In this document: piece by piece, positions 1 through 64,000 of the stretch
Position numbering within the stretch: the first letter of the stretch is position 1
Layout: the number at the start of each line of letters is the position of its first letter
Source: Zobellia uliginosa
Lineage (GTDB): Bacteria; Bacteroidota; Bacteroidia; Flavobacteriales; Flavobacteriaceae
Assembly (NCBI RefSeq): GCF_018860745.1
Contig: NZ_JAHKPY010000003.1
Location: 310,001 to 374,000, forward strand
Length of the DNA stretch: 64,000 bases
Reading direction: 5' to 3'
Position numbers and translations under genes: made by a program
Notes under the pieces: model-generated
What the model was told of the DNA's origin: nothing
Seen by the model: only the letters and a program-made list of their open reading frames with translations
The model's database searches: none

Positions 1-443
1 TCTTTTGCACCTATATCAATAAAAATGTTATCTAATTTAGGTGGTGTTTCTTTTCCCTTATCGCGCGTGTGAATGGCAGGCCAGCCAAAAACACCTTTTA
101 CTATTCCTTTTTTGGTATGAATGTTCACCCATTTAGAAGGGGCAATCTGGTGATCGCTACCACCGTTTCTAATTACGTAAAGAAGTCCGTTATCACTAAC
201 ATAGTTTACGTACCAAGAAATCTCATCTGAGTGACCTTCTATAACCACTTTGAACTTAGCACCAGGATTAATTACACCAACTGCCGTTCCATAAGTATCC
301 GTAATAAAAGTATCTACATATGGTTTTAGGTAATCCATCCATATTTTTTGACCTTCCCATTCGTAGCCTGTAGGGGCCGCGTTGTTCAAATATTTTTCAA
401 AAAAATCAAGTGATTTTTTGGTAAGAATTTTCTTTGTAGCCAT
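1..443 (-). CDS. M42-family metallopeptidase (partial, C-terminus outside window)
   Basis: An open frame runs on the minus strand from an ATG at 443 to the left edge without a stop, so only about 147 N-terminal residues are present. The reading begins MATKKILTKKSLDFFEKYL and contains EGHSDEISW near residue 70, which matches the first metal-binding motif of M42 aminopeptidases/FrvX-type glutamyl aminopeptidases (usually H-x-D-E). The stretch 'NAAPTGYEWEGQ' is also typical of the family's start. Enzymes of this family remove N-terminal residues from peptides in the cytoplasm using two metal ions. The rest of the catalytic domain is not in the window. The family call is secure; substrate is unknown. 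Confidence 0.8.
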   Translation of the reverse strand, partial: MATKKILTKKSLDFFEKYLNNAAPTGYEWEGQKIWMDYLKPYVDTFITDTYGTAVGVINPGAKFKVVIEGHSDEISWYVNYVSDNGLLYVIRNGGSDHQIAPSKWVNIHTKKGIVKGVFGWPAIHTRDKGKETPPKLDNIFIDIGAK

Positions 444-545
444 TAAGTTTATATTTAGATACGAATTTACTAATATTCACTTTTATTTAATAATAAGCAG
501 ACCTATTTATCGTTAATTTGGCAAGGCTTTTGTATAATGTCCGTT

Positions 546-1229
546 ATGAAAAAAACAATTCTGTTTTTATTTTTAGTAAACCTTGCGTTTTTGGGGCGTA
601 CCCAAATAGAGGAGCAACCATTGGATTCCATTACGGAAAAGATGATTATTATAGAGGGAGACTCCATTTTCAGGAATTCAATTGACTTGGATGAAGTGTA
701 CCTCTTTGGGAAATTGAAATTTACTTCATATAAAGATAAATTGCGGTACTATGTCCTTCGCAGGAAAACGCTTAAAGTTTATCCGTATGCCAAATTGGCG
801 GCAGAACGTCTGGAAGAGCTCAATGATAGTATTACAAAAATTAAAAGAAAAAGGCACCAAAAGAAATACACTAAAGAGATTCAGCAGTTTATAGAAGAAG
901 AATTTTCTGAAGAACTCAAAAAGTTAACCCGAACAGAAGGCCAGATTCTTGTAAAGCTTATTTATAGACAAACAGGTGAAACCGCATTTGAACTGGTCAG
1001 GGAGCTTCGTAGCGGCTGGCGTGCGTTTTGGTATAATACAACGGCCAGTATGTTTAAAATAAGCTTAAAAGAGAAATTCCAGCCAGACAAAGTGCATGAA
1101 GATTATTTGATAGAAGATATATTACAGCGAGCTTTTTCAGACTTTAAATTGGAGCGCCAAGAATCGGTTTTAGATTACGATTATGCCCAGTTAAGTGATA
1201 AATGGGGCGATGTAGGTAAAAAACATTAG
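546..1229 (+). CDS. DUF4294 domain-containing exported protein
   Basis: A 227-residue protein with an N-terminal signal peptide (MKKTILFLFLVNLAFLGRTQ) followed by a basic, helical domain rich in Lys/Arg/Glu. The segments 'YYVLRRKTLKVYPYAKLAAERL', 'RTEGQILVKLIYRQTG' and 'ELRSGWRAFWYNTTASMF' are the conserved blocks I associate with DUF4294 of Bacteroidetes; function is unknown. An upstream in-frame ATG at 537 would add three residues, but the ATG at 546 gives a cleaner signal sequence. The gene converges on the DUF6095 gene with only 8 bases between the stops, so the two transcripts probably overlap at their 3' ends. Confidence 0.8.
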   Translation: MKKTILFLFLVNLAFLGRTQIEEQPLDSITEKMIIIEGDSIFRNSIDLDEVYLFGKLKFTSYKDKLRYYVLRRKTLKVYPYAKLAAERLEELNDSITKIKRKRHQKKYTKEIQQFIEEEFSEELKKLTRTEGQILVKLIYRQTGETAFELVRELRSGWRAFWYNTTASMFKISLKEKFQPDKVHEDYLIEDILQRAFSDFKLERQESVLDYDYAQLSDKWGDVGKKH

Positions 1230-1237
1230 AATGATTT

Positions 1238-1480
1238 TTAATTCGTTTTTCTTCTTCCAAATATAGATTCCATGATGAGCCTTAGGCTGTAAAAAGCCAA
1301 AAGAATAGCGGCTATTGCAAAAATAAATCCTAAAATCAGCACGGGCCAATACAATGGATGGCCTTCATTTTTAAATGCTTGATATATAACCCCAGGGGCT
1401 AAGAACATTAAGGCAATAGTGTATGCTATATGCTTTATGCCTTTCACTAGCAGGTCTTTATCCGTTCTCTTCTGAGACAT
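1238..1480 (-). CDS. Small two-helix membrane protein, DUF6095-like
   Basis: An 80-residue protein with two hydrophobic segments (about residues 14-34 and 44-68) separated by a short polar loop (KNEGHPLYW). It begins with a charged MSQKRTDKDLL stretch and ends with basic FGRRKTN, so both termini probably face the cytoplasm. I recognise the sequence as a conserved flavobacterial small membrane protein (DUF6095-like); no function is known. It starts 36 bases after the stop of the DUF4249 gene and may be the last gene of the TonB receptor/DUF4249 transcript. Confidence 0.7.
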   Translation of the reverse strand: MSQKRTDKDLLVKGIKHIAYTIALMFLAPGVIYQAFKNEGHPLYWPVLILGFIFAIAAILLAFYSLRLIMESIFGRRKTN

Positions 1481-1516
1481 AATTGAGGAGTGCTTTTAAA
1501 AAATTAAGTTACAAAA

Positions 1517-2374
1517 TTACTGAATTGTAATGGACTTGGTATAGGTTTGGCAAACTGCAAAATAGCCCAAAGCAAAATTTTCTTGATCTATGGATGCGGC
1601 AAGATCATCTAAATCCGAGATATCATCAATATTAGTAATATTAAGTATATTGCCCCTAACGGTGGCTGATGGGGTTTGAAAAGGCCCTTGGTCACCACCG
1701 GACTGTACTATAAGTTGGTTCATATAGTTGTAGAAAGATCGGTCTACGCCAAGAATGCTAACATCTATGCTCATGCCGTCTTTTACATTGTCATCATAAA
1801 AATAGGAAAATTCAAAAGTGCGGCCCGGGTAAAAAGTGTCTTCCGTCACCAAGTATTCATTAAAATCAAAATCAAAAAGATAAAAATCCGTTTGATTGGG
1901 TTGATCATCAAAGGCTACTATAATTTCAGTTTCCTCGCCAGAAAAAAGAGTAGCATCACCTTGCTCCAGTTTCGTGATGGGTACAGCAGGTACGTAGGTA
2001 GTTCTGGCAGCATATCTAGAACCTTCGTATTCAATATATAGAATCAATTCGCCTGTAGTCATGAAATCTACCGTAGTTTCACGTTGATAAACCCCACTGC
2101 CAATAAAAGTCTCCAAAAGCATCAAGGTTTGTTGACTTGCGAGGTTGGTAATGCTTATCTGGTCTAGCTCTACTGGTTCTATGGATTCAAAAAAGTTACT
2201 TGTAGCACTGACTTTTACTTGGGCATAAAAGTTTGAAGAAGGTTGCGTACTATCTATGCGCATTACTGCATCAACCGTTAGGCGAGGTTTATCCGTAGGC
2301 ACTTCAACTTCTACAACATCTTCGCAACTGCTAAAGAAGGGGAGTAGACAAAGTATATATATGTACTTTTTCAT
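1517..2374 (-). CDS. DUF4249 domain-containing lipoprotein
   Basis: A 285-residue predicted lipoprotein: a short hydrophobic leader ends in a Bacteroidetes lipobox (FFSSC, Cys17) followed by EDVVEVEVP. The rest is beta-rich, with the N-terminal 'PRLTVDAVM' strand typical of DUF4249. It lies 4 bases downstream of the TonB-dependent receptor and is surely co-transcribed with it. In Bacteroidetes DUF4249 proteins recur next to such receptors, so it is probably a surface or periplasmic accessory of that transporter. This partnership is inferred from gene order; the ligand is unknown. Confidence 0.8.
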   Translation of the reverse strand: MKKYIYILCLLPFFSSCEDVVEVEVPTDKPRLTVDAVMRIDSTQPSSNFYAQVKVSATSNFFESIEPVELDQISITNLASQQTLMLLETFIGSGVYQRETTVDFMTTGELILYIEYEGSRYAARTTYVPAVPITKLEQGDATLFSGEETEIIVAFDDQPNQTDFYLFDFDFNEYLVTEDTFYPGRTFEFSYFYDDNVKDGMSIDVSILGVDRSFYNYMNQLIVQSGGDQGPFQTPSATVRGNILNITNIDDISDLDDLAASIDQENFALGYFAVCQTYTKSITIQ

Positions 2375-2378
2375 AGCC

Positions 2379-4778
2379 TTAAAATTTAAAATTATAAGTT
2401 ACGGCGGGCACAACACCAAAAATAGCGGTACGAACCGCTTCATTAGTTCCTGTATCCTCATTGCGACTAAAACTTATAGATGCCGCATTCCTACGGTTAT
2501 AAACATTATAGATGCTAAAAACCCATTCCGTTTGCCATTTTCTTTTCTTGTTCTTTTTGGGAGTAAGTGTAGCGGAAATATCCATACGGTTATAAGAAGG
2601 CAATCGTTCCTCATTTCTTTGTCCGTAATACGGAATAGTGAGTCCCTGAAAATTGAACTGACCAATAGGATAGTTCGTGGGTTGCCCTGTTTGAAAAACA
2701 AAATTGGAATTAAAGTTCCACTTTTCATTCAGGTCATAACTAGCATATATAGAAACATCGTGTGTCTTGTCATAAGGCGTGTTGTACCATTCTCCAGAAT
2801 TGATACCCGTTTCTGCAAATGAAGTTCCGTCCGGCAGGGAAATGTTTCTTCCTGGCGTTCTTTGTTCTGATTTAGAAAGCGTATACGCCAGCCAGCCTTG
2901 AAATCTGCCTTCATTCTTACGAAGCAAAAACTCCAGCCCGTAAGCCCGTGCTTCTCCTTTTAAAACCACCTGTTCAATTGCATCATTTGCTATTAGATTG
3001 GCACCATCTATATAATCAATGCGATTTTGAATGTCCTTATAAAATAATTCGGTCTCTATGGAAAAGTCACCATTTTTAAAATTCTTGAAATAACCTGCGG
3101 CATATTGATCCAACAGTTGAGGCTTTACAAAAGGTCCGCTGGGTGTCCATACATCCAAAGGAGTAGGGGAGCTTGTGTTTGAAATAAGATGAAGGTATTG
3201 GGCAAGGCGAGTGTAACTTGCTTTAATAGAGCTGTTATCATTTAACGTGTATGCCATTGAAATGCGAGGTTCCAAATTGTTGAAGGTTGATAGGCTTCCA
3301 CTTTTTTTAACACTATAGGTGTCAATTGGTATACCTTCTTGGTACACATTTAAAACGGGATCAAAAATAACGGGATTATCATTAAAATAAACATTGATTT
3401 CATCCTGTCCTAAACGAAGAAAATTACTGAAACGTAATCCGTAATTAAAACTGAGATTCTTTGTGATATCATGCTCAACATCAATATAAGCGGCAAATTC
3501 ATTAGCATACTTTTGAGTAAGTTGTTCTTCAACTATACCTGAATCCTCATTACTAGGTTGAATTTTACCTGGGTTAAAGCGATAATAAATATTGTTAATG
3601 CCGTAGTTGATTTGAAACTTATCATTTAAATAATGCTTTAAATCATACTTGATATTAAAGTTTTCAATTCCTGAATTCCAGTCAAAGCCCACAAAGTCTA
3701 GTTTTAGGCCATAGTAGTAGTTGGAATAAATCAAAGATAAATTGGAAAACAGTTTATCTGAAAACAAGTGATTCCACCTAAAATTTCCCACCGCATTTCC
3801 GTAGGTGTTCACAAAACTATCGCTAACGCTAAATACATCGCGGCCAAAGTACCCAGATAGAAAAATACTATTGTTATCATTTATGTTGTAGCTTAGTTTG
3901 GTATTTAAATCATAGAAATAGGCCGTGTTGTCAACATCAAAAAGAGGTAGGAAGAGATGTGCGTAGGAAGCGCGACCTCCAACAAGAAAGGCTGCCTTAT
4001 CATTCTTGATTGGCCCCTCAACCAATAACCGACTTGCAACAGCGCCAATACCACCGTTAACTTTAATTTTTTTACTGTTCCCTTCTTTTTGAAAAATATC
4101 TAGAACAGAAGAGAGTCTTCCGCCATAACGTGCGGGAATACCACCTTTGTATAGTTTAATATCCTTTATGGCATCTGGATTAAAGACAGAGAAAAAACCG
4201 AATAAATGCGAAGAATTAAAGATTATGGCCTCATCCAATAAAATTAGATTTTGGTCAACTGCGCCACCGCGCACATTAAAACCAGAAGCACCTTCACCCG
4301 CATTAGTCACCCCAGGAAGTAATAAAATAGATTTTATAACATCGGCCTCGCCTAAAATAACCGGAATTTTCTTGATGGTACCCACGGACAAAGAATTAAC
4401 GCTCATCTGAGGTTTGCGGACATCCATTTTCTCTACATCTTCCGTAACCACAACTTCTTGTAATTGCTCGGCAGACTCCTCTAAAGAAAAATTCATTTTT
4501 TGGTCCGCATCAAGAGTAATCGTTTTTAAAATATCCTGAAAACCCAGATAACTGACTTGCAATTGATATTCACCTTCCGGTAAGGATATGGAATAAAACC
4601 CGTATTCATTGGTAGTTACACCAGTTTGAAGTTCAGGGAATACGATAGTTACGCCAATAAGGGTTTCGTTGCTTGAGGCCTCTGAGATAGTTCCGCTTAA
4701 GGTATATCTTTGTTGAGAGAAGCTATTGAGAAAACAGAGCAGAAAGACCGAAAGAACGATCTTGGTGAATTGGTTCAT
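2379..4778 (-). CDS. TonB-dependent outer-membrane receptor with carboxypeptidase-like N-terminal domain
   Basis: A 799-residue outer-membrane receptor. Residues 1-22 are a signal peptide ending FSQQ. Residues about 24-110 form a carboxypeptidase-D regulatory-like beta domain (YTLSGTISEA, GVTTNEYGFYSISLPEGEYQL). A plug follows at about 115-230 (LPGVTNAGEGASGFNVRGG, YKGGIPARYGGRLSSVLDI). The remainder is a beta-barrel ending in a terminal aromatic residue (YNFKF), as expected for BAM insertion. It is shorter than SusC proteins (about 1000 residues) and its neighbour is DUF4249, not SusD, so it is not a classical glycan SusCD pair. The substrate cannot be told from sequence. The gene is first in a probable three-gene operon. 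Confidence 0.9.
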   Translation of the reverse strand: MNQFTKIVLSVFLLCFLNSFSQQRYTLSGTISEASSNETLIGVTIVFPELQTGVTTNEYGFYSISLPEGEYQLQVSYLGFQDILKTITLDADQKMNFSLEESAEQLQEVVVTEDVEKMDVRKPQMSVNSLSVGTIKKIPVILGEADVIKSILLLPGVTNAGEGASGFNVRGGAVDQNLILLDEAIIFNSSHLFGFFSVFNPDAIKDIKLYKGGIPARYGGRLSSVLDIFQKEGNSKKIKVNGGIGAVASRLLVEGPIKNDKAAFLVGGRASYAHLFLPLFDVDNTAYFYDLNTKLSYNINDNNSIFLSGYFGRDVFSVSDSFVNTYGNAVGNFRWNHLFSDKLFSNLSLIYSNYYYGLKLDFVGFDWNSGIENFNIKYDLKHYLNDKFQINYGINNIYYRFNPGKIQPSNEDSGIVEEQLTQKYANEFAAYIDVEHDITKNLSFNYGLRFSNFLRLGQDEINVYFNDNPVIFDPVLNVYQEGIPIDTYSVKKSGSLSTFNNLEPRISMAYTLNDNSSIKASYTRLAQYLHLISNTSSPTPLDVWTPSGPFVKPQLLDQYAAGYFKNFKNGDFSIETELFYKDIQNRIDYIDGANLIANDAIEQVVLKGEARAYGLEFLLRKNEGRFQGWLAYTLSKSEQRTPGRNISLPDGTSFAETGINSGEWYNTPYDKTHDVSIYASYDLNEKWNFNSNFVFQTGQPTNYPIGQFNFQGLTIPYYGQRNEERLPSYNRMDISATLTPKKNKKRKWQTEWVFSIYNVYNRRNAASISFSRNEDTGTNEAVRTAIFGVVPAVTYNFKF

Positions 4779-4849
4779 CTACAGAGCAATTTTTCATAAA
4801 AGTAACCAGAAAAACACCCTTAAGGAAAACGTTAACAGTAATTTAAAAG

Positions 4850-4877
4850 AAAAGCCCCTATGTTGGTAGGGGCTTTT
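4850..4877 (-). terminator. Terminator of icd
   Basis: Perfect 11-bp stem (AAAAGCCCCTA at 4850-4860 and its complement at 4867-4877) with a 6-base loop, located 24 bases past the icd stop. On the minus strand it is followed by a T-rich run, so it fits an intrinsic terminator for icd. Confidence 0.85.
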
Positions 4878-4900
4878 GGAACATTTTGATTTTAAATCCT

Positions 4901-7132
<2,232 letters not shown>

Positions 7133-7266
7133 TTAATTTAAAGCGGAGTAAATATACGACTTTAAGTATTCTTGCGTAGCAAAAGATAGGGGGTAGTTAT
7201 CACCTGATTGGCATTAATTACTTTTTTAACAAAAACATTGAGAATAAGGAAAAAAAACAGCAAAAC

Positions 7267-7306
7267 AAAAGCCATATCATTGTACAAGTACATTGATATG
7301 GCTTTT
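7267..7306 (-). terminator. Strong hairpin terminator upstream of icd
   Basis: Thirteen complementary bases on each side (7267-7279 with 7294-7306, core AGCCATATCA) around a 14-base loop. On the minus strand it is followed by TTTTG, then further T-runs (to about 7244). It lies upstream of icd and more than 470 bases past the rplS terminator, so it must end a separate minus-strand transcript with no ORF. Confidence 0.8.
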
Positions 7307-7706
7307 TAGAAACTGCTATAGTAAACTTTCTTCCCTGTTCTTCCGACAGATCGGCAACCATTGATTGCATTTACATCACAATTTCAACGTTTGAGATAAA
7401 TTGTACTTAATCATCGGACCAAGTCCCAATTGTTATCTCTTTTCATTGTTTACACATTTTTGTGCATATTTCCCAGATTTGCATCTTTTGAATATTTACA
7501 ACTATGTTCACAATATCATTTCTCAAAAGGCGACAGCCCTTTGTTGATACGATTGTCTTCTAAATGGCGTACTCTGAAATACATCTTTAAACATTTATAA
7601 AACATAAACAATAATATAAAGAACGCTACCTCTATAACAATTTAAGAATTTTTCTTTATCAGATACATTCCTTAATTGTTACATAAATGTAGGAAAAATA
7701 GCTCTG
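7267..7706 (-). ncRNA. Candidate structured non-coding RNA (about 440 nt)
   Basis: The 700-base gap between rplS and icd has no credible ORF on either strand, yet on the minus strand it is bracketed by a promoter-like element (7738-7711) and a strong terminator (7306-7267), independent of the rplS terminator at 7781-7802. Several local hairpins can be drawn on the minus strand: AAAGGGC/GCCTTTT around 7531-7548, GAGATAA/TTATCTC closing a GGAC-ttg-GTCC hairpin around 7396-7442, and CCGA/TCGG around 7343-7354. I see none of the conserved cores of RNase P RNA, tmRNA or SRP RNA. A 6S RNA or a clade-specific RNA is possible; identity is unknown and the 5' end is a guess from the promoter. Confidence 0.45.
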
Positions 7707-7710
7707 GCCA

Positions 7711-7738
7711 CCAAAATATTTAACATATTAGTAATCAA
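7711..7738 (-). promoter_or_regulatory. Candidate promoter of the rplS-icd intergenic RNA
   Basis: On the minus strand TTG (7738-7736) is followed by 17 bases and TATTTTGG (7718-7711), one mismatch from the flavobacterial TAnnTTTG -7 element. No ORF follows, which supports an RNA gene downstream. Confidence 0.45.
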
Positions 7739-7742
7739 CATT

Positions 7743-7776
7743 TTATGAACTATTGTTATGAACAATTGTTCATAAC
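7743..7776. repeat. 22-bp perfect palindrome with an extra direct half-repeat
   Basis: Positions 7755-7776 are a perfect 22-bp palindrome with arms GTTATGAACAA/TTGTTCATAAC. The left arm is repeated as a direct copy just before it (TTATGAACtATTG at 7743-7755, then TTATGAACaATTG at 7756-7768). The element sits between the rplS terminator and the candidate promoter at 7738, a position suited to a dimeric regulator controlling the RNA transcript. It is too short and lacks a T-run to be a terminator by itself. Confidence 0.55.
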
Positions 7777-7780
7777 GAAA

Positions 7781-7802
7781 AAATCCCGCTATTGCGGGAT
7801 TT
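7781..7802 (-). terminator. Terminator of rplS
   Basis: Nine-base perfect stem (AAATCCCGC, 7781-7789; complement 7794-7802) with a TATT loop, 22 bases after the rplS stop. On the minus strand it is followed by a run of T (complement of GAAAAAA). Confidence 0.9.
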
Positions 7803-7824
7803 TGTTACTCTATATGTATTTGGC

Positions 7825-8175
7825 TTAAGAACGTACTTCTTTGATACGTGCTTTCTTACCCGTAAGACCTCTAAAGTAAAAGATACGAGCTCTACGAACT
7901 TTACCTCTTTTATTAACTTCAACCTTCTGTAAGGCTGGCATGTTAATTGGGAAAATACGTTCAACACCTACGGTTCCGGACATTTTACGAATTGTAAAAG
8001 TCTCAGTAGAACCAGAACCTCTTCTTTGTATAACTACACCTCTAAAAAACTGTGTACGTGTTTTTTCACCTTCCTTAATTTCGTAGTACACAGTTATAGT
8101 GTCACCAGCTGAAAATGCAGGAAATTCTTTTTTTGGAACAAACTCGTTTTCTACGAATTTCAATAATTCTTCCAT
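7825..8175 (-). CDS. rplS: 50S ribosomal protein L19
   Basis: A 116-residue protein with the whole L19 signature: 'FSAGDTITVYYEIKEGEKTRTQFFRGVVIQRRG', 'TFTIRKMSGTVGVERIFP' and 'GKVRRARIFYFRGLTGKKARIKE'. L19 sits at the interface of the 30S and 50S subunits. The length is normal. Downstream of trmD in the common rplS/trmD pairing, but here it has its own full-consensus promoter in the 140-base gap and its own terminator, so it can be expressed separately from trmD. Confidence 0.98.
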   Translation of the reverse strand: MEELLKFVENEFVPKKEFPAFSAGDTITVYYEIKEGEKTRTQFFRGVVIQRRGSGSTETFTIRKMSGTVGVERIFPINMPALQKVEVNKRGKVRRARIFYFRGLTGKKARIKEVRS

Positions 8176-8244
8176 GATATTTTTTTAATGATTATGTTAT
8201 GGTCAACATTCACGATTTTCGTCAGAGGTTAATTTAACAGGCTG

Positions 8245-8274
8245 CAAAAATACTCTATAATTTAGAAATGGCAA
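8245..8274 (-). promoter_or_regulatory. rplS promoter, full flavobacterial consensus
   Basis: On the minus strand TTG (8274-8272), 19 bases, then TATTTTTG (8252-8245). Both elements match TTG-N17-23-TAnnTTTG exactly. It lies about 70 bases upstream of the rplS ATG. Confidence 0.75.
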
Positions 8275-8315
8275 TGTATTTTGTTGATTTTTTAGATGCT
8301 ATTAAATAATCTCTA

Positions 8316-8990
8316 TTACTCAAGTAAATCCGGTCTAAGTTCTTCTGTTCTTTTTAGAGCTTGATCTTCGCGCCATTTTTCGATTTTAGGAAAGTTACCG
8401 CTTAATAATACTTCAGGAACCTTCATTCCTTTGTATTCTGAAGGTCTTGTATAAACGGGTGGGGCAAGGAGATCATCTTGAAAGGTATCCGTTAATGCAG
8501 AAGTCTCATTATTGAGAACTCCAGGAATTAATCTAATGACCGCATCACAAAGAATGGCAGCACCTAGCTCACCTCCTGAAAGAACATAATCCCCTATTGA
8601 AATTTCGCGGGTAATAAAAGCATCTCTAACCCTTTGGTCAACTCCTTTATAATGTCCGCAAAGAATAATGATATTTTTTAGTAAGGAAATGCTGTTGGCC
8701 GTTCTCTGGTTAAGAGTTTCGCCATCTGGAGTCATATAGATTATCTCATCGTATGCTCGTTCCGCTTTTAATGCAGTTATGCATTTGTCTATCGGTTCTA
8801 TCATGAGCACCATTCCAGCCCCGCCACCAAATTGATAATCGTCTACTTGGTTGTAGCTTTTATCCGTGTAATCCCTGATGTTGTGCATATGCACCTCAAC
8901 CAGTTCTTTTTCTATTGCCCTTTTTAGGATGGATGCACTAAACGGACTCTCAAGTAATTCGGGTAAAACGGTAATGATGTCAATGCGCAT
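8316..8990 (-). CDS. trmD: tRNA (guanine(37)-N1)-methyltransferase
   Basis: A 224-residue SPOUT-class enzyme that methylates G37 next to the anticodon to prevent frameshifting. The start '[17 protein letters not shown]' and the '[10 protein letters not shown]' loop (about 52-61) are typical. The SAM-binding trefoil knot is seen at about 110-160 ('[12 protein letters not shown]', '[15 protein letters not shown]', 'RLIPGVL'). The length is normal (225-250). It follows a GNAT gene by 11 bases and is probably co-transcribed with it. Confidence 0.97.
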
Positions 8991-9001
8991 TTTAATTTGG
9001 G

Positions 9002-9445
9002 CTAAGAATTAGTGGGCCAAAAGTAGTGAAATCCGTGTGAATCTTTTTGCCAGCCCAATTTTTCATAGAGCTTTTGCGCAGGATTATCGATTGCTGTTTC
9101 CAGTGCTAAGCCTTTAAAACCCTTTTTCACACAAAATTCTTGAGCAGTAGTTAATAAAGCGGAACCAATTCCTTCTTTCCTGTATGTGTCATCTACATAT
9201 AAATCGTTTAATATATAGTAAGGACGCATGGAGACGGAAGAGAAAGTGGTGTAAAGTTGCGTAAAACCAACCGCTTTATCACCTATAAAAACCATGAAAA
9301 CTATAGATTCTGATTTTGCAAAACGTTCTTCTAAAAAGGAGCTTGCCGCACTTATGTTGGATGTTTGCTTGTAGAATATGCGGTATTTATCAAACAAAAG
9401 AGCTAGTTGCGGAATATGGGATGCATTGGCTTGGATGATATTCAT
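9002..9445 (-). CDS. GNAT-family N-acetyltransferase
   Basis: A 147-residue single-domain acyltransferase. The acetyl-CoA-binding motif A is '[17 protein letters not shown]' at about residues 88-104, with the R/K-x-x-G-x-G/A core (RKEGIG), and motif B ends '[19 protein letters not shown]'. The substrate is not predictable. It lies 11 bases upstream of trmD and just downstream of a terminator (9459-9486), so expression may come from partial read-through or an unrecognised promoter. Confidence 0.88.
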
Positions 9446-9458
9446 AATGCTCTAAACT

Positions 9459-9486
9459 AAAAAAAGCTCCGTAAGGAGCTTTTTTC
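9459..9486 (-). terminator. Terminator between coiled-coil protein gene and GNAT/trmD
   Basis: Stem AAAAAAGCTCC / GGAGCTTTTTT around a GTAA loop, immediately after the stop of the minus-strand gene at 9488 and before the GNAT start. T-runs exist on both sides, so it could work in both directions. Confidence 0.8.
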
Positions 9487-9487
9487 G

Positions 9488-10108
9488 TTATTTTTGTTTC
9501 TTGTATTTGTTGATCTCATCTTGCAGTTGCCTGCTGATTTTTTGCTCCCTTTCTAAAGCCCTTCTTCTGTGGTCTTCATATTCGGTCTCAAGTTCAGACA
9601 AGTTGGTCTTGGCTTCTTGTGTTAAGATATTACTGTTTCTAAATTTATAGATAAAGAATAGCAATAACGCCAAAAGCGAAAAGATAACGGTCCAAAGGAT
9701 ACCATTATATGTGCTTTTTGAAACCATAATCCCCAAGAAAGACATGCTATCTTTTTCTTCGGTTACGGCCGCAAGGTTATTAGTAGTTTCTTCTAGCTTT
9801 TCATTTAGCGAGCCAATGGTTGATTCATGACCTCCTATAGTAGCTTTCAATTCACTAGCCCTTTCATTAAATCCTTTTAAGGAATCTAATACATTTTGGC
9901 GAAGTTTTTCTAAGGATATCGTACGAACTACTTCATATTTCTTACCATCTGAACGGTAATTACCAGATTTAGTGAAAATAAATTCAAATTGACTATCTAT
10001 AGGACCTCTGTCAAGGGATAAAACATCTTGTGTTTCTTCGTCTTGGGCAAATTGTAGGTTGTATGCTAATAAAGCCGTTATAAGTAACAGGATTCTTAAG
10101 CCTTTCAT
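9488..10108 (-). CDS. Exported/membrane coiled-coil protein of unknown function
   Basis: A 206-residue protein from the ATG at 10108, chosen because MKGLRILLLITALLAYNLQFAQ is a clean signal peptide; an earlier ATG at 10168 would bury it. A short region (about 30-75) is followed by a heptad-like coil (about 76-125, 'LKATIGGHESTIGSLNEKLEETTNNL'), a single transmembrane helix at about 135-156 ('ILWTVIFSLLALLLFFIYKF') and a second charged coil to the end. It has no methyltransferase motifs; any label borrowed from neighbouring trmD would be wrong. The topology (periplasmic coil, TM, cytoplasmic coil) suggests a structural or signalling role, but function is unknown. Confidence 0.75.
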   Translation of the reverse strand: MKGLRILLLITALLAYNLQFAQDEETQDVLSLDRGPIDSQFEFIFTKSGNYRSDGKKYEVVRTISLEKLRQNVLDSLKGFNERASELKATIGGHESTIGSLNEKLEETTNNLAAVTEEKDSMSFLGIMVSKSTYNGILWTVIFSLLALLLFFIYKFRNSNILTQEAKTNLSELETEYEDHRRRALEREQKISRQLQDEINKYKKQK

Positions 10109-10256
10109 GTTGGAGTGATTCTTTGAATTAATGTTTAAGAGCCGACTAAAGTAATTCAATAATATCAATTAATAAAAAAAATCAAGGATAAGGTTGCGTT
10201 TAGATGGAAAATACCTTCAAAAAACAGCAATCTTACCCTTGGTTGCCTATTAAAAA

Positions 10257-11705
10257 TCAATAATACGTGTAACGTCTTACTTTTGCAATGTATTTAGCTA
10301 ACCGAATTACCTGATGAGAATAACCATATTCATTATCATACCAAATGTAAAGAATAATGTTTTTGCCGCTTCCATTAACTATGGTTGCATTGCTATCATA
10401 AATAGCTGGCGCGTTGGTTCCAACAATATCCGAGGATACCATTTCTTTACTTAATGAATATTTGATTTGTTCTACCAAATCTCCTTCTAGCGCGTATTTT
10501 TTGATGATGGTATTAATACCTGCAACAGAAGTCTTATTTTTTATCTCAAGATTTAAAATGGCAAGAGACCCGTTAGGAACCGGAACTCTAATAGCATTGG
10601 AGGTAAGTTTACCTTTTAATTCGGGTAGCGCTTTGGCAACCGCTGCTCCTGCACCTGTTTCTGTTATAACCATATTTAAAGCGGCAGCTCTACCACGTCT
10701 ATGCTTACTGTGCATATTATCTACCAAATTCTGATCGTTGGTATAGGCATGAATGGTTTCCAAATGTCCTTTTACAATTCCTAAAGAGTCTTCAACAACA
10801 CTTAAGATCGGTGTTATGGCATTGGTGGTACAAGAGGCCGCAGAGAATATTTTTATAGCGTCTGGATCATAAGTTTTGTGATTTACCCCATGAACTATAT
10901 TTGGTACTTCCTTGCCAGGTGCAGTTAACAGCACATGCGATGCACCTTCGGCCTTTAAATGCCGCTCTAATTCGGCCTTGGTTCTGAATGCTCCTGTATT
11001 ATCAATGACAAGCGCATCATTTATCCCGTATTGAGTGTAATCTATTTTTTCAGGTCTATCCGCACTTATCATATGAACCGTAGTGCCGTTTATGACAAGG
11101 GCATTGTTCTTAATATCCGTTTCTACGGTACCTGAAAATTTACCATGCACGGAATCTATGCGTAATAGGTTGGCTCTTTTCTCAAGAACCTCTTGACTTT
11201 CCGCATTTCTTGTAACGATAGCCCTTAGGCGTAATTGATTGCCCTGGCCGGTTTTTGCCATGAGTTCTCTAGCAAGAAGTCTTCCTATTCTTCCAAATCC
11301 GTAAAGAACAATGTCTTTGGGTTTTAAAGGAGTTGCATCATCTGCATCCTTTAGCTTATCAAAAACAAAGGCTTTAATATCCGTGTTGTGGTTGTCTTCT
11401 GAATGGTATTCGTAAGTTAGTTTGCCAATATCCAATTTTGCAGGAGGAAGCTGAATATCATTGATAGCCCTCAGGATTTCGGTTGAGTCGAAAATAGAGA
11501 TCGGCTTTTGAACGAATTCACCAGCATATTCATGAAGGTTAATAATGTCACTGACATTCTTGTCTATCACCTGATTTTTGAAAAGTACAATTTCAATGGT
11601 CTTGTCATACCAAAGATCACTTACCAGTTTAATGAATTCAGTGGTAGCTTTTCTTCTATCAGCTTGGAAGGCTAATTCTTTTTCGTAAGAAGCGTTGGAT
11701 TTCAT
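10257..11705 (-). CDS. gap: Glyceraldehyde-3-phosphate dehydrogenase, long form with N-terminal extension
   Basis: A 482-residue GAPDH. The Rossmann start GFGRIGR lies at about residues 136-142, and the catalytic Cys is at about 292 in 'SAASCTTNAITP'; the C-terminal 'WYDNEYGYSHQVIRLAKYI' is the normal GAPDH ending. It converts glyceraldehyde-3-phosphate to 1,3-bisphosphoglycerate with NAD(P)+. About 130 residues precede the Rossmann fold; classical GAPDH (about 335 residues) lacks them. Long GAPDHs of this kind occur in Flavobacteria and some Proteobacteria, so the extension is a family trait and not a local fusion. Whether it acts in glycolysis or gluconeogenesis cannot be told. Confidence 0.93.
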   Translation of the reverse strand: MKSNASYEKELAFQADRRKATTEFIKLVSDLWYDKTIEIVLFKNQVIDKNVSDIINLHEYAGEFVQKPISIFDSTEILRAINDIQLPPAKLDIGKLTYEYHSEDNHNTDIKAFVFDKLKDADDATPLKPKDIVLYGFGRIGRLLARELMAKTGQGNQLRLRAIVTRNAESQEVLEKRANLLRIDSVHGKFSGTVETDIKNNALVINGTTVHMISADRPEKIDYTQYGINDALVIDNTGAFRTKAELERHLKAEGASHVLLTAPGKEVPNIVHGVNHKTYDPDAIKIFSAASCTTNAITPILSVVEDSLGIVKGHLETIHAYTNDQNLVDNMHSKHRRGRAAALNMVITETGAGAAVAKALPELKGKLTSNAIRVPVPNGSLAILNLEIKNKTSVAGINTIIKKYALEGDLVEQIKYSLSKEMVSSDIVGTNAPAIYDSNATIVNGSGKNIILYIWYDNEYGYSHQVIRLAKYIAKVRRYTYY

Positions 11706-11775
11706 TTATTTAGTCGAGTTATATTTTGGCATAAAAGTACCATTTTAGTGTTATTTGCAACTAATTTAAATGAAA

Positions 11776-11797
11776 AAACACCCCATTTGGGGTGTTT
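11776..11797 (-). terminator. Terminator of the HtrA/DegP gene
   Basis: Nine-base perfect stem (AAACACCCC, 11776-11784; complement 11789-11797) with an ATTT loop, 22 bases after the protease stop and followed on the minus strand by TTTTTTCA. Confidence 0.88.
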
Positions 11798-11819
11798 GTA
11801 CTATTAATACTTCATGATA

Positions 11820-13211
11820 TTACTGAAAAATAAGACGTTCTCTTTCCCCTTTTTCATTAATCATAGTTATACTCGTTTTTCCGTATTTAGAAATACTTCC
11901 AAAAAGGCTTCTTGCTTCCTCTATATCGTTTATTTCATTATCATCTACAGATAATAAAACCTTTCCTTCTAGGCCGTAACCACGATACGTTTCTGGAACT
12001 CCAACAATTTTCACTCCTTGTTTGGTCTTAAACTTCTTGTTGTCTTCTTTGCTCAAGTTCTTTACCTCTAGGCCCATTACTGGAACTATAACCGTTTGTC
12101 TTTTCTTTAACATTACAGGTACTGTAAACTCTTCTCCGTTCCTGTCTACCGTAACCTCAACAGAATCATTGGGTCTCTTTGCGGAAAGATATCCGGTAAG
12201 ATCGGCAAATTTGCGAACTTTAATATTATCAACTCTTTTGATAACGTCTCCTTCTTGTAGTTCTGCTTCTTCGGCTCCCGTGCCTTCCTCAATACCGGAA
12301 ATATATACACCTTCAATTTCATTCAATCCTTTTTCGATAGCGTAAGGAGTGTTGATGTTCAAAGTTTTTATACCCAATATTCCTTTTTGAACATTTCCAT
12401 ATTCAAGAATATCGTCTACTACTTTCTTAGCAATATTACTAGGTACGGCAAATGAATACCCTACGTAACTGCCTGTTTGAGAGGTGATCGCCGTATTTAT
12501 ACCCACTAAATCTCCATTAGTATTTACCAAAGCACCACCACTATTGCCAGGGTTTACAGCGGCATCAGTTTGTATAAAAGATTGATTTTTTCCTAAATCA
12601 CGGGCTTTAGCGCTTACAATTCCTGCGGTTACCGTTGATGTTAGGTTAAAAGGGTTGCCCACGGCCAAGACCCATTCTCCAATTTTCATATCATCGGAAT
12701 CACCAAAAGCTAAATATGGAAGATTTCCTTCGGCATCAATTTTAATAAGCGCAATATCGGAATTTGGGTCCGTACCTATAAGTTCAGCATCATAGGTCTT
12801 ATTATTGTTCAGCGTTACCTGTAATTTATTGGCTTTACTGATTACATGGTTATTGGTTACAATATATCCGTCTTGAGAAATAATAACACCAGAACCGGTT
12901 CCTACTTGAGGTCTCTCGCTACCACCGCTACCGTAGAAGAAATCCATTAAATTATGTGGTGTTCTGCTAATAGTTACGTTCTTAACGTGTACAACAGCAT
13001 TTACCGTATTTTCTGCTGCCACGGTAAAATCAACTTCATTGATGCCTGCTCCCTTCGCGGAAGTAGGGGTAAAACTTGTATTAAAAACCGAGTGGCCCTC
13101 ATCTTGGGTTATCACTGCGTAATTATTGTTTTCAAAAAATAATTTGTAGCTGCCCAGTGTGATTGCTCCAGCAAAAAGGGCGATAAAAAAGGTACTGGCA
13201 ATTTTTTTCAT
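11820..13211 (-). CDS. degP: HtrA/DegP-family periplasmic serine protease
   Basis: A 463-residue S1C protease. Residues about 5-26 are a hydrophobic export signal or membrane anchor. The trypsin-like domain has the triad His122 (NNHVIS), Asp152 (NSDIALIKID) and Ser224 (NPGNSGGALVN). Two PDZ domains follow (about 270-365, and a shorter one at about 370-460). It degrades or refolds damaged envelope proteins. The divergent 190-base gap to dapF contains, on this gene's strand, a tandem GTTAA-N6-GTTAA repeat and a TAATTTTA -7-like element arranged exactly as in front of the histidine kinase at 42091, suggesting control by that two-component system. Confidence 0.95.
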   Translation of the reverse strand: MKKIASTFFIALFAGAITLGSYKLFFENNNYAVITQDEGHSVFNTSFTPTSAKGAGINEVDFTVAAENTVNAVVHVKNVTISRTPHNLMDFFYGSGGSERPQVGTGSGVIISQDGYIVTNNHVISKANKLQVTLNNNKTYDAELIGTDPNSDIALIKIDAEGNLPYLAFGDSDDMKIGEWVLAVGNPFNLTSTVTAGIVSAKARDLGKNQSFIQTDAAVNPGNSGGALVNTNGDLVGINTAITSQTGSYVGYSFAVPSNIAKKVVDDILEYGNVQKGILGIKTLNINTPYAIEKGLNEIEGVYISGIEEGTGAEEAELQEGDVIKRVDNIKVRKFADLTGYLSAKRPNDSVEVTVDRNGEEFTVPVMLKKRQTVIVPVMGLEVKNLSKEDNKKFKTKQGVKIVGVPETYRGYGLEGKVLLSVDDNEINDIEEARSLFGSISKYGKTSITMINEKGERERLIFQ

Positions 13212-13243
13212 GTTCTTATTTTGTTTAAATTCTTTTGATATGT

Positions 13244-13251
13244 TAAAATTA
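13244..13251 (-). promoter_or_regulatory. Candidate -7 element of the htrA/degP promoter
   Basis: TAATTTTA on the minus strand, one mismatch from TAnnTTTG, 33 bases upstream of the ATG. No TTG is found 17-23 bases upstream, as expected of an activator-dependent promoter. Confidence 0.5.
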
Positions 13252-13279
13252 GGCGTTTTTTAGGTGTTAGATAATTGCT

Positions 13280-13295
13280 TTAACTCCGCTTTAAC
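13280..13295 (-). promoter_or_regulatory. Tandem direct repeat GTTAA-N6-GTTAA upstream of htrA/degP (candidate response-regulator box)
   Basis: On the plus strand the sequence reads GCTTTAACT twice with an 11-base period (13277-13285 and 13288-13296). Read on the gene's strand this is GTTAA (13295-13291), 6 bases, GTTAA (13284-13280), followed by 28 bases and the -7-like TAATTTTA. An 11-base direct repeat is the usual binding pattern of OmpR/PhoB-type regulators. The same arrangement with the same 28-base distance stands before the histidine kinase operon at 42032-42083. Confidence 0.6.
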
Positions 13296-13376
13296 TGCTA
13301 AATATATCTTAATCCTTGCTTTTGTAAGTGGATAGATAACTAGTAAAGGAGGTTATTCCCGATAGGTATAAAAGCC

Positions 13377-13384
13377 TATATTTG
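13377..13384 (+). promoter_or_regulatory. Promoter -7 element of the dapF operon
   Basis: TATATTTG matches TAnnTTTG exactly and lies 17 bases before the dapF ATG. A weak TTA rather than TTG is found about 21 bases upstream. Confidence 0.6.
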
Positions 13385-13401
13385 CGTCTTTAAATATAGT
13401 T

Positions 13402-14178
13402 ATGACACTAAGTTTTTACAAATATCAGGGCACCGGAAACGATTTTGTTCTAATCGATAACAGGCAATTACAATTTCCCAAAAATGATACCAAACTGGTT
13501 GCATCTTTATGTGACCGAAAGTTTGGCATAGGAGCGGATGGTTTGATACTTTTGGAAAATGACGAACTGTCAGATTTTAAAATGGTCTATTACAATGCAG
13601 ACGGCCGTGAAGGCAGCTTATGTGGTAATGGAGGCCGCTGTACCGTGGCTTTTGCCAACTTTTTAGGAATCGTAGATAAAGATACGGTTTTTAATGCTGC
13701 AGATGGTAAGCACCATGCTACTATCAAGGATGGAATTGTAAGCCTGCAGATGCAGGATGTTATTGAAATAAAGGAAAAACCGGAATATGTATTCTTAGAT
13801 ACAGGTTCTCCCCACCATGTTCAAATGGTAAATACTGTGCAGGATTTTCCGGTATTTAAGGAAGGCAAAAAATTACGTTACGGACTTTATGGACAAACCG
13901 GTAGCAACGTAAACTTCGTTGAAGTTTTGAACGATGATACCTTTGCGGTTCGTACTTATGAAAGAGGAGTAGAGGATGAAACCTTATCCTGTGGCACTGG
14001 TGTTACAGCTGTGGCCATTGCTATGCATAATGCTGGAAAAACCAATGCTAATAGGATAAAAGTCAATACTCAAGGTGGGGAATTGCAGGTTGAATTAAAT
14101 AAAAAAGATGGTGTTTACAATCAAATTCATTTGATAGGTCCTGCTACACAGGTTTTTAAAGGAGAAATCGTATGCTAA
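13402..14178 (+). CDS. dapF: Diaminopimelate epimerase
   Basis: A 258-residue cofactor-independent epimerase that converts LL- to meso-diaminopimelate for lysine and peptidoglycan synthesis. The two catalytic cysteines are visible: Cys74 in 'SLCGNGGRC' and Cys197 in 'LSCGTGVTAV'. The N-terminal 'KYQGTGNDFVLID' is the usual DapF signature. Length is a little below the 275 average. Its stop overlaps the start of the next GNAT gene by 7 bases, and mltG follows, forming a cell-wall-linked operon. Confidence 0.97.
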   Translation: MTLSFYKYQGTGNDFVLIDNRQLQFPKNDTKLVASLCDRKFGIGADGLILLENDELSDFKMVYYNADGREGSLCGNGGRCTVAFANFLGIVDKDTVFNAADGKHHATIKDGIVSLQMQDVIEIKEKPEYVFLDTGSPHHVQMVNTVQDFPVFKEGKKLRYGLYGQTGSNVNFVEVLNDDTFAVRTYERGVEDETLSCGTGVTAVAIAMHNAGKTNANRIKVNTQGGELQVELNKKDGVYNQIHLIGPATQVFKGEIVC

Positions 14179-14696
14179 GTTTAAAAGGCAAATATATTGC
14201 ACTTAGAGGCTTGGAACCAACTGATCTGGATTTTCTCTACGAATTAGAGAACAATACGGAAATTTGGGAAATAAGTGGTACTACCGCGCCTTATTCCAAA
14301 CATGTTTTAGAATTGTATTTGGATAATGCGCATCGGGATATATATGATGTTAAACAATTGCGCCTTTGTATCTGTAATCCAGAGGGGAGAGCAGTGGGGC
14401 TTATAGATTTATTTGATTTCGACCCTAAGAATTTTAGAGCCGGAATAGGAATTGTTATTTTGGACAAGGGAAACAGAAACCAGGGATTAGGGGCCGAGGC
14501 CATTCAATTGGTTTCCGATTATGCTTTTGAAGTTTTAAATATCCATCAACTTTACGCAAATGTAATAGAGGGTAATAGCCCAAGTATTCATTTGTTCAGA
14601 AAAATGGGTTTTGAAGAGGTTGGCTTAAAAAAAGATTGGATTTTTTCCAATGGAACGTATAAGAACGAAATTTTGTTTCAAAAAATAAATACCTAA
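14172..14696 (+). CDS. GNAT-family N-acetyltransferase (RimJ/RimL-like)
   Basis: A 174-residue acetyltransferase of the RimL type: 'LRGLEPTDLDFLYELENN' at the start, acetyl-CoA motif 'DKGNRNQGLGAEAIQLV' at about 97-113 (Q/R-x-x-G-x-G/A) and 'NSPSIHLFRKMGFEEVG' near the end. It overlaps dapF by 7 bases and its stop shares a base with the mltG start (TAATG), so the three are translationally coupled. A role in modifying wall precursors or a wall enzyme is only a guess from this position. Confidence 0.88.
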   Translation: MLSLKGKYIALRGLEPTDLDFLYELENNTEIWEISGTTAPYSKHVLELYLDNAHRDIYDVKQLRLCICNPEGRAVGLIDLFDFDPKNFRAGIGIVILDKGNRNQGLGAEAIQLVSDYAFEVLNIHQLYANVIEGNSPSIHLFRKMGFEEVGLKKDWIFSNGTYKNEILFQKINT

Positions 14697-15739
14697 TGTA
14701 TATAAAACGCATTCTACTTTTTATTGTAATTGCCGGCCTTATTGGTGGTGGAATTTTTGCTTACACAGTTTACAATGCCATTTTTGCTCCTAATACAAGT
14801 TTTGAAAACAAGGAGGCTTACCTTTTTATTCCTTCGGATGCTGATTTTGGTGAAGTACGGGAATTGGTGACTCCGTTACTAAAGGATATGGGCTCTTTTG
14901 AGAAAGTAGCAGAACGTAAAGGATATGTCTCTAATGTAAGAGGGGGTAAGTATGCTATTAAGAAAGGAGCGAACAATAATGATATTATAAACTCCTTACG
15001 TAGTCAGAATATACCTGTAAAAGTGGCTTTTAATAACCAAGAAACCATAGCGGACCTTGCCGGAAGAATAGCTATGCAGATAGAGCCGGATAGTTTAGCT
15101 TTACTCCAAGCCTTTACGGACGATGCGTTTTTAAAAGCAAACGGATTTAATGAGAATACGGAGCTCGCAATGTACATACCTAATAGCTATGAGTTTTTCT
15201 GGAATACTTCGGCTAAGGAATTTCGGGAGCGTATGTTAAAGGAGTACAAGCGTTTTTGGACAGATGCGCGTCTTGAGAAAGCAAAGGCATTAAATCTTTC
15301 CCCGGCGGAAGTAATCACTTTAGCATCTGTAGTTCATAAAGAAACGGCCAAGGTAGATGAGAGGCCAAGAGTCGCAGGTGTTTACCTAAATCGTTTGCGA
15401 AAAGGAATTCTGCTTCAGGCAGATCCAACAGTAATCTATGCTATAAAAAAGCATTCGGGTAATTTTAATACGGTTATCAAGCGGGTGCTTTATAAAGATC
15501 TGGAGCTAGATTCCCCTTACAATACTTATAAGTATGGGGGCCTTCCTCCAGGGCCTATAGCCATGCCGGATATTACAGCAATAGATGCCGTATTGAATCC
15601 GGAAAAGCATGATTACATCTATTTTGTTGCTAATGTGGAGAACTTCGGATATCATAAATTTGCTAAAACCTTAGCCCAGCACAACCGTAATAAGGAGCAG
15701 TATGTCCGGTGGATAAACGCTCAAAAAATAAATAGATAG
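14696..15739 (+). CDS. mltG: Endolytic transglycosylase MltG
   Basis: A 347-residue YceG-family enzyme that cleaves nascent glycan strands at the inner membrane and so sets their length. One N-terminal transmembrane helix (about 5-27), a LysM-like region (about 40-110), then the catalytic domain with the active-site Glu216 in 'ASVVHKETAKVDERPRVAGVYLNR'. 'LLQADPTVIYAI' and 'YNTYKYGGLPPGPI' are further family blocks. It is the third gene of the dapF operon, which fits a peptidoglycan role. Confidence 0.96.
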   Translation: MYIKRILLFIVIAGLIGGGIFAYTVYNAIFAPNTSFENKEAYLFIPSDADFGEVRELVTPLLKDMGSFEKVAERKGYVSNVRGGKYAIKKGANNNDIINSLRSQNIPVKVAFNNQETIADLAGRIAMQIEPDSLALLQAFTDDAFLKANGFNENTELAMYIPNSYEFFWNTSAKEFRERMLKEYKRFWTDARLEKAKALNLSPAEVITLASVVHKETAKVDERPRVAGVYLNRLRKGILLQADPTVIYAIKKHSGNFNTVIKRVLYKDLELDSPYNTYKYGGLPPGPIAMPDITAIDAVLNPEKHDYIYFVANVENFGYHKFAKTLAQHNRNKEQYVRWINAQKINR

Positions 15740-15823
15740 GCATTTTATCCAGTCTTTGGTGCGCATTAACTAAAATGAAGCTTTTTTAACAAAGCCTTTT
15801 AATTTACAAGTGTAATACGCCCT

Positions 15824-15831
15824 TATCTTTG
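15824..15831 (+). promoter_or_regulatory. Promoter -7 element of the lysozyme-like gene
   Basis: TATCTTTG matches TAnnTTTG exactly, 54 bases before the ATG at 15886. No clear TTG is seen at -33. Confidence 0.55.
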
Positions 15832-15885
15832 CCCCTCGAAATCTAAGCAGGCTAAATTTACGTAAGTCTTAGGTAAATATAACAT

Positions 15886-16515
15886 ATGAGAAAGTGGCTA
15901 GGATTATCAAGCCCCCTGATCATTACCTTTATTTTGTTGAGTTTTGGATTTGAATCCAAAGAGGTGAAAGTTCCAGAAACTCTTAAAGTAAAACAACCTA
16001 CTGAAGTTTTGTTTCCCAAAAACAAAACTGTACATGCTACGATGTTAATGACTCCTCCTTTTATAGGGAGTTCGTATATCGGTTTTAAAGAAGCTCTAGC
16101 GTTTAAAGAGTCGCAGGGCAACTATTTTACGACAAATACGCTCGGGTATTTGGGAAAATACCAATTTGGTATTGGAACCTTACAGCTCATGGGTGTTTAT
16201 AATGCAACACGTTTCCTTAACGATCCTGTATTACAAGAAAGAGCTTTTAATACCAACATAGCTCGTAATAAATGGATTTTACGCAGAGATATTGCCCGTT
16301 TTGTTGGAAAACGAATTGGCGGAGTTGAAATTACCGAATCCGGAATGATGGCCGCAGCCCACTTGGCTGGCGCCGGAAACGTTAAAAAGTATTTGCGTTC
16401 ATGGGGAGCTTTCGATGTATCGGATAGCTACGGTACAACAATTGCAAAATACATGAAGAAGTTTTCAGGATATGATATCTCATACGTTTCGCCTAAACGA
16501 AACCCTAAAGTCTAA
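15886..16515 (+). CDS. Exported lysozyme-like (transglycosylase SLT-fold) protein
   Basis: A 209-residue secreted protein. Residues about 8-22 are a hydrophobic export signal. A linker follows, then a small lysozyme-like domain: 'GFKEALAFKESQGNY' (about 66-80) resembles the ES-x-GNY catalytic motif of soluble lytic transglycosylases, with Glu75 as the candidate catalytic acid, and 'YLGKYQFGIGTLQLMG' fits the following helix/loop. 'MMAAAHLAGAGNVKKYL' is the late helix of this fold. It lies behind mltG but has its own promoter and terminator. A decayed copy of its last coding bases and terminator is found at 17660-17792. Activity is inferred from fold only. Confidence 0.72.
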   Translation: MRKWLGLSSPLIITFILLSFGFESKEVKVPETLKVKQPTEVLFPKNKTVHATMLMTPPFIGSSYIGFKEALAFKESQGNYFTTNTLGYLGKYQFGIGTLQLMGVYNATRFLNDPVLQERAFNTNIARNKWILRRDIARFVGKRIGGVEITESGMMAAAHLAGAGNVKKYLRSWGAFDVSDSYGTTIAKYMKKFSGYDISYVSPKRNPKV

Positions 16516-16556
16516 GTATCTTCTGTTTAAGATTTAATTTACATATGAAAGTGGAC

Positions 16557-16590
16557 AAGCCCCAATAGAAATATTGGGGTTTGTTTTTTT
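16557..16590 (+). terminator. Terminator of the lysozyme-like gene
   Basis: CCCCAATA (16560-16567), GAAA loop, TATTGGGG (16572-16579), extended by AAG/TTT pairs and followed by TTGTTTTTTT. A classical intrinsic terminator. Confidence 0.92.
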
Positions 16591-16592
16591 AT

Positions 16593-16870
16593 GGATTTTG
16601 GTGTGAGAATGGAGTTAGGTTGTTCAGGTATTTAAAAACAAATCGCCTTGAAATGTATAGGGGGCTTTGTACTAGGTACTATGGGTTTTGCAACAGTTAC
16701 CATTATCATTATTTAAATTCTCAATAATTAAAAGCAGAGTAGAAGGCGGAATTACTACTTATAAAATCTTGTCTTAAACTTAAACAGAAATTTATAAGAG
16801 TTACTAATAGTATGAAACGTATTAATGTATTACAGTGTTTCTTCATTTATTTGCTGTATAATAATATATT
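16593..16870 (+). other. AT-rich intergenic region before the LysE-type gene
   Basis: About 280 bases with no ORF, no exact TAnnTTTG element and no hairpin worth reporting. It is AT-rich, like the LysE-type gene it precedes. It is one flank of a segment bounded by duplicated sequence (see 17660-17792). Confidence 0.5.
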
Positions 16871-17497
16871 ATGAATTTAATTACTAACCTATTATTGGGT
16901 TTTTGCATTGCTTCCTTAGGCAGTATTACACCTAGTTTTTTAAATCTAACAGTTGTAAAGTATAGCTTAAGAAATGGTAAGAAATCAACATTTTACTTAA
17001 TTGCAGGCTATGCAACTGTCTTGTTTTTTCAAGCAAGTTTAGGGGCTTATTTAGCTAATGTTTTGATGAAAAATTCAGAATACATTACCCTGATCCAAAA
17101 AATAGGAACAGGTATTCTATTTCTTTTATCAATCAATTTTTTTAGAATTTATTTTGTGTCGAAAAAGAAAATACAGGGTAAAGAAATTCCTAAATCCAAA
17201 TCTTACTTCTATGGGATTTTAATGTCTTTATTAAATATGATGGCAATTCCCTTTTATTTTACATTCATTTCCCTGTTGATAGGTTTTGAATATTTTGAAT
17301 ACAGTTTATCCAACGCACTGTATTTTTCAATTGGTTCTACAATAGGTTCTTTTGTATTGTACACGCTTTATGCGATCGTTGCTAAAAACATAGAACATAG
17401 ACTGAATTTTATAGCCGCTAAAATGGATTTTATTCTAGGGTGTTTAACAAGTGTTGTTGCTATAGGTAATTTAACTTATTTGGCAAGTAGCTTTTAA
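16871..17497 (+). CDS. LysE/RhtB-superfamily membrane transporter
   Basis: A 208-residue polytopic membrane protein with about six hydrophobic segments (around 1-25, 38-62, 72-92, 112-138, 148-170, 182-204). The N-terminal 'ITNLLLGFCIASLGSITPSF' resembles the LysE-superfamily start (small residues followed by a PGP-like turn, here TPS), and the length fits. Such proteins export amino acids or related solutes; the substrate here is unknown. The gene is visibly more AT-rich than its neighbours and lies between a terminator and a decayed duplicate of the same terminator, which suggests it entered as an inserted or duplicated segment. Confidence 0.68.
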   Translation: MNLITNLLLGFCIASLGSITPSFLNLTVVKYSLRNGKKSTFYLIAGYATVLFFQASLGAYLANVLMKNSEYITLIQKIGTGILFLLSINFFRIYFVSKKKIQGKEIPKSKSYFYGILMSLLNMMAIPFYFTFISLLIGFEYFEYSLSNALYFSIGSTIGSFVLYTLYAIVAKNIEHRLNFIAAKMDFILGCLTSVVAIGNLTYLASSF

Positions 17498-17659
17498 GTT
17501 TTTGAGTTGTGAAAGATTCTCTTATTTAATTCTTCAATACAATGTTCTATATTTTGTTTTAAATGGATAAGAAAAGGTATTCGAAAAAGTACCGTAATAA
17601 TATTTTGGGCACGTTCAAAATAGTAGACATTTACGAATTGAACATAACAAGATAATTGC
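17498..17659. other. Gene-free AT-rich stretch after the LysE-type gene
   Basis: No ORF or RNA signature. Parts from about 17580 onward may be extremely decayed sequence of the lysozyme-like gene, as weak matches continue upstream of 17660, but this is not certain. A similar featureless stretch runs from 17793 to 17957. Confidence 0.4.
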
Positions 17660-17792
17660 AGAAGTTTAGAGGATACATTATTTAATACGTTTGACCAAAA
17701 CGAAATCTAAAGTTTAAGCACCCTCCTTAATAATAATTTATTTACATATAAGAAAGACAAGCCCTAAAAGAGATGTTAGAGATTATTTTTTG
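17660..17792 (+). pseudogene. Decayed duplicate of the 3' end and terminator of the lysozyme-like gene
   Basis: From AGAAGTTT at 17660 to the TAA at 17715-17717, about three quarters of the bases match 16457-16515, the last codons of the lysozyme-like gene: shared blocks are AGAAGTTT, AGGATA, ATACGTTT, AAACGAAA and CTAAAGT-TAA. The match continues past the stop: ATTTA(C)ATAT, GACAAGCCC and a T-run align with 16536-16592. In this copy the terminator stem no longer pairs well and the upstream frame has stops, so it is a dead remnant. Its presence shows that this locus was duplicated or that the LysE-type gene was inserted with a flanking repeat. Confidence 0.75.
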
Positions 17793-17957
17793 TAATTGTC
17801 CGCTTATTTATGAAATAAAATGAAAATCAGTAATCCTGTAAAGCAACTAGTAATCCATTATCCTATTCTTTTTATAAAAAGAGAAAGGAAAATGAGAAGC
17901 AAATTCTAATTCAAAAAACAGGAAAACGAGATTTTTAGTAAATAATAAGTAATGAAC

Positions 17958-18683
17958 CTACCCGTGAATAATAAAAATAGCGGGCCTTTTATGAAGTGAC
18001 TCTACTTTGGTGCGCTTCCAGTCCGAAATAGTTTTAGTTAAAATATATTCTGAGGGGAGGGTAACATCACAAGCCACACAAAGTCTTGTGTTGGGGCTTA
18101 AGGTTTTCGTAAGTTCAGCAAGAAGCTTATCGTTTCTATATGGGGTTTCAATGAACAATTGAGATTGGTCATAGTCTCGTGATAGTTTTTCCAATCTTTT
18201 AACTGCGCTTTTGCGTTCTGAAGCATCTATGGGCAAGTAACCGTTAAAAGCGAAACTCTGACCATTCATACCGCTTGCCATTAATGCCAATAGAATAGAA
18301 GAAGGACCTACAAGGGGTACGACTTGAATATTCTTATCGTGAGCGATTTTCACAACATCCGCACCTGGATCCGCAATTCCTGGGCAACCGGCTTCAGAAA
18401 GTATGCCAGTATTGAACCCGTCTAGGCATGATTGTAAAAAAGTCGGAATTTCTTCAGGTTCCGTATATTTATTTAGTACGGATAAATGAAGGCTTGGCTG
18501 TGATTTTCTTGGACTTATCTTCTTAATGAAGCGTCTTGCTGTTTTTTCGTTTTCAACGATGTAGTGGTCAATCTGCTCAATAGCCTTTTTTATTGAAATA
18601 GGTAAAACCTCTAAGGGTTCATTATCGCCTAGAGTGGTAGGTATAAGGTATAATTTTCCCTGATTTTCATTTCTGTTGGCCAT
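17958..18683 (-). CDS. Tetrapyrrole-methylase-family SAM-dependent methyltransferase (RsmI-like)
   Basis: A 241-residue protein from the ATG at 18683. This start puts 'GKLYLIPTTLGD' close to the N-terminus as in relatives; an ATG at 18710 would add nine residues and overlap the upstream gene. 'SEAGCPGIADPGADVV' (about 95-110) is the RsmI/YraL-type motif, and 'VPLVGPSSILLALMASG' is the next block. RsmI 2'-O-methylates C1402 of 16S rRNA; this shorter Bacteroidetes form is likely, but not certainly, the same activity. It overlaps or abuts the phosphatase gene upstream (stop at 18694) and forms an operon with it and dnaA. Confidence 0.82.
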   Translation of the reverse strand: MANRNENQGKLYLIPTTLGDNEPLEVLPISIKKAIEQIDHYIVENEKTARRFIKKISPRKSQPSLHLSVLNKYTEPEEIPTFLQSCLDGFNTGILSEAGCPGIADPGADVVKIAHDKNIQVVPLVGPSSILLALMASGMNGQSFAFNGYLPIDASERKSAVKRLEKLSRDYDQSQLFIETPYRNDKLLAELTKTLSPNTRLCVACDVTLPSEYILTKTISDWKRTKVESLHKRPAIFIIHG

Positions 18684-18693
18684 AATAATCGAA

Positions 18694-19140
18694 TTAGAGT
18701 TTTTTGGCAATTGCTGTACACGCGGTATCTATGAGTTGATATACCTTTTCAAAACCATTGTCATCGTAATAAGGGTCTGGTACTTCAATGACAGGTAAAT
18801 CAACTTCCGTAAGTAGCAATTTTACTTTGTTTTCATCCTCTGGAGTCTCTGCTAATTTCAAAATATTATTGAAATTACTAAGGTCCATAGCATAAATTAC
18901 ATCAAATTTTTGAAAATCCGATTTTTGAAATTGACGACATTGCTGATTTTCGATGTGTAACCCATATTTGCGAGCAACGGCAATAGATCTAGGGTCTGGT
19001 GCTTTGCCAATATGGTAGCCTCCCGTTCCTGCAGAGTCTACAAAGACCTGTTCGGGATTTACTTTGCGTTGTAGAATACCTTCCGCTAATGGTGACCGAC
19101 AAATATTGCCAAGGCAGACCATTAAAACATTGGTTTTCAT
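18694..19140 (-). CDS. Low-molecular-weight protein-tyrosine phosphatase
   Basis: A 148-residue phosphatase with the P-loop CLGNICRSP at residues 9-17 (nucleophile Cys9, Arg15) and the general-acid motif DPYYDD near 120. These enzymes dephosphorylate phosphotyrosine; in bacteria they often pair with tyrosine kinases of polysaccharide export, but no such kinase is nearby. It starts 6 bases after the dnaA stop and is followed by the rsmI-like gene, so it is probably read from the dnaA promoter. Confidence 0.94.
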   Translation of the reverse strand: MKTNVLMVCLGNICRSPLAEGILQRKVNPEQVFVDSAGTGGYHIGKAPDPRSIAVARKYGLHIENQQCRQFQKSDFQKFDVIYAMDLSNFNNILKLAETPEDENKVKLLLTEVDLPVIEVPDPYYDDNGFEKVYQLIDTACTAIAKKL

Positions 19141-19146
19141 ATAGTT

Positions 19147-20571
19147 TTAAGAAAATTTCTTGGTAAGGTCTTCTATGTATTTTCTGAACTGCTTATCAGT
19201 TTCGGCTAAGTTATCTACCGTTTTACAGGCATGTAGCACGGTTGCATGGTCTCTTTTTCCTATTTGTGACCCAATACTTGCCAATGATGCTTTAGTGAAT
19301 TTCTTGGCAAAAAACATCGCTAACTGTCTAGCTTGAACAATATGTCTTTTCCTTGTTTTGGATTGAAGTGTGGCAACATCCATTTCAAAGTAATCTGAAA
19401 CCACTTTTTGTATGTAGTCTATGGAAACCTCTCTTTTGGTGTTCTTAACGAATTTCTCAACAACTTGCTGGGCAAGTTCTATGGTCACTTCTTTTTTGTT
19501 GAAAGAAGACTGCGCAATCAAGGATATAATGGCGCCTTCTAATTCTCTTATGTTACTTTTAATGTGTTTTGCCACATATTCGATAATATCATCGGGCATT
19601 TCCACACCGTCTCTATATAATTTGTTCTTGAGAATAGAGATTCGTGTTTCATAATCAGGATTTTGAAGCTCTGCTGATAATCCCCATTTAAAGCGGGACA
19701 ATAAGCGTTGCTCAATATCTTGCATGTCTACAGGAGCTTTGTCCGAAGTTAAAATAACCTGTTTCCCGTTTTGATGTAAATGGTTAAAAATATGGAAGAA
19801 AACATCCTGCGTTCCAGATTTACCACTTAAGAACTGAACATCATCAATAATAAGCACATCTATCAATTGGTAGAAATGAATAAAATCGTTTCTGGTATTC
19901 TTCTTGACGGACTCTATGTATTGTTGTGTGAATTTTTCAGCCGAAATATAAAGAACGGTACGTTCAGGATATTTGTCTTTAATCTCAACACCAATGGCAT
20001 GGGCTAAATGCGTTTTTCCCAAACCTACACCACCAAACACCAACAATGGGTTAAAAGAAGTTCCACCAGGTTTGTTGGCTACGGCCATACCTGCGGATCT
20101 GGCCAAACGGTTAGAATCTCCTTCTAAGAAATTATCAAAATTATAATTGGGGTTAAGCTGAGATTCAATTTTAATATTTCTGATTCCGGGAATCACAAAA
20201 GGATTCTTGAGTTCAGGATTTTTTGATTTTATGGGAACATCCATTTCTTGAGGACTCATAGTAGCTCTGTTGGAACTTGGAATCTTTTCTGTAAATGGTT
20301 CTTTGTTGCCGTACGTATTTTCCATTCGAATGATGTACACCAACTTTGCGGTTTCACCCAACTCTTTGGTGAGCGCAACTTTTAATAATTTTACGTAGTG
20401 TTCTTCTAACCACTCATAAAAGAATTTACTGGGTACTTGAATACTCAAAGCATTGTCAGATAACTTAATTGGTTTAATAGGCTCAAACCAAGTTTTGAAT
20501 GCCTGCGGTTGAATATTGTCTTTGATAAAAGTTAAACAATTGCTCCATACGGAAATAGCAGTGACACCCAT
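19147..20571 (-). CDS. dnaA: Chromosomal replication initiator protein DnaA
   Basis: A 474-residue DnaA. I place the start at the ATG at 20571 (MGVTAISVWSNCLTFIKD), which matches the usual N-terminal domain I; an earlier frame opening at 20691 adds 40 unrelated residues. Walker A is 'GGVGLGKTHL', Walker B 'VLIIDDVQFL', and the DNA-binding signature 'IGKRDHATVLHACKTV' lies near the C-terminus. It binds DnaA boxes and melts oriC with ATP. The 207 bases upstream contain poly-A/T tracts but no TTATCCACA-type boxes that I can find, so oriC is probably elsewhere. Confidence 0.97.
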   Translation of the reverse strand: MGVTAISVWSNCLTFIKDNIQPQAFKTWFEPIKPIKLSDNALSIQVPSKFFYEWLEEHYVKLLKVALTKELGETAKLVYIIRMENTYGNKEPFTEKIPSSNRATMSPQEMDVPIKSKNPELKNPFVIPGIRNIKIESQLNPNYNFDNFLEGDSNRLARSAGMAVANKPGGTSFNPLLVFGGVGLGKTHLAHAIGVEIKDKYPERTVLYISAEKFTQQYIESVKKNTRNDFIHFYQLIDVLIIDDVQFLSGKSGTQDVFFHIFNHLHQNGKQVILTSDKAPVDMQDIEQRLLSRFKWGLSAELQNPDYETRISILKNKLYRDGVEMPDDIIEYVAKHIKSNIRELEGAIISLIAQSSFNKKEVTIELAQQVVEKFVKNTKREVSIDYIQKVVSDYFEMDVATLQSKTRKRHIVQARQLAMFFAKKFTKASLASIGSQIGKRDHATVLHACKTVDNLAETDKQFRKYIEDLTKKFS

Positions 20572-20778
20572 GTGAAAGTTTATCTTATTTTTGTTGGTTA
20601 GTGATTTCGTAAGTCGGTCGAAAGTGTCTGGTATTATACATACTTTCTCGGGAGGCAAATATGTGAACAAAAAAACTAAAAAAAAAATCAAACTCTATTG
20701 AATTTACCCTTTTTTTTTTGCATGTTGACCGAACAGAAAACGAAATCTTTTAAAGATATAATTTTTACACGATAATAA

Positions 20779-21189
20779 ATGAGTTTTAACAATATTTCTT
20801 TTAGGGTACGATATTCCGAAACAGATCAGATGGGAGTAGTCTACCATGGTAACTACGCGCAATACTTAGAGATAGGGCGGGTTGAGTGGTTAAGGGCTAG
20901 AGGTATTTCTTACAAAGAGTTGGAAAAAAGAGGTGTTATGCTGCCAGTTATTTCCTTGTCTTTGAACTACAAGAAATCGGCCTTTTACGATGACTTGATT
21001 ACGGTTAAAACGAGGCTCAAAAAGACGCCCTCCGTGAGGATAGAATTTGACTTTGTAATCTACAATGAAGAACAGGAAATTCTTGTGGAAGCAAATACAG
21101 TTTTGGTATTCATGAACATGGAAAATAAAAAACCAATACGATGTCCAAAATACCTATTGGATCTGATAGAAAAAAGTCCTGAAAAATGA
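20779..21189 (+). CDS. Acyl-CoA thioesterase, hot-dog fold (YbgC-like)
   Basis: A 136-residue single hot-dog domain. 'VRYSETDQMGVVYHGNYAQYLEIGRVEWLR' (about 9-38) is the 4-hydroxybenzoyl-CoA thioesterase/YbgC signature, including the catalytic Asp in 'TDQMGVVYHGNY'. It hydrolyses acyl-CoA thioesters in the cytoplasm; preferred chain length is unknown. It is divergent from dnaA and stands alone; in this window it has no Tol-Pal neighbours. Confidence 0.92.
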   Translation: MSFNNISFRVRYSETDQMGVVYHGNYAQYLEIGRVEWLRARGISYKELEKRGVMLPVISLSLNYKKSAFYDDLITVKTRLKKTPSVRIEFDFVIYNEEQEILVEANTVLVFMNMENKKPIRCPKYLLDLIEKSPEK

Positions 21190-21277
21190 TTTTCGATTTA
21201 ATTTTTTGAGGAAATTATAGTCAACTTTTCTAATTGTGAAATAAGTGTTGTGCCTGTCAAAAAACAGGACTAGGAAG

Positions 21278-21883
21278 TTAAGCCACATGCACTCCGTAAA
21301 TTCCTACAAAAATGTCCTTAATTTGTGCTGCTTCACTTTTTCTTACCCCAACAATCAGTTCGCAATTCATCTCCATTTTTTGAAAAATAATCTGTAGATT
21401 TTTTTGTTTTATTATGCGCATCACTACATCTATTTGAGCGTATTCAAAGGTTATTTTAAACTGATTTTGGACTATTTTTTCAATTATTTTTGAGTTTTCT
21501 AAAGCCATTTTAGCAGCCATTTTATAGGAGGTAATTAATCCGCCTACACCCAATTTTGTGCCTCCAAAAATACGGGGAACCGCCACAAGAGTATTTGTTA
21601 CATTAAAAGATTGAATCTGTCCGTAAATGGGCATTCCTGCGGAATTATTGGGTTCTCCATCATCATTTGCACGATAACTAGGTTCCTCAACACCTATTTG
21701 CCATGCATAGCAGACATGGTTGGCGCTGGAATGCTTGTTTTTTAGCGCATCAATGATGATTTTTACTTCGTCTTCAGTTTCAACGGGAAAGGCATAGCCA
21801 TAAAATTTACTTTTCTTTTCTTTAAAAAGAATTTCCTCAGAAGGTTTGGCAAGTGTTCTATAGGTGTCTTTTATATTCTCCAT
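21278..21883 (-). CDS. YigZ/IMPACT-family protein
   Basis: A 201-residue protein with the IMPACT domain in the N-terminal half: 'KKSKFYGYAFPVETEDEV', 'HVCYAWQIG', 'NDDGEPNNSAGMPI' and 'FGGTKLGVGGLITSYKMAA' are all conserved blocks. The C-terminal part is the usual DUF1949-like alpha-beta domain. Family members may regulate translation or act as peptidases; the biochemical role is unsettled. The ATG shares one base with the stop of the EamA gene (TAATG), so it is translationally coupled to it. Confidence 0.93.
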   Translation of the reverse strand: MENIKDTYRTLAKPSEEILFKEKKSKFYGYAFPVETEDEVKIIIDALKNKHSSANHVCYAWQIGVEEPSYRANDDGEPNNSAGMPIYGQIQSFNVTNTLVAVPRIFGGTKLGVGGLITSYKMAAKMALENSKIIEKIVQNQFKITFEYAQIDVVMRIIKQKNLQIIFQKMEMNCELIVGVRKSEAAQIKDIFVGIYGVHVA

Positions 21884-22746
21884 TACCCAAAGGCTACTAG
21901 TATTATGCTGGTAACGGCCAAAGCAATACCACCCCAGTTCTTAGTGCTAATCTTTTCTTCAAACAAAAGGATTCCCAAAAGAGTGGTAAACATTACTATA
22001 GCCACATTATTTATAGTAAATACGGATGAACTGTTAAGTGTTTCGTTCTGTAAAGCTTTCAGAAGGAAAAAAATAGAAAAGTAATTTACGACTCCTAGGG
22101 TTAAACCGCCTATTAGAGTATTTAGGTTGTATGATGAGCGAAGATCACTTATTTTAAAAAGAGTAATTAAAAAGCCAATACAGGCTGCAGATGCAAAAAC
22201 GGTGGCGGAGAAAATGGGATATTCTTCTTCTGCAATGTATATTTCCTGAATATATTTTAGACTGGCATCAATAATTCCCGAGCCTAAAAATACTAATGCA
22301 GGAAGTAGTAATGCAGATTTTTTAAATTTTATAGAGGATTCTTTAAGAGAGGCAAAATATACTGCTGCCAAAGCCAAGAGTATTCCAATTACTTTTACAA
22401 TACTAAGTTGTTCGTTATATAGTAATAGCCCAAAAATTACAGGAATAACAAAAGACATTTTGGTAGCTACCGATGTTACTGCAACACCTACTTTTTGAGA
22501 TGCTTTTGCCATAAGGTTAAATACCACTATAAAAAGGATGCCCAATAAAAATGTCCCAAAAAACCAAGGTTTTCCAGGTACTTCCGTTATACTGGTTTCA
22601 CCCTGGTAACGCAAAAGTCCAACACAAGACGCCACGTAATAATTAGTGACAATAGCAAAAAGTGTATTGACTTTAAAACGGGTGTAAAGCTTAAAAATGA
22701 TAAAAATTAGGCTGGAAGCCAATATACTCAATGCAAGTGAAGCCAT
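21883..22746 (-). CDS. EamA/DMT-family membrane transporter
   Basis: A 287-residue protein with about ten transmembrane segments in two repeats, typical of drug/metabolite transporters. The end of each repeat carries a related pattern: 'LLYNEQLSIVKVIGILLALAAVYF' and 'LLFEEKISTKNWGGIALAVTSIIL', the Glu-containing EamA motif. The substrate is unknown. It is between the HAD phosphatase (one base upstream) and YigZ. Confidence 0.88.
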   Translation of the reverse strand: MASLALSILASSLIFIIFKLYTRFKVNTLFAIVTNYYVASCVGLLRYQGETSITEVPGKPWFFGTFLLGILFIVVFNLMAKASQKVGVAVTSVATKMSFVIPVIFGLLLYNEQLSIVKVIGILLALAAVYFASLKESSIKFKKSALLLPALVFLGSGIIDASLKYIQEIYIAEEEYPIFSATVFASAACIGFLITLFKISDLRSSYNLNTLIGGLTLGVVNYFSIFFLLKALQNETLNSSSVFTINNVAIVMFTTLLGILLFEEKISTKNWGGIALAVTSIILVAFG

Positions 22747-22747
22747 T

Positions 22748-23353
22748 CTATAATTTAGATTTCAATTGAATGATGTCTTCTTTCCCCACCTGAATATTCC
22801 AACAAGTAATGCCTAGCTTTTCGGCAGCATCGGTATTTTCTTTTGTGTCATCTATAAAGAAGGTTTCTTCTGCTTTAAGTCCGTTTTCGTCCAAAACGAA
22901 CTGATATATGTCTGCATTTGGTTTTCTTAGATTGATTTCATGTGAAAGGTAAAATTTCTCAAAAGGCTTTTTAAAACGAGCATAACGATCAGCACCCATT
23001 TTTTGTTCCACATGGGAAATATGCAGTTCATTAGTGTTGCTTAATAGAAAAAGACGATACTCATCTTCTTTAGCTAGATTTTCAATGAATTCTAATCGTT
23101 CTTCGGGGAAATCCAGTAACATGGAATTCCAAATACGCGCTATTTCGGTCGCATTTGCATTAGGATATTGATTTTGAAGCTGGGCAATGAAATCCTCAGA
23201 AGTCATTCCGCCTACCTCATATGTATTATTTAGCGCTACCATTTCTGGCGTTAAATCTATTGATCCACCAAATTTTTCCATTTCTCGGAAGATGATTGCC
23301 TTATCCAGATTGATGAATACATCGCCAAAATCAAAAATAATGTTCTTAATCAT
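22748..23353 (-). CDS. HAD-superfamily phosphatase (YihX-like)
   Basis: A 201-residue protein from the ATG at 23353 (MIKNIIFDFGDVFINL); an ATG at 23365 would add four residues. Motif I is 'IIFDFGDVF' with the nucleophilic Asp; motif II is 'LFLLSNT' (about 105); 'LRKPNADIYQ' supplies the motif III Lys and 'FFIDDTKENTDAAEKLG' is motif IV. YihX-type HADs hydrolyse sugar or nucleotide phosphates. It overlaps the ribD stop by a few bases, so a role as the missing riboflavin-pathway phosphatase is conceivable, but this is inference from position. Confidence 0.9.
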   Translation of the reverse strand: MIKNIIFDFGDVFINLDKAIIFREMEKFGGSIDLTPEMVALNNTYEVGGMTSEDFIAQLQNQYPNANATEIARIWNSMLLDFPEERLEFIENLAKEDEYRLFLLSNTNELHISHVEQKMGADRYARFKKPFEKFYLSHEINLRKPNADIYQFVLDENGLKAEETFFIDDTKENTDAAEKLGITCWNIQVGKEDIIQLKSKL

Positions 23354-24431
23354 TTGTATATACATTTAAAGTGTCTCCACCAATGGATTTAGTTTCGTTG
23401 ATTTTTCCTTTAAATTTGGGTGCGGATACTCCGTTATTAAAATAGGTGCTACCTGTGAAAACTCTAGCTTCGTCCCATAAACCGGAATCGATAAAAGTCT
23501 GTAAGGTCTTGCTGCCACCTTCCACAAAAACGCTAGTTATGTTTTTTTGATGGAGTTTACCACAGATTTGTTTAGCAAGATCTATATTAAAACTGATCAC
23601 CCCGTATTCAATAGCATCTTTTTGGAGCTGTTTATTTACTGTTTCCGTTAATATCAGGGTGGGTATACTGCCATCCAGCATATGGTAATCGGTAGTGATT
23701 TTTAATTTTCTGTCCAGTATAATGCGAATAGGATTTTTTCCTGTGAATAAACGAACATCTAATTTAGGATTGTCTTCTAAAACTGTATTGGTACCCACTA
23801 AAATACTTTGTTCCTCGCTGCGCCATTTATGTACAAGCTGGCGAGAGTAAGCATTGGTAATCCAATACGGTTCCGGAATTTCTACCCGTTCATCTTTGGT
23901 TGGCGCAATAAAACCATCTGCGGTTTGTGCCCATTTTAAAATTATATAGGGTCGTTTCTTTTCCTGAAATGTCAAAAACCGCCGATGGTGGGCTTGGCAT
24001 TGTGCTTCTAAAACTCCTGTCACTACTTCGCTTCCCGCATTTTTTAACTTCGCTATGCCTTTACCCGCAACTTTTGTGTGTGGGTCCATAAGTCCTATAA
24101 CCACTCTTGGAATACCGTGTTTGGCAATCAAATCTGCGCAAGGTGGTGTTTTTCCGTGGTGAGAACAAGGTTCTAAAGTTACATATATAGTTGCTTTTTT
24201 AAGGAGGGCTTTATCGGTAACAGAATTTATGGCGTTGACCTCTGCATGCGAACCACCGTAGGGACTTGTAAATCCTTCGCCTATAATTTTGTTATTATAA
24301 ACAATTACTGCACCTACCATTGGGTTTGGGGCAGTAGTGCCTAGACCGTTTTTTGCGATTTCCAAACAACGTAGCATGTAGCCTTCATCTTCGGATAGCA
24401 TAGGTTTAGATTGAAGTTTGTTGCTGAGCAT
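23346..24431 (-). CDS. ribD: Bifunctional riboflavin biosynthesis deaminase/reductase RibD
   Basis: A 361-residue two-domain enzyme that performs the second and third steps of riboflavin synthesis. The N-terminal zinc deaminase has HAEVNA (His62) and 'EPCSHHGKTPPC' (Cys89, Cys98); the C-terminal reductase begins with 'RPYIILKWAQTADGFIAP' and includes 'SILVGTNTVLEDNPKL'. The ATG at 24401 could be the true start, since the first ten residues are not conserved. No FMN riboswitch is visible upstream. It is first of the ribD-HAD-EamA-yigZ run. Confidence 0.96.
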   Translation of the reverse strand: MLSNKLQSKPMLSEDEGYMLRCLEIAKNGLGTTAPNPMVGAVIVYNNKIIGEGFTSPYGGSHAEVNAINSVTDKALLKKATIYVTLEPCSHHGKTPPCADLIAKHGIPRVVIGLMDPHTKVAGKGIAKLKNAGSEVVTGVLEAQCQAHHRRFLTFQEKKRPYIILKWAQTADGFIAPTKDERVEIPEPYWITNAYSRQLVHKWRSEEQSILVGTNTVLEDNPKLDVRLFTGKNPIRIILDRKLKITTDYHMLDGSIPTLILTETVNKQLQKDAIEYGVISFNIDLAKQICGKLHQKNITSVFVEGGSKTLQTFIDSGLWDEARVFTGSTYFNNGVSAPKFKGKINETKSIGGDTLNVYTND

Positions 24432-24519
24432 AAGCTTTGTTCGCGGTATTTTTGAAAGGTAACATACGCGTATTTCTACGTATCTTCACACCGTAAAAAT
24501 ATAATTTTATTTATTGGAA

Positions 24520-25005
24520 ATGGGTGCAGTGAACATTCGTAACATAAGAAAGGAAGATAATAAGCAGGTTGCTGCATTGATTCGTAAGGTCTTAGTTGAT
24601 TTGGGTGCACCTAAAGTAGGCACTGCTTATGCCGATGTTACACTTGATAACATGTTCGAGAATTATGATAAACCGCGAGCAACTTATTTAGTTTTGGAAG
24701 AGAATGACGTTATCTTGGGATGCGCGGGGGTAGCACAACTGGATAATTGCAAGGATAATATTTGCGAACTTCAGAAAATGTATTTTTTGGAGGAAGCTAG
24801 GGGGAAAGGAATGGGGTCCGAAATGTTGAAGCAATGTCTAGAATTGGCCAAAGAATTCAATTTTGATAAAATCTATTTAGAAACAATGCCGTATATGAAA
24901 GCTGCACAAAAACTATACTCCAAAATGGGTTTTATATATATAGATAAGCCTTTGGGGGACACAGGTCATTATTCTTGTCCTGTTTATATGGTTGCCCAAT
25001 TGTAA
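24520..25005 (+). CDS. GNAT-family N-acetyltransferase
   Basis: A 161-residue acetyltransferase (from the second Met, MGAVNIRNIRKED; the first Met at 24514 adds two residues). The acetyl-CoA motif is 'YFLEEARGKGMGSEMLKQCL' at about 88-107 with RGKGMG, followed by 'YLETMPYMKAAQKLYSKMGF'. The sequence resembles small-molecule or protein N-acetyltransferases that follow the pattern 'CELQKMY'. Its stop lies 19 bases before the prmC ATG, so the two are probably co-transcribed. Confidence 0.88.
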   Translation: MGAVNIRNIRKEDNKQVAALIRKVLVDLGAPKVGTAYADVTLDNMFENYDKPRATYLVLEENDVILGCAGVAQLDNCKDNICELQKMYFLEEARGKGMGSEMLKQCLELAKEFNFDKIYLETMPYMKAAQKLYSKMGFIYIDKPLGDTGHYSCPVYMVAQL

Positions 25006-25024
25006 TGAATATTGCTTGTATACC

Positions 25025-25882
25025 ATGATTTTAAAGGAAATAAAGAATATTTATCATAAAGAGTTGGATGCCTTGTACGCAAAGGAGGAGGTTGAAAGCT
25101 TCTTTTACTTACTTATAGACCACTACCTTCAGTTAGAACGCTTCGTTTTGGTAATACAACCTAATTTAACATTGACAAAAGAAGAGGAACAGCCGCTGTT
25201 TGAAGCCTTGTCCGAGCTTAAGTTGCAACGGCCCGTTCAATATATAATGGGCAAGACTACTTTTATGGACCTAGATTTTGAAGTTAATGAAAGCGTGCTT
25301 ATTCCAAGACCTGAAACAGAGGATTTGGTTCGTTGGATTTTGGATGAAGCAGATGGCAGGTTTGCGAACAAAAAGATTAAAATCCTGGATATTGGTACAG
25401 GAAGTGGTTGTATAGCTATTTCGTTGGCCAAACATTTACAAGATGCCCAAATTTCAGCTATGGATATTTCCGAAAATGCCCTGAAAACCGCTAAGAAAAA
25501 CGCAGAGTCAAATTCGGTAAAAGTTGATTTTTCAGAGGTGGATATTTTAAAAAGTGATGGATTTGTTTCAGGTTTTGACATCATTGTTTCCAACCCACCT
25601 TATGTACGAGAGCTTGAAAAGAAAGAGATGCATAAGAATGTTTTGGAGCATGAACCAGATTTGGCCCTTTTTGTTTCAGACGAAAATCCGCTTATATTTT
25701 ACGATGCGATTACGAAATTCGCAAAACAAAATCTTTCAAAAAACGGAATGCTGTTTTTTGAAATCAATCAGTATTTAGCAAAAGAAACCGAAGCACTTTT
25801 GCTTCAACATCATTTTTTAGAAATTGAAGTCCGAAAAGATATGTTCGGTAACGACCGCATGACTAAGGCTCTTTTAGGTTGA
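25025..25882 (+). CDS. prmC: Release factor glutamine N5-methyltransferase
   Basis: A 285-residue enzyme that methylates the GGQ glutamine of RF1 and RF2. I place the start at the ATG at 25025 (MILKEIKNIYHKEL); an earlier in-frame ATG at 24992 would overlap the GNAT gene. An N-terminal helical domain is followed by 'YIMGKTTFMDLDFEVNESVLIPRPETE' (about 70-96), SAM motif I 'ILDIGTGSGCIAISLA', and the NPPY catalytic motif in 'DIIVSNPPYVRE' (about 185). Confidence 0.96.
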   Translation: MILKEIKNIYHKELDALYAKEEVESFFYLLIDHYLQLERFVLVIQPNLTLTKEEEQPLFEALSELKLQRPVQYIMGKTTFMDLDFEVNESVLIPRPETEDLVRWILDEADGRFANKKIKILDIGTGSGCIAISLAKHLQDAQISAMDISENALKTAKKNAESNSVKVDFSEVDILKSDGFVSGFDIIVSNPPYVRELEKKEMHKNVLEHEPDLALFVSDENPLIFYDAITKFAKQNLSKNGMLFFEINQYLAKETEALLLQHHFLEIEVRKDMFGNDRMTKALLG

Positions 25883-25938
25883 TTATTTATAATAAAATCT
25901 ACGAAAGCACAATTAAGTTTACAGATACACTCAATTAG

Positions 25939-27939
<2,001 letters not shown>

Positions 27940-27947
27940 AATCAAGT

Positions 27948-29195
27948 TCAGGGTTTATACTTTTGATGATTGAATAAGGTTTTGCAGGCACAATAGTGGA
28001 GGGAAAGAATAAAGCAAACACTAAAAATGTACCCTGCAAAAAAAGTGTTCTCGCCTAGTCCAAGGCTGGGATAGTAGATAAAACAGAATAGAAAACTCGC
28101 TAAAACGAAACATCCGAACAGGACTATTATTTTTGGGTACTCCAACAATCCTTGGTAGGTTGATTTCAATGATAATGGCTCTAAAAAACTTTTAAAAAGC
28201 TGCATAAATACAGGCCACAAAAAGAGAAGTGGCAAAGCGAACAACCTTGATTCCCGTGCAAATGCGGTCATGAAAACTAGAGGTGTGTTAAGGAGTGCCG
28301 TGAATAAGAAAGCATAGACAAAACTAGTTTTCCATGATTCATTTTCTTTCTGTTTCAGGTAGAAATAGGTTAAATACAGAAACGGTCCCAAAGTAATGAA
28401 AATGGATACTATGGATTCAACTAGGTTCTTTGTGCTTTCAATATTTTCTAAAAAGCAGGAGTATCTGCTGGTAATCTCTGTATGAGTGGCATGTAATAGC
28501 CTTTGGTGGTAAATGAAAAAGACGATATAACATCCATAGACCAAAATAGGGGATAGAATACAAATTCCGTTTTTTTTCAAGTTAGGTCCTAATTTTTCTC
28601 GTGGATGGTTTTGTGTTCCCGGAAGCAATAAAATAAGAGCGGGAAGTAAAAGAACACTGGTTTCGCGTGCTACCATTGCCAAAGAGAATAGAATTACGTA
28701 CCAAAACCATTTTCGTTTTACAAAAGCAATAAACGCCATAAGTAACGAACAATACTGCAAAGGCTCGTCATAGGTGAATACCGGAGGAAAAAATGCGAAC
28801 AAAACCGAAAATGAGGTAAAGAATACCATCATGTTAATAATGCCTTGCAGTTTGGTTGCCTTAAGTAAAAGGGATAACCAATATATTAAGACACCGCTAA
28901 AGCCTAGTAGTAAGAAGTTAACTAGAATAAACGCATAGCCCGCTTTAAACCCAAACAGTTGTTGTGAGCCTTCAATTAGTAAAGTAGTCAGAGGTCTTCT
29001 GGCAAAAGGAGCGATTTCCTTATGATAATTGATTTGAGACCTCAGGAAAACATGGGAAATCTGTGTGTTGTTTTCGTTGAGCATGCTATCTACGCTGGGC
29101 AGCATATGAATGCATAGAATGACCGTTGTGGTGAGTAGTGCCAACACATAGGGTAGCGGTCTCCAGTGGAGTAAGCTTCGTGATAGTTGAACCAT
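27948..29195 (-). CDS. Polytopic membrane protein, possibly GT-C-type glycosyltransferase
   Basis: A 415-residue protein with about ten transmembrane segments. The first extracytoplasmic loop (about residues 35-75) holds charged residues ('VFLRSQINYHKEIAPFARRPLTT'), and later loops hold 'TYDEPLQYCS' and 'MVARETSVLLLPALILLL'. This layout recalls GT-C glycosyltransferases using polyprenyl-linked donors, where the 'RETS' helix after a membrane segment is common in such proteins, but there is no decisive motif. I do not recognise a named family. It is a lone gene between convergent ligA and a divergent small gene. Confidence 0.55.
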   Translation of the reverse strand: MVQLSRSLLHWRPLPYVLALLTTTVILCIHMLPSVDSMLNENNTQISHVFLRSQINYHKEIAPFARRPLTTLLIEGSQQLFGFKAGYAFILVNFLLLGFSGVLIYWLSLLLKATKLQGIINMMVFFTSFSVLFAFFPPVFTYDEPLQYCSLLMAFIAFVKRKWFWYVILFSLAMVARETSVLLLPALILLLPGTQNHPREKLGPNLKKNGICILSPILVYGCYIVFFIYHQRLLHATHTEITSRYSCFLENIESTKNLVESIVSIFITLGPFLYLTYFYLKQKENESWKTSFVYAFLFTALLNTPLVFMTAFARESRLFALPLLFLWPVFMQLFKSFLEPLSLKSTYQGLLEYPKIIVLFGCFVLASFLFCFIYYPSLGLGENTFFAGYIFSVCFILSLHYCACKTLFNHQKYKP

Positions 29196-29228
29196 AAAAG
29201 CATACGGTTAATTTCAATCGAAATTAGG

Positions 29229-29236
29229 TATTTTTG
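29229..29236 (+). promoter_or_regulatory. Promoter -7 element of the small gene at 29268
   Basis: TATTTTTG matches TAnnTTTG exactly and lies 31 bases upstream of the ATG. A TTA occurs about 19 bases before it. Confidence 0.55.
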
Positions 29237-29267
29237 TATAGCTATAAACAAATGACACTACAAATTC

Positions 29268-29570
29268 ATGGCAAAGCCAAAGAGTTACGAAGATTTTAAA
29301 CAAACATTAGATAGTCCAAACCCTCCTACGGATTGGCCTGAAGCCTTAAAAGCTTTATGGTTTGCGGCTAGCGATAATTGGGAGGCATCCCATGATATTG
29401 CCCAAGATATGTTCAATACAATGGGGAGTTGGATTCATGCCTACTTACATAGGGTTGAGGGGGATAAGTTTAATGCTGGGTATTGGTACCGAAAAGCTGG
29501 AAAATCTTACCCAAGTGTTTCCTTGGAGCAAGAGCATCAGGAAATAACCGAATATGTGTTGGATAATTAG
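29268..29570 (+). CDS. Conserved small hypothetical protein
   Basis: A 100-residue acidic, Trp-rich soluble protein. It starts MAKPKSYEDFKQTL and contains 'PTDWPEALKALWFAASDNWEASHDIAQDM', 'MGSWIHAYLHRVEGD' and 'AGYWYRKAGK'. The His residues in 'SHDIAQD' and 'HAYLHR' and the many Trp/Tyr give it an all-helical, possibly ligand-binding look. I remember similar proteins across Bacteroidetes and other phyla without a function. It has its own promoter and overlaps the convergent GNAT gene by 4 bases at the stops. Confidence 0.75.
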   Translation: MAKPKSYEDFKQTLDSPNPPTDWPEALKALWFAASDNWEASHDIAQDMFNTMGSWIHAYLHRVEGDKFNAGYWYRKAGKSYPSVSLEQEHQEITEYVLDN

Positions 29571-30022
29571 GGAGTCAGTTCTTTTTTGAAACAGACGCTA
29601 TTTTCCATGCCTTTGTACTGCCCGTAATTGGGAATCACTTTATACTTGTTTTTGGTATAAAGGGCAATAGCTTCGGGTTGGCGTTTGCCTGTTTCTAAAA
29701 TGCAATTTTTAAAATTTAGTTCGGAAGTCCATTTTTCCAATTCTCTTAAAAGTAGGGAAGCTATTCCTTGGCCCCGGGTTTCCGGAGAAACGTACATTCG
29801 CTTTACTTCCACGGAATTAGAATCGAATTCTTTTATAGCTCCACAGCCTACGGCAACTTCATCTAGATAAGCAATAACTACATGATTCAAGTTTTCTATG
29901 CCATTGTATTGGTGGTAGAAATCGTGCTCTTCACCATCAGTTTCACTTAAATAATCGTCTAATTTAGCAACTAAACCAGGGAAATTTTTATTTTGATATG
30001 TGGTGCGTTCAATTCGTATCAT
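29567..30022 (-). CDS. GNAT-family N-acetyltransferase
   Basis: A 151-residue acetyltransferase. Motif A is 'KRMYVSPETRGQGIASLLL' at about 73-91 with RGQGIA; motif B includes 'LETGKRQPEAIALYTKNKYKVIPNYG'. The 'HVVIAYLDEVAVGCGAIKEFD' strand pair is typical of the PA4866/ElaA-like group. Substrate unknown. It is separated by only 2 bases from the metallophosphatase gene and so probably shares its transcript. Confidence 0.88.
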   Translation of the reverse strand: MIRIERTTYQNKNFPGLVAKLDDYLSETDGEEHDFYHQYNGIENLNHVVIAYLDEVAVGCGAIKEFDSNSVEVKRMYVSPETRGQGIASLLLRELEKWTSELNFKNCILETGKRQPEAIALYTKNKYKVIPNYGQYKGMENSVCFKKELTP

Positions 30023-30024
30023 GC

Positions 30025-30936
30025 TTAAACATTGATTGAAATACCTGAAGCATTACTGTTCTTTGAGCCGTCAAAGTAAAAATCTATTCGCCCTAAATTA
30101 ATACCAAAACAACCTACTTGGTTGACCAATACGTTACGGCCCAATTTATTTTCTACAATGGTAGGCTTGTCAAGGAAAGTATGCGTGTGGCCGCCAATGA
30201 TTAAATCTGTGTATTCTAGCCTTGCGGCCATGGCAAGGTCATGGGGCTTCTGTTTGTTTTTGTATTCGTACCCTAAATGAGAAAGGCAAACGATAAGGTC
30301 GCAATTCTCTTCATTTTTTAAAGTGCGTTCCGTATCCTGTGCAATTTCAATGGGTTCTAGATACTGGGTTTCTTTGTACAGTTTTTTGGTCACCAGGCCG
30401 TTAAGTTCAATGCCAAGTCCGTAAACCCCTATTTTAATTCCATCAACGGTATACACTTTATAAGGTTTTACCTGCCCGTCCATGACGGTATTTTTAAAGT
30501 CGTAGTTGGCATTTATCATCTCAAAATCCGCATTGGGCATTTGAGCTAGTAAACCATCTATACCATTATCAAAATCATGGTTTCCAATAGTGGCCGCATC
30601 ATATTTTAACTTGCTCATGAGTTTAAATTCCAACTCTCCACCATAAAAATTGAAATAGGGCGTACCCTGAAAAATATCACCGGCATCAAAAAGTAACGTA
30701 TTTGGATTTTCTTTTCTGATACTTTCCACCAAGGTTGCTCTCCTAGCTAAACCGCCAAGATTGGGAAACTCTGAGTGGTCCGTTGGGAAAGGGTCTATAT
30801 GACTGTGGACATCGTTGGTATGTAGAATGGTGATGTGTTTTTTTACATCGCCAAAACAAGAACTCAAGGATAGCCCGCCTAGTCCAACAAGTGCACTAGA
30901 GGCTGTGGTGTTTTTAATGAATTTTCTTCTATTCAT
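30025..30936 (-). CDS. Metallophosphatase domain of a split 5'-nucleotidase, Tat-exported
   Basis: A 303-residue protein equal to the N-terminal catalytic half of UshA-type 5'-nucleotidases. The metal-binding motifs are 'ILHTNDVHSHIDPF' (about 34-47), 'LLFDAGDIFQGTP' and 'ATIGNHDFDNG', plus 'VCLSHLGYE' and 'IIGGHTHTF'. The N-terminus MNRRKFIKNTTASSAL is a twin-arginine signal, with a downstream LSSC lipobox-like site. The substrate-binding half is encoded by the next gene upstream in the same direction (30992-31756), which has its own Sec signal. Together they would hydrolyse nucleotides or related phosphoesters outside the cytoplasm. Confidence 0.92.
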   Translation of the reverse strand: MNRRKFIKNTTASSALVGLGGLSLSSCFGDVKKHITILHTNDVHSHIDPFPTDHSEFPNLGGLARRATLVESIRKENPNTLLFDAGDIFQGTPYFNFYGGELEFKLMSKLKYDAATIGNHDFDNGIDGLLAQMPNADFEMINANYDFKNTVMDGQVKPYKVYTVDGIKIGVYGLGIELNGLVTKKLYKETQYLEPIEIAQDTERTLKNEENCDLIVCLSHLGYEYKNKQKPHDLAMAARLEYTDLIIGGHTHTFLDKPTIVENKLGRNVLVNQVGCFGINLGRIDFYFDGSKNSNASGISINV

Positions 30937-30991
30937 ACAACCTTTATTTTTATTTGCTGCAGTGGTCTTATGGTTACAGCGTATTTTAGAG

Positions 30992-31756
30992 TTATTTTAG
31001 TTTTATAAATCGATTATCAATAATGGGCCTTAATGTGTCTGTTTTCTTGAAGTAATCGATCATGGCATTTCTAATAAGGTAATCCGTATTTGTTACGGCA
31101 ACAGCGTCTTTAAAAAATACCATACTATCACCTCCGTTTACGAGATAATTAGAGGTTGCTACATAATAAGTTTTGTTCTCATCCAAAGGTTGTCCTTGGA
31201 TTATTAAGGACTGTATCTCATTTTTAGCATCTAAGGTGAGTTGCATTCCAGCAATAGGATGTGCCCTACCGGAATCTCTTAAGTAGGAAGCCATTTTTAA
31301 AATAGAACTTCCTTTGAGGTCTGCAACGACAATGGAGTTTTCAAAAGGCATCACTTCAAAGGCGGTTCTTGAAGAAACATTTCCTTTGGAAATCAAGGAA
31401 CGAATACCTCCGTGGTTCAACAAAACCAAATCAATTGTATGTCCGGTTCTTGATTTAAAAATGGGGTTGGCTTCAGACAATACAATATCTGCCATTAAGT
31501 TGCCGGCTGTAGTATTTAGAACTCCATCTGTTTTGGAAATAGGGTAGGGGGCGTAGGTAAGTGTACTGTCCAAGATATGATTGATCCTTTCTCTGAAGGG
31601 TTTTACAAAGTCTTCAATTGCTTCTTTAGAAGCCAATGAGCTATCTATGGTAATTTGTTTTGCATCTATCTTTATTAGGTCTGGCTTTTGCTCTGCACAG
31701 GAATACAAAAAAGTAATTGTTACAAATATAACAAAGTGTTTTATTTTTAAAACCAT
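30992..31756 (-). CDS. 5'-nucleotidase C-terminal domain lipoprotein
   Basis: A 254-residue predicted lipoprotein (leader ending FLYSCAEQ) corresponding to the C-terminal substrate-binding domain of 5'-nucleotidases. 'NTTAGNLMADIVLSEA', 'DLVLLNHGGIRSLISKGNVSSRTAFEVMPFENSIVV' and 'VATSNYLVNGGDSMVFF' are characteristic: the first and second contact the nucleotide in UshA. The catalytic metallophosphatase half is the next gene (30025-30936), 55 bases downstream. The pair is a split, not a frameshifted, enzyme, since each half has its own export signal. Confidence 0.92.
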   Translation of the reverse strand: MVLKIKHFVIFVTITFLYSCAEQKPDLIKIDAKQITIDSSLASKEAIEDFVKPFRERINHILDSTLTYAPYPISKTDGVLNTTAGNLMADIVLSEANPIFKSRTGHTIDLVLLNHGGIRSLISKGNVSSRTAFEVMPFENSIVVADLKGSSILKMASYLRDSGRAHPIAGMQLTLDAKNEIQSLIIQGQPLDENKTYYVATSNYLVNGGDSMVFFKDAVAVTNTDYLIRNAMIDYFKKTDTLRPIIDNRFIKLK

Positions 31757-31798
31757 ATTTCGTTTTATCTTAGCGGCATATTATGCGTGGAGATTCTT

Positions 31799-31806
31799 TA
31801 CATTTG
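31799..31806 (+). promoter_or_regulatory. Promoter -7 element of the DUF6913-dapA operon
   Basis: TACATTTG matches TAnnTTTG exactly, 52 bases before the ATG at 31859. No TTG found at the expected -33 distance. Confidence 0.5.
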
Positions 31807-31858
31807 TAGAACCCATTCCAAATTTTGCATACCAGAATGGTTCAAAATGTAAAAGTAC

Positions 31859-32395
31859 ATGTTTAAGGGAATAAAAGATAAGTTCAAATACAAATCGGGC
31901 GTTAAATTTTTGAAACAAGAGTTGGCTAAAGATCCGCCAATAATTGAAAGAACTAAAGGTATAACCTCTATTGGTTGTATTGTTGATTTAGATGGCTTTG
32001 ATGATGCAAACCAATTTTATGGGTTTGTTGAAGATTATAATTTACGACCGAATGCGGTAAAGATTATTGGTTATAAAAGTTATTACGATAAGAATTCACC
32101 GTATTCAACTCCAGTTTTTTCAGATAAGGACCTTGGGTGGAACGGAGCAATAGAGAACAGCTATGCACTGGAGTTTTTAAGTAGGGAGTATGATTTGCTA
32201 GTGAACTACTACACCAGTGATAATTTATTACTACAGTTAATGAGCGTTAAGACTAGAGCCCGATTTCGTGTAGGTTTTAAAGATGTTGATCTCATATATA
32301 ATGATTTGATAATGGATTCGCCATTAAGTGACTTTAAAATTTTTAAAGCAGAACTTAAAAAATACCTTGGCGTTTTAAACGAAATTGAGCAATGA
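31859..32395 (+). CDS. DUF6913-like conserved protein
   Basis: A 178-residue soluble protein with no export signal. '[12 protein letters not shown]', '[15 protein letters not shown]', '[12 protein letters not shown]' and '[18 protein letters not shown]' are conserved in a Bacteroidetes family I know as DUF6913; function unknown. Its stop overlaps the dapA start (ATGA), so translation is coupled. Constant linkage to dapA suggests a role in or near lysine/diaminopimelate synthesis, but this is an inference. Confidence 0.72.
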
Positions 32396-33276
32396 AGCAA
32401 ATTATTGGTACAGGTGTGGCGTTGGTTACCCCGTTCAAAGAGGATCTTACCATAGATGTAGATGCATTACACCGTATAGTAAACTATAATGTGGATGGCG
32501 GAATAGATTATTTGGTAGTTTTGGGTACTACCGGCGAATCCGTAACACTTACCAAAGCAGAAAAACAATTGGTTATAGATACCGTAACTATTGCTAATGC
32601 AGGCAGATTGCCTTTAGTAGTAGGTGTTGGAGGGAATAACACGGTTGCTGTAATTGATGAATTACAAAATTTGGATTTAACTAATTTTGATGCTGTTCTT
32701 TCGGTATCTCCTTATTATAACAGACCTACTCAAGAAGGTATTTATCAGCATTTTAAAGCTATTGCTAAAGTATCTGCAAAACCCATAATTCTCTACAATG
32801 TGCCGGGTAGAACAGGAAGCAATATGCTACCGGAAACAGTTATACGTTTGGCCGAGCTTGATAATATTGTAGCTATTAAGGAAGCATCGGGCAATATGGT
32901 TCAGATACAGGAATTGATAAAAGGATGCCCAAAAGACTTCCATGTCATTTCGGGCGATGACTTTACAGCTTTAGTTACGGTTCTGGCAGGAGGTTCTGGA
33001 GTTATTTCCGTATTAGGTCAAGGCCTTCCGTCTGAGTTTTCAGGTATGATCCGTTCTGGGTTAGAACGCAATGTAGATGAAGCATATAGACAACATTACG
33101 AGCTTCAGGAAGGTATGGGTCTGATTTTTGAAGAGGGCAACCCCGCCGGTATCAAAACCATTTTTGAAGTGTTAGGTATTGCCGGTGCAGCTGTAAGACT
33201 TCCACTTATAGAAGCATCCGATAGTTTAAAAAATAACATAGCCGACTTCGTAAAACCATTTAAGGTTTTTGCGTAA
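32392..33276 (+). CDS. dapA: 4-hydroxy-tetrahydrodipicolinate synthase
   Basis: A 294-residue class I aldolase-like enzyme that condenses pyruvate with aspartate semialdehyde in the diaminopimelate/lysine pathway. The Schiff-base lysine is Lys163 ('VAIKEASGN'), the catalytic Tyr is Tyr135 ('ILYNVPGR'), and 'VLGTTGES' (about 43-50) binds pyruvate's carboxylate. Length is normal. It shares the pathway with dapF at 13402. Confidence 0.97.
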
Positions 33277-33371
33277 CGGTGTTAAATCTTCCCCAAAAGC
33301 ATTGGTATAAGGGTTCTAGAATACTATTTTAGCTACTTTATTTTTTGTTTTTTATATCCATTCGGAATCCG

Positions 33372-33379
33372 TAATTTTG
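33372..33379 (+). promoter_or_regulatory. Promoter -7 element of the bamD operon
   Basis: TAATTTTG matches TAnnTTTG exactly. It lies only 4 bases before an ATG at 33384 but 16 bases before the ATG at 33396, supporting the latter as bamD start. A TTG lies 24 bases upstream. Confidence 0.6.
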
Positions 33380-33395
33380 CAAAATGCTTTTTAAA

Positions 33396-34220
33396 ATGAG
33401 GTTATTAGTCCCTATCGTACTGCTTGCTTTGATGACACAATCATGTAGCGAGTATCAAAAGGTACTTAAAAATGAAGAAGTTAAGCCTAAATATGACCTA
33501 GCTCAGAAATTCTATGAGGAAGGAGATATGAAAAGGGCAAATCGTCTTTTTGAACAAATAGCGCCTAAATATGTAGGCAAACCTCAAGGTGAGCGTGTGA
33601 TGTTTTTTTTGGCTGACACTTATTTTCAGAGAAAAGATTACAATATGGCAGGCTATCAGTTTGAGCGTTTTGTAAAGTCCTATCCAAAAAGTGATAAAGT
33701 GGCCGAAGCTTCTTTCTTGGGAGCAAAGAGCTACTTTAAACTTTCGCCAGCATATTCATTGGATCAAACAGATACAGATAAGGCATTGGCCAAGTTGCAG
33801 CTTTTTATCAACTCGTATCCGGATTCAGAATATTTTGCCGAAGCTAACGTTATGGCAAAAGAGTTAACGACCAAAAAAGAACATAAAGCATACGAAGTAG
33901 CAAAGCAGTTCAATAAATTAGGTCAGTTTGATTATACGTTCCTTACGCCGGCGGTAGCTGCGTTCGATAACTTTATATCGGATTTTCCTGGATCTATTTA
34001 CAGAGAGGATGCGATGTATTACAGATTTGAATCGGCTTCCCGATTTGCCTTGAATAGCTTTAAAAGATTGCAAGAAGAACGTTTAAATGAAGCCATAGCT
34101 GATTATAACGCTCTAAAAAAGCAATTTCCGGAAACGAAATATGCCGGAGATGCAGATAAAATACTTGAAAAAGTAAATTTAGAATTACAGAATTTTACCC
34201 AAGAGAAAGAAGCAAAATAA
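33396..34220 (+). CDS. bamD: Outer-membrane assembly lipoprotein BamD
   Basis: A 274-residue lipoprotein made of tetratricopeptide-like helices. The ATG at 33396 gives a compact leader MRLLVPIVLLALMTQSC with the lipidated Cys; an ATG at 33384 would add four residues and overlap the promoter's start region. 'YDLAQKFYEEGDMKRANRLFEQI', 'MFFLADTYFQRKDYNMAGYQFERFVKSYP' and 'KALAKLQLFINSYPDSEYFAEA' are TPR units typical of BamD. It is part of the BAM complex inserting outer-membrane proteins such as the TonB receptor at 2379. It heads an operon with rpoZ, coaBC, DUF4835 and recN. Confidence 0.94.
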   Translation: MRLLVPIVLLALMTQSCSEYQKVLKNEEVKPKYDLAQKFYEEGDMKRANRLFEQIAPKYVGKPQGERVMFFLADTYFQRKDYNMAGYQFERFVKSYPKSDKVAEASFLGAKSYFKLSPAYSLDQTDTDKALAKLQLFINSYPDSEYFAEANVMAKELTTKKEHKAYEVAKQFNKLGQFDYTFLTPAVAAFDNFISDFPGSIYREDAMYYRFESASRFALNSFKRLQEERLNEAIADYNALKKQFPETKYAGDADKILEKVNLELQNFTQEKEAK

Positions 34221-34232
34221 ATTAGTTTGACT

Positions 34233-34565
34233 ATGAATATGAACGATCTTAAGAATTCGAATGCTGCAGTTTCTACAGTAACGATCAACAAAAATGAGTT
34301 TGATCGACCAACGGATAATATTTACGAGGCAATTTCTATTGCAGCTAAAAGAGCAGTGCAGATCAATTCTGAAATTAAAAAAGAACTTCTAGAAAAATTA
34401 GAGGAGTTTGCTACTTATAGCGACAGCCTAGAGGAAGTTTTTGAGAATAAAGAACAGATAGAAGTTTCTAAATTCTATGAAAAATTACCTAAACCACATG
34501 CTTTGGCAGTAGAAGAGTGGTTGAATGATAAAATATATCACAGAAATACGGAAAAAGACCAGTAG
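34233..34565 (+). CDS. rpoZ: RNA polymerase omega subunit (Bacteroidetes type)
   Basis: A 110-residue protein matching the Bacteroidetes omega-subunit family: 'PTDNIYEAISIAAKRAVQINSEIKKELLEKLEEFA' (about 25-60) is the conserved part. It stabilises RNA polymerase beta-prime. Start candidates are the ATGs at 34233 and 34239; a TTG at 34227 is less likely. It lies between bamD and coaBC, a constant flavobacterial neighbourhood (E. coli rpoZ is elsewhere). The 3-base gap to coaBC indicates coupling. Confidence 0.9.
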   Translation: MNMNDLKNSNAAVSTVTINKNEFDRPTDNIYEAISIAAKRAVQINSEIKKELLEKLEEFATYSDSLEEVFENKEQIEVSKFYEKLPKPHALAVEEWLNDKIYHRNTEKDQ

Positions 34566-34568
34566 TAT

Positions 34569-35774
34569 ATGGTAGGCGGTAAGAATATCCTTTTAGGCAT
34601 TACCGGAGGGATTGCCGCTTATAAAACTACATTTCTTGTACGTTTACTGATTAAAGCTGGCGCTAATGTCAAAGTTGTTTTGACGGATAGCGCCAGCTCT
34701 TTTGTTTCCCCACTTACCTTAGCTACACTTTCCAAAAACCCTGTAATTTCCTCTTTTGTTAATGAGGGTGAAGGCGCAACAGAATGGAACAATCATGTAG
34801 AATTGGGTTTATGGGCAGATGTGATGCTCATAGCTCCCGCTACGGCGAATACCTTGTCTAAAATGGCAAATGGTACTTGTGATAATTTATTGCTTGCCAC
34901 ATATTTATCTGCTAAATGTCCGGTGTTTTTTGCTCCGGCAATGGATTTGGATATGTATAAACATCCTTCGTCAAAGGCATCATTTAAAAAGCTGAAGTCG
35001 TTTGGCGATATAATGATTCCTGCCACGGCCGGAGAATTGGCTAGTGGTCTTCATGGTGAAGGGCGTATGGCGGAACCGGAGGATATTTTAGAATTCATAA
35101 AGGCTTATTTGAAAAAGGGCCTTCCGCTTAGCGGTAAGAGAGTACTGATTACCGCTGGTCCCACTTATGAGGCTATTGATCCTGTGCGTTTTATTGGTAA
35201 TCATGCCTCTGGTCAAATGGGGTATGAATTGGCTAAGGTTGCGGCAAACTTGGGGGCAGAGGTTATTTTGGTTTCTGGTCCCTCTCATTTTGTGGTTTCT
35301 CATGATTCAATCGATTTGAGGAAGGTTACTTCTGCCGAAGAAATGTATAATGAAGTCCATTCGCATTATAAAAATATTGATATTGCTATTTGTGCTGCAG
35401 CGGTGGCTGATTACAGGCCTAAAACGGTTGCAAATCAAAAAATCAAGAAAAAAGAACCTGAATTTTCTATTGAATTGGTAAAGACTAGAGATATTTTACT
35501 GTCTTTGGGTGAAAAGAAAAAAGAGCAGTTTTTAGTAGGTTTTGCATTAGAGACAGAAAATGAGCTAGAGAATGCTAAAATCAAGCTTAAAAAGAAAAAT
35601 TTAGATGCTATTGTTCTTAACTCTCTGAACGATAAAGGGGCTGGTTTTGGAAAACCGACCAACAAAATCACTTTTATAGATAAGAATTCTGTGATTACAC
35701 CGTTTGAACTAAAGACCAAGGCAGAGGTGGCCAAGGACATTTTTGATGAAATCTTGAAAAGATACCATGCGTAA
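34569..35774 (+). CDS. coaBC: Bifunctional phosphopantothenoylcysteine decarboxylase/synthetase
   Basis: A 401-residue two-domain enzyme of coenzyme A synthesis. The N-terminal flavoprotein decarboxylase has the catalytic His in 'NNHVELGLWADVMLIAPATANTLSKMANG' and the 'PAMDLDMY' substrate loop. The C-terminal CTP-dependent ligase starts at about residue 190 ('GKRVLITAGPTYEAIDPVRFIGNHASGQMG') and has the 'AAVADYRP' motif. The stop overlaps the next ORF's start by 8 bases. coaE of the same pathway lies at 41420. Confidence 0.97.
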   Translation: MVGGKNILLGITGGIAAYKTTFLVRLLIKAGANVKVVLTDSASSFVSPLTLATLSKNPVISSFVNEGEGATEWNNHVELGLWADVMLIAPATANTLSKMANGTCDNLLLATYLSAKCPVFFAPAMDLDMYKHPSSKASFKKLKSFGDIMIPATAGELASGLHGEGRMAEPEDILEFIKAYLKKGLPLSGKRVLITAGPTYEAIDPVRFIGNHASGQMGYELAKVAANLGAEVILVSGPSHFVVSHDSIDLRKVTSAEEMYNEVHSHYKNIDIAICAAAVADYRPKTVANQKIKKKEPEFSIELVKTRDILLSLGEKKKEQFLVGFALETENELENAKIKLKKKNLDAIVLNSLNDKGAGFGKPTNKITFIDKNSVITPFELKTKAEVAKDIFDEILKRYHA

Positions 35775-36654
35775 CTTCATTTTTATACTTATTTGTTCAT
35801 TTTTTATGTTGTCGGTTTCGGCACAAGAAATGAATTGTGTAGTTACCATAAATGCAGATCAGGTCTCTCAAACCAATCAGCAGATATTTAAAACTTTAGA
35901 ACGTTCTTTAAATGATTTTATTAATAAGAACAAATGGACTAACCGTACTTACAAGGAAAACGAACGTATAAATACCCAAATGTTTATTACCATTACCAAT
36001 TACGAGTCCAACCGTTTTGAGGGTAATATTCAAATACAATCATCACGCCCCGTTTTTAATACCTCTTACGAAACACCTGTCTTTAACTACAAAGACAATC
36101 AGCTTAATTTTGAGTACATAGAATTTCAACCTCTAGTCTTTAATGAAAACGTATTTGAATCTAATCTGATCAGTGTTGTCTCGTACTATGTGTACATTAT
36201 ATTAGGACTTGATGCAGATACATTTTCTTTGGAAGGCGGGACTGAGTATTTTAGAAAAGCACAGCAGATTACCACACAAGCACAAGGTAGCAATTACGCC
36301 GGTTGGGATCAGAACAGCGATCGCAGTCGTTTTGAGTTGGTAGATAACTTATTATCCAACACCTATCGTGAATACCGCATTGCTATGTATAATTACCACC
36401 GTAAGGGCCTTGATATTCTAGGTGATAATAATAGTACGGGCAAACAAGTTATTGCAGGAACTATGAAACTTTTTGAAACGATGATAAAACGCAGGCCTAA
36501 TGCGTTTTTGATTCAGACTTTCTTTGATGCGAAGTCAGATGAGATACAAAATATCTTTTCAGACGGGCCAAAAGTAGATATTGTTCAGCTAAAAGAGACA
36601 TTGAACAATATTGCTCCTTTATATTCCAGTACTTGGAACGATATTAAGTACTAG
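35767..36654 (+). CDS. DUF4835 family exported protein
   Basis: A 295-residue protein with signal peptide (MRNFIFILICSFFMLSVSAQE). The conserved segments 'CVVTINADQVSQTNQQIFKTLE', 'NKNKWTNRTYKENERIN', 'GRPVFNT'-like 'SSRPVFNTSY' and 'YYVYIILGLDADTFSLEGGTEYFRKAQ' are those of DUF4835, a Bacteroidetes family of unknown role found almost always between coaBC and recN. It overlaps coaBC by 8 bases. An envelope function next to bamD is plausible but unproven. Confidence 0.85.
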   Translation: MRNFIFILICSFFMLSVSAQEMNCVVTINADQVSQTNQQIFKTLERSLNDFINKNKWTNRTYKENERINTQMFITITNYESNRFEGNIQIQSSRPVFNTSYETPVFNYKDNQLNFEYIEFQPLVFNENVFESNLISVVSYYVYIILGLDADTFSLEGGTEYFRKAQQITTQAQGSNYAGWDQNSDRSRFELVDNLLSNTYREYRIAMYNYHRKGLDILGDNNSTGKQVIAGTMKLFETMIKRRPNAFLIQTFFDAKSDEIQNIFSDGPKVDIVQLKETLNNIAPLYSSTWNDIKY

Positions 36655-36709
36655 TTCTTTCGGTACGAAATTATCATTTATCTTTACGGCACAAATCGAA
36701 TAGAAAACT

Positions 36710-38362
36710 GTGCTAGTACAACTTTCCATAAAAAATTACGCATTAATAGACAATCTAAATGTAGCGTTTACAAACGGTTTTACCTGTATTACTGGTGAGA
36801 CAGGTGCTGGTAAGTCTATTTTATTGGGTGGTTTGTCCCTGGTTTTGGGAAAACGTGCCGATTTATCTTCTTTACGGGATAAAAATAAAAAATGTGTTAT
36901 AGAAGCTGAATTTCAGATTGATAAGTATAACTTGAAATCCTTTTTTAAAGATGAGGATTTAGATTATGAAGAAAGGACTATAATCCGAAGGGAGATTCAA
37001 CCTAGCGGCAAATCCCGAGCTTTTGTAAATGATTCTCCGGTTAGATTGGATATTCTTACCCGTTTAGGAAGTAGTCTTATAGATGTACATTCCCAACACC
37101 AGACTTTACAGCTCACAGAAAATGATTTTCAGTTGAAAGTTATAGATGCTTTGGCTGATAATAAAAAGGTGTTAACGGATTATGGTGAGAAACTTGATCA
37201 GTATAGAAAGGCTTCAAAAGAATTAGAAGACCTAATTAATTTTGAGAAAGAAGCGAATAAAGAACACGATTATAATAGTTTTCTTTTAGAGGAACTACGG
37301 GCGGCGCCCTTAAAGATAGGCATTCAAGAAGAGCTTGAAGAGCAGTATGAACAATTAGAAAATGTAGAGAATATCCTCGATTTGATTTCGTCCGGACACC
37401 AACTTTTGAATGATGAGCAGGTGGGTATTGTCAGTTTACTTACGGAGCTTAAACAAGTGGCCAATAAATTATCAGGTTTTGGAACTCAGTATGCTGATTT
37501 AAACCAGCGTGTACAATCTGTTTTTATTGAGGTAGATGATATTGCTTCTGAGCTTCAGAATTACCAGGAAGAAACAGAAGTTAATCCAGAACTATTAGAA
37601 GAAACGAACTCAAAGTTGCAGCAGCTTTATGATTTACAGAAAAAACATGGGGTTCAGGAGGTTTCCGAATTATTGAAGATCAGAGAAGAACTTTTAGAAA
37701 AAGTAAGTGTTACGGAAAATCTTGAGTCAGATATAGCAAAGAAGATAAAAGAACTGGAAAGTCAAAAAGCAGCTTTACAAAAGACGGTAGATGTGTTAAC
37801 CGGAAAACGTAAAAAAGTCGTTCCCGAACTTAAAAAGCAATTAGAAAATTCGCTAAAAACATTGGGAATGCCAAGCGCAACTTTTAAAATTGAAATTTCA
37901 AAGGCCGATGATTTTAAGTCGAACGGAGCAGATGGTCTATCTTTTTTGTTTTCGGCTAACAAAGGTGGTGATTACGGCGAGTTGAAAAAAGTGGCCTCAG
38001 GAGGTGAGCTCTCTAGAATTATGCTTACCATAAAATCTATTTTAGCAAAATACGAAAATCTGCCTACCATTATGTTTGATGAAATTGATACTGGAGTCTC
38101 TGGGGAAATTTCAGGTAAAATGGGAGATATCATGCAGGCTATGAGTAAAAGTATGCAAGTATTTTCTATTACCCATTTACCTCAGGTAGCTTCAAAAGGA
38201 GACCACCACTTTAAAGTTTATAAATTAGAAGAGGGTGCTGTTACCAAAACCAACATGAAAGAATTGACCAATGAGGAAAGAGTAGTGGAGTTAGCTGAAA
38301 TGTTGGGGGGTAAGGAGCTTTCTGAATCTGCTATGGCTCACGCTAGGCAGCTTTTGAACTAG
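36710..38362 (+). CDS. recN: DNA repair ATPase RecN
   Basis: A 550-residue SMC-like ATPase used in double-strand-break repair. Start is GTG at 36710 (MLVQLSIKNYALID). The N-terminal Walker A is 'GETGAGKSILL' (about 30-40), a coiled-coil arm spans about 160-380, and the C-terminal half has the ABC signature 'ASGGELSRIMLTIKSIL' and Walker B 'TIMFDEIDTGVSGE'. Length is normal (550-560). It is last in the bamD operon, followed by a hairpin at 38406. Confidence 0.96.
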   Translation: MLVQLSIKNYALIDNLNVAFTNGFTCITGETGAGKSILLGGLSLVLGKRADLSSLRDKNKKCVIEAEFQIDKYNLKSFFKDEDLDYEERTIIRREIQPSGKSRAFVNDSPVRLDILTRLGSSLIDVHSQHQTLQLTENDFQLKVIDALADNKKVLTDYGEKLDQYRKASKELEDLINFEKEANKEHDYNSFLLEELRAAPLKIGIQEELEEQYEQLENVENILDLISSGHQLLNDEQVGIVSLLTELKQVANKLSGFGTQYADLNQRVQSVFIEVDDIASELQNYQEETEVNPELLEETNSKLQQLYDLQKKHGVQEVSELLKIREELLEKVSVTENLESDIAKKIKELESQKAALQKTVDVLTGKRKKVVPELKKQLENSLKTLGMPSATFKIEISKADDFKSNGADGLSFLFSANKGGDYGELKKVASGGELSRIMLTIKSILAKYENLPTIMFDEIDTGVSGEISGKMGDIMQAMSKSMQVFSITHLPQVASKGDHHFKVYKLEEGAVTKTNMKELTNEERVVELAEMLGGKELSESAMAHARQLLN

Positions 38363-38405
38363 AATACCTAACTGCTTGCGCTTTTATGCGCTAGATTTGG
38401 TTTTT

Positions 38406-38425
38406 AAGTCCATTTTTGGACTTTT
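38406..38425 (+). terminator. Probable terminator after recN
   Basis: AAGTCC (38406-38411), ATTTTT loop, GGACTT (38418-38423) followed by TT, then A-rich sequence. A modest intrinsic terminator. Confidence 0.55.
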
Positions 38426-38444
38426 AAATGTGTTTTTATTCATA

Positions 38445-38463
38445 TGGCAACAATTTGTTGCCA
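38445..38463. promoter_or_regulatory. 19-bp palindrome at the fabI promoter (candidate operator)
   Basis: Arms TGGCAACAA (38445-38453) and TTGTTGCCA (38455-38463) around a single T form a perfect inverted repeat. Its right edge is 10 bases before the TATCTTTG -7 element, so it covers the -33 zone (TTG at 38455-38457). A dimeric repressor bound here would block RNA polymerase. The regulator is not identified. Confidence 0.6.
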
Positions 38464-38473
38464 ACTTTTTAAA

Positions 38474-38481
38474 TATCTTTG
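38474..38481 (+). promoter_or_regulatory. Promoter -7 element of fabI
   Basis: TATCTTTG, an exact TAnnTTTG, 33 bases before the fabI ATG at 38515. It overlaps the TTG at 38479 that would begin a longer frame, arguing against that start. Confidence 0.65.
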
Positions 38482-38514
38482 GCGCTTAAAGAACAACCAA
38501 CAGAATCTATCACA

Positions 38515-39330
38515 ATGTCGTATAATTTATTAAAAGGTAAGAGAGGAATAATTTTTGGAGCTTTGGATGAAAATTCAATAGCATGGAAAACAGCAGAGCG
38601 TATTCATGAAGAAGGAGGAACTTTTGTTTTGACCAATGCACCCGTAGCTATGCGTTTAGGGCAAATTAAAGATTTAGCCGAAAAAACCGGCTCTGAGGTT
38701 ATTCCTGCCGATGCAACTAGTGAAGAGGATCTTGCGAACTTGGTAGCCAAGTCAGTTGAAATTCTTGGTGGAAAAATAGATTTTGTACTACACGCTATCG
38801 GTATGTCCGTGAACGTTAGAAAAGGTCGTTCTTATACAGATGAAAAATATGACTTTACTAATAAAGGATGGGATGTTTCAGCACTCTCTTTTCATAAAGT
38901 TATGCAAAGCTTGTACAAAGCAGATGCAATGGCAGAATGGGGAAGTATTGTTGCTTTGACCTATATGGCGGCACAACGTGTATTTCCAGATTACAATGAT
39001 ATGGCAGATAATAAAGCGTATTTAGAATCTGTAGCACGTAGTTTTGGTTACTTCTTTGGTAAGGAGAAAAACGTTCGTGTAAATACTATTTCTCAATCTC
39101 CTACACCCACTACCGCCGGACAAGGTGTAAAAGGCTTTGGAGGTTTCATTAGCTATGCTGAGAAAATGTCCCCATTAGGGAATGCTACTGCATTAGAATG
39201 TGCTGATTATACCGTTACCCTTTTCTCTGATCTTACCAGAAAAGTAACCATGCAAAATTTGTTTCATGATGGCGGCTTCTCTAACACAGGCGTTAGTCAA
39301 GAGGTGATAGAACATTTTACCGAAGAGTAG
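38515..39330 (+). CDS. fabI: Enoyl-[acyl-carrier-protein] reductase (NADH), FabI
   Basis: A 271-residue short-chain-dehydrogenase-type reductase completing each fatty-acid elongation cycle. The start at ATG 38515 (MSYNLLKGKRGIIFGALDENSIAW) fits the family; a TTG frame from 38479 overlaps the promoter. The glycine-rich FabI pattern is 'GALDENSIAWKTAERIHEEG', and the catalytic Tyr-x6-Lys is present as 'YNDMADNK'; 'ARSFGYFFGKEKNVRVNTISQSPTPTTAG' follows. This is the triclosan-sensitive family. A palindrome at the promoter suggests repression by a fatty-acid regulator, possibly TetR-type. Confidence 0.96.
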   Translation: MSYNLLKGKRGIIFGALDENSIAWKTAERIHEEGGTFVLTNAPVAMRLGQIKDLAEKTGSEVIPADATSEEDLANLVAKSVEILGGKIDFVLHAIGMSVNVRKGRSYTDEKYDFTNKGWDVSALSFHKVMQSLYKADAMAEWGSIVALTYMAAQRVFPDYNDMADNKAYLESVARSFGYFFGKEKNVRVNTISQSPTPTTAGQGVKGFGGFISYAEKMSPLGNATALECADYTVTLFSDLTRKVTMQNLFHDGGFSNTGVSQEVIEHFTEE

Positions 39331-39391
39331 AAATATAGTAGATATCAATAGATTTAATTCTGACGAAACATTAGTTTTCGGCATATATTCG

Positions 39392-39428
39392 GGCATTTTA
39401 CATTATCAATTTGGCAATGTAAAATGCC
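39392..39428 (+). terminator. Hairpin after fabI
   Basis: Thirteen-base perfect stem GGCATTTTACATT (39392-39404) and complement (39416-39428) with an 11-base loop, followed by TTTG. Probable terminator of fabI, 24 bases before the next gene. Confidence 0.7.
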
Positions 39429-39452
39429 TTTGAAATTTCCGTATAAGAGGTT

Positions 39453-40454
39453 ATGGATTTATATTTTTCTTTTATAGTTCCGGTTTACAATAGACCCGAA
39501 GAAATTACGGAGCTATTGGAGAGTCTTACACATCAGACCTATTCAAAGGATTTTGAAGTTTTGATTGTGGAAGATGGCTCTACATTTTCCTCTCAGGACG
39601 TAGTTGAGAAATATAAAAACAGTCTTTCTATTTCTTATTACCAGAAACCGAATTCAGGACCTGGCGACTCAAGAAACTACGGAATGACTCGCGCTAAGGG
39701 TAATTACTTTCTAATCGTAGATTCGGATTGTTTGATTCCACCGCATTACTTAGAGGCGGTTCATAGTGCTTTGGATAAAGATTTTGTTCATTGTTTTGGC
39801 GGTCCGGATGCGGCCCATGAATCCTTTGGGCTTTTGCAAAAGGCAATCAATTATGCAATGACATCGGTTTTGACTACCGGTGGGATTCGTGGTAACAAAA
39901 AGGCTTTGGATAAATTTCAGCCGCGCAGTTTTAACATGGGCATATCTAAAAAAGCATTTGAAACCGTAGGCGGATTTGGAAAAATTCATCCGGGAGAGGA
40001 CCCGGATTTTACTTTTCGTATTTGGGATAAAGGATTTGACACTAAGTTGATACCAGAGGCTTTTGTATATCATAAACGTAGAATTGATTGGAACAAGTTT
40101 TTTATTCAGGTTAAGAAATTCGGTAGTGTTCGTCCTATCTTGAATAAATGGCACCCTAAAACCTCCAAAATGACGTATTGGTTTCCAACATTATTTTGTT
40201 TAGGTTTTTTAGTTTCACTTATTTTCTTCGCAGTAGGTATTAGTTTACTTCTATATTTATATCTGATTTATTTTACGCTCATTTTTATAGATTCACTTTT
40301 AAAGAATAGAAATTTGGCGGTAGCCTTACTGTCGTTGGTTGCTGTGAGCATTCAATTCATGGGATACGGATATGGTTTTTTAAAATCCACTATCTTCCTT
40401 AACTTTAGCAAAAAGCAACCGGAAACTTTGTTTCCAAACTTATTTTTCAAATAA
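39453..40454 (+). CDS. Family 2 glycosyltransferase with C-terminal membrane segments
   Basis: A 333-residue GT2 enzyme. The GT-A domain starts 'FSFIVPVYNRPEEITELLESL', has the nucleotide-binding 'VEDGSTF', the 'GPGDSRNYG' turn, and the metal-binding 'IVDSDCLIPP' (DSD, about 90). 'GGFGKIHPGEDPDFTFRIW' supplies the acceptor ED motif. Two hydrophobic helices near 245-310 anchor it to the membrane. It transfers a sugar from a nucleotide-sugar; the acceptor is unknown. The following YbbR gene starts at the very next base. Confidence 0.92.
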   Translation: MDLYFSFIVPVYNRPEEITELLESLTHQTYSKDFEVLIVEDGSTFSSQDVVEKYKNSLSISYYQKPNSGPGDSRNYGMTRAKGNYFLIVDSDCLIPPHYLEAVHSALDKDFVHCFGGPDAAHESFGLLQKAINYAMTSVLTTGGIRGNKKALDKFQPRSFNMGISKKAFETVGGFGKIHPGEDPDFTFRIWDKGFDTKLIPEAFVYHKRRIDWNKFFIQVKKFGSVRPILNKWHPKTSKMTYWFPTLFCLGFLVSLIFFAVGISLLLYLYLIYFTLIFIDSLLKNRNLAVALLSLVAVSIQFMGYGYGFLKSTIFLNFSKKQPETLFPNLFFK

Positions 40455-41423
40455 TTGGTAAACTGGATAACAGATAAGGTCAAGAAGGCTCTGAAGAAGA
40501 GAAAAGTAAAAATATTCTTAGTGTTTTTATTTTTTTCAACTTTGATATGGCTCATTAATAATCTTTCGGAAAGTTATGTGAGTACGTCCAATTTTGATTT
40601 GGAATACGTGAATGTTCCAGAAGGTTATTTGTTTAAGGGGGCTATGGATAATGAGCTCAAGGTAAAAATAAAAGCTGGTGGATTCCAGCTAATGGGGTTT
40701 AACTTTAAACATGCCAAGGTATTTATAGACTTGGCGGATGCACAGCAAAAAGATTCAATATTTTATATTCCTCAAAGCGTATATCGTAAACAGGTAGAAA
40801 GACAACTTAGCAGTTCTATGACTTTGATCGATATTGAAACCGATACTCTTTTTGTGGGGATGTTAGCCGTTGTCTCTAAAAAGGTTCCTGTAAAACCTAA
40901 TGTGGAGGTTAATATGGCCAGGAATTATCTGTTAGATGGAAAAATGGAGGTTCAACCAGATTCAGTAACGATTACCGGACCTTCAGAAGAGATAGATAGT
41001 ATCGGCGTAGTTCGCACAAAAAAGTTGACTCTCCCTGATTTAAATGCCGATTTCTCGGAAACGGTTCAAATAGAAAGACCTAAAGAACTTAGAAATACCA
41101 ATTATTCCATCAGCAAAGTTGAACTTACCGCTAAAATTGCCCGTTTTTCAGAAAAAGTTTTCGAGGTACCTATAATAACGGTTCATTTTCCAAGCGATAT
41201 AAATGTAAAAACATTTCCGGACAAGATTTCTGTTTTGTGCAAAGCGAAGTTAAAACGTTTAAAAAAATTGGAAGCATCCGATTTTGAAGTTATTGCGGAT
41301 TATAATCAATTAAAAGATGGTAATACGGACGAGCTTAAACTGGAATTACGTAAAAAGCCTAGTGGGCTGCATAGTGTAAAACTAGAAAAAAACAGCGTAG
41401 AATATATACTGAATAAAAAATGA
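40455..41423 (+). CDS. YbbR-like membrane-anchored protein
   Basis: A 322-residue protein with one N-terminal transmembrane helix (about 17-35, 'VKIFLVFLFFSTLIWLINNLSESY') and repeated beta-rich YbbR-like domains (about 40-320; 'VPEGYLFKG', 'PDSVTITGPSEEIDSIGVVRTKKLTL', 'KLELRKKPSGLHSVKLEKNSVEYIL'). The only reasonable start is a TTG at 40455, directly after the stop of the glycosyltransferase. In Firmicutes YbbR (CdaR) regulates the diadenylate cyclase CdaA; no such partner is next to it here. It overlaps coaE by 4 bases. Confidence 0.85.
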   Translation: MVNWITDKVKKALKKRKVKIFLVFLFFSTLIWLINNLSESYVSTSNFDLEYVNVPEGYLFKGAMDNELKVKIKAGGFQLMGFNFKHAKVFIDLADAQQKDSIFYIPQSVYRKQVERQLSSSMTLIDIETDTLFVGMLAVVSKKVPVKPNVEVNMARNYLLDGKMEVQPDSVTITGPSEEIDSIGVVRTKKLTLPDLNADFSETVQIERPKELRNTNYSISKVELTAKIARFSEKVFEVPIITVHFPSDINVKTFPDKISVLCKAKLKRLKKLEASDFEVIADYNQLKDGNTDELKLELRKKPSGLHSVKLEKNSVEYILNKK

Positions 41424-42007
41424 CCATTGTAGGCTTAACAGGTGGCATAGGAAGTGGTAAGACCACTGTTGCAAAAATGTTTGCGGATTTGGGCGTACCT
41501 ATCTACAATTCGGATGAGCGTGCCAAAACTTTAATGCAGAAATCACCAGAACTTATTTCCGCTATAAAGGTACTCCTAGGAGAAGAAGCATATCAGGATG
41601 GTAAGTTAGACCGTGGTTACGTTTCAAAACAGATTTTCAATACTAAAGAACTTCTTGAAGGACTTAATGCAATAGTACATCCCGCAGTTAGAAAAGATTT
41701 TACGCGATGGGCGGACGAGCAGACCTCGGATTATGTAATTCAGGAAGCTGCTATTATATTCGAAATTGGGTCTCAGGATTTTTATGACTTTATCATTTTG
41801 GTTACTGCTCCAAAGGAAACTAGAATCAACCGAGTTATGCTCCGAGACGAGTCCAGTACAGTAGATAGCATAAGGGCACGAATGAAAAACCAATGGGATG
41901 ACGATAAGAAAATAGAGTCTTCTGACTATGTCATCCAAAACGAGAATATAGATCAAACAAAGGTTAAGGTCTTAGATGTTCATCACGATATACTTAATAA
42001 AATATAG
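41420..42007 (+). CDS. coaE: Dephospho-CoA kinase
   Basis: A 195-residue P-loop kinase that performs the last step of coenzyme A synthesis. Walker A is 'GLTGGIGSGKTTVAKMF' (about 5-21), and 'GVPIYNSDERAKTLM' and 'FIILVTAPKETRINRVMLRDES' follow. Length is normal. Start overlaps the YbbR stop (ATGA). Its end is 84 bases before the histidine kinase and within the promoter region of that operon. Confidence 0.96.
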   Translation: MTIVGLTGGIGSGKTTVAKMFADLGVPIYNSDERAKTLMQKSPELISAIKVLLGEEAYQDGKLDRGYVSKQIFNTKELLEGLNAIVHPAVRKDFTRWADEQTSDYVIQEAAIIFEIGSQDFYDFIILVTAPKETRINRVMLRDESSTVDSIRARMKNQWDDDKKIESSDYVIQNENIDQTKVKVLDVHHDILNKI

Positions 42008-42031
42008 GTCTCACGCCATTTTAACATTTTT

Positions 42032-42047
42032 GTTAAGGTTTGGTTAA
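42032..42047 (+). promoter_or_regulatory. Tandem direct repeat GTTAA-N6-GTTAA upstream of the histidine kinase operon
   Basis: GTTAA at 42032-42036 and 42043-42047, an 11-base period, in front of the kinase gene. It is followed by 28 bases and an exact -7 element TAATTTTG. A third GTTAA lies at 42066. The same repeat with identical 28-base spacing stands before htrA/degP (13280-13295). Likely a binding site for the OmpR-type regulator encoded in the operon (autoregulation). Confidence 0.6.
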
Positions 42048-42075
42048 ACGTACTACCTGCTATATGTTAAATCTT

Positions 42076-42083
42076 TAATTTTG
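42076..42083 (+). promoter_or_regulatory. Promoter -7 element of the histidine kinase operon
   Basis: TAATTTTG matches TAnnTTTG exactly, 7 bases before the ATG, so the transcript would be nearly leaderless. No TTG at -33, consistent with activator dependence. Confidence 0.55.
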
Positions 42084-42090
42084 TTTTTAA

Positions 42091-43671
42091 ATGAATAAGA
42101 GGTTATTTGTCCTTTTGGTGGCGTTGATGAGTCTCTCCCTGATAGGAATAATATCTGTTCAGTTCTTGTGGATAAAACAATCTGTTGAGGATAAGGAAGA
42201 ACAGTTTTCTAATACAGTATCTGAAGTCTTAAATGAGGTTTCCGATAAAATAGAGGAGAGGGAAACAAAGGACTATTTTGAGCGTTACATCAATATAAAG
42301 GATAGTGTAGGTGAGCCTAAAAGCTCTCACTTAAGAAATATTTTTTTTATAGATCGTGATTTAAACTCTAATGAGATACGGTTTTATTCCCATGGTATTT
42401 TAGAGGAAGATTATAATATAGCATCTACGTTCTTTGATAATGGTAATGGTAGTGATACTACCACGATTAAGGGGTATACCAGTAAGCGTACCAAAACAAT
42501 CTTTAAGGAAGATTTTGGTTTGGACGGTAAGGAGTATAAATTGAATGCCGTTCAAAAACTTGAGAAAATAGGAGGCTTATCGGCCATAGAAAAAGCTCAG
42601 TTTGAAGACGTTTTTAGTGAGTACGCAAAAAAAGTACCTATTCATAAAAGAGTTTCCAATCAGGAAATTAAGCTCCTTCTTAATCGAGAATTGAAAAATA
42701 GAAACCTGAATATTGATTATGAATATGGGGTGTACAGTAGAGGGCTTCCTACGAAAGTAAAGTCTAGGAAATTCAAATTTGAAAAGGACATGCTCTATGA
42801 AACACCTATCTTTAAGGATAGTGAAGGAGCAAGTAATTTCTCCTTATTGATTTCCTTTCCCAAGAAAAAGAAGTTTTTGATCGGTTCAATCATCAGAATG
42901 GCTCTTTTATCGCTTCTTTTTACATTGGTTATTGTAATTGCTTATTCTGGGGCTATTTATCAACTTATACGTCAAAAGCAGATATCAGAAATTAAATCTG
43001 ATTTCATCAATAATATGACGCATGAATTTAAAACACCTATTGCAACAATAAACCTGGCAGTAGAAGCTATACGGAATCCTAAAATTATAGGAGACCCAGA
43101 AAAGGTAGATAGGTATTTGACCATGATTCGCGAAGAGAATAAGCGGATGCACGCACAGGTGGAAAATGTATTGCGTATATCCAAGTTGGAAAAGAATCAA
43201 TTGGATATAAGTAAGGATAGGGTAGATGTACACGACATTATAGAAGATGCAATTGCTCATGTGGAGTTAATAGTTGCCGATAGAGGAGGATACATAGAAA
43301 CACATTTAAATGCAGAAAGAACGGAGGTTCTGGCCAGTGAAATGCATTTTACGAATGTAATCGTAAATATTCTTGATAACGCCATTAAGTATTCAACAAA
43401 AGCACCTAGGATAGACGTCTATACAGAGGTTGCAAAGAATTATATTGTAATTGAAATAAAAGATCAAGGTGCAGGAATGAGTAAAGCCGTGGTTAAAAAA
43501 GTATTTGAAAAATTCTACCGTGAGCATACGGGAGATTTGCATAATGTTAAAGGGCATGGGCTCGGTTTGGCATATGTGAAAAAAATAGTAGACGATCACC
43601 AAGGTGAAGTTTACGCAGAAAGTGAAAAAGGAAAGGGAAGTACTTTCTATATAAAATTGCCTTTAATCTAA
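42091..43671 (+). CDS. Membrane sensor histidine kinase (RprX/Cpx-like candidate)
   Basis: A 526-residue sensor kinase: first transmembrane helix at about 4-28, a periplasmic sensor region (about 30-263), second helix (about 264-292), then HisKA with His311 in 'NNMTHEFKTPIAT', and HATPase with N-box 'NILDNAIKYS', 'DQGAGMS' and 'GHGLGLAYVKKIV'. No HAMP domain is evident. The sensor region has no domain I recognise. Its partner regulator follows 11 bases downstream. The pair resembles Bacteroides/Porphyromonas RprX-RprY; the shared repeat at the htrA/degP promoter suggests an envelope-stress function. Confidence 0.92.
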   Translation: MNKRLFVLLVALMSLSLIGIISVQFLWIKQSVEDKEEQFSNTVSEVLNEVSDKIEERETKDYFERYINIKDSVGEPKSSHLRNIFFIDRDLNSNEIRFYSHGILEEDYNIASTFFDNGNGSDTTTIKGYTSKRTKTIFKEDFGLDGKEYKLNAVQKLEKIGGLSAIEKAQFEDVFSEYAKKVPIHKRVSNQEIKLLLNRELKNRNLNIDYEYGVYSRGLPTKVKSRKFKFEKDMLYETPIFKDSEGASNFSLLISFPKKKKFLIGSIIRMALLSLLFTLVIVIAYSGAIYQLIRQKQISEIKSDFINNMTHEFKTPIATINLAVEAIRNPKIIGDPEKVDRYLTMIREENKRMHAQVENVLRISKLEKNQLDISKDRVDVHDIIEDAIAHVELIVADRGGYIETHLNAERTEVLASEMHFTNVIVNILDNAIKYSTKAPRIDVYTEVAKNYIVIEIKDQGAGMSKAVVKKVFEKFYREHTGDLHNVKGHGLGLAYVKKIVDDHQGEVYAESEKGKGSTFYIKLPLI

Positions 43672-43682
43672 CTCAACAAGTT

Positions 43683-44393
43683 ATGGAAACAGTAAATAAA
43701 AAAATACTCTTAGTAGAGGATGATCCTAATTTTGGAATTGTTCTAAAAGATTATTTATCTATGAACGATTTTGATGTAACTCTGGCCAAGAATGGTATGG
43801 AGGGATTCGAAAAGTTTAAAAAGGATAATTATGACATCTGTATTTTAGATGTAATGATGCCTTACAAAGATGGTTTTACCTTGGCAAAGGAAATCCGTGA
43901 AAAGAACGAAAATGTTCCTATCGTATTTCTTACCGCAAAAACCATGAAGGAAGATGTATTAAAAGGTTATAAAGCAGGAGCGGATGATTATCTAAATAAA
44001 CCATTTGATTCAGAAGTTCTTTTGATGAAACTGAGAGCTATTCTTCAAAGAAAAGCGTCTAATACATTGGCAGACAGTAAGAAATTTGAATTTAAAATCG
44101 GTAATTTTCATTTAAACTCTAAGCTTAGATTCTTGAAGTACAAAGAAGAAGAAGCTATAAAATTATCTCCTAAAGAGAATGAGTTATTGAGACTTTTGGC
44201 GCTTCATGAAAATGATTTAATGCCAAGAGAATTAGCGTTGACAAAAATATGGAGAGACGATAACTACTTTACGTCTAGAAGTATGGATGTTTATATTGCT
44301 AAACTTAGAAAGTATCTTAAATTGGACGATACGGTAGAAATCTTGAACATTCACGGAGAAGGTTTCCGTTTGGTTGTTAAAGAAGACGTATAA
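43683..44393 (+). CDS. OmpR/PhoB-family response regulator (RprY-like)
   Basis: A 236-residue regulator with a receiver domain (residues 5-120; phosphoacceptor Asp56 in 'CILDVMMPYKDGF', Lys in 'LNKPFD') and a C-terminal winged-helix domain (about 140-236, 'KLSPKENELLRLLALHENDLMPRELALTKIWRDDNYFTSRSMDVYIAKLRK'). OmpR/PhoB-type proteins bind tandem direct repeats with 10-11-base periods, which fits the GTTAA-N6-GTTAA repeats found at its own promoter and at htrA/degP. It is likely the regulator bound there. The operon ends at the hairpin at 44413-44444. Confidence 0.95.
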   Translation: METVNKKILLVEDDPNFGIVLKDYLSMNDFDVTLAKNGMEGFEKFKKDNYDICILDVMMPYKDGFTLAKEIREKNENVPIVFLTAKTMKEDVLKGYKAGADDYLNKPFDSEVLLMKLRAILQRKASNTLADSKKFEFKIGNFHLNSKLRFLKYKEEEAIKLSPKENELLRLLALHENDLMPRELALTKIWRDDNYFTSRSMDVYIAKLRKYLKLDDTVEILNIHGEGFRLVVKEDV

Positions 44394-44412
44394 GACCATT
44401 AATAAATTAACG

Positions 44413-44444
44413 AAAAGCTCTGCTATAGAAATGGCAGAGCTTTT
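44413..44444. terminator. Bidirectional terminator between the response regulator and gntK
   Basis: Stem AAAAGCTCTGC (44413-44423) / GCAGAGCTTTT (44434-44444) with a 10-base loop and T-runs on both strands. It serves the regulator operon (plus) and gntK (minus). Confidence 0.88.
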
Positions 44445-44449
44445 TGTTT

Positions 44450-44941
44450 TTATAGAGCTTTTAGAATATGCGCTACAATTTCATTGGGAGTTTGCATTAT
44501 AGATACCGTAATAGCGTCTTCGGGTACTTCTAAGGTATTAAATTGGGATTGTAATAATTCTGGCGGCATAAAATGATTTTCACGAAGCTTAAGGCGTGCC
44601 ATGATTTCGTCAAAAGTGCCTTTTAGGTAAACAAAAAATAGTTTTTGGTCAATTCCGTTTTGCAGCGTAGAACGATATTTAGTCTTAAGGGCAGAGCAGG
44701 CAATAATAGCACCGGTTTCTCGGTTTTCAATAGCTAAAAGGTTCAATCTTTCTAACCAGCCTTGGCGATCATTATCGTCTAGAGGAAACCCCTCAGCCAT
44801 TTTTTTTACGTTGACTTCAGGATGGTAATCATCTCCATCGTAAAAATCCAAATCCAATTTCTCGGCTAAAAGCTTGCCGATTGTACTTTTTCCAGAGCCA
44901 GAGACACCCATTACGAATACTACGGGTCTTTTATTTTCCAT
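44450..44941 (-). CDS. gntK: Gluconokinase
   Basis: A 163-residue P-loop kinase matching GntK. Walker A is 'GVSGSGKSTIGKLLA' (about 12-26), with 'FYDGDDYHPEVNVKKMAEGFPLDDNDRQGWL' as the gluconate-binding segment and 'ACSALKTKYR' next. It phosphorylates D-gluconate to 6-phosphogluconate. It overlaps miaA by 11 bases, although there is no functional link. No gluconate transporter or Entner-Doudoroff gene is in view. Confidence 0.94.
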   Translation of the reverse strand: MENKRPVVFVMGVSGSGKSTIGKLLAEKLDLDFYDGDDYHPEVNVKKMAEGFPLDDNDRQGWLERLNLLAIENRETGAIIACSALKTKYRSTLQNGIDQKLFFVYLKGTFDEIMARLKLRENHFMPPELLQSQFNTLEVPEDAITVSIMQTPNEIVAHILKAL

Positions 44942-45872
44942 TCGGTAAGATATTATTTAACCTAATTAGCAATTCTTGAAAATCTGCATCATTAGAAACC
45001 CAAATTGTTTCTTTGTTTTTTTTAAACCAAGTAAGTTGTCTTTTAGCAAATCTGCGGGTATTTTTCTTTATTTCCTCTAATGCAAAGTTTAGCTCTTTAT
45101 CCGCACTGTTTACTTCTGACTTTTCATTATTTTCAAAATAAGTAAAAAGTTCCCGATAGCCAACTGTTTGTAGAGCGTTTAACTCTTTGTATCTTTCTAA
45201 TAATTTAGCTTCTTCAACAAGACCTTCTTCAACCATTAAATCAACACGCTGGTTGATGCGATCATAAATGAGTGCGCGATCAGCTTCTATGCCAATGGTA
45301 ATAGTCTTGAACGGTCGTTTTTTCTTGTTTTTTGATAGGAAAGAAGAGTAAGGAGCATTGGTTTCTCTACAGACTTCCAACGCTCTAATAAGTCTATGCG
45401 GATTGTTTAAGTCTACAGAGCTATAATAATCCGGATCTCTTTTTTTAAGCTCATTTTGTAAACTTTCAATGCCTTTTTCTTTAAACTCTTGATTAAGTTG
45501 TTCACGTATTTTAGGGTCTACTTTTGGAAAATCATCTAGACCTTGGGTTACGGCTTTGGTGTAAAGTCCGCTGCCACCTACCATTACCACTATATTTTTT
45601 TCTTTAAAAAGTTGGTCAAGTAAAAGAAGCGCATCGCGTTCAAAATCGCCTACGGAATAGGAATCGAATATGCCTATGTGTTGTATAAAGTGATGTTTAG
45701 CTTGTTTTAACTCTTCAGCAGTGGGCACGGCTGTACCAATTCTCATTTCTTTAAAAAACTGCCTGGAATCCGCCGAGATTATTTCGGTCTTAAAATGTTG
45801 GGCAAGAGATATGGCAAGTTTGGTTTTGCCAATTGCGGTAGGTCCTACAACGGATAAAAGTATTTTCTCCAT
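44931..45872 (-). CDS. miaA: tRNA dimethylallyltransferase
   Basis: A 313-residue enzyme that attaches a dimethylallyl group to A37 of tRNAs reading UNN codons. The start is the ATG at 45872 (MEKILLSVVGPTAIGKT), sharing a base with the stop of the ion-channel gene (TAATG); an ATG at 45890 would overlap more. The P-loop is 'GPTAIGKTKLAI', 'SADSRQFFKEMRIGT' is the DSRQ motif and 'VMVGGSGLYTKAV' follows. Length is normal. Confidence 0.96.
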   Translation of the reverse strand: MEKILLSVVGPTAIGKTKLAISLAQHFKTEIISADSRQFFKEMRIGTAVPTAEELKQAKHHFIQHIGIFDSYSVGDFERDALLLLDQLFKEKNIVVMVGGSGLYTKAVTQGLDDFPKVDPKIREQLNQEFKEKGIESLQNELKKRDPDYYSSVDLNNPHRLIRALEVCRETNAPYSSFLSKNKKKRPFKTITIGIEADRALIYDRINQRVDLMVEEGLVEEAKLLERYKELNALQTVGYRELFTYFENNEKSEVNSADKELNFALEEIKKNTRRFAKRQLTWFKKNKETIWVSNDADFQELLIRLNNILPNGK

Positions 45873-46720
45873 TATAATTCGCTTCCACAATTATAGCAAT
45901 GGGTGGCATCATCTCTATGACCCTCTTTTGAACAATTCCTGCAAGCTTGTGTATTGACATGAACAAAATGTTTGTCGCCAATTGATTTTTGTCCTTGTGA
46001 TTTTTTCCCGAATTCTACAGTTACGATACCTGTTGGAACGGCAATTACACCATAACCTACGAGCATGATCAAGGTTGCTATGAACTGCCCTTGTGGTGTT
46101 ATTGGAGCAATGTCTCCATAGCCTACCGTGGTCAAGGTTACAATAGTCCAATAGATGCTGGTAGGTATGCTGGTAAAGCCAGCTTCATCTCCTTCGATCA
46201 AATACATTAACGTACCTAGGATTACGGAAAGGATAAGAACTGCAAAAAGAAAAACGGTAATTTTTGCCCTGCTCGCCTTTAGTGCATTTTTTAGTTGAGA
46301 CGCCTCCCCTAAAAATCTAACCAATTTTAATATCCGGAAAACCCTTAAGAGACGTAGGGATCTAATAGCCAATAAAACTTGAGATCCGGCAAAAATATAA
46401 GAGAGGTACAGCGGAATTGTAGAGAGTAAATCTATTACGCCATAAAAGCTAAAAATATAGTTCTTAGGCTGTTTTATGCTAACGATTCTAGCTATGTATT
46501 CAATGGTGAAAAGGATAGTAACAATCCACTCTAGAATAAAAAGTGTGTTGTGGTATTCGGCATCTATCCACTTTACACTTTCCAGCATTACCAAAAGAAC
46601 GCTAATGATAATCAGAATGAACAGTAAAATATCAAACCATTTACCCAAAGGAGTATCCGCTTCATAAATTATTTCATGAACCTTGTATTTCCAGCCTTTG
46701 TCGGGTTTATGTGCTTTCAA
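45872..46720 (-). CDS. Voltage-gated K+ channel-like ion transporter with C-terminal zinc ribbon
   Basis: A 282-residue six-helix channel. S1-S3 occupy about residues 25-105, and the voltage-sensor S4 carries regularly spaced arginines ('LLAIRSLRLLRVFRILKLVRFL', about 115-136). S5, the pore helix and the selectivity filter 'TLTTVGYGDIAP' (about 190-201) and S6 follow. The cytoplasmic tail ends in a Cys4-type ribbon (CRNC ... CYNC, about 258-279). It would form a tetrameric potassium channel. The start is TTG at 46720, three bases after the exonuclease stop; no other usable start exists before S1. Confidence 0.9.
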   Translation of the reverse strand: MKAHKPDKGWKYKVHEIIYEADTPLGKWFDILLFILIIISVLLVMLESVKWIDAEYHNTLFILEWIVTILFTIEYIARIVSIKQPKNYIFSFYGVIDLLSTIPLYLSYIFAGSQVLLAIRSLRLLRVFRILKLVRFLGEASQLKNALKASRAKITVFLFAVLILSVILGTLMYLIEGDEAGFTSIPTSIYWTIVTLTTVGYGDIAPITPQGQFIATLIMLVGYGVIAVPTGIVTVEFGKKSQGQKSIGDKHFVHVNTQACRNCSKEGHRDDATHCYNCGSEL

Positions 46721-46723
46721 ATT

Positions 46724-48094
46724 TTATTGATTGCTTAATTCAAGAATCTTTAGACTGCGCTTCTTACGTATGTAGCCCTCTATGATATGTGTGGTATTTT
46801 CATTCCCTCTCATGGGTACGATAATAGATTCTAAGATATGAATATTATTGATTTGATGGTTAAGGTTATAATAGCCAGTGCCTTTAAAATCACCATTTTT
46901 AATCAATATAGCGCTGTATTCACCAATTTCTCTCCCTTTGTCTACAATTACCACATTTTTATTGTTCAAGGAGTATTTATGAACAGCTTCTGCAACTCTT
47001 TGATTATATTCTTCTGCAGGCTCCTTGGCAATACAAGCACCTAAACAATCTCCTTCGTCGTATTTTGAACAGTTCTTTTTAGCTTCTGAGATACCATTAA
47101 GCTTATCGCAAAGATTAAACTCACGTGTTAATTTAAAAATAAAATTAGAGGCACCTACTTCACTATTAAATGTCACGAAAGCGCCATTTCTTTTAGTTGC
47201 TTTTTTCACTGTTAAAGTATCATAACCAGCCTGATTTTTTTCAACATACACGGCATGGCTAAAACTAACAGCTTTTGGTCTATGGTTATACTTAGGCCGA
47301 TTTCTTTTAAGCTCTTCGTTCTCTTTCAAAAGCGCTATTAATTCATTACCAGTTTTTTCAAAGGTCACCTTTTTTGTAGCTTTTTGCAATTGCCTTGCCC
47401 TGCCACCATCTTTTGTAAAATGTTGATTGACCCTTTTTTTGATATTCGTACTTTTTCCTAAATATAGTATCTCTCCATCTTTATCATGCATGTAATATAC
47501 ACCTGTTTCAGAGGGTAAAGAATCTACAATGTCTAATTGCCGGTCAGAGAGTTCGCCTTCGGTTTCCTTTCGGATAACCTCTTTTATAATGGTCTTATCA
47601 AGGTCTTTAGCCAATAATATTTTAAAAAGTTGCAGGGTTGCAAGTGCATCGCCGTTAGCTCTGTGGCGATCACTTACTGCGATGCCTAAGGACCTAACTA
47701 GTTTTCCTAGGCTATGAGATTCTGCTTCGGGGATCAACTTTTTAGAGAGTTCTACCGTACACAGGGTTTTTCGTTCAAAATTATAGCCTAGTCTTCTAAA
47801 TTCGGTACGTAATATTCTATAATCAAATTGTGCGTTATGGGCAATTAGAACTGTGCCTTCGGTAATCTCAACAATACGTTTGGCTATCTCATGAAATTTT
47901 GGAGCGGTAGTCAACATTTTATTATTGATACCTGTAAGCTTTACAACAAAAGGCTGAATATCCTTTTCAGGATTCACTAAACTAATAAACTGGTCTACCA
48001 CTTTGTGTCCGTCAAATTTATGAATTGCAATTTCCGTAATGCCTTCTTCATTAAATTTGCCTCCTGTGGTTTCTATATCTAAAATGGAATACAT
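46724..48094 (-). CDS. DnaQ-type exonuclease fused to GIY-YIG (UvrC/Cho-like) endonuclease
   Basis: A 456-residue two-nuclease protein. The N-terminal DEDDh exonuclease (about 1-170) has 'ILDIETTGGKFNEEG', 'LIAHNAQFDYRIL' and 'HRANGDALATL'. The GIY-YIG domain (about 190-280) has 'SETGVYYMHDKDGEILYLGKSTNIKKRVNQHF'. The tail holds a UvrC-like Cys block 'CSKYDEGDCLGAC'. The architecture is known from Bacteroidetes and Actinobacteria and is thought to act in DNA repair (nick 3' to lesions and trim), alone or with UvrAB. It heads the transcript into the channel, miaA and gntK. Confidence 0.94.
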   Translation of the reverse strand: MYSILDIETTGGKFNEEGITEIAIHKFDGHKVVDQFISLVNPEKDIQPFVVKLTGINNKMLTTAPKFHEIAKRIVEITEGTVLIAHNAQFDYRILRTEFRRLGYNFERKTLCTVELSKKLIPEAESHSLGKLVRSLGIAVSDRHRANGDALATLQLFKILLAKDLDKTIIKEVIRKETEGELSDRQLDIVDSLPSETGVYYMHDKDGEILYLGKSTNIKKRVNQHFTKDGGRARQLQKATKKVTFEKTGNELIALLKENEELKRNRPKYNHRPKAVSFSHAVYVEKNQAGYDTLTVKKATKRNGAFVTFNSEVGASNFIFKLTREFNLCDKLNGISEAKKNCSKYDEGDCLGACIAKEPAEEYNQRVAEAVHKYSLNNKNVVIVDKGREIGEYSAILIKNGDFKGTGYYNLNHQINNIHILESIIVPMRGNENTTHIIEGYIRKKRSLKILELSNQ

Positions 48095-48153
48095 CTATGC
48101 TTTTTTGTACTGTGGTGTTGGTCTGTTGGGGTTGTATGTAAAGGGGAATACTA

Positions 48154-48804
48154 TTAGTTTCGTTTTCCAAAGATACTACTTCCAATGCGTACCATGGTAC
48201 TTCCTTCTTCAATGGCTATTTGATAATCGCCACTCATTCCCATGGATAAGGTTTTTATCTGTGGATTTTCTGGTTGAATGGAGTCGAAGATTGTTTTTAG
48301 CTGGTTAAATTCTCTTCTAACTTGTGTTGCATTATCGGTAAAGGTGGCCATAGCCATTAATCCCACTACATTTATATTTTTAAGTTGATGGTACTCATCA
48401 GACTTTAAAATTAAATTTAATTCTTCTTTATCTAAACCAAATTTGGTGTCTTCTTCTGCAATATGAATCTGAAGAAGACAATTAATGCTTCGGTTGTTTT
48501 GTTCGGCTCGTTTATTAATTTCTTTTAATAATCTAAAACTGTCTACCCCGTGCACTAGGTCTACAAACTCCGCCATATACTTTACTTTGTTGCGTTGTAA
48601 GTGACCTATCATATGCCATTTAATGTCTTTTGGTAAACGTTCCCATTTCCCTACCATTTCCTGTACTTTGTTTTCTCCAAAAATGCGTTGGCCGGCGGCA
48701 TAGGCTTCCATTAAATCCTTATCTGGTTTCGTTTTGGAAACGGCAACAAGGGTTACATGTTCAGGAAGCGCATTTTTTATTTCTAATAGGTTGTCCTTTA
48801 TCAT
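48154..48804 (-). CDS. YggS/PLPBP-family pyridoxal-phosphate homeostasis protein
   Basis: A 216-residue TIM-barrel protein like the N-terminal domain of alanine racemase. The PLP lysine is in 'LVAVSKTKPDKDLMEAY' (about 19-35), and 'FGENKVQEMVGKW', 'WHMIGHLQRNKVKYM' and 'LSMGMSGDYQIAIEEGSTMVRIGSSIFG' are all conserved. It binds PLP and controls its free level; no catalytic reaction is known. It lies 23 bases downstream of the 3-hydroxyacyl-CoA dehydrogenase gene. Confidence 0.95.
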   Translation of the reverse strand: MIKDNLLEIKNALPEHVTLVAVSKTKPDKDLMEAYAAGQRIFGENKVQEMVGKWERLPKDIKWHMIGHLQRNKVKYMAEFVDLVHGVDSFRLLKEINKRAEQNNRSINCLLQIHIAEEDTKFGLDKEELNLILKSDEYHQLKNINVVGLMAMATFTDNATQVRREFNQLKTIFDSIQPENPQIKTLSMGMSGDYQIAIEEGSTMVRIGSSIFGKRN

Positions 48805-48827
48805 CTTTAAACTTGTGGATTGGAACT

Positions 48828-49715
48828 TTATAAAAACTGCTTGGAAATTTTCTCCGCTTTTCTAGAGTCATTGTAATCGTAAAAACCTTCTCCTGATTTT
48901 ACCCCTAATTTTTGAGCCATAACCATATTCACCAATAAGGGGCAGGGAGCATATTTAGGGTTCTTAAAACCATCGTACATTACGTTAAGGATGGATAAAC
49001 ATACATCAAGACCAATAAAATCAGCTAGTTGCAAAGGGCCCATGGGGTGGGCCATTCCTAGCTTCATAACCGTATCAATTTCAGATACACCTGCCACACC
49101 ATTATACAATGTTTCTATAGCCTCGTTGATCATAGGCATTAAAATTCTATTAGCTACAAAACCAGGGTAATCATTAACCTCTGTTGGTGTTTTTCCTAAA
49201 TTGCTAGACAACTGCATGATTTGATCGGTAGTTTCATCTGAAGTACTATAACCCCTAATAATCTCTACCAATTGCATAATAGGGACCGGATTCATAAAGT
49301 GCATGCCAATTACTTTTTCCGGTCTATTGGTAGCAGCGGCAATTTGGGTAATAGAAATAGAGGATGTATTGGTCGCTAAAATAGTCTGCTCTCCACAAAT
49401 GGCATCCAATTCCTTAAAAATACCCAGCTTTACATTTAAATTTTCCGAAGCCGCTTCAACTACCAAATCAACATTGCATACGGCGTCTTTAAGTACGGTA
49501 AAGCTTGAGATGTTGTTTAATGTGGCTGTTTTGTCAATCTCGGTGATTTTTTCTTTGGCCAGCATCCTATCTAAATTTTTCGTAATTGTCGCCAATCCTT
49601 TGGTAAGCGATTCTTCTGAAAGATCTATTAAGTTTACTTTATGGCCGTTTTGAGCAAAAACGTGAGCAATTCCATTGCCCATAGTGCCTGCGCCTATTAC
49701 CGCTATATGTTGCAT
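48828..49715 (-). CDS. 3-hydroxyacyl-CoA (3-hydroxybutyryl-CoA) dehydrogenase
   Basis: A 295-residue two-domain dehydrogenase without hydratase fusion. The Rossmann motif is 'AVIGAGTMGNGIAHVFAQNGH' (about 4-24), 'ILATNTSSISI' (about 110) and the catalytic His in 'VIGMHFMNPVPIMQLVEII' (about 140). It interconverts 3-hydroxyacyl-CoA and 3-oxoacyl-CoA with NAD+ in beta-oxidation or butyrate-type metabolism. The gene starts 18 bases after the Gfo/Idh/MocA gene. Confidence 0.95.
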   Translation of the reverse strand: MQHIAVIGAGTMGNGIAHVFAQNGHKVNLIDLSEESLTKGLATITKNLDRMLAKEKITEIDKTATLNNISSFTVLKDAVCNVDLVVEAASENLNVKLGIFKELDAICGEQTILATNTSSISITQIAAATNRPEKVIGMHFMNPVPIMQLVEIIRGYSTSDETTDQIMQLSSNLGKTPTEVNDYPGFVANRILMPMINEAIETLYNGVAGVSEIDTVMKLGMAHPMGPLQLADFIGLDVCLSILNVMYDGFKNPKYAPCPLLVNMVMAQKLGVKSGEGFYDYNDSRKAEKISKQFL

Positions 49716-49733
49716 ATGTGGTGTTTTATAATT

Positions 49734-50693
49734 CTAAAATGAAGCAATAATCTGTAAAGCAACTTTTAATGCTTGTGTGCCTTGTTTTAAGCTTACTATA
49801 GGTGTGGTGTCTTTAGCAATAGCATCTGCAAAACTTTCTAGTTCGTCTAGAATAGCATTGTTTGTCCCTACTTCGGGATTTTCAAAATAGATTTGTTTCT
49901 TTTCGCCTTCCGCATTTTGAAGTACCATGTCAAAATCACCTACTTTTTCCGGGGCGTCCTTCATCTTCACTACCTCAACTTTCTTTTCCAAAAAATCAAC
50001 GGATATGTAAGCGTCTTTTTGAAAAAAACGTGATTTACGCATATTCTTTAAAGAAATTCTACTGGCCGTTAAGTTGGCCACGCATCCGTTTTTGAACTCT
50101 ATTCTAGCATTTGCTATATCTGGAGATTTACTGATTACCGATACGCCACTTGCATTAATTTGTTTCACTTCTGAATTTACAACGCTAAGAATGGCATCAA
50201 TATCATGAATCATAAGATCAAGAACAACGGGCACATCCGTACCACGAGGATTGAATTCTGCCAAACGATGGCTTTCAATAAACATAGGGGTGTTAATCTG
50301 ATGTTTTACTGCGGAAAAAGCGGGATTAAATCTTTCTACGTGCCCAACTTGGCCTTTTACGTTATATTTTTTTTCTAGATCAAGAAGTTCGGTAGCTTCT
50401 TCATAAGTGTTGGTAATGGGCTTTTCAATAAATATATGTTTTCCTTTTTCCATGGCCTTTTTGGCACATTCAAAATGAGAAAGGGTTGGGGTGACAATAT
50501 CAACTACATCTACCGCATCTATAAGTTTATTAATATTGTCATGGTAATGGTATCCAAACTCATCTGCTACTTTTTTTCCGTTTATGGCATCTGCATCATA
50601 AAAACCGACTAATTCATATTTCTTCGATTCGTTCAACAGACGTAAATGTATTTTTCCTAAATGACCTGCGCCCAATACGCCAACTCTAAGCAT
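49734..50693 (-). CDS. Gfo/Idh/MocA-family NAD(P)-dependent oxidoreductase
   Basis: A 319-residue oxidoreductase. The start is the ATG at 50693 (MLRVGVLGAGHLGKIHLRLL); an upstream TTG frame adds three residues. 'GVLGAGHLGKIH' is the nucleotide-binding Gly-rich turn (about 4-15), and 'GKHIFIEKPITNTYEEA' holds the catalytic Lys of the EKP motif (about 95-110). Family members reduce sugars, sugar acids, inositol or biliverdin; the substrate is unknown. The 40-base region between it and the divergent pcm frame contains a -7 element (50710-50717). Confidence 0.92.
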   Translation of the reverse strand: MLRVGVLGAGHLGKIHLRLLNESKKYELVGFYDADAINGKKVADEFGYHYHDNINKLIDAVDVVDIVTPTLSHFECAKKAMEKGKHIFIEKPITNTYEEATELLDLEKKYNVKGQVGHVERFNPAFSAVKHQINTPMFIESHRLAEFNPRGTDVPVVLDLMIHDIDAILSVVNSEVKQINASGVSVISKSPDIANARIEFKNGCVANLTASRISLKNMRKSRFFQKDAYISVDFLEKKVEVVKMKDAPEKVGDFDMVLQNAEGEKKQIYFENPEVGTNNAILDELESFADAIAKDTTPIVSLKQGTQALKVALQIIASF

Positions 50694-50709
50694 AAATTTC
50701 AATTTATAT

Positions 50710-50717
50710 CAAAAATA
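50710..50717 (-). promoter_or_regulatory. Promoter -7 element of the oxidoreductase operon
   Basis: TATTTTTG on the minus strand (complement CAAAAATA at 50710-50717) matches TAnnTTTG exactly and is 16 bases before the ATG at 50693. Confidence 0.55.
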
Positions 50718-50855
50718 AGGATACTTTAGGAGTTTTCGGGTTTGATTTATGAACATTCAAGTTTGAAAAAAAAATTAAAATCAACGCTTACATTTAGGCG
50801 GTATACTTGTGAATTGAAGTTTTACAAGTTAACTTTACCTTTCAAAACCAAACCA

Positions 50856-51497
50856 TTGAGAGATACTTTAAAACATAGGGGAATGCGTAATAAGCTGGCC
50901 GAGATATTGGTAGCTAAAGGCATTACCGATAAAAATGTGCTAGTGGCGGTACGCACAATTCCTAGACACTTATTTATGGACAGTAGTTTTGAGGGGCATG
51001 CCTATCAAGACAAGGCATTCCCCATAGGAGCAGACCAGACCATCTCTCAACCTTATACCGTAGCTTTTCAGTCTCAATTGTTAGAGGTAAAGCCTAATCA
51101 TAAAATTTTGGAAATAGGTACGGGTAGTGGATACCAGACTGCGGTTTTATTACTCCTACGAGCAAAAGTGTTTACTATAGAGCGGCAATCGGAACTTTTT
51201 AAAAAGACTAAAATTTTCTTTAGAAAAATGGGATATCGTCCCAAAAAACTCATTTTTGGTGATGGTTACAAAGGTTTACCGGAGCAGGCTCCTTATGACG
51301 GAATTATAGTTACCGCAGGAGCTCCGGAAGTGCCAAAGACACTTATGAGTCAATTGAAAATTGGCGGAAGATTGGTTATACCCGTCGGAACGGATGACCA
51401 GGTAATGACATTATTTATCCGTAAATCCGAAAAGGAGTTTGAAAAAAAAGAATATGGTTCTTTCCGTTTTGTGCCACTTCTGGAGAATAAAAACTAG
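50856..51497 (+). CDS. pcm: Protein-L-isoaspartate O-methyltransferase (TTG start)
   Basis: A 213-residue repair methyltransferase for isomerised Asp/Asn. I place the start at the TTG at 50856, giving (M)RDTLKHRGMRNKLAEIL, which matches the usual beginning of flavobacterial homologues; an open frame from a TTG at 50742 adds 38 unrelated residues, and the first ATG (50883) would cut conserved sequence. 'AFPIGADQTISQPYTVAFQSQLLEV' and SAM motif I 'ILEIGTGSGYQTAVLLLL' are typical, and 'FGDGYKGLPEQAPYDGIIVTAGAPEVP' follows. Confidence 0.92.
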   Translation: MRDTLKHRGMRNKLAEILVAKGITDKNVLVAVRTIPRHLFMDSSFEGHAYQDKAFPIGADQTISQPYTVAFQSQLLEVKPNHKILEIGTGSGYQTAVLLLLRAKVFTIERQSELFKKTKIFFRKMGYRPKKLIFGDGYKGLPEQAPYDGIIVTAGAPEVPKTLMSQLKIGGRLVIPVGTDDQVMTLFIRKSEKEFEKKEYGSFRFVPLLENKN

Positions 51498-51506
51498 TAG
51501 GTTGAT

Positions 51507-51971
51507 TTAGTTATTGAAACTTTTCTTTATTCTTGATAGGTCACGTTTATTGTCGCGATCTTTCAAGGTTTCACGCTTATCATATAGTTTTTTACCCTTG
51601 GCCAAGGCTATTTTTAGTTTGGCTAACCCTCTGTCGTTTATAAAAAGGTTTATAGGCACAATGGTAAAACCAGAGGTAGTTACTTCCTTGCGTAATTTGG
51701 TAAGCTCCCGTTTGTTCATAAGTAACTTACGCTCAGCTTTTGGTTTGTGGTTAAAGTGAGAGGCGTGAGAGTACTCATCTATCTGCATGTTGATTACAAA
51801 AAGCTCACCACGCTCATTAAATTCACAAAAACTTTGAGTTATAGAGGCTTTGCCTTCACGAACGGATTTAATTTCGGTACCTGCCAAAACAATACCAGTT
51901 ACATAGGTATCTATGAACTCGTATTCAAAACGGGCCTTTTTATTCTTTATGTTGATGTTCTTTTGAACCAT
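51507..51971 (-). CDS. smpB: SsrA-binding protein SmpB
   Basis: A 154-residue trans-translation factor that delivers tmRNA to stalled ribosomes. The core begins '[36 protein letters not shown]' and ends '[18 protein letters not shown]', followed by the basic tail that mimics mRNA in the decoding centre. The tmRNA gene itself is not in the window. A -7 element is only 4 bases before the ATG, which suggests a very short or absent leader. Confidence 0.97.
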
Positions 51972-51975
51972 GGCA

Positions 51976-51983
51976 CAAAAATA
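51976..51983 (-). promoter_or_regulatory. Promoter -7 element of smpB
   Basis: TATTTTTG on the minus strand (complement at 51976-51983) matches TAnnTTTG exactly, with 4 bases to the ATG. If used, the mRNA would be leaderless or almost so. Confidence 0.5.
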
Positions 51984-52079
51984 GTGAAGTTCCCGAAATT
52001 AAAGGCTAATTCTTGATCAGAGAAAATGATAAGCGTATTTTTAAAATGAATACCGCTTCGTTGGACTTAATCTGAAAAC

Positions 52080-52634
52080 TTATTTACGCTCTTTGGGACA
52101 ATTGCAATCCATATGAATTAATTGTGATGTAGCTTGTTGGCCAATAATTTGAACAATAAAAAGACTTCCATTGTCATTATCCTCCATTTCGTAATACAAA
52201 TCAAGGTCTATCATTTTATTTACAAAATCAGGTGTAGTATTACTGTGTCCAACAACAAGAACGTTTTTACCTAGGTTATCGGCCTTAAATCGCTCTATAT
52301 CTACCTCTTGTGGCTCGTAGTACTTAACGTCAAGTTCTTTTTTAACCGCAGTAGGTGCTGCTGTCATAGAGGTGCGTTCGTAATCCGTGGTGTAGATAAC
52401 ATCTAAATCCACGTCTTTCAGGATTTCCGCCCAATGCATTGCTCTTCCCAAACCACGTTGATTTAATTCTGGATCTGTGTTCTCTGCGTCTGAACGGTCT
52501 TTCTCCGCGTGCCGAATAAAATAGAAAGTAGAAACAACACCATTGGCATCTTGGTTACTTTTTTGGTCGTCTTTGCAGCTTGAAAAAATTAACGTGACAA
52601 TAAGAATAATATAAAAGGATTTGATCCGTTGCAT
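52080..52634 (-). CDS. Histidine-phosphatase-family lipoprotein
   Basis: A 184-residue predicted lipoprotein (leader ending LIFSSCKDD). The branch-1 histidine phosphatase motif is 'STFYFIRHAEKDRSD' (RHA, catalytic His about 43) and the second histidine is in 'VVGHSNTTPDFV'. 'LNQRGLGRAMHWAEIL' is the typical SixA/phosphoglycerate-mutase-like spacing. It acts outside the cytoplasm on unknown phosphoesters. It is a single gene, divergent from the PorP/SprF gene. Confidence 0.9.
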   Translation of the reverse strand: MQRIKSFYIILIVTLIFSSCKDDQKSNQDANGVVSTFYFIRHAEKDRSDAENTDPELNQRGLGRAMHWAEILKDVDLDVIYTTDYERTSMTAAPTAVKKELDVKYYEPQEVDIERFKADNLGKNVLVVGHSNTTPDFVNKMIDLDLYYEMEDNDNGSLFIVQIIGQQATSQLIHMDCNCPKERK

Positions 52635-52733
52635 AATAGGTGATAGTTTTTGGTTGAAAACTCTTGCATAATTGTTAACTAAATTTAGACAAAAAAAGTA
52701 TGTAAGAATACTGGTTTTTGTTTTTTTGTAATC

Positions 52734-54536
52734 ATGCTCAGAACTATAAATACATTTCTTTTTCTATTGTTTGTTTTGGTTCTGCGGAGTCAAGAATCTC
52801 GTTTACCAGCAGATTTACGGCAACATAATCTAACTACATATAATGCCAGTTTGTTTAACCCCGCTTTTTCCGTAGATAGGAACAATGCCAATTCTTTAGC
52901 ATATTGGGTACGGTGGCAATGGCAGACCATTGATGGTAACCCTACCACCCAATTTATAAATTACACTAGAAAATTAAATAATAAGTCTACCATTGGTGCA
53001 GCGTTCTTTCAACAGAATACAGGTATTTATTTTGATACAGGGGGTGTAATTAATTACGCTCATAGCTTTGTTTTAAATGAGAGTGTGAAATTATCCTTGG
53101 GGGCCAATATTTTTGGTTTTAACCAATCGTTAGCAGATGATCGTTTTACCGTTGATCCGGATTTTCCGTTGCCTCAATTATCATCTTCAGGTGATGATTT
53201 CATTTTACAGATGGCTCCCGGTGTCAGTTTGAGTGTGGAGAGACTTACTTTGGGTTTTGCCTCAGAGAATCTAATAGATTTTAATTTTACGGAAAAGGAA
53301 GCCAACACGGAAAAAGAAGATAAAGTTTTTATGGGCATCGTTTCCTATGATTTTCCAGTAACGCTTGGTGCGGCAATGAACGCTTTTGTTCGCCCTTCTA
53401 TGTACTTAAGGACCATTCCTGGTGAGGCTAATCAAATTGGTTTTAACGCATTGTTGAATACGAATAAGTATTGGGGACAGTTAGGATTCAATAATTTCTA
53501 TGGATATGGAGTAGGCGTTGGAGGAACATTCTTTAACCACTTATCCTTAGGGGCATTGGTAGAGTTTGGAGCTGATTCCTCAGTGAGTACGGAATCTTCT
53601 TTTGAATTGATGGCGGCCTATTTTTTCGGGAAACCGGAAGAGCGCCATAAGATGGTAGGTACTATAGTATCAGAAGAAAATGAGTTAGAGCAAATAGAAT
53701 CTGCTGCTCTAGCTGAAGCCGAAGCAAATGAGGAAAAGAAAAAAGAAGCTACTGCTAAAGAACTAGAAAAAGAAAACGAATTAGCGGAAGTATCTAAAAC
53801 TGAAGGTAAGCTTGTAAAGAAAGAAAATAAAGAACGCCGTAAGCAGGAAAAAATGATGCAGGATTCTGTGGCCAAGGCAGAGAAAGAATCGGCATTGGCA
53901 CTGAAGAAAGAAGAGAAGCGTCTCAAAAAAGTGGCGGAAGAACAGTTAAAAGAACAGAAAGCTCTTGCTAAGGCAGCTACAAAAGAACAAGAAGATGTAT
54001 TGGCGGAGAAAGCCAAAGCAACTGAAATAGCCAAAATCGCAAAAGAAGAACAGAGAAAGAAACAGGAAGCTATTGATGCTGTAAAAGAACAAGAGGCTAT
54101 TGCTGTGGCGGAAAAATTAGAAAAAGAAAAACGTATTGCCGAAGCGGCAGCTGCAAAAACTGCCCAAGTAACAGCAGCACAAGAAAAGTTGAAGCAGAAA
54201 AAAGCTGCCGAGGAAGATAAACCTGCGCAACAGAAAGAAGTGATTGCTCCTAGAAAAGGAGAGAAATATGAAGAAGTACAATCCGAAGACGGACTTGAAC
54301 CCGGCTACTACCTGATTGCGAATGTATTTGGTACGAAAAAGTACTTTGATGCTTTTATGGCGGATTTACAGCGAAAGGGACTTCAGCCAGATTCTTTTAT
54401 TCGAAGCAAGAATAAATTTCATTATGTGTACTTAAACCGTTTTGATACTATGGGGCAAGCTAGAGAGGCCAGAGATAGTAATTTTGATGGTAAGTTTAGC
54501 GGAAAGACGTGGATTTTTAGAGTGATAGGAAAATAG
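52734..54536 (+). CDS. PorP/SprF-type outer-membrane protein fused to a charged coil and SPOR-like domain
   Basis: A 600-residue protein in three parts. Residues 1-20 are a signal peptide and about 20-305 a PorP/SprF beta-barrel domain ('LTTYNASLFNPAFSVDRNNANSLAYW', 'GVGVGGTFFNHLSLGALVEFG'), the family that anchors type IX secretion substrates. About 305-510 are an almost uninterrupted Lys/Glu/Ala helical stretch. The end (about 520-600, 'LEPGYYLIANVFGTKKYFDAFMADLQRKGLQPDSFI') looks like a SPOR domain, which binds denuded peptidoglycan. No partner adhesin with a type IX C-terminal signal is adjacent. The fusion would link the outer membrane to the wall. Confidence 0.82.
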   Translation: MLRTINTFLFLLFVLVLRSQESRLPADLRQHNLTTYNASLFNPAFSVDRNNANSLAYWVRWQWQTIDGNPTTQFINYTRKLNNKSTIGAAFFQQNTGIYFDTGGVINYAHSFVLNESVKLSLGANIFGFNQSLADDRFTVDPDFPLPQLSSSGDDFILQMAPGVSLSVERLTLGFASENLIDFNFTEKEANTEKEDKVFMGIVSYDFPVTLGAAMNAFVRPSMYLRTIPGEANQIGFNALLNTNKYWGQLGFNNFYGYGVGVGGTFFNHLSLGALVEFGADSSVSTESSFELMAAYFFGKPEERHKMVGTIVSEENELEQIESAALAEAEANEEKKKEATAKELEKENELAEVSKTEGKLVKKENKERRKQEKMMQDSVAKAEKESALALKKEEKRLKKVAEEQLKEQKALAKAATKEQEDVLAEKAKATEIAKIAKEEQRKKQEAIDAVKEQEAIAVAEKLEKEKRIAEAAAAKTAQVTAAQEKLKQKKAAEEDKPAQQKEVIAPRKGEKYEEVQSEDGLEPGYYLIANVFGTKKYFDAFMADLQRKGLQPDSFIRSKNKFHYVYLNRFDTMGQAREARDSNFDGKFSGKTWIFRVIGK

Positions 54537-54668
54537 ATTAGCTAATTCTTTTGAAGTCTTTAACTGCGTTTGCGCTATGGTTTTCTGTAAATTATGAATT
54601 ATTAGGTAAGATTTTTTGATACCTACATATATTTACAAACGTAAGGATAGAAACGATAATAGGTCTAC

Positions 54669-55265
54669 TTATTTTTTAAGTTCCTTTTTAATCAAAACCT
54701 CTAAATAAGCTATGGTATTGGTAAGGTACTTTTTATCACTGGTCATAGTTGCCATAGCAATTGCACCTTGAACCATGGTAAAAAGTTGTTTAGCGAATTG
54801 CAAAGGAGTTACCGGAAGATGTAATTCGTTCCTTTTAACTCCATTTTCTAATACTAGGGCTATTTTACCTTCTACCTCTTTAATAACTTCTTTATTTGCT
54901 GCAACAAGTAATCTATTGTTATTTTGTGCATCTACACCCGTATTTAAAATAGGACAACCTCCCATGCTAAGGGTGAAGCTATCGTAATTTCTATAAAAAT
55001 CCGTTAGTTTAAAAAGTTTGGCAAGAGCATTGTTTTCCTCCGATAAAACCTCGTCTAATTTTGTTAAAAGAAGATTGCTACTATATTGATAGGCAGATAG
55101 TGCTAACGCTTCTTTATTTTCGAAATTACCATATATAGCCCCTTTTGTAAGTCCAGTAGCTTCGGTAAGGTCGCTCATGCTAGTACCTATGTAGCCATGC
55201 TTAATAAAAACGGAGGCAACAGTTTCTGTTATAAAGGCTGTAGTTCTTTCGGCTTTTGTAGACAT
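54669..55265 (-). CDS. TetR/AcrR-family transcriptional regulator
   Basis: A 198-residue regulator. The N-terminal helix-turn-helix spans about residues 8-55 ('FIKHGYIGTSMSDLTEATGLTKGAIYGNFENKEALALSAY'), the usual TetR form. The C-terminal ligand domain ('FTLSMGGCPILNTGVDAQNNNRLL') resembles the TetR_C groups that regulate efflux or fatty-acid genes. It stands alone and its target is not visible. The gene lacks a clear palindromic operator in its own promoter region. Confidence 0.93.
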   Translation of the reverse strand: MSTKAERTTAFITETVASVFIKHGYIGTSMSDLTEATGLTKGAIYGNFENKEALALSAYQYSSNLLLTKLDEVLSEENNALAKLFKLTDFYRNYDSFTLSMGGCPILNTGVDAQNNNRLLVAANKEVIKEVEGKIALVLENGVKRNELHLPVTPLQFAKQLFTMVQGAIAMATMTSDKKYLTNTIAYLEVLIKKELKK

Positions 55266-55328
55266 AGAGGTGGTATTTTATACGAAGATAAAAAAATTAT
55301 ATACTGTATGGTATATACTACATAAAAA

Positions 55329-55354
55329 AAAGCATCCCTTTTATGGGATGCTTT
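55329..55354 (-). terminator. Terminator of clpB
   Basis: Ten-base perfect stem AAAGCATCCC (55329-55338) / GGGATGCTTT (55345-55354), TTTTAT loop, 31 bases after the clpB stop. On the minus strand a long T-run follows (complement of CATAAAAAAAA). Confidence 0.92.
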
Positions 55355-55385
55355 AAAATTCTAACGTTATTTAAAGTTAATGAAT

Positions 55386-57986
55386 TTATTCTACTAATTC
55401 ATCTTGATTTCTAAATACTAGTTCATTATTAAAGGAATCAATAAGAACAATACTGTCTGCTTTAATAGTGCCACTCAAAAGTTCTTTGGAAAGGCTGTTT
55501 AGAACATCTTTCTGAATAACTCTCTTAATAGGGCGAGCTCCATATTGAGGATCATACCCCTTATTTGCCAGATAATTAATGGCCTCATCCGTAGCATCCA
55601 TCGTAATATGTTGTTTTGCAATGTTTTTCTTTAAACTATCTAATTGCAGTCTAACAATTTTATTGATGTCCTCGCGACTAAGCGGTGTAAACATAATGAT
55701 GTCATCTATTCGGTTTAAAAATTCCGGTCGTATTGTTTTTCGTAACAATCCTAAAATTTCAACCCGTGCAGCTTCAGTAGCGCTATAAGGATCTTTACTG
55801 TTCTCGAATTTTTCTTGAATAATACTACTTCCCATATTACTGGTCATGATAATAATAGTATTCTTGAAATCTGCAACGCGGCCTTTGTTATCAGTTAGTC
55901 TGCCTTCATCCAATACCTGTAATAAAACATTAAACGTATCCGGATGCGCTTTTTCAATCTCATCAAGCAATACCACAGAGTATGGTCTTCTACGAACCGC
56001 TTCTGTAAGCTGACCGCCCTCATCATAACCCACATACCCCGGAGGTGCCCCTAATAATCTACTTACGGAATGGCGCTCTTGGTATTCACTCATGTCAATA
56101 CGGGTCATTGCACTTTCATCATCAAATAGATATGAGGCCAAGGTTTTTGCCAATTCGGTTTTACCTACACCTGTTGTCCCCAAGAATAAGAAGGAACCAA
56201 TGGGCCTGTTGGCATCTTGTAACCCGGCTCGGCTTCTTCTAATAGCATCTGACACGGCTTCAATAGCTTCATTTTGGCCAACCACTCTTTTGTGAAGTAC
56301 ATCTTCTAGCTTCAAAAGTTTTTCGCGTTCGCTCTGAAGCATTTTAGTAACTGGAATTCCGGTCCATTTTGCTACAACCTCCGCAATATCTTCATTAGTG
56401 ACTTCTTCTTTAATTAGAGTATCTCCCATTTGCTGCTGATCCAAAACTTTTTGAAGTTCTTCCAGTTTTTCATGAGATTCCTTTATTTTACCATATCTAA
56501 GCTCAGCTACCTTACCGTAATCTCCGTTACGCTCTGCTCGCTCTGCTTCAATTTTGAATTCTTCAATGTCCTGTTTGGTCTTTTGTATATCATCTACAAC
56601 GGATTTTTCACTTTCCCATTTCGCAAAAAGTTCATTACGGTCTTCTTTGAGATTTGCTAAATCAATATTCAGCAATTTTAACTTCGCCTTGTCATTTTCA
56701 CGTTTTATAGCTTCAATTTCAATTTCTAGCTGCATTATTTTACGATCAAGAACATCTAATTCTTCTGGTTTTGAATTTATTTCCATCCGTAATTTAGCAG
56801 CAGCCTCATCCATCAAGTCAATTGCCTTGTCCGGTAAAAACCGATTGGTAATATAACGTTGTGATAATTCTACCGCTGCAATTACCGCATTATCCTTAAT
56901 TCGTACTTTGTGGTGAGCTTCATATTTCTCTTTAATACCTCTAAGTATGGATATAGCGCTCTCCGTATCCGGTTCGTTTACTATAACTTTTTGGAAACGT
57001 CTTTCTAGCGCTTTATCTTTTTCAAAATATTTCTGGTATTCATCTAGCGTAGTAGCACCAATTGCTCTGAGCTCTCCCCGAGCCAGCGCTGGCTTCAAGA
57101 TATTTGCAGCATCCATGGCGCCTTGGCCTCCGCCCGCACCAACAAGCGTATGAATTTCATCAATGAACAAAACAATATCACCATCAGAAGAGGTAACTTC
57201 CTTAATAACCGATTTTAATCGCTCTTCAAACTCCCCTTTATATTTGGCACCCGCAATAAGCGCGCCCATATCTAGTGAATAGATAATTTTATCTTTTAGA
57301 TTCTCAGGAACATCACCTTGAATAATACGATGCGCCAAGCCCTCTGCAATTGCGGTTTTACCAGTACCTGGCTCACCTACCAGCATGGGGTTGTTCTTGG
57401 TTCTACGTGATAATATTTGAAGTATTCTTCTAATTTCCTCATCACGTCCAATAACGGGATCTAGTTTGCCGCTATCAGCTAGCTGATTTAAGTTTCGAGC
57501 ATATTTATCAAGTGAATTATAGGTGTCTTCCGCGCTTTGTGAAGTTACTTTACCACCTTTGCGCAATTCATCAATTGCTACTTTTAAATCTTTCTCGGTT
57601 GCCCCCTGATCTTTTAATATCTGTGCAATTTTGCTTTTGGATTTAAGAATCGCCAATAAAAGATGCTCAATGGAAACAAATTCATCCTCCATCTTTTTGG
57701 CAATTATACTAGCTTCGTTCAACGTTTTGCCCGCTTCTCTAGATAGAATAATATCCCCACCGGAAACTTTTGGAAAGCTTTGTAGTTCTTTTTCTAATAT
57801 CTGCTGAATTAACGGTGCGTTTATATTTAATTTTTTCAAAATAAACGGAAGAACATTCTCGTCTACTTCCCAAATTGCCTTGAACAAATGTTCGTTCTCT
57901 ATCTGCTGGTGGCCCAAACCCTGTGCTAACTGCTGGGCTTGTTGAATGGCCTCCTGAGATTTTGTGGTGTAATTATTAAAGTTCAT
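55386..57986 (-). CDS. clpB: ATP-dependent disaggregase ClpB
   Basis: An 866-residue Hsp104-type chaperone of normal length. The N-domain (about 1-145), first AAA+ module with '[18 protein letters not shown]' (about 200-220), the coiled-coil M-domain (about 405-525) and the second AAA+ module with '[19 protein letters not shown]' (about 600) are all visible, ending in the conserved '[15 protein letters not shown]'. It extracts polypeptides from aggregates with DnaK. The gene is monocistronic; no CIRCE or HrcA box was found in the upstream 160 bases. Confidence 0.98.
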
Positions 57987-58152
57987 ATGTGTATAGTTTT
58001 CTAGTGTTATTGTTTATTTTTGATTGAAATAAGTCAACAATCTTACCAAACCAAACCGCAGGACAAAATGGCGCTAAATGCTTTAAAATGTAAGACATTT
58101 AGTCAGGTGTAAGTTTTTTAAGAACTATAGACTATTACTATAAAAATACGAA

Positions 58153-58548
58153 ATGGGTCTCTTTAATAATATATTTGGAAGTAAAAATGAAGGTGAAAAT
58201 AAGAAGGAAAATAAAATACCTTGGATAGCACTTACTTCTGTAGATCAATTGAATGAAATTGAAAGAAAATCGTTGACTAAACCTCAAGTGATATTTAAGC
58301 ATTCTACCACATGTGGTATTAGTAGAATGGTCTTGAATATGTTTACACAAAATTATGCTTTTGAGGAGGGCCAGATGGATTTCTATTTTCTGGATTTACA
58401 TAGTTTTAGACAGGTTTCTGATGAAACCGGGTATAAATTTCAGGTAATGCACCAATCACCCCAATTATTGGTCATTAAAAATGGGGGAGTGGTAGCTCAT
58501 GATTCCCATGGTTCCATTACCGATATTAATTTGGAAAAATACCTTTAA
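58153..58548 (+). CDS. ytxJ: Bacilliredoxin-like protein YtxJ
   Basis: A 131-residue thioredoxin-fold protein of the YtxJ/BrxC family. The redox site is a single Cys in 'FKHSTTCGISRMVL' (about 52-65). The family acts in bacillithiol-dependent de-thiolation in Firmicutes and is also frequent in Bacteroidetes. 'YKFQVMHQSPQLLVIKNG' is the cis-Pro strand region. Alone between clpB and fahA. The last codons and stop are embedded in a 16-bp perfect hairpin (58541-58580). Confidence 0.88.
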   Translation: MGLFNNIFGSKNEGENKKENKIPWIALTSVDQLNEIERKSLTKPQVIFKHSTTCGISRMVLNMFTQNYAFEEGQMDFYFLDLHSFRQVSDETGYKFQVMHQSPQLLVIKNGGVVAHDSHGSITDINLEKYL

Positions 58549-58580
58549 CCCGTTTCATGTGTTAGAAACGGGTTAAAGGT
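58541..58580 (+). terminator. 16-bp perfect hairpin spanning the ytxJ stop codon
   Basis: ACCTTTAACCCGTTTC (58541-58556) pairs perfectly with 58565-58580 around an 8-base loop. The TAA stop (58546-58548) lies inside the left arm. No T-run follows on the plus strand (ATTACAATT), so it may be a 3' stabiliser or a Rho-type or bidirectional terminator between convergent ytxJ and fahA. Confidence 0.65.
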
Positions 58581-58603
58581 ATTACAATTAATTTTCAGAT
58601 ATT

Positions 58604-59896
58604 CTAAGCTTTTTTATTAAGCTTAAAAGGAGGGAGGAGTGTAGTTCTTACTTCACCAAAACCTATTCTTACATCTTTATTTGAGCTATACCCTTTCATA
58701 ATAACGGTATCGTTATCCTGAATAAATTTGCGTTCGGTACCATCATTGAGTTTAACGGGTTTTGTACCTTGCCAGGATAGTTCCAGCATTGACCCATAAG
58801 AATCCGGTGTGGGACCGGATATAGTGCCACTACCCATCATATCTCCACTGTTTACCTTACAGCCATTTATGGTGTGGTGCGCCAATTGTTGCGCCATAGT
58901 CCAATACATATATTTGAAGTTGGAATTGGAGATGGTAGTTTCGTTACCGTCTTTAGTTGCTATGTTCACTTGTAAGTTAATATCGTAACTATGTCTTTCT
59001 TTCTGCTGTAAATACGGCAATGGTTTAGGGGATTGCTCAGGGCTTTTAACTTTAAAAGGTTTAAGAGCATCTAGAGTTACGATCCATGGTGAGATGGAGG
59101 ATGCAAAATTTTTGGCTAAAAAGGGGCCTAGGGGTACATACTCCCATTTTTGAATATCACGGGCGCTCCAATCATTAAAAAGTACCATTCCAAAAATATA
59201 TTCTTCGGCTTCATCTACCGCGATAGGCTCTCCTAAAGCATTGGCATCAGTAGTAATGAATGCCATCTCCAATTCAAAATCTACCAAACGGGAAGGGCCA
59301 AAGACGGGAGTATCTTCCCCTTTTGGCAGAGTTTGCCCCATGGGTCTATGAATAGGTGTGCCGCTGGGAATTATAGTAGAGCTTCTACCGTGGTATCCAA
59401 CGGGAATATGAAGCCAGTTAGGGAGCAAAGCATTATTTGGATCACGAAACATAGTTCCAACATTTGTTGCGTGTTCCTTGCTAGAATAGAAATCAGTGTA
59501 ATCACCTACTTGGACCGGTAATTGCATTTCAATTTCATCCATAGCAAATAGGACTACATCCTTATGTGCTTCATTATTTTTTAGTGTTTTATTGGATACT
59601 TCAAAAATATCACTGATACGGTTACGTACCAAACGCCAAGTTTTTTGGCCATCAGAGATAAAGTCGTTTAAAGAATCTTGAAGGAAAATATCATCAGTAA
59701 GGGGGATGCCTTCAAAGTAGCCAAGTTGATGTAAAGCTCCAAGGTCAATAGCATAATCACCAATACGGGTTCCTATGGTTATTATATCATCACGGGTTAG
59801 GAAGACGCCAAAAGGAATATTTTGGATTGGAAAATCTGTTTTATCGGACACGGGAAGCCATGTTTTTCTTGAAGGGTCGTTCGCGTATATAGGCAT
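58604..59896 (-). CDS. fahA: Fumarylacetoacetase
   Basis: A 430-residue enzyme of normal length for fumarylacetoacetase. It hydrolyses fumarylacetoacetate to fumarate and acetoacetate, the last step of tyrosine/homogentisate degradation. 'PNWLHIPVGYHGRSSTIIPSGTPIHRP' (about 145-170), 'LVDFELEMAFITTDANALGEPI', 'FNDWSARDIQKWEYVPLGPFLAKNFASSISPW' and 'GSGTISGPT' are signature blocks. Other pathway genes (hppD, hmgA) are not in the window. It has a full-consensus promoter divergent from and overlapping the region of the glyA promoter. Confidence 0.96.
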   Translation of the reverse strand: MPIYANDPSRKTWLPVSDKTDFPIQNIPFGVFLTRDDIITIGTRIGDYAIDLGALHQLGYFEGIPLTDDIFLQDSLNDFISDGQKTWRLVRNRISDIFEVSNKTLKNNEAHKDVVLFAMDEIEMQLPVQVGDYTDFYSSKEHATNVGTMFRDPNNALLPNWLHIPVGYHGRSSTIIPSGTPIHRPMGQTLPKGEDTPVFGPSRLVDFELEMAFITTDANALGEPIAVDEAEEYIFGMVLFNDWSARDIQKWEYVPLGPFLAKNFASSISPWIVTLDALKPFKVKSPEQSPKPLPYLQQKERHSYDINLQVNIATKDGNETTISNSNFKYMYWTMAQQLAHHTINGCKVNSGDMMGSGTISGPTPDSYGSMLELSWQGTKPVKLNDGTERKFIQDNDTVIMKGYSSNKDVRIGFGEVRTTLLPPFKLNKKA

Positions 59897-59933
59897 AGTA
59901 AGATTGTTAATTTGTATTTGATAAATTCTTGAT

Positions 59934-59962
59934 CAAATATATTGTTTTATGAGTTTTAACAA
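59934..59962 (-). promoter_or_regulatory. fahA promoter, full flavobacterial consensus
   Basis: On the minus strand TTG (59962-59960), 18 bases, TATATTTG (59941-59934): an exact TTG-N17-23-TAnnTTTG. It lies 37 bases before the fahA ATG. Confidence 0.7.
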
Positions 59963-59973
59963 TGAGCAATTCG

Positions 59974-59981
59974 TATTTTTG
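59974..59981 (+). promoter_or_regulatory. Promoter -7 element of glyA
   Basis: TATTTTTG matches TAnnTTTG exactly, 27 bases before the glyA ATG at 60009. Its -33 zone overlaps the divergent fahA promoter, so the two polymerases would interfere. Confidence 0.65.
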
Positions 59982-60008
59982 CAGCTCAATTTAACAGAAA
60001 ATTTGCTT

Positions 60009-61283
60009 ATGCAACGAGACAATCGAATTTTTGAACTAATAGCAGAGGAAAAAGAACGCCAAATAAGTGGTATAGAGCTTATTGCCTCTGAAAACTTTAC
60101 TAGCCCCCAAGTTATGGAGGCTGCGGGATCAGTACTGACCAATAAATATGCAGAGGGATATCCTGGGAAGCGATATTATGGAGGTTGTGAAGTAGTTGAT
60201 AAAATAGAGCAACTTGCCATTGATAGAGCAAAAGAATTGTTCGGGGCTGCTTATGCAAATGTTCAACCGCATTCTGGTTCTCAGGCAAATGCATCAGTTT
60301 ACCACGCTTGTTTAAAGCCGGGAGACACTATTTTAGGATTTGACCTTTCCCATGGTGGGCATTTGACTCACGGTTCTCCTGTAAATTTTTCTGGAAGATT
60401 GTACAACCCTGTTTTTTATGGTGTTGACAAAAAAACCGGTACGCTAGATTATGATGTTATTCAGGAAATAGCAACAAAGGAAAAACCGAAAATGATTATT
60501 GCTGGGGCTTCTGCATACTCTAGAGATATTGATTTTGCAAAGTTCAGAGCAATTGCCGATAGCGTTGGTGCGCTTTTATTAGCTGACATTTCTCACCCGG
60601 CAGGTCTTATTGCAAAGGGTATTTTGAATGATCCAATTCCGCATTGCCATATTGTAACCACTACTACCCATAAAACATTAAGAGGCCCCCGTGGTGGACT
60701 TATATTGATGGGAGAAGATTTTGACAATCCGTTTGGCATCAAATTAAAAAACGGAAATCTTCGTAAGATGTCCGCTTTATTGGATTTGGCTGTTTTTCCA
60801 GGAAACCAAGGTGGTCCTTTGGAACACATTATAGCTGCTAAAGCTATTGCTTTTGGAGAAGCACTTTCTGATGATTTTCTTACGTATATGATTCAGGTTA
60901 AGAAAAACGCTGCTGCTATGGCTGCTGCTTTTGTTGCTAAAGGTTACAATATTATTTCAGGAGGGACTGATAATCACATGATGCTTATTGATCTCAGAAA
61001 TAAGGATATTACCGGTAAAGATGCAGAAAAAGTCCTGGTTCAAGCAGATATTACAGCAAACAAAAATATGGTTCCTTTTGATGATAAATCACCATTTGTT
61101 ACTTCCGGAATTAGATTTGGTACCGCAGCTATAACCACGAGAGGTCTAAAAGAGTCTGATATGTCCGTAATAGTGGATTTGGTAGACGAAGTTCTAACAA
61201 ATGCAGAAGATGAAGCTAAAATAGAAGCTGTTAAAGATAAAGTTAATGCCTTGATGAAAGGTAGAGAACTTTTTAACGCTTAA
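60009..61283 (+). CDS. glyA: Serine hydroxymethyltransferase
   Basis: A 424-residue PLP enzyme converting serine and tetrahydrofolate to glycine and methylene-tetrahydrofolate. I choose the ATG at 60009 ([18 protein letters not shown]) because the frame from 59949 spans the promoter -7 element. '[18 protein letters not shown]' and '[18 protein letters not shown]' bind folate/substrate, and the PLP Lys222 is in '[16 protein letters not shown]'. Length is normal. A hairpin follows at 61305. Confidence 0.97.
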
Positions 61284-61304
61284 TATATAATCAATATAAT
61301 CCCA

Positions 61305-61343
61305 TCCCCCATACACTCAATATTATTGAGTATAAATGGGGGA
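61305..61343 (+). terminator. Hairpin after glyA
   Basis: TCCCCCAT (61305-61312) and ATGGGGGA (61336-61343) enclose a second stem ACTCAATA/TATTGAGT. The T-run that follows is weak, so it is a probable terminator. Confidence 0.65.
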
Positions 61344-61405
61344 ATTGATTATTTTGGGGAATGGGCAGTTATATTACTGTCAAACACCTCAAAAATTGTC
61401 TTGAT

Positions 61406-62062
61406 TTAATGATTAAGCATAAATAGGTCACCGTATTCAATGGTAGAGCTCTTTAAATCATAGATGACCGCATCATCTTCTGACTCAAAATAAAGACCCC
61501 AATACTGAAAATAATCTTTCTTGGTATTATTATCAGCTTCTATATTTCTTATAAGAATTTCGTTTTCTTCATTACTTTCTTCTTCAAAAACGGGAACATA
61601 GATTTCGTAAGGAGTTTCCGTTAAGCCCTTGCTAAAATGTACATAATGTTCGCATATTTCCGCAATTATATGGTCTAACTGCTCTACTATACTATTATCG
61701 TATATTTTATTAACGATTATGGCGGTGTCCTTTAAGAAAAAAGTAAACTCTTCAATATCTACGCTAAACCCACTTGTTTTTACAAGCTTGTTCAGTAATT
61801 TTATAAAAGAAGTTCTACCTGGCTTGAAGTTTCCCCAAGTACCTTTATTAAAATGAAATAACATTTCAACAAGAGTTATATTACAATTTAGCTCAATAGA
61901 TAAATTGGTCTTATTATCCTTGTTCATGCAATTTAGAATGGTCGCTTCTGCGAAAAACAACTTCTCTAAGCTGTTGGCAAAAGAATCCAGCCCAACAATT
62001 TGTGAATTGGGAGTATAACCGTTTGACGGGTCATTATTAAAACTATCTGAATATAGTGGCAT
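61406..62062 (-). CDS. Unknown protein next to a two-component system
   Basis: A 218-residue soluble protein from the ATG at 62062 (MPLYSDSFNND); a GTG at 62080 would add six residues and meet the promoter. I do not recognise a family. It is acidic, helical in the middle ('SLEKLFFAEATILNCMNKDNKTNLSIELNCNITLVEMLFHFN', 'FIKLLNKLVKTSGFSVDIEEFTFFLKD'), and beta-rich at the end ('DYFQYWGLYFESEDDAVIYDLKSSTIEYGDLFML'). No signal peptide or membrane helix is visible. It has its own -7 element and lies 130 bases from the response regulator, with a terminator between them, so co-function is open. Confidence 0.6.
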   Translation of the reverse strand: MPLYSDSFNNDPSNGYTPNSQIVGLDSFANSLEKLFFAEATILNCMNKDNKTNLSIELNCNITLVEMLFHFNKGTWGNFKPGRTSFIKLLNKLVKTSGFSVDIEEFTFFLKDTAIIVNKIYDNSIVEQLDHIIAEICEHYVHFSKGLTETPYEIYVPVFEEESNEENEILIRNIEADNNTKKDYFQYWGLYFESEDDAVIYDLKSSTIEYGDLFMLNH

Positions 62063-62087
62063 ATGTCGGTAGTTATACACTTAATTC

Positions 62088-62095
62088 CAAAGATA
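62088..62095 (-). promoter_or_regulatory. Promoter -7 element of the unknown gene at 61406
   Basis: TATCTTTG on the minus strand (complement CAAAGATA at 62088-62095) matches TAnnTTTG exactly, 25 bases before the ATG at 62062. Confidence 0.6.
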
Positions 62096-62120
62096 GTTTT
62101 CGCTTATGTCAGGGCTATAA

Positions 62121-62151
62121 AGAAAAACCCCATAAAAACTGGGGTTTTTCT
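62121..62151 (-). terminator. Terminator of the two-component operon
   Basis: Twelve-base stem AGAAAAACCCCA (62121-62132) / TGGGGTTTTTCT (62140-62151) with a 7-base loop, 59 bases after the response regulator stop. On the minus strand the distal arm ends in TTTTTCT. Confidence 0.8.
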
Positions 62152-62210
62152 AGGGTTTAAATAATACTTAAATTTAACAATCTGTAAATCAGATTCTTAA
62201 ACGCCATTAA

Positions 62211-62882
62211 TTAGATAAATCCACGCTTTCTAGCCTCTTCTATTAGCGCAAAATCATTTCCACTTTCAACATTGAAAATAACTTTCAACTGCCTTTTTCG
62301 GTTTTCAACGGTTGTGCTGGATGCAGCAACTAAAGAAGAGATGTCTTTTGTCTTGGTTCCAATAGATAATTGATAAAGTATTTTTTTATCTCTTTCATCT
62401 ATTTGGTCCTCATTTGCCATTTTTCTTCGGATAGCCTGTAAAGCCGCTGCTGTATAGTAAGGAGGATTCTCTATTACGGTCCTAACCATATCCTGCAAGG
62501 TCTTTTCATCAACTTCGGACTTGACCATATAACCGTCTGGGTTTACGGTTTTAAGAACATTGTTTATATGGTAACTATCGCTAAAAGAAGAGAGAAAAAC
62601 GACTTTGGACGTGGGAGATATTTTTTTTACCAAAACGCCAAGGTCAACACCGCCTCTTTCTTCCTTGGAGTTATCAGGAAACATCTGAATGTCTAATAAT
62701 ATAATATCATATGGCATGCGTGTTGCAGAGCTTTCTATCTCTGCTTTACCTTCATGGTAACTGGGAGCAATATTAACAGTAACCTTATATTTGTCAAAAT
62801 CGCATCCTTCAATAGTATATTTATAGCCGAGAACAATCATTTCATGATCATCTACAGCTAGAATTCTAATTAAATTATCCAT
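62211..62882 (-). CDS. NarL/LuxR-family response regulator
   Basis: A 223-residue regulator. The receiver domain (about 3-130) has the acidic pocket 'AVDDHEMI', the phosphoacceptor Asp in 'DIILLDIQMFPDN' (about 62) and Lys in 'YMVKSEV'. The C-terminal part (about 150-223, 'KILYQLSIGTKTKDISSLVAASSTTVENRKRQLKVIFNV') is a LuxR-type helix-turn-helix. A kinase gene of the HisKA_3 type follows upstream at 41 bases, so they form a NarX/NarL-like pair. Targets are unknown. Confidence 0.93.
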   Translation of the reverse strand: MDNLIRILAVDDHEMIVLGYKYTIEGCDFDKYKVTVNIAPSYHEGKAEIESSATRMPYDIILLDIQMFPDNSKEERGGVDLGVLVKKISPTSKVVFLSSFSDSYHINNVLKTVNPDGYMVKSEVDEKTLQDMVRTVIENPPYYTAAALQAIRRKMANEDQIDERDKKILYQLSIGTKTKDISSLVAASSTTVENRKRQLKVIFNVESGNDFALIEEARKRGFI

Positions 62883-62923
62883 AATTTTTGATGGGTCCTA
62901 GATTTGAAGTTTATAAGTATTAT

Positions 62924-64000
62924 CTAATCAGAAATGTACTCTTTCTGGGGTATTAACGGAACCTCTAGGGAAATGGTCGTTCCTTTTCCAGGAGCACTAT
63001 CTATAGCATATCTGCCATTAATTTTTTCAATTCTAGAAGAAATGTTTCGCAGTCCTATTCCTTTTTTTCTTGAATTTGTTTTAAAGCCTTTACCGTCATC
63101 CGTGATTTTTACCATAAAACCTATGTCGGTTTTACTAAGTTCTACAATTACATTTTTACAATCGGCATGTTTAACACAATTTTGTAAACTTTCTTGAATC
63201 ATACGGTAAACGTTAATCTTAATATTCGCATCAAGCGAATCCCAGTCAAAGGTTTCGTTATAAACAAAGTTATACTCAAATTTACCTGTTTTTTGTACAG
63301 TAATTAATAAATCCTTCACAGAGTGTATGAAATTAGGAATGTTCTGATAAGCTGCATGACTAAGTTCATGTGAAATAGAACGAACCTCTTTTTCAACTTC
63401 TTGTAATGCATCTATAGCTTTCTTTCTTTCTACGGTAGCTTCCTCTCCAGTTCTTTTGTTGAGCCCGGTGAGTACCATACGGGCACCTAGCATTTTACCT
63501 AAAACGCCATCATGAAGTTCTTCGGAAATTCTCTTCTGTTCTATTTTTTTACCTTCCTCTAGTTTTTGTTTTTGGGCTAGCATTAGGTTGAAGATTTCTT
63601 GATTTGCCGCTTGCTGTTCCTGTTGAAATCGAAGTTTTTGGTTTTTTGACCGTTGGTCCAAAATTATGTAAGACATAAGCCCTAATAATAATATAGATAT
63701 AGCAACACCTGTCCACAATTGTTTTTCGCGCTCCAACAATTGGTTTTCGGCTATAAACTCATCAGTTTCAAAGCGTATACGGGCAAATTTATTTCTTGAC
63801 TTCCGCTCTACTTGTTGAAGACTATCGTTCAGTGCTATATACTGTTGATTATAATAGGATGAGTTTGATGGGTCTATTTTGGATAACATTTGGAGACTCT
63901 TCAAAAAACGGTCATTATTACTAGAAATTTTAGAATAACCAAGCGCCATTTTAATTTGTGCTATGGCTTGTACGGAATCTTTCTTACTTAAGTAATAATC
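62924..64000 (-). CDS. Membrane sensor histidine kinase, HisKA_3 type (partial, N-terminus outside window)
   Basis: The minus-strand frame is open to the right edge with no stop, so the ATG at 63949 is internal and the protein continues beyond the window. The visible 358 residues contain helical repeats that look TPR-like (about 1-80), one transmembrane helix ('LWTGVAISILLLGLMSYIIL'), a coiled coil, the DHp motif 'RISEELHDGVLGKMLGARMVL' with the phosphorylated His, and a HATPase domain ('DDGKGFKTNSRKKGIGLRNI', 'SAPGKGTTISLEVPL'). This TPR-TM-HisKA_3 design is common in Flavobacteria. It is paired with the NarL-type regulator downstream. Confidence 0.9.
   Translation of the reverse strand, partial: DYYLSKKDSVQAIAQIKMALGYSKISSNNDRFLKSLQMLSKIDPSNSSYYNQQYIALNDSLQQVERKSRNKFARIRFETDEFIAENQLLEREKQLWTGVAISILLLGLMSYIILDQRSKNQKLRFQQEQQAANQEIFNLMLAQKQKLEEGKKIEQKRISEELHDGVLGKMLGARMVLTGLNKRTGEEATVERKKAIDALQEVEKEVRSISHELSHAAYQNIPNFIHSVKDLLITVQKTGKFEYNFVYNETFDWDSLDANIKINVYRMIQESLQNCVKHADCKNVIVELSKTDIGFMVKITDDGKGFKTNSRKKGIGLRNISSRIEKINGRYAIDSAPGKGTTISLEVPLIPQKEYISD

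Follow-up and report, generated by a model that had tools for sequence, protein, structure and literature searches.

The operon for a membrane histidine kinase and an RprY-like response regulator of Zobellia uliginosa and its gene for the periplasmic protease DegP have promoters of the same design. Both read GTTAA-N6-GTTAA-N28-TAATTTT[GA]. We suggest, with a probability of about 0.78 and on the strength of sequence comparison, that the RprY-like regulator binds the GTTAA box and controls its own operon as well as degP. The similarity of the promoters goes well beyond chance, and it recurs in most Flavobacteriaceae and in several other families of the Bacteroidia.

The two promoters in Zobellia uliginosa

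The window, that is, the whole stretch of DNA analysed, comprises 64,000 nt of the forward strand of contig NZ_JAHKPY010000003.1 (positions 310,001-374,000; assembly GCF_018860745.1) from a genome of 4.86 Mb (Table 1). The earlier note had described the two promoters as sharing the repeat period of 11 bases, the 28 bases to the -7 box and the orientation to the gene, and in all three points the sequence is exactly as claimed. It had also reported that the window holds no third copy. This is right for the N6 pair; pairs with N5 and N7 do occur, at 32236 and 61230, respectively.

Table 1. Features of the kinase operon and degP (window coordinates)
Feature	Position	Strand	Remarks
Tandem box GTTAA-N6-GTTAA, kinase operon	42032..42047 (GTTAA 42032-42036, 42043-42047)	+	predicted site of regulator dimer, about -56 to -41
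Third GTTAA half-site, kinase promoter	42066..42070	+	23 bases from start of second GTTAA; 10 bases ahead of -7 TA; about -22 to -18
Inverted half-site, kinase promoter (TTAAC on + strand)	42021..42025	-	11 bases ahead of first GTTAA
-7 box TAATTTTG, kinase operon	42076..42083	+	28 bases past second GTTAA
Membrane histidine kinase, RprX-like by position	42091..43671	+	HisKA + HATPase_c
OmpR/PhoB-type response regulator, RprY-like	43683..44393	+	Response_reg + Trans_reg_C; predicted box binder
Tandem box GTTAA-N6-GTTAA upstream of degP	13280..13295 (GTTAA 13295-13291, 13284-13280)	-	
-7 box TAATTTTA, degP	13244..13251	-	28 bases past second GTTAA
degP/htrA, periplasmic Do-type serine protease	11820..13211	-	Trypsin_2 + PDZ

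Inside the window the bare pair is weak evidence, because GTTAA-N6-GTTAA, which occurs twice, is found 0.49 times on average in shuffled sequences and two or more times in 10 of 100 shuffles. Across the genome, too, the bare pair shows no excess (24 instances versus 31 of the pattern read backwards). The full pattern GTTAA-N6-GTTAA-N28-TAnnTTT is present at these two sites only in the 4.86 Mb, and its backwards version is absent from the whole genome.

The kinase gene lies directly 5′ of the regulator gene, which is the RprXY-type arrangement, and the operon is preceded by a CoaE gene; degP is divergent from the gene of diaminopimelate epimerase. The regulator belongs to the OmpR/PhoB family by its domains, Response_reg with 103.2 bits and Trans_reg_C with 57.5 bits, each of which exceeds the cut-off. 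Its best family among 99 of NCBIfam is RprY (NF051850) with 283.6 bits, and since this falls under the cut-off of 370 we name the protein RprY-like and not RprY. The protease has the domains of the Do type (Trypsin_2, 128 bits; PDZ_2, 50.5 bits), and the Do family TIGR02037 is the best of 16 families with 385 bits, under its cut-off of 416.2. For the periplasmic part of the kinase a Pfam search gave no convincing domain. The structural model of this part has a mean pLDDT of 65.8 with residues 44-136 unreliable, and Foldseek returned no fold match for it (best E = 0.082).

Conservation in the Flavobacteriaceae

We analysed 149 Flavobacteriaceae genomes from 148 genera. The full pattern is matched in 121 of the 149, and in agreement with the earlier note, which had proposed such a search, the matches concentrate before the kinase operon and degP. 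Among the 152 matches listed, which come from 111 genomes, 96 are located before the kinase, 1566-1616 bases 5′ of the regulator gene, and 21 before degP, 18 of these at 27-44 bases from the degP start. The other 35 of the matches listed are elsewhere; as the backwards control pattern totals 20 in the 149 genomes, they represent a slight surplus, or chance explains most of them.

In order to avoid a selection driven by the pattern, the upstream regions were next taken by position and without regard to the -7 box. For degP this was possible in 145 of the 147 family genomes with DegP (in G048 and G062 the gene is at a contig end). The exact pair is found within 200 bases upstream of degP in 122 of the 145, and 140 have a pair with N5-N7 within 260 bases. 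If the region is limited to 160 bases, the N6 pair is present on the degP strand in 113 genomes and on the other strand in none, while shuffled sequences average 0.14 and never exceed 3. The kinase promoter was taken from 145 of the 146 family genomes with the regulator (in G103 the operon is split by a contig end); it carries the exact pair in 119 and an N5-N7 pair in 126. Where both promoters could be compared, an N5-N7 pair occurs at both in 121 of 142 genomes, at degP only in 17, at the kinase only in two and at neither in two. A second sample was chosen by the regulator protein alone and comprised 80 loci in named genomes. The promoter was in reach in 76 of these and the exact pair is present in 74. 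Repeat and spacing, whose loss in close relatives would have spoken against the earlier note by its own account, are therefore kept upstream of both genes.

There are exceptions which count against the proposed circuit. Nineteen of the 145 kinase promoters have no N5-N7 pair, and 17 of these genomes do have the pair at degP. Five of the 145 degP promoters are without it; four of these genomes have the regulator (G007, G023, G087 and G100) and one, G035, does not. Conversely, G058, a genome that is 80% complete, has degP boxes and no detected regulator. The degP gene and the kinase operon are 20-60 kb apart and on opposite strands in 91 of the 107 family genomes which have both on one contig.

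Architecture of the promoters

At both promoters the usual distance from the box to the -7 box is 27-28 bases. In the 74 boxed kinase promoters of the loci chosen by the regulator, TAnnTTT follows at 28 bases in 70 and at 27 bases in three, and is missing in one. Of the 122 boxed degP promoters of the family, 73 have it at 27 (52 promoters) or 28 bases (21) from the last box, where about 0.9 would be expected per offset; against this, 40 of the 122 have no TAnnTTT 20-39 bases beyond the box. According to PMC9723704 the flavobacterial -7 box lies at -12 to -5, so we place the pair at about -56 to -41.

The third GTTAA of the kinase promoter, which starts 23 bases after the second, is kept in 68 of the 74 promoters and the inverted TTAAC, 11 bases ahead of the first, in 40. 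Pairwise identity among these promoters amounts to 0.32 upstream and to 0.48 over the first 16 bases of the spacer; it reaches 0.94 for the third half-site and 0.96 for the letters of the -7 box, whereas the identity of 1.0 of the two GTTAA of the pair is a result of the selection. Many degP promoters are richer than that of Z. uliginosa: at least three GTTAA within 200 bases are found in 86 of 145, versus the two of the pair in Z. uliginosa, and the GTTAA spacings in the family peak at N5-7, N17-18 and N28.

That both promoters lack a -33 TTG, as the earlier note had stated, is correct for Z. uliginosa; it is not a general trait of degP promoters. In relatives, kinase promoters have the TTG no more often than expected by chance (11 of 73 versus 12.9 in shuffled sequences), and degP promoters are enriched in it (31 of 73 versus 8.4).

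The ATG of the kinase begins 8 bases past the end of the -7 box (42076-42091), and in 71 of the 72 measurable loci chosen by the regulator we predict a 5′ leader no longer than 5 bases. The kinase mRNA is thus probably near-leaderless, judged from the position of the -7 box. This would be unusual where few mRNAs are leaderless, and for F. psychrophilum a share of 5.5% is given in PMC9723704. It is possible that translation of the kinase starts instead at a later ATG within the first membrane helix.

Other families of the class Bacteroidia

The earlier note had regarded the circuit as one of the Flavobacteriaceae. This restriction does not hold, as boxes at the kinase operon and at degP are also present in other families. 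From the whole class we drew 197 genomes. A regulator match at 1e-60 was obtained in 149, 142 of them outside the Flavobacteriaceae, and 48 had no match. Thirty outside genomes were taken, namely the 30 with the best regulator scores except G153, G176 and G160, which makes 27, and G265, G236 and G281 from lower scores. In 26 of them a kinase adjoining the regulator could be read, and 19 of the 26 have a forward N5/N6 GTTAA pair in the promoter and none a reverse one (shuffle mean 0.07); this count leaves out G205, G260, G306 and G282. In the last two the better-scoring of two regulator copies has an array in its promoter.

Upstream of degP, taken as the best DegP match, an N5/N6 pair is found in 19 of the 30 outside genomes (shuffle mean 0.08). 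Ten of these pairs are forward and nine inverted. Among genomes with no detected regulator, 30 of the 48 were tried and DegP was found at 1e-50 in 28; only one of the 28 has the degP pair. The difference gives a Fisher probability of 9.6e-7 by genome and of 1.7e-5 by family (12 of 14 versus 1 of 16), to be read with the qualification that the regulator-bearing set was picked for closeness and the other set is more distant, that relatives are not independent and that the threshold of 1e-60 may miss diverged orthologues.

Matched spacing at the two promoters was considered as a proof of one binding protein and was dropped. Outside the family the two promoters agree in all 11 genomes in which each has one spacing only (6 N6/N6 and 5 N5/N5; Fisher 0.002, and 0.029 by family with 4 N5 versus 3 N6). 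This set includes G205 and G260, without which there are 5 N6/N6 and 4 N5/N5, and the test was conceived after the data had been seen. In a further four outside genomes the kinase promoter has mixed spacing and the degP promoter N5. Inside the family the agreement breaks down: 86 genomes have a single spacing at both promoters, and 74 are N6/N6, in eight the kinase has N6 and degP N5, in four the kinase has N5 and degP N6, and none is N5/N5. Either the regulator evidently tolerates both a 10-base and an 11-base period, or shared ancestry accounts for the agreement outside the family.

The regulator and a proposed mechanism

The link between the regulator and the box gains support because in many families the box precedes the operon that encodes the regulator, because it is nearly absent at degP where no regulator is detected, and because the expected recognition helix is unchanged. 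In what we take to be the DNA-contacting helix of this fold, the residues R199, S200, M201, D202, V203, K207, R209 and K210 are invariant in the regulators compared (60 of the 146 of the family and 26 from outside). This is in line with the unchanged GTTAA half-site. The assignment of both promoters to the RprY-like regulator, made in the earlier note, thus finds comparative support, for a wider group than the Flavobacteriaceae.

We suggest that the circuit could work as follows. The regulator would bind, probably as a dimer, to the two GTTAA half-sites one helical turn apart. Bound at about -56 to -41 it would help RNA polymerase to start at its own operon and at degP. The kinase may sense an envelope or protein-folding problem, and its signal would lead to more kinase, regulator and DegP. 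The third half-site, at about -22 to -18 and hence within the kinase core promoter, may cap the response once the regulator is abundant.

It is conceivable that the same regulator binds both boxes and mainly represses, so that stress releases its own operon and degP. The RprY protein of Porphyromonas gingivalis is reported in PMC3646045 as a repressor that binds the promoters of groES, dnaK and clpB besides its own. The position of the third half-site within the kinase core promoter would also suit a repressor. However, the conserved pair is located upstream of the core promoter at a near-fixed distance, and a site at a fixed distance upstream of the core promoter is a usual position for an activator. 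The -33 TTG of the kinase promoter, moreover, is not above chance. We favour activation because an upstream pair, a near-fixed distance to the -7 box and the lack of a -33 element make up the layout of an activated promoter, and we regard repression as unlikely, though deserving attention.

The boxes could further be recognised by a different DNA-binding protein, with the link to the kinase and regulator being incidental. The inverted pair in nine of the 19 boxed degP promoters outside the family would fit such a protein, as would the degP boxes of G058 with no detected regulator and the unmatched spacing of the two promoters inside the family. Against it, the boxes precede the regulator's own operon in many families and almost never occur at degP where no regulator is detected. 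Tandem half-sites one turn apart are in addition typical of OmpR/PhoB-type regulators. In our view a different protein is quite improbable.

The repeats might also be a matter of promoter or leader composition, such as AT-rich DNA or UP-like elements, with no specific regulator. In line with this, the bare pair is not enriched in the genome (24 versus 31), and similar pairs stand before unrelated genes in Z. uliginosa and in a genome of the same genus. Composition would hardly produce, however, the strand preference, the helical spacing peaks and the near-fixed distance to the -7 box across 148 genera, nor the lack of forward pairs at 30 skp loci, and we consider it a very remote explanation. 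Chance similarity within one genome, for which only the 10 of 100 window shuffles reaching two pairs could be cited, is refuted by the conservation counts in the family and in other families.

Returning to binding and activation by the RprY-like regulator, a wider proposal can be made, to which we give somewhat less than even odds. RprXY would be for the Bacteroidia as a whole what Cpx is for E. coli and its relatives: an ancient circuit for envelope stress that acts through GTTAA pairs or arrays and whose core regulon is very small, comprising the operon itself and degP. In the Flavobacteriaceae the kinase mRNA would be near-leaderless, and the output of the circuit may bypass ordinary leader control.

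Comparison with known systems

The box of the Escherichia coli type regulator CpxR is GTAAA-N4-8-GTAAA, also written TTTAC-N4-8-TTTAC (PMC9816388, PMC3158067), CpxR sites are located before cpxR (PMC3158067), and control of degP by Cpx is stated in a title cited in both papers. The present circuit is alike in having a kinase with an OmpR-type regulator, tandem half-sites of five bases, and its own operon and degP as proposed targets. It differs in that the half-site is GTTAA and not GTAAA, with GTTAA-N6-GTTAA at both promoters, and in that the proteins fall far short of the cut-offs of the Cpx models (CpxA 103 of 486 bits, CpxR 109 of 341). Furthermore, the sensor model matches no solved fold, and the full pattern stands at two promoters only in the Z. 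uliginosa genome. The earlier note had argued that the logic matches that of Cpx while the sequence differs. This is borne out: proposed targets and spacing are alike, half-site letters and proteins are not. The circuit is best read as Cpx-like in logic and not as a member of Cpx.

The closest relatives by protein family are RprX-RprY of Bacteroides fragilis and RprY of P. gingivalis; RprY is the best family of the regulator and the kinase gene is adjacent. PMC3646045 describes P. gingivalis RprY as a repressor and reports gel shifts in which it binds the groES, clpB and dnaK promoters as well as its own. Here the counterpart is a box conserved at the regulator's own promoter, where binding is predicted. 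The accessible texts ascribe to the P. gingivalis protein the control of oxidative stress, of chaperones and of a sodium pump and give no box; unlike the regulator studied here it is an orphan, with nqrA and chaperone genes as targets. An htrA under another P. gingivalis regulator is grouped with haemin-transport genes and is not the DegP protease (PMC5706477, in part). Neither of the two P. gingivalis papers searched contains the terms motif, consensus, binding site or degP. For B. fragilis, rprX/rprY are reported to be essential, and the part of PMC4072883 seen gives no box. Within the portion of the literature covered, no GTTAA box and no link to DegP is described for an RprY-type regulator.

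A GTTAA box with degP as conserved target would give the Bacteroidia an envelope-stress system that can be tested. It might also offer a reason for the essentiality of rprX/rprY and a reporter for finding the signal.

Regulators of the PhoB, PhoP and OmpR type have boxes made of direct repeats with a period of one helical turn, placed in front of a weak core promoter. The layout described here is alike; the half-site and the targets differ from those generally known for these regulators.

Other GTTAA pairs

We claim no target beyond the regulator's own operon and degP. The gene skp (OmpH family) was tried as a further conserved target and rejected. Loci were available for 30 of 39 matches, and only three of these 30 family loci (own genus and G018) have a pair, in each case inverted; forward GTTAA pairs number 0 of 30, so that skp can serve as a negative control.

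Of the 24 exact pairs in the Z. uliginosa genome, 20 lie outside open reading frames of at least 100 aa, and the backwards control pattern lies inside such frames in 24 of 30 loci (30 taken of 31). This comparison is not a fair one because GTTAA contains a stop codon. Some of the other pairs are close to genes of efflux systems, of glycoside hydrolases or of putative TonB-receptor-like proteins, and many are common to the same-genus genome. A text signature of TonB receptors occurs near one of 24 pairs in the Z. uliginosa genome, three of 26 in the same-genus genome G001 and none of 30 control loci, numbers too small to be used.

Two pairs are noted as observations in their own right. A GTTAAGGTTTTGTTAA pair, almost the kinase box, is inverted before a gene for an efflux membrane-fusion protein of the HlyD/CusB type (L068, 1501-1516, C8:523847-523862 of Z. 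uliginosa; also L482), and it is retained in the same-genus genome although the flanks differ. Before a gene of glycosyl hydrolase family 2 (L066, around 1501, C1:593451-593466 of Z. uliginosa; also L489), two species share an unchanged stretch of over 50 bases that contains two GTTAAAG repeats, with differing flanks.
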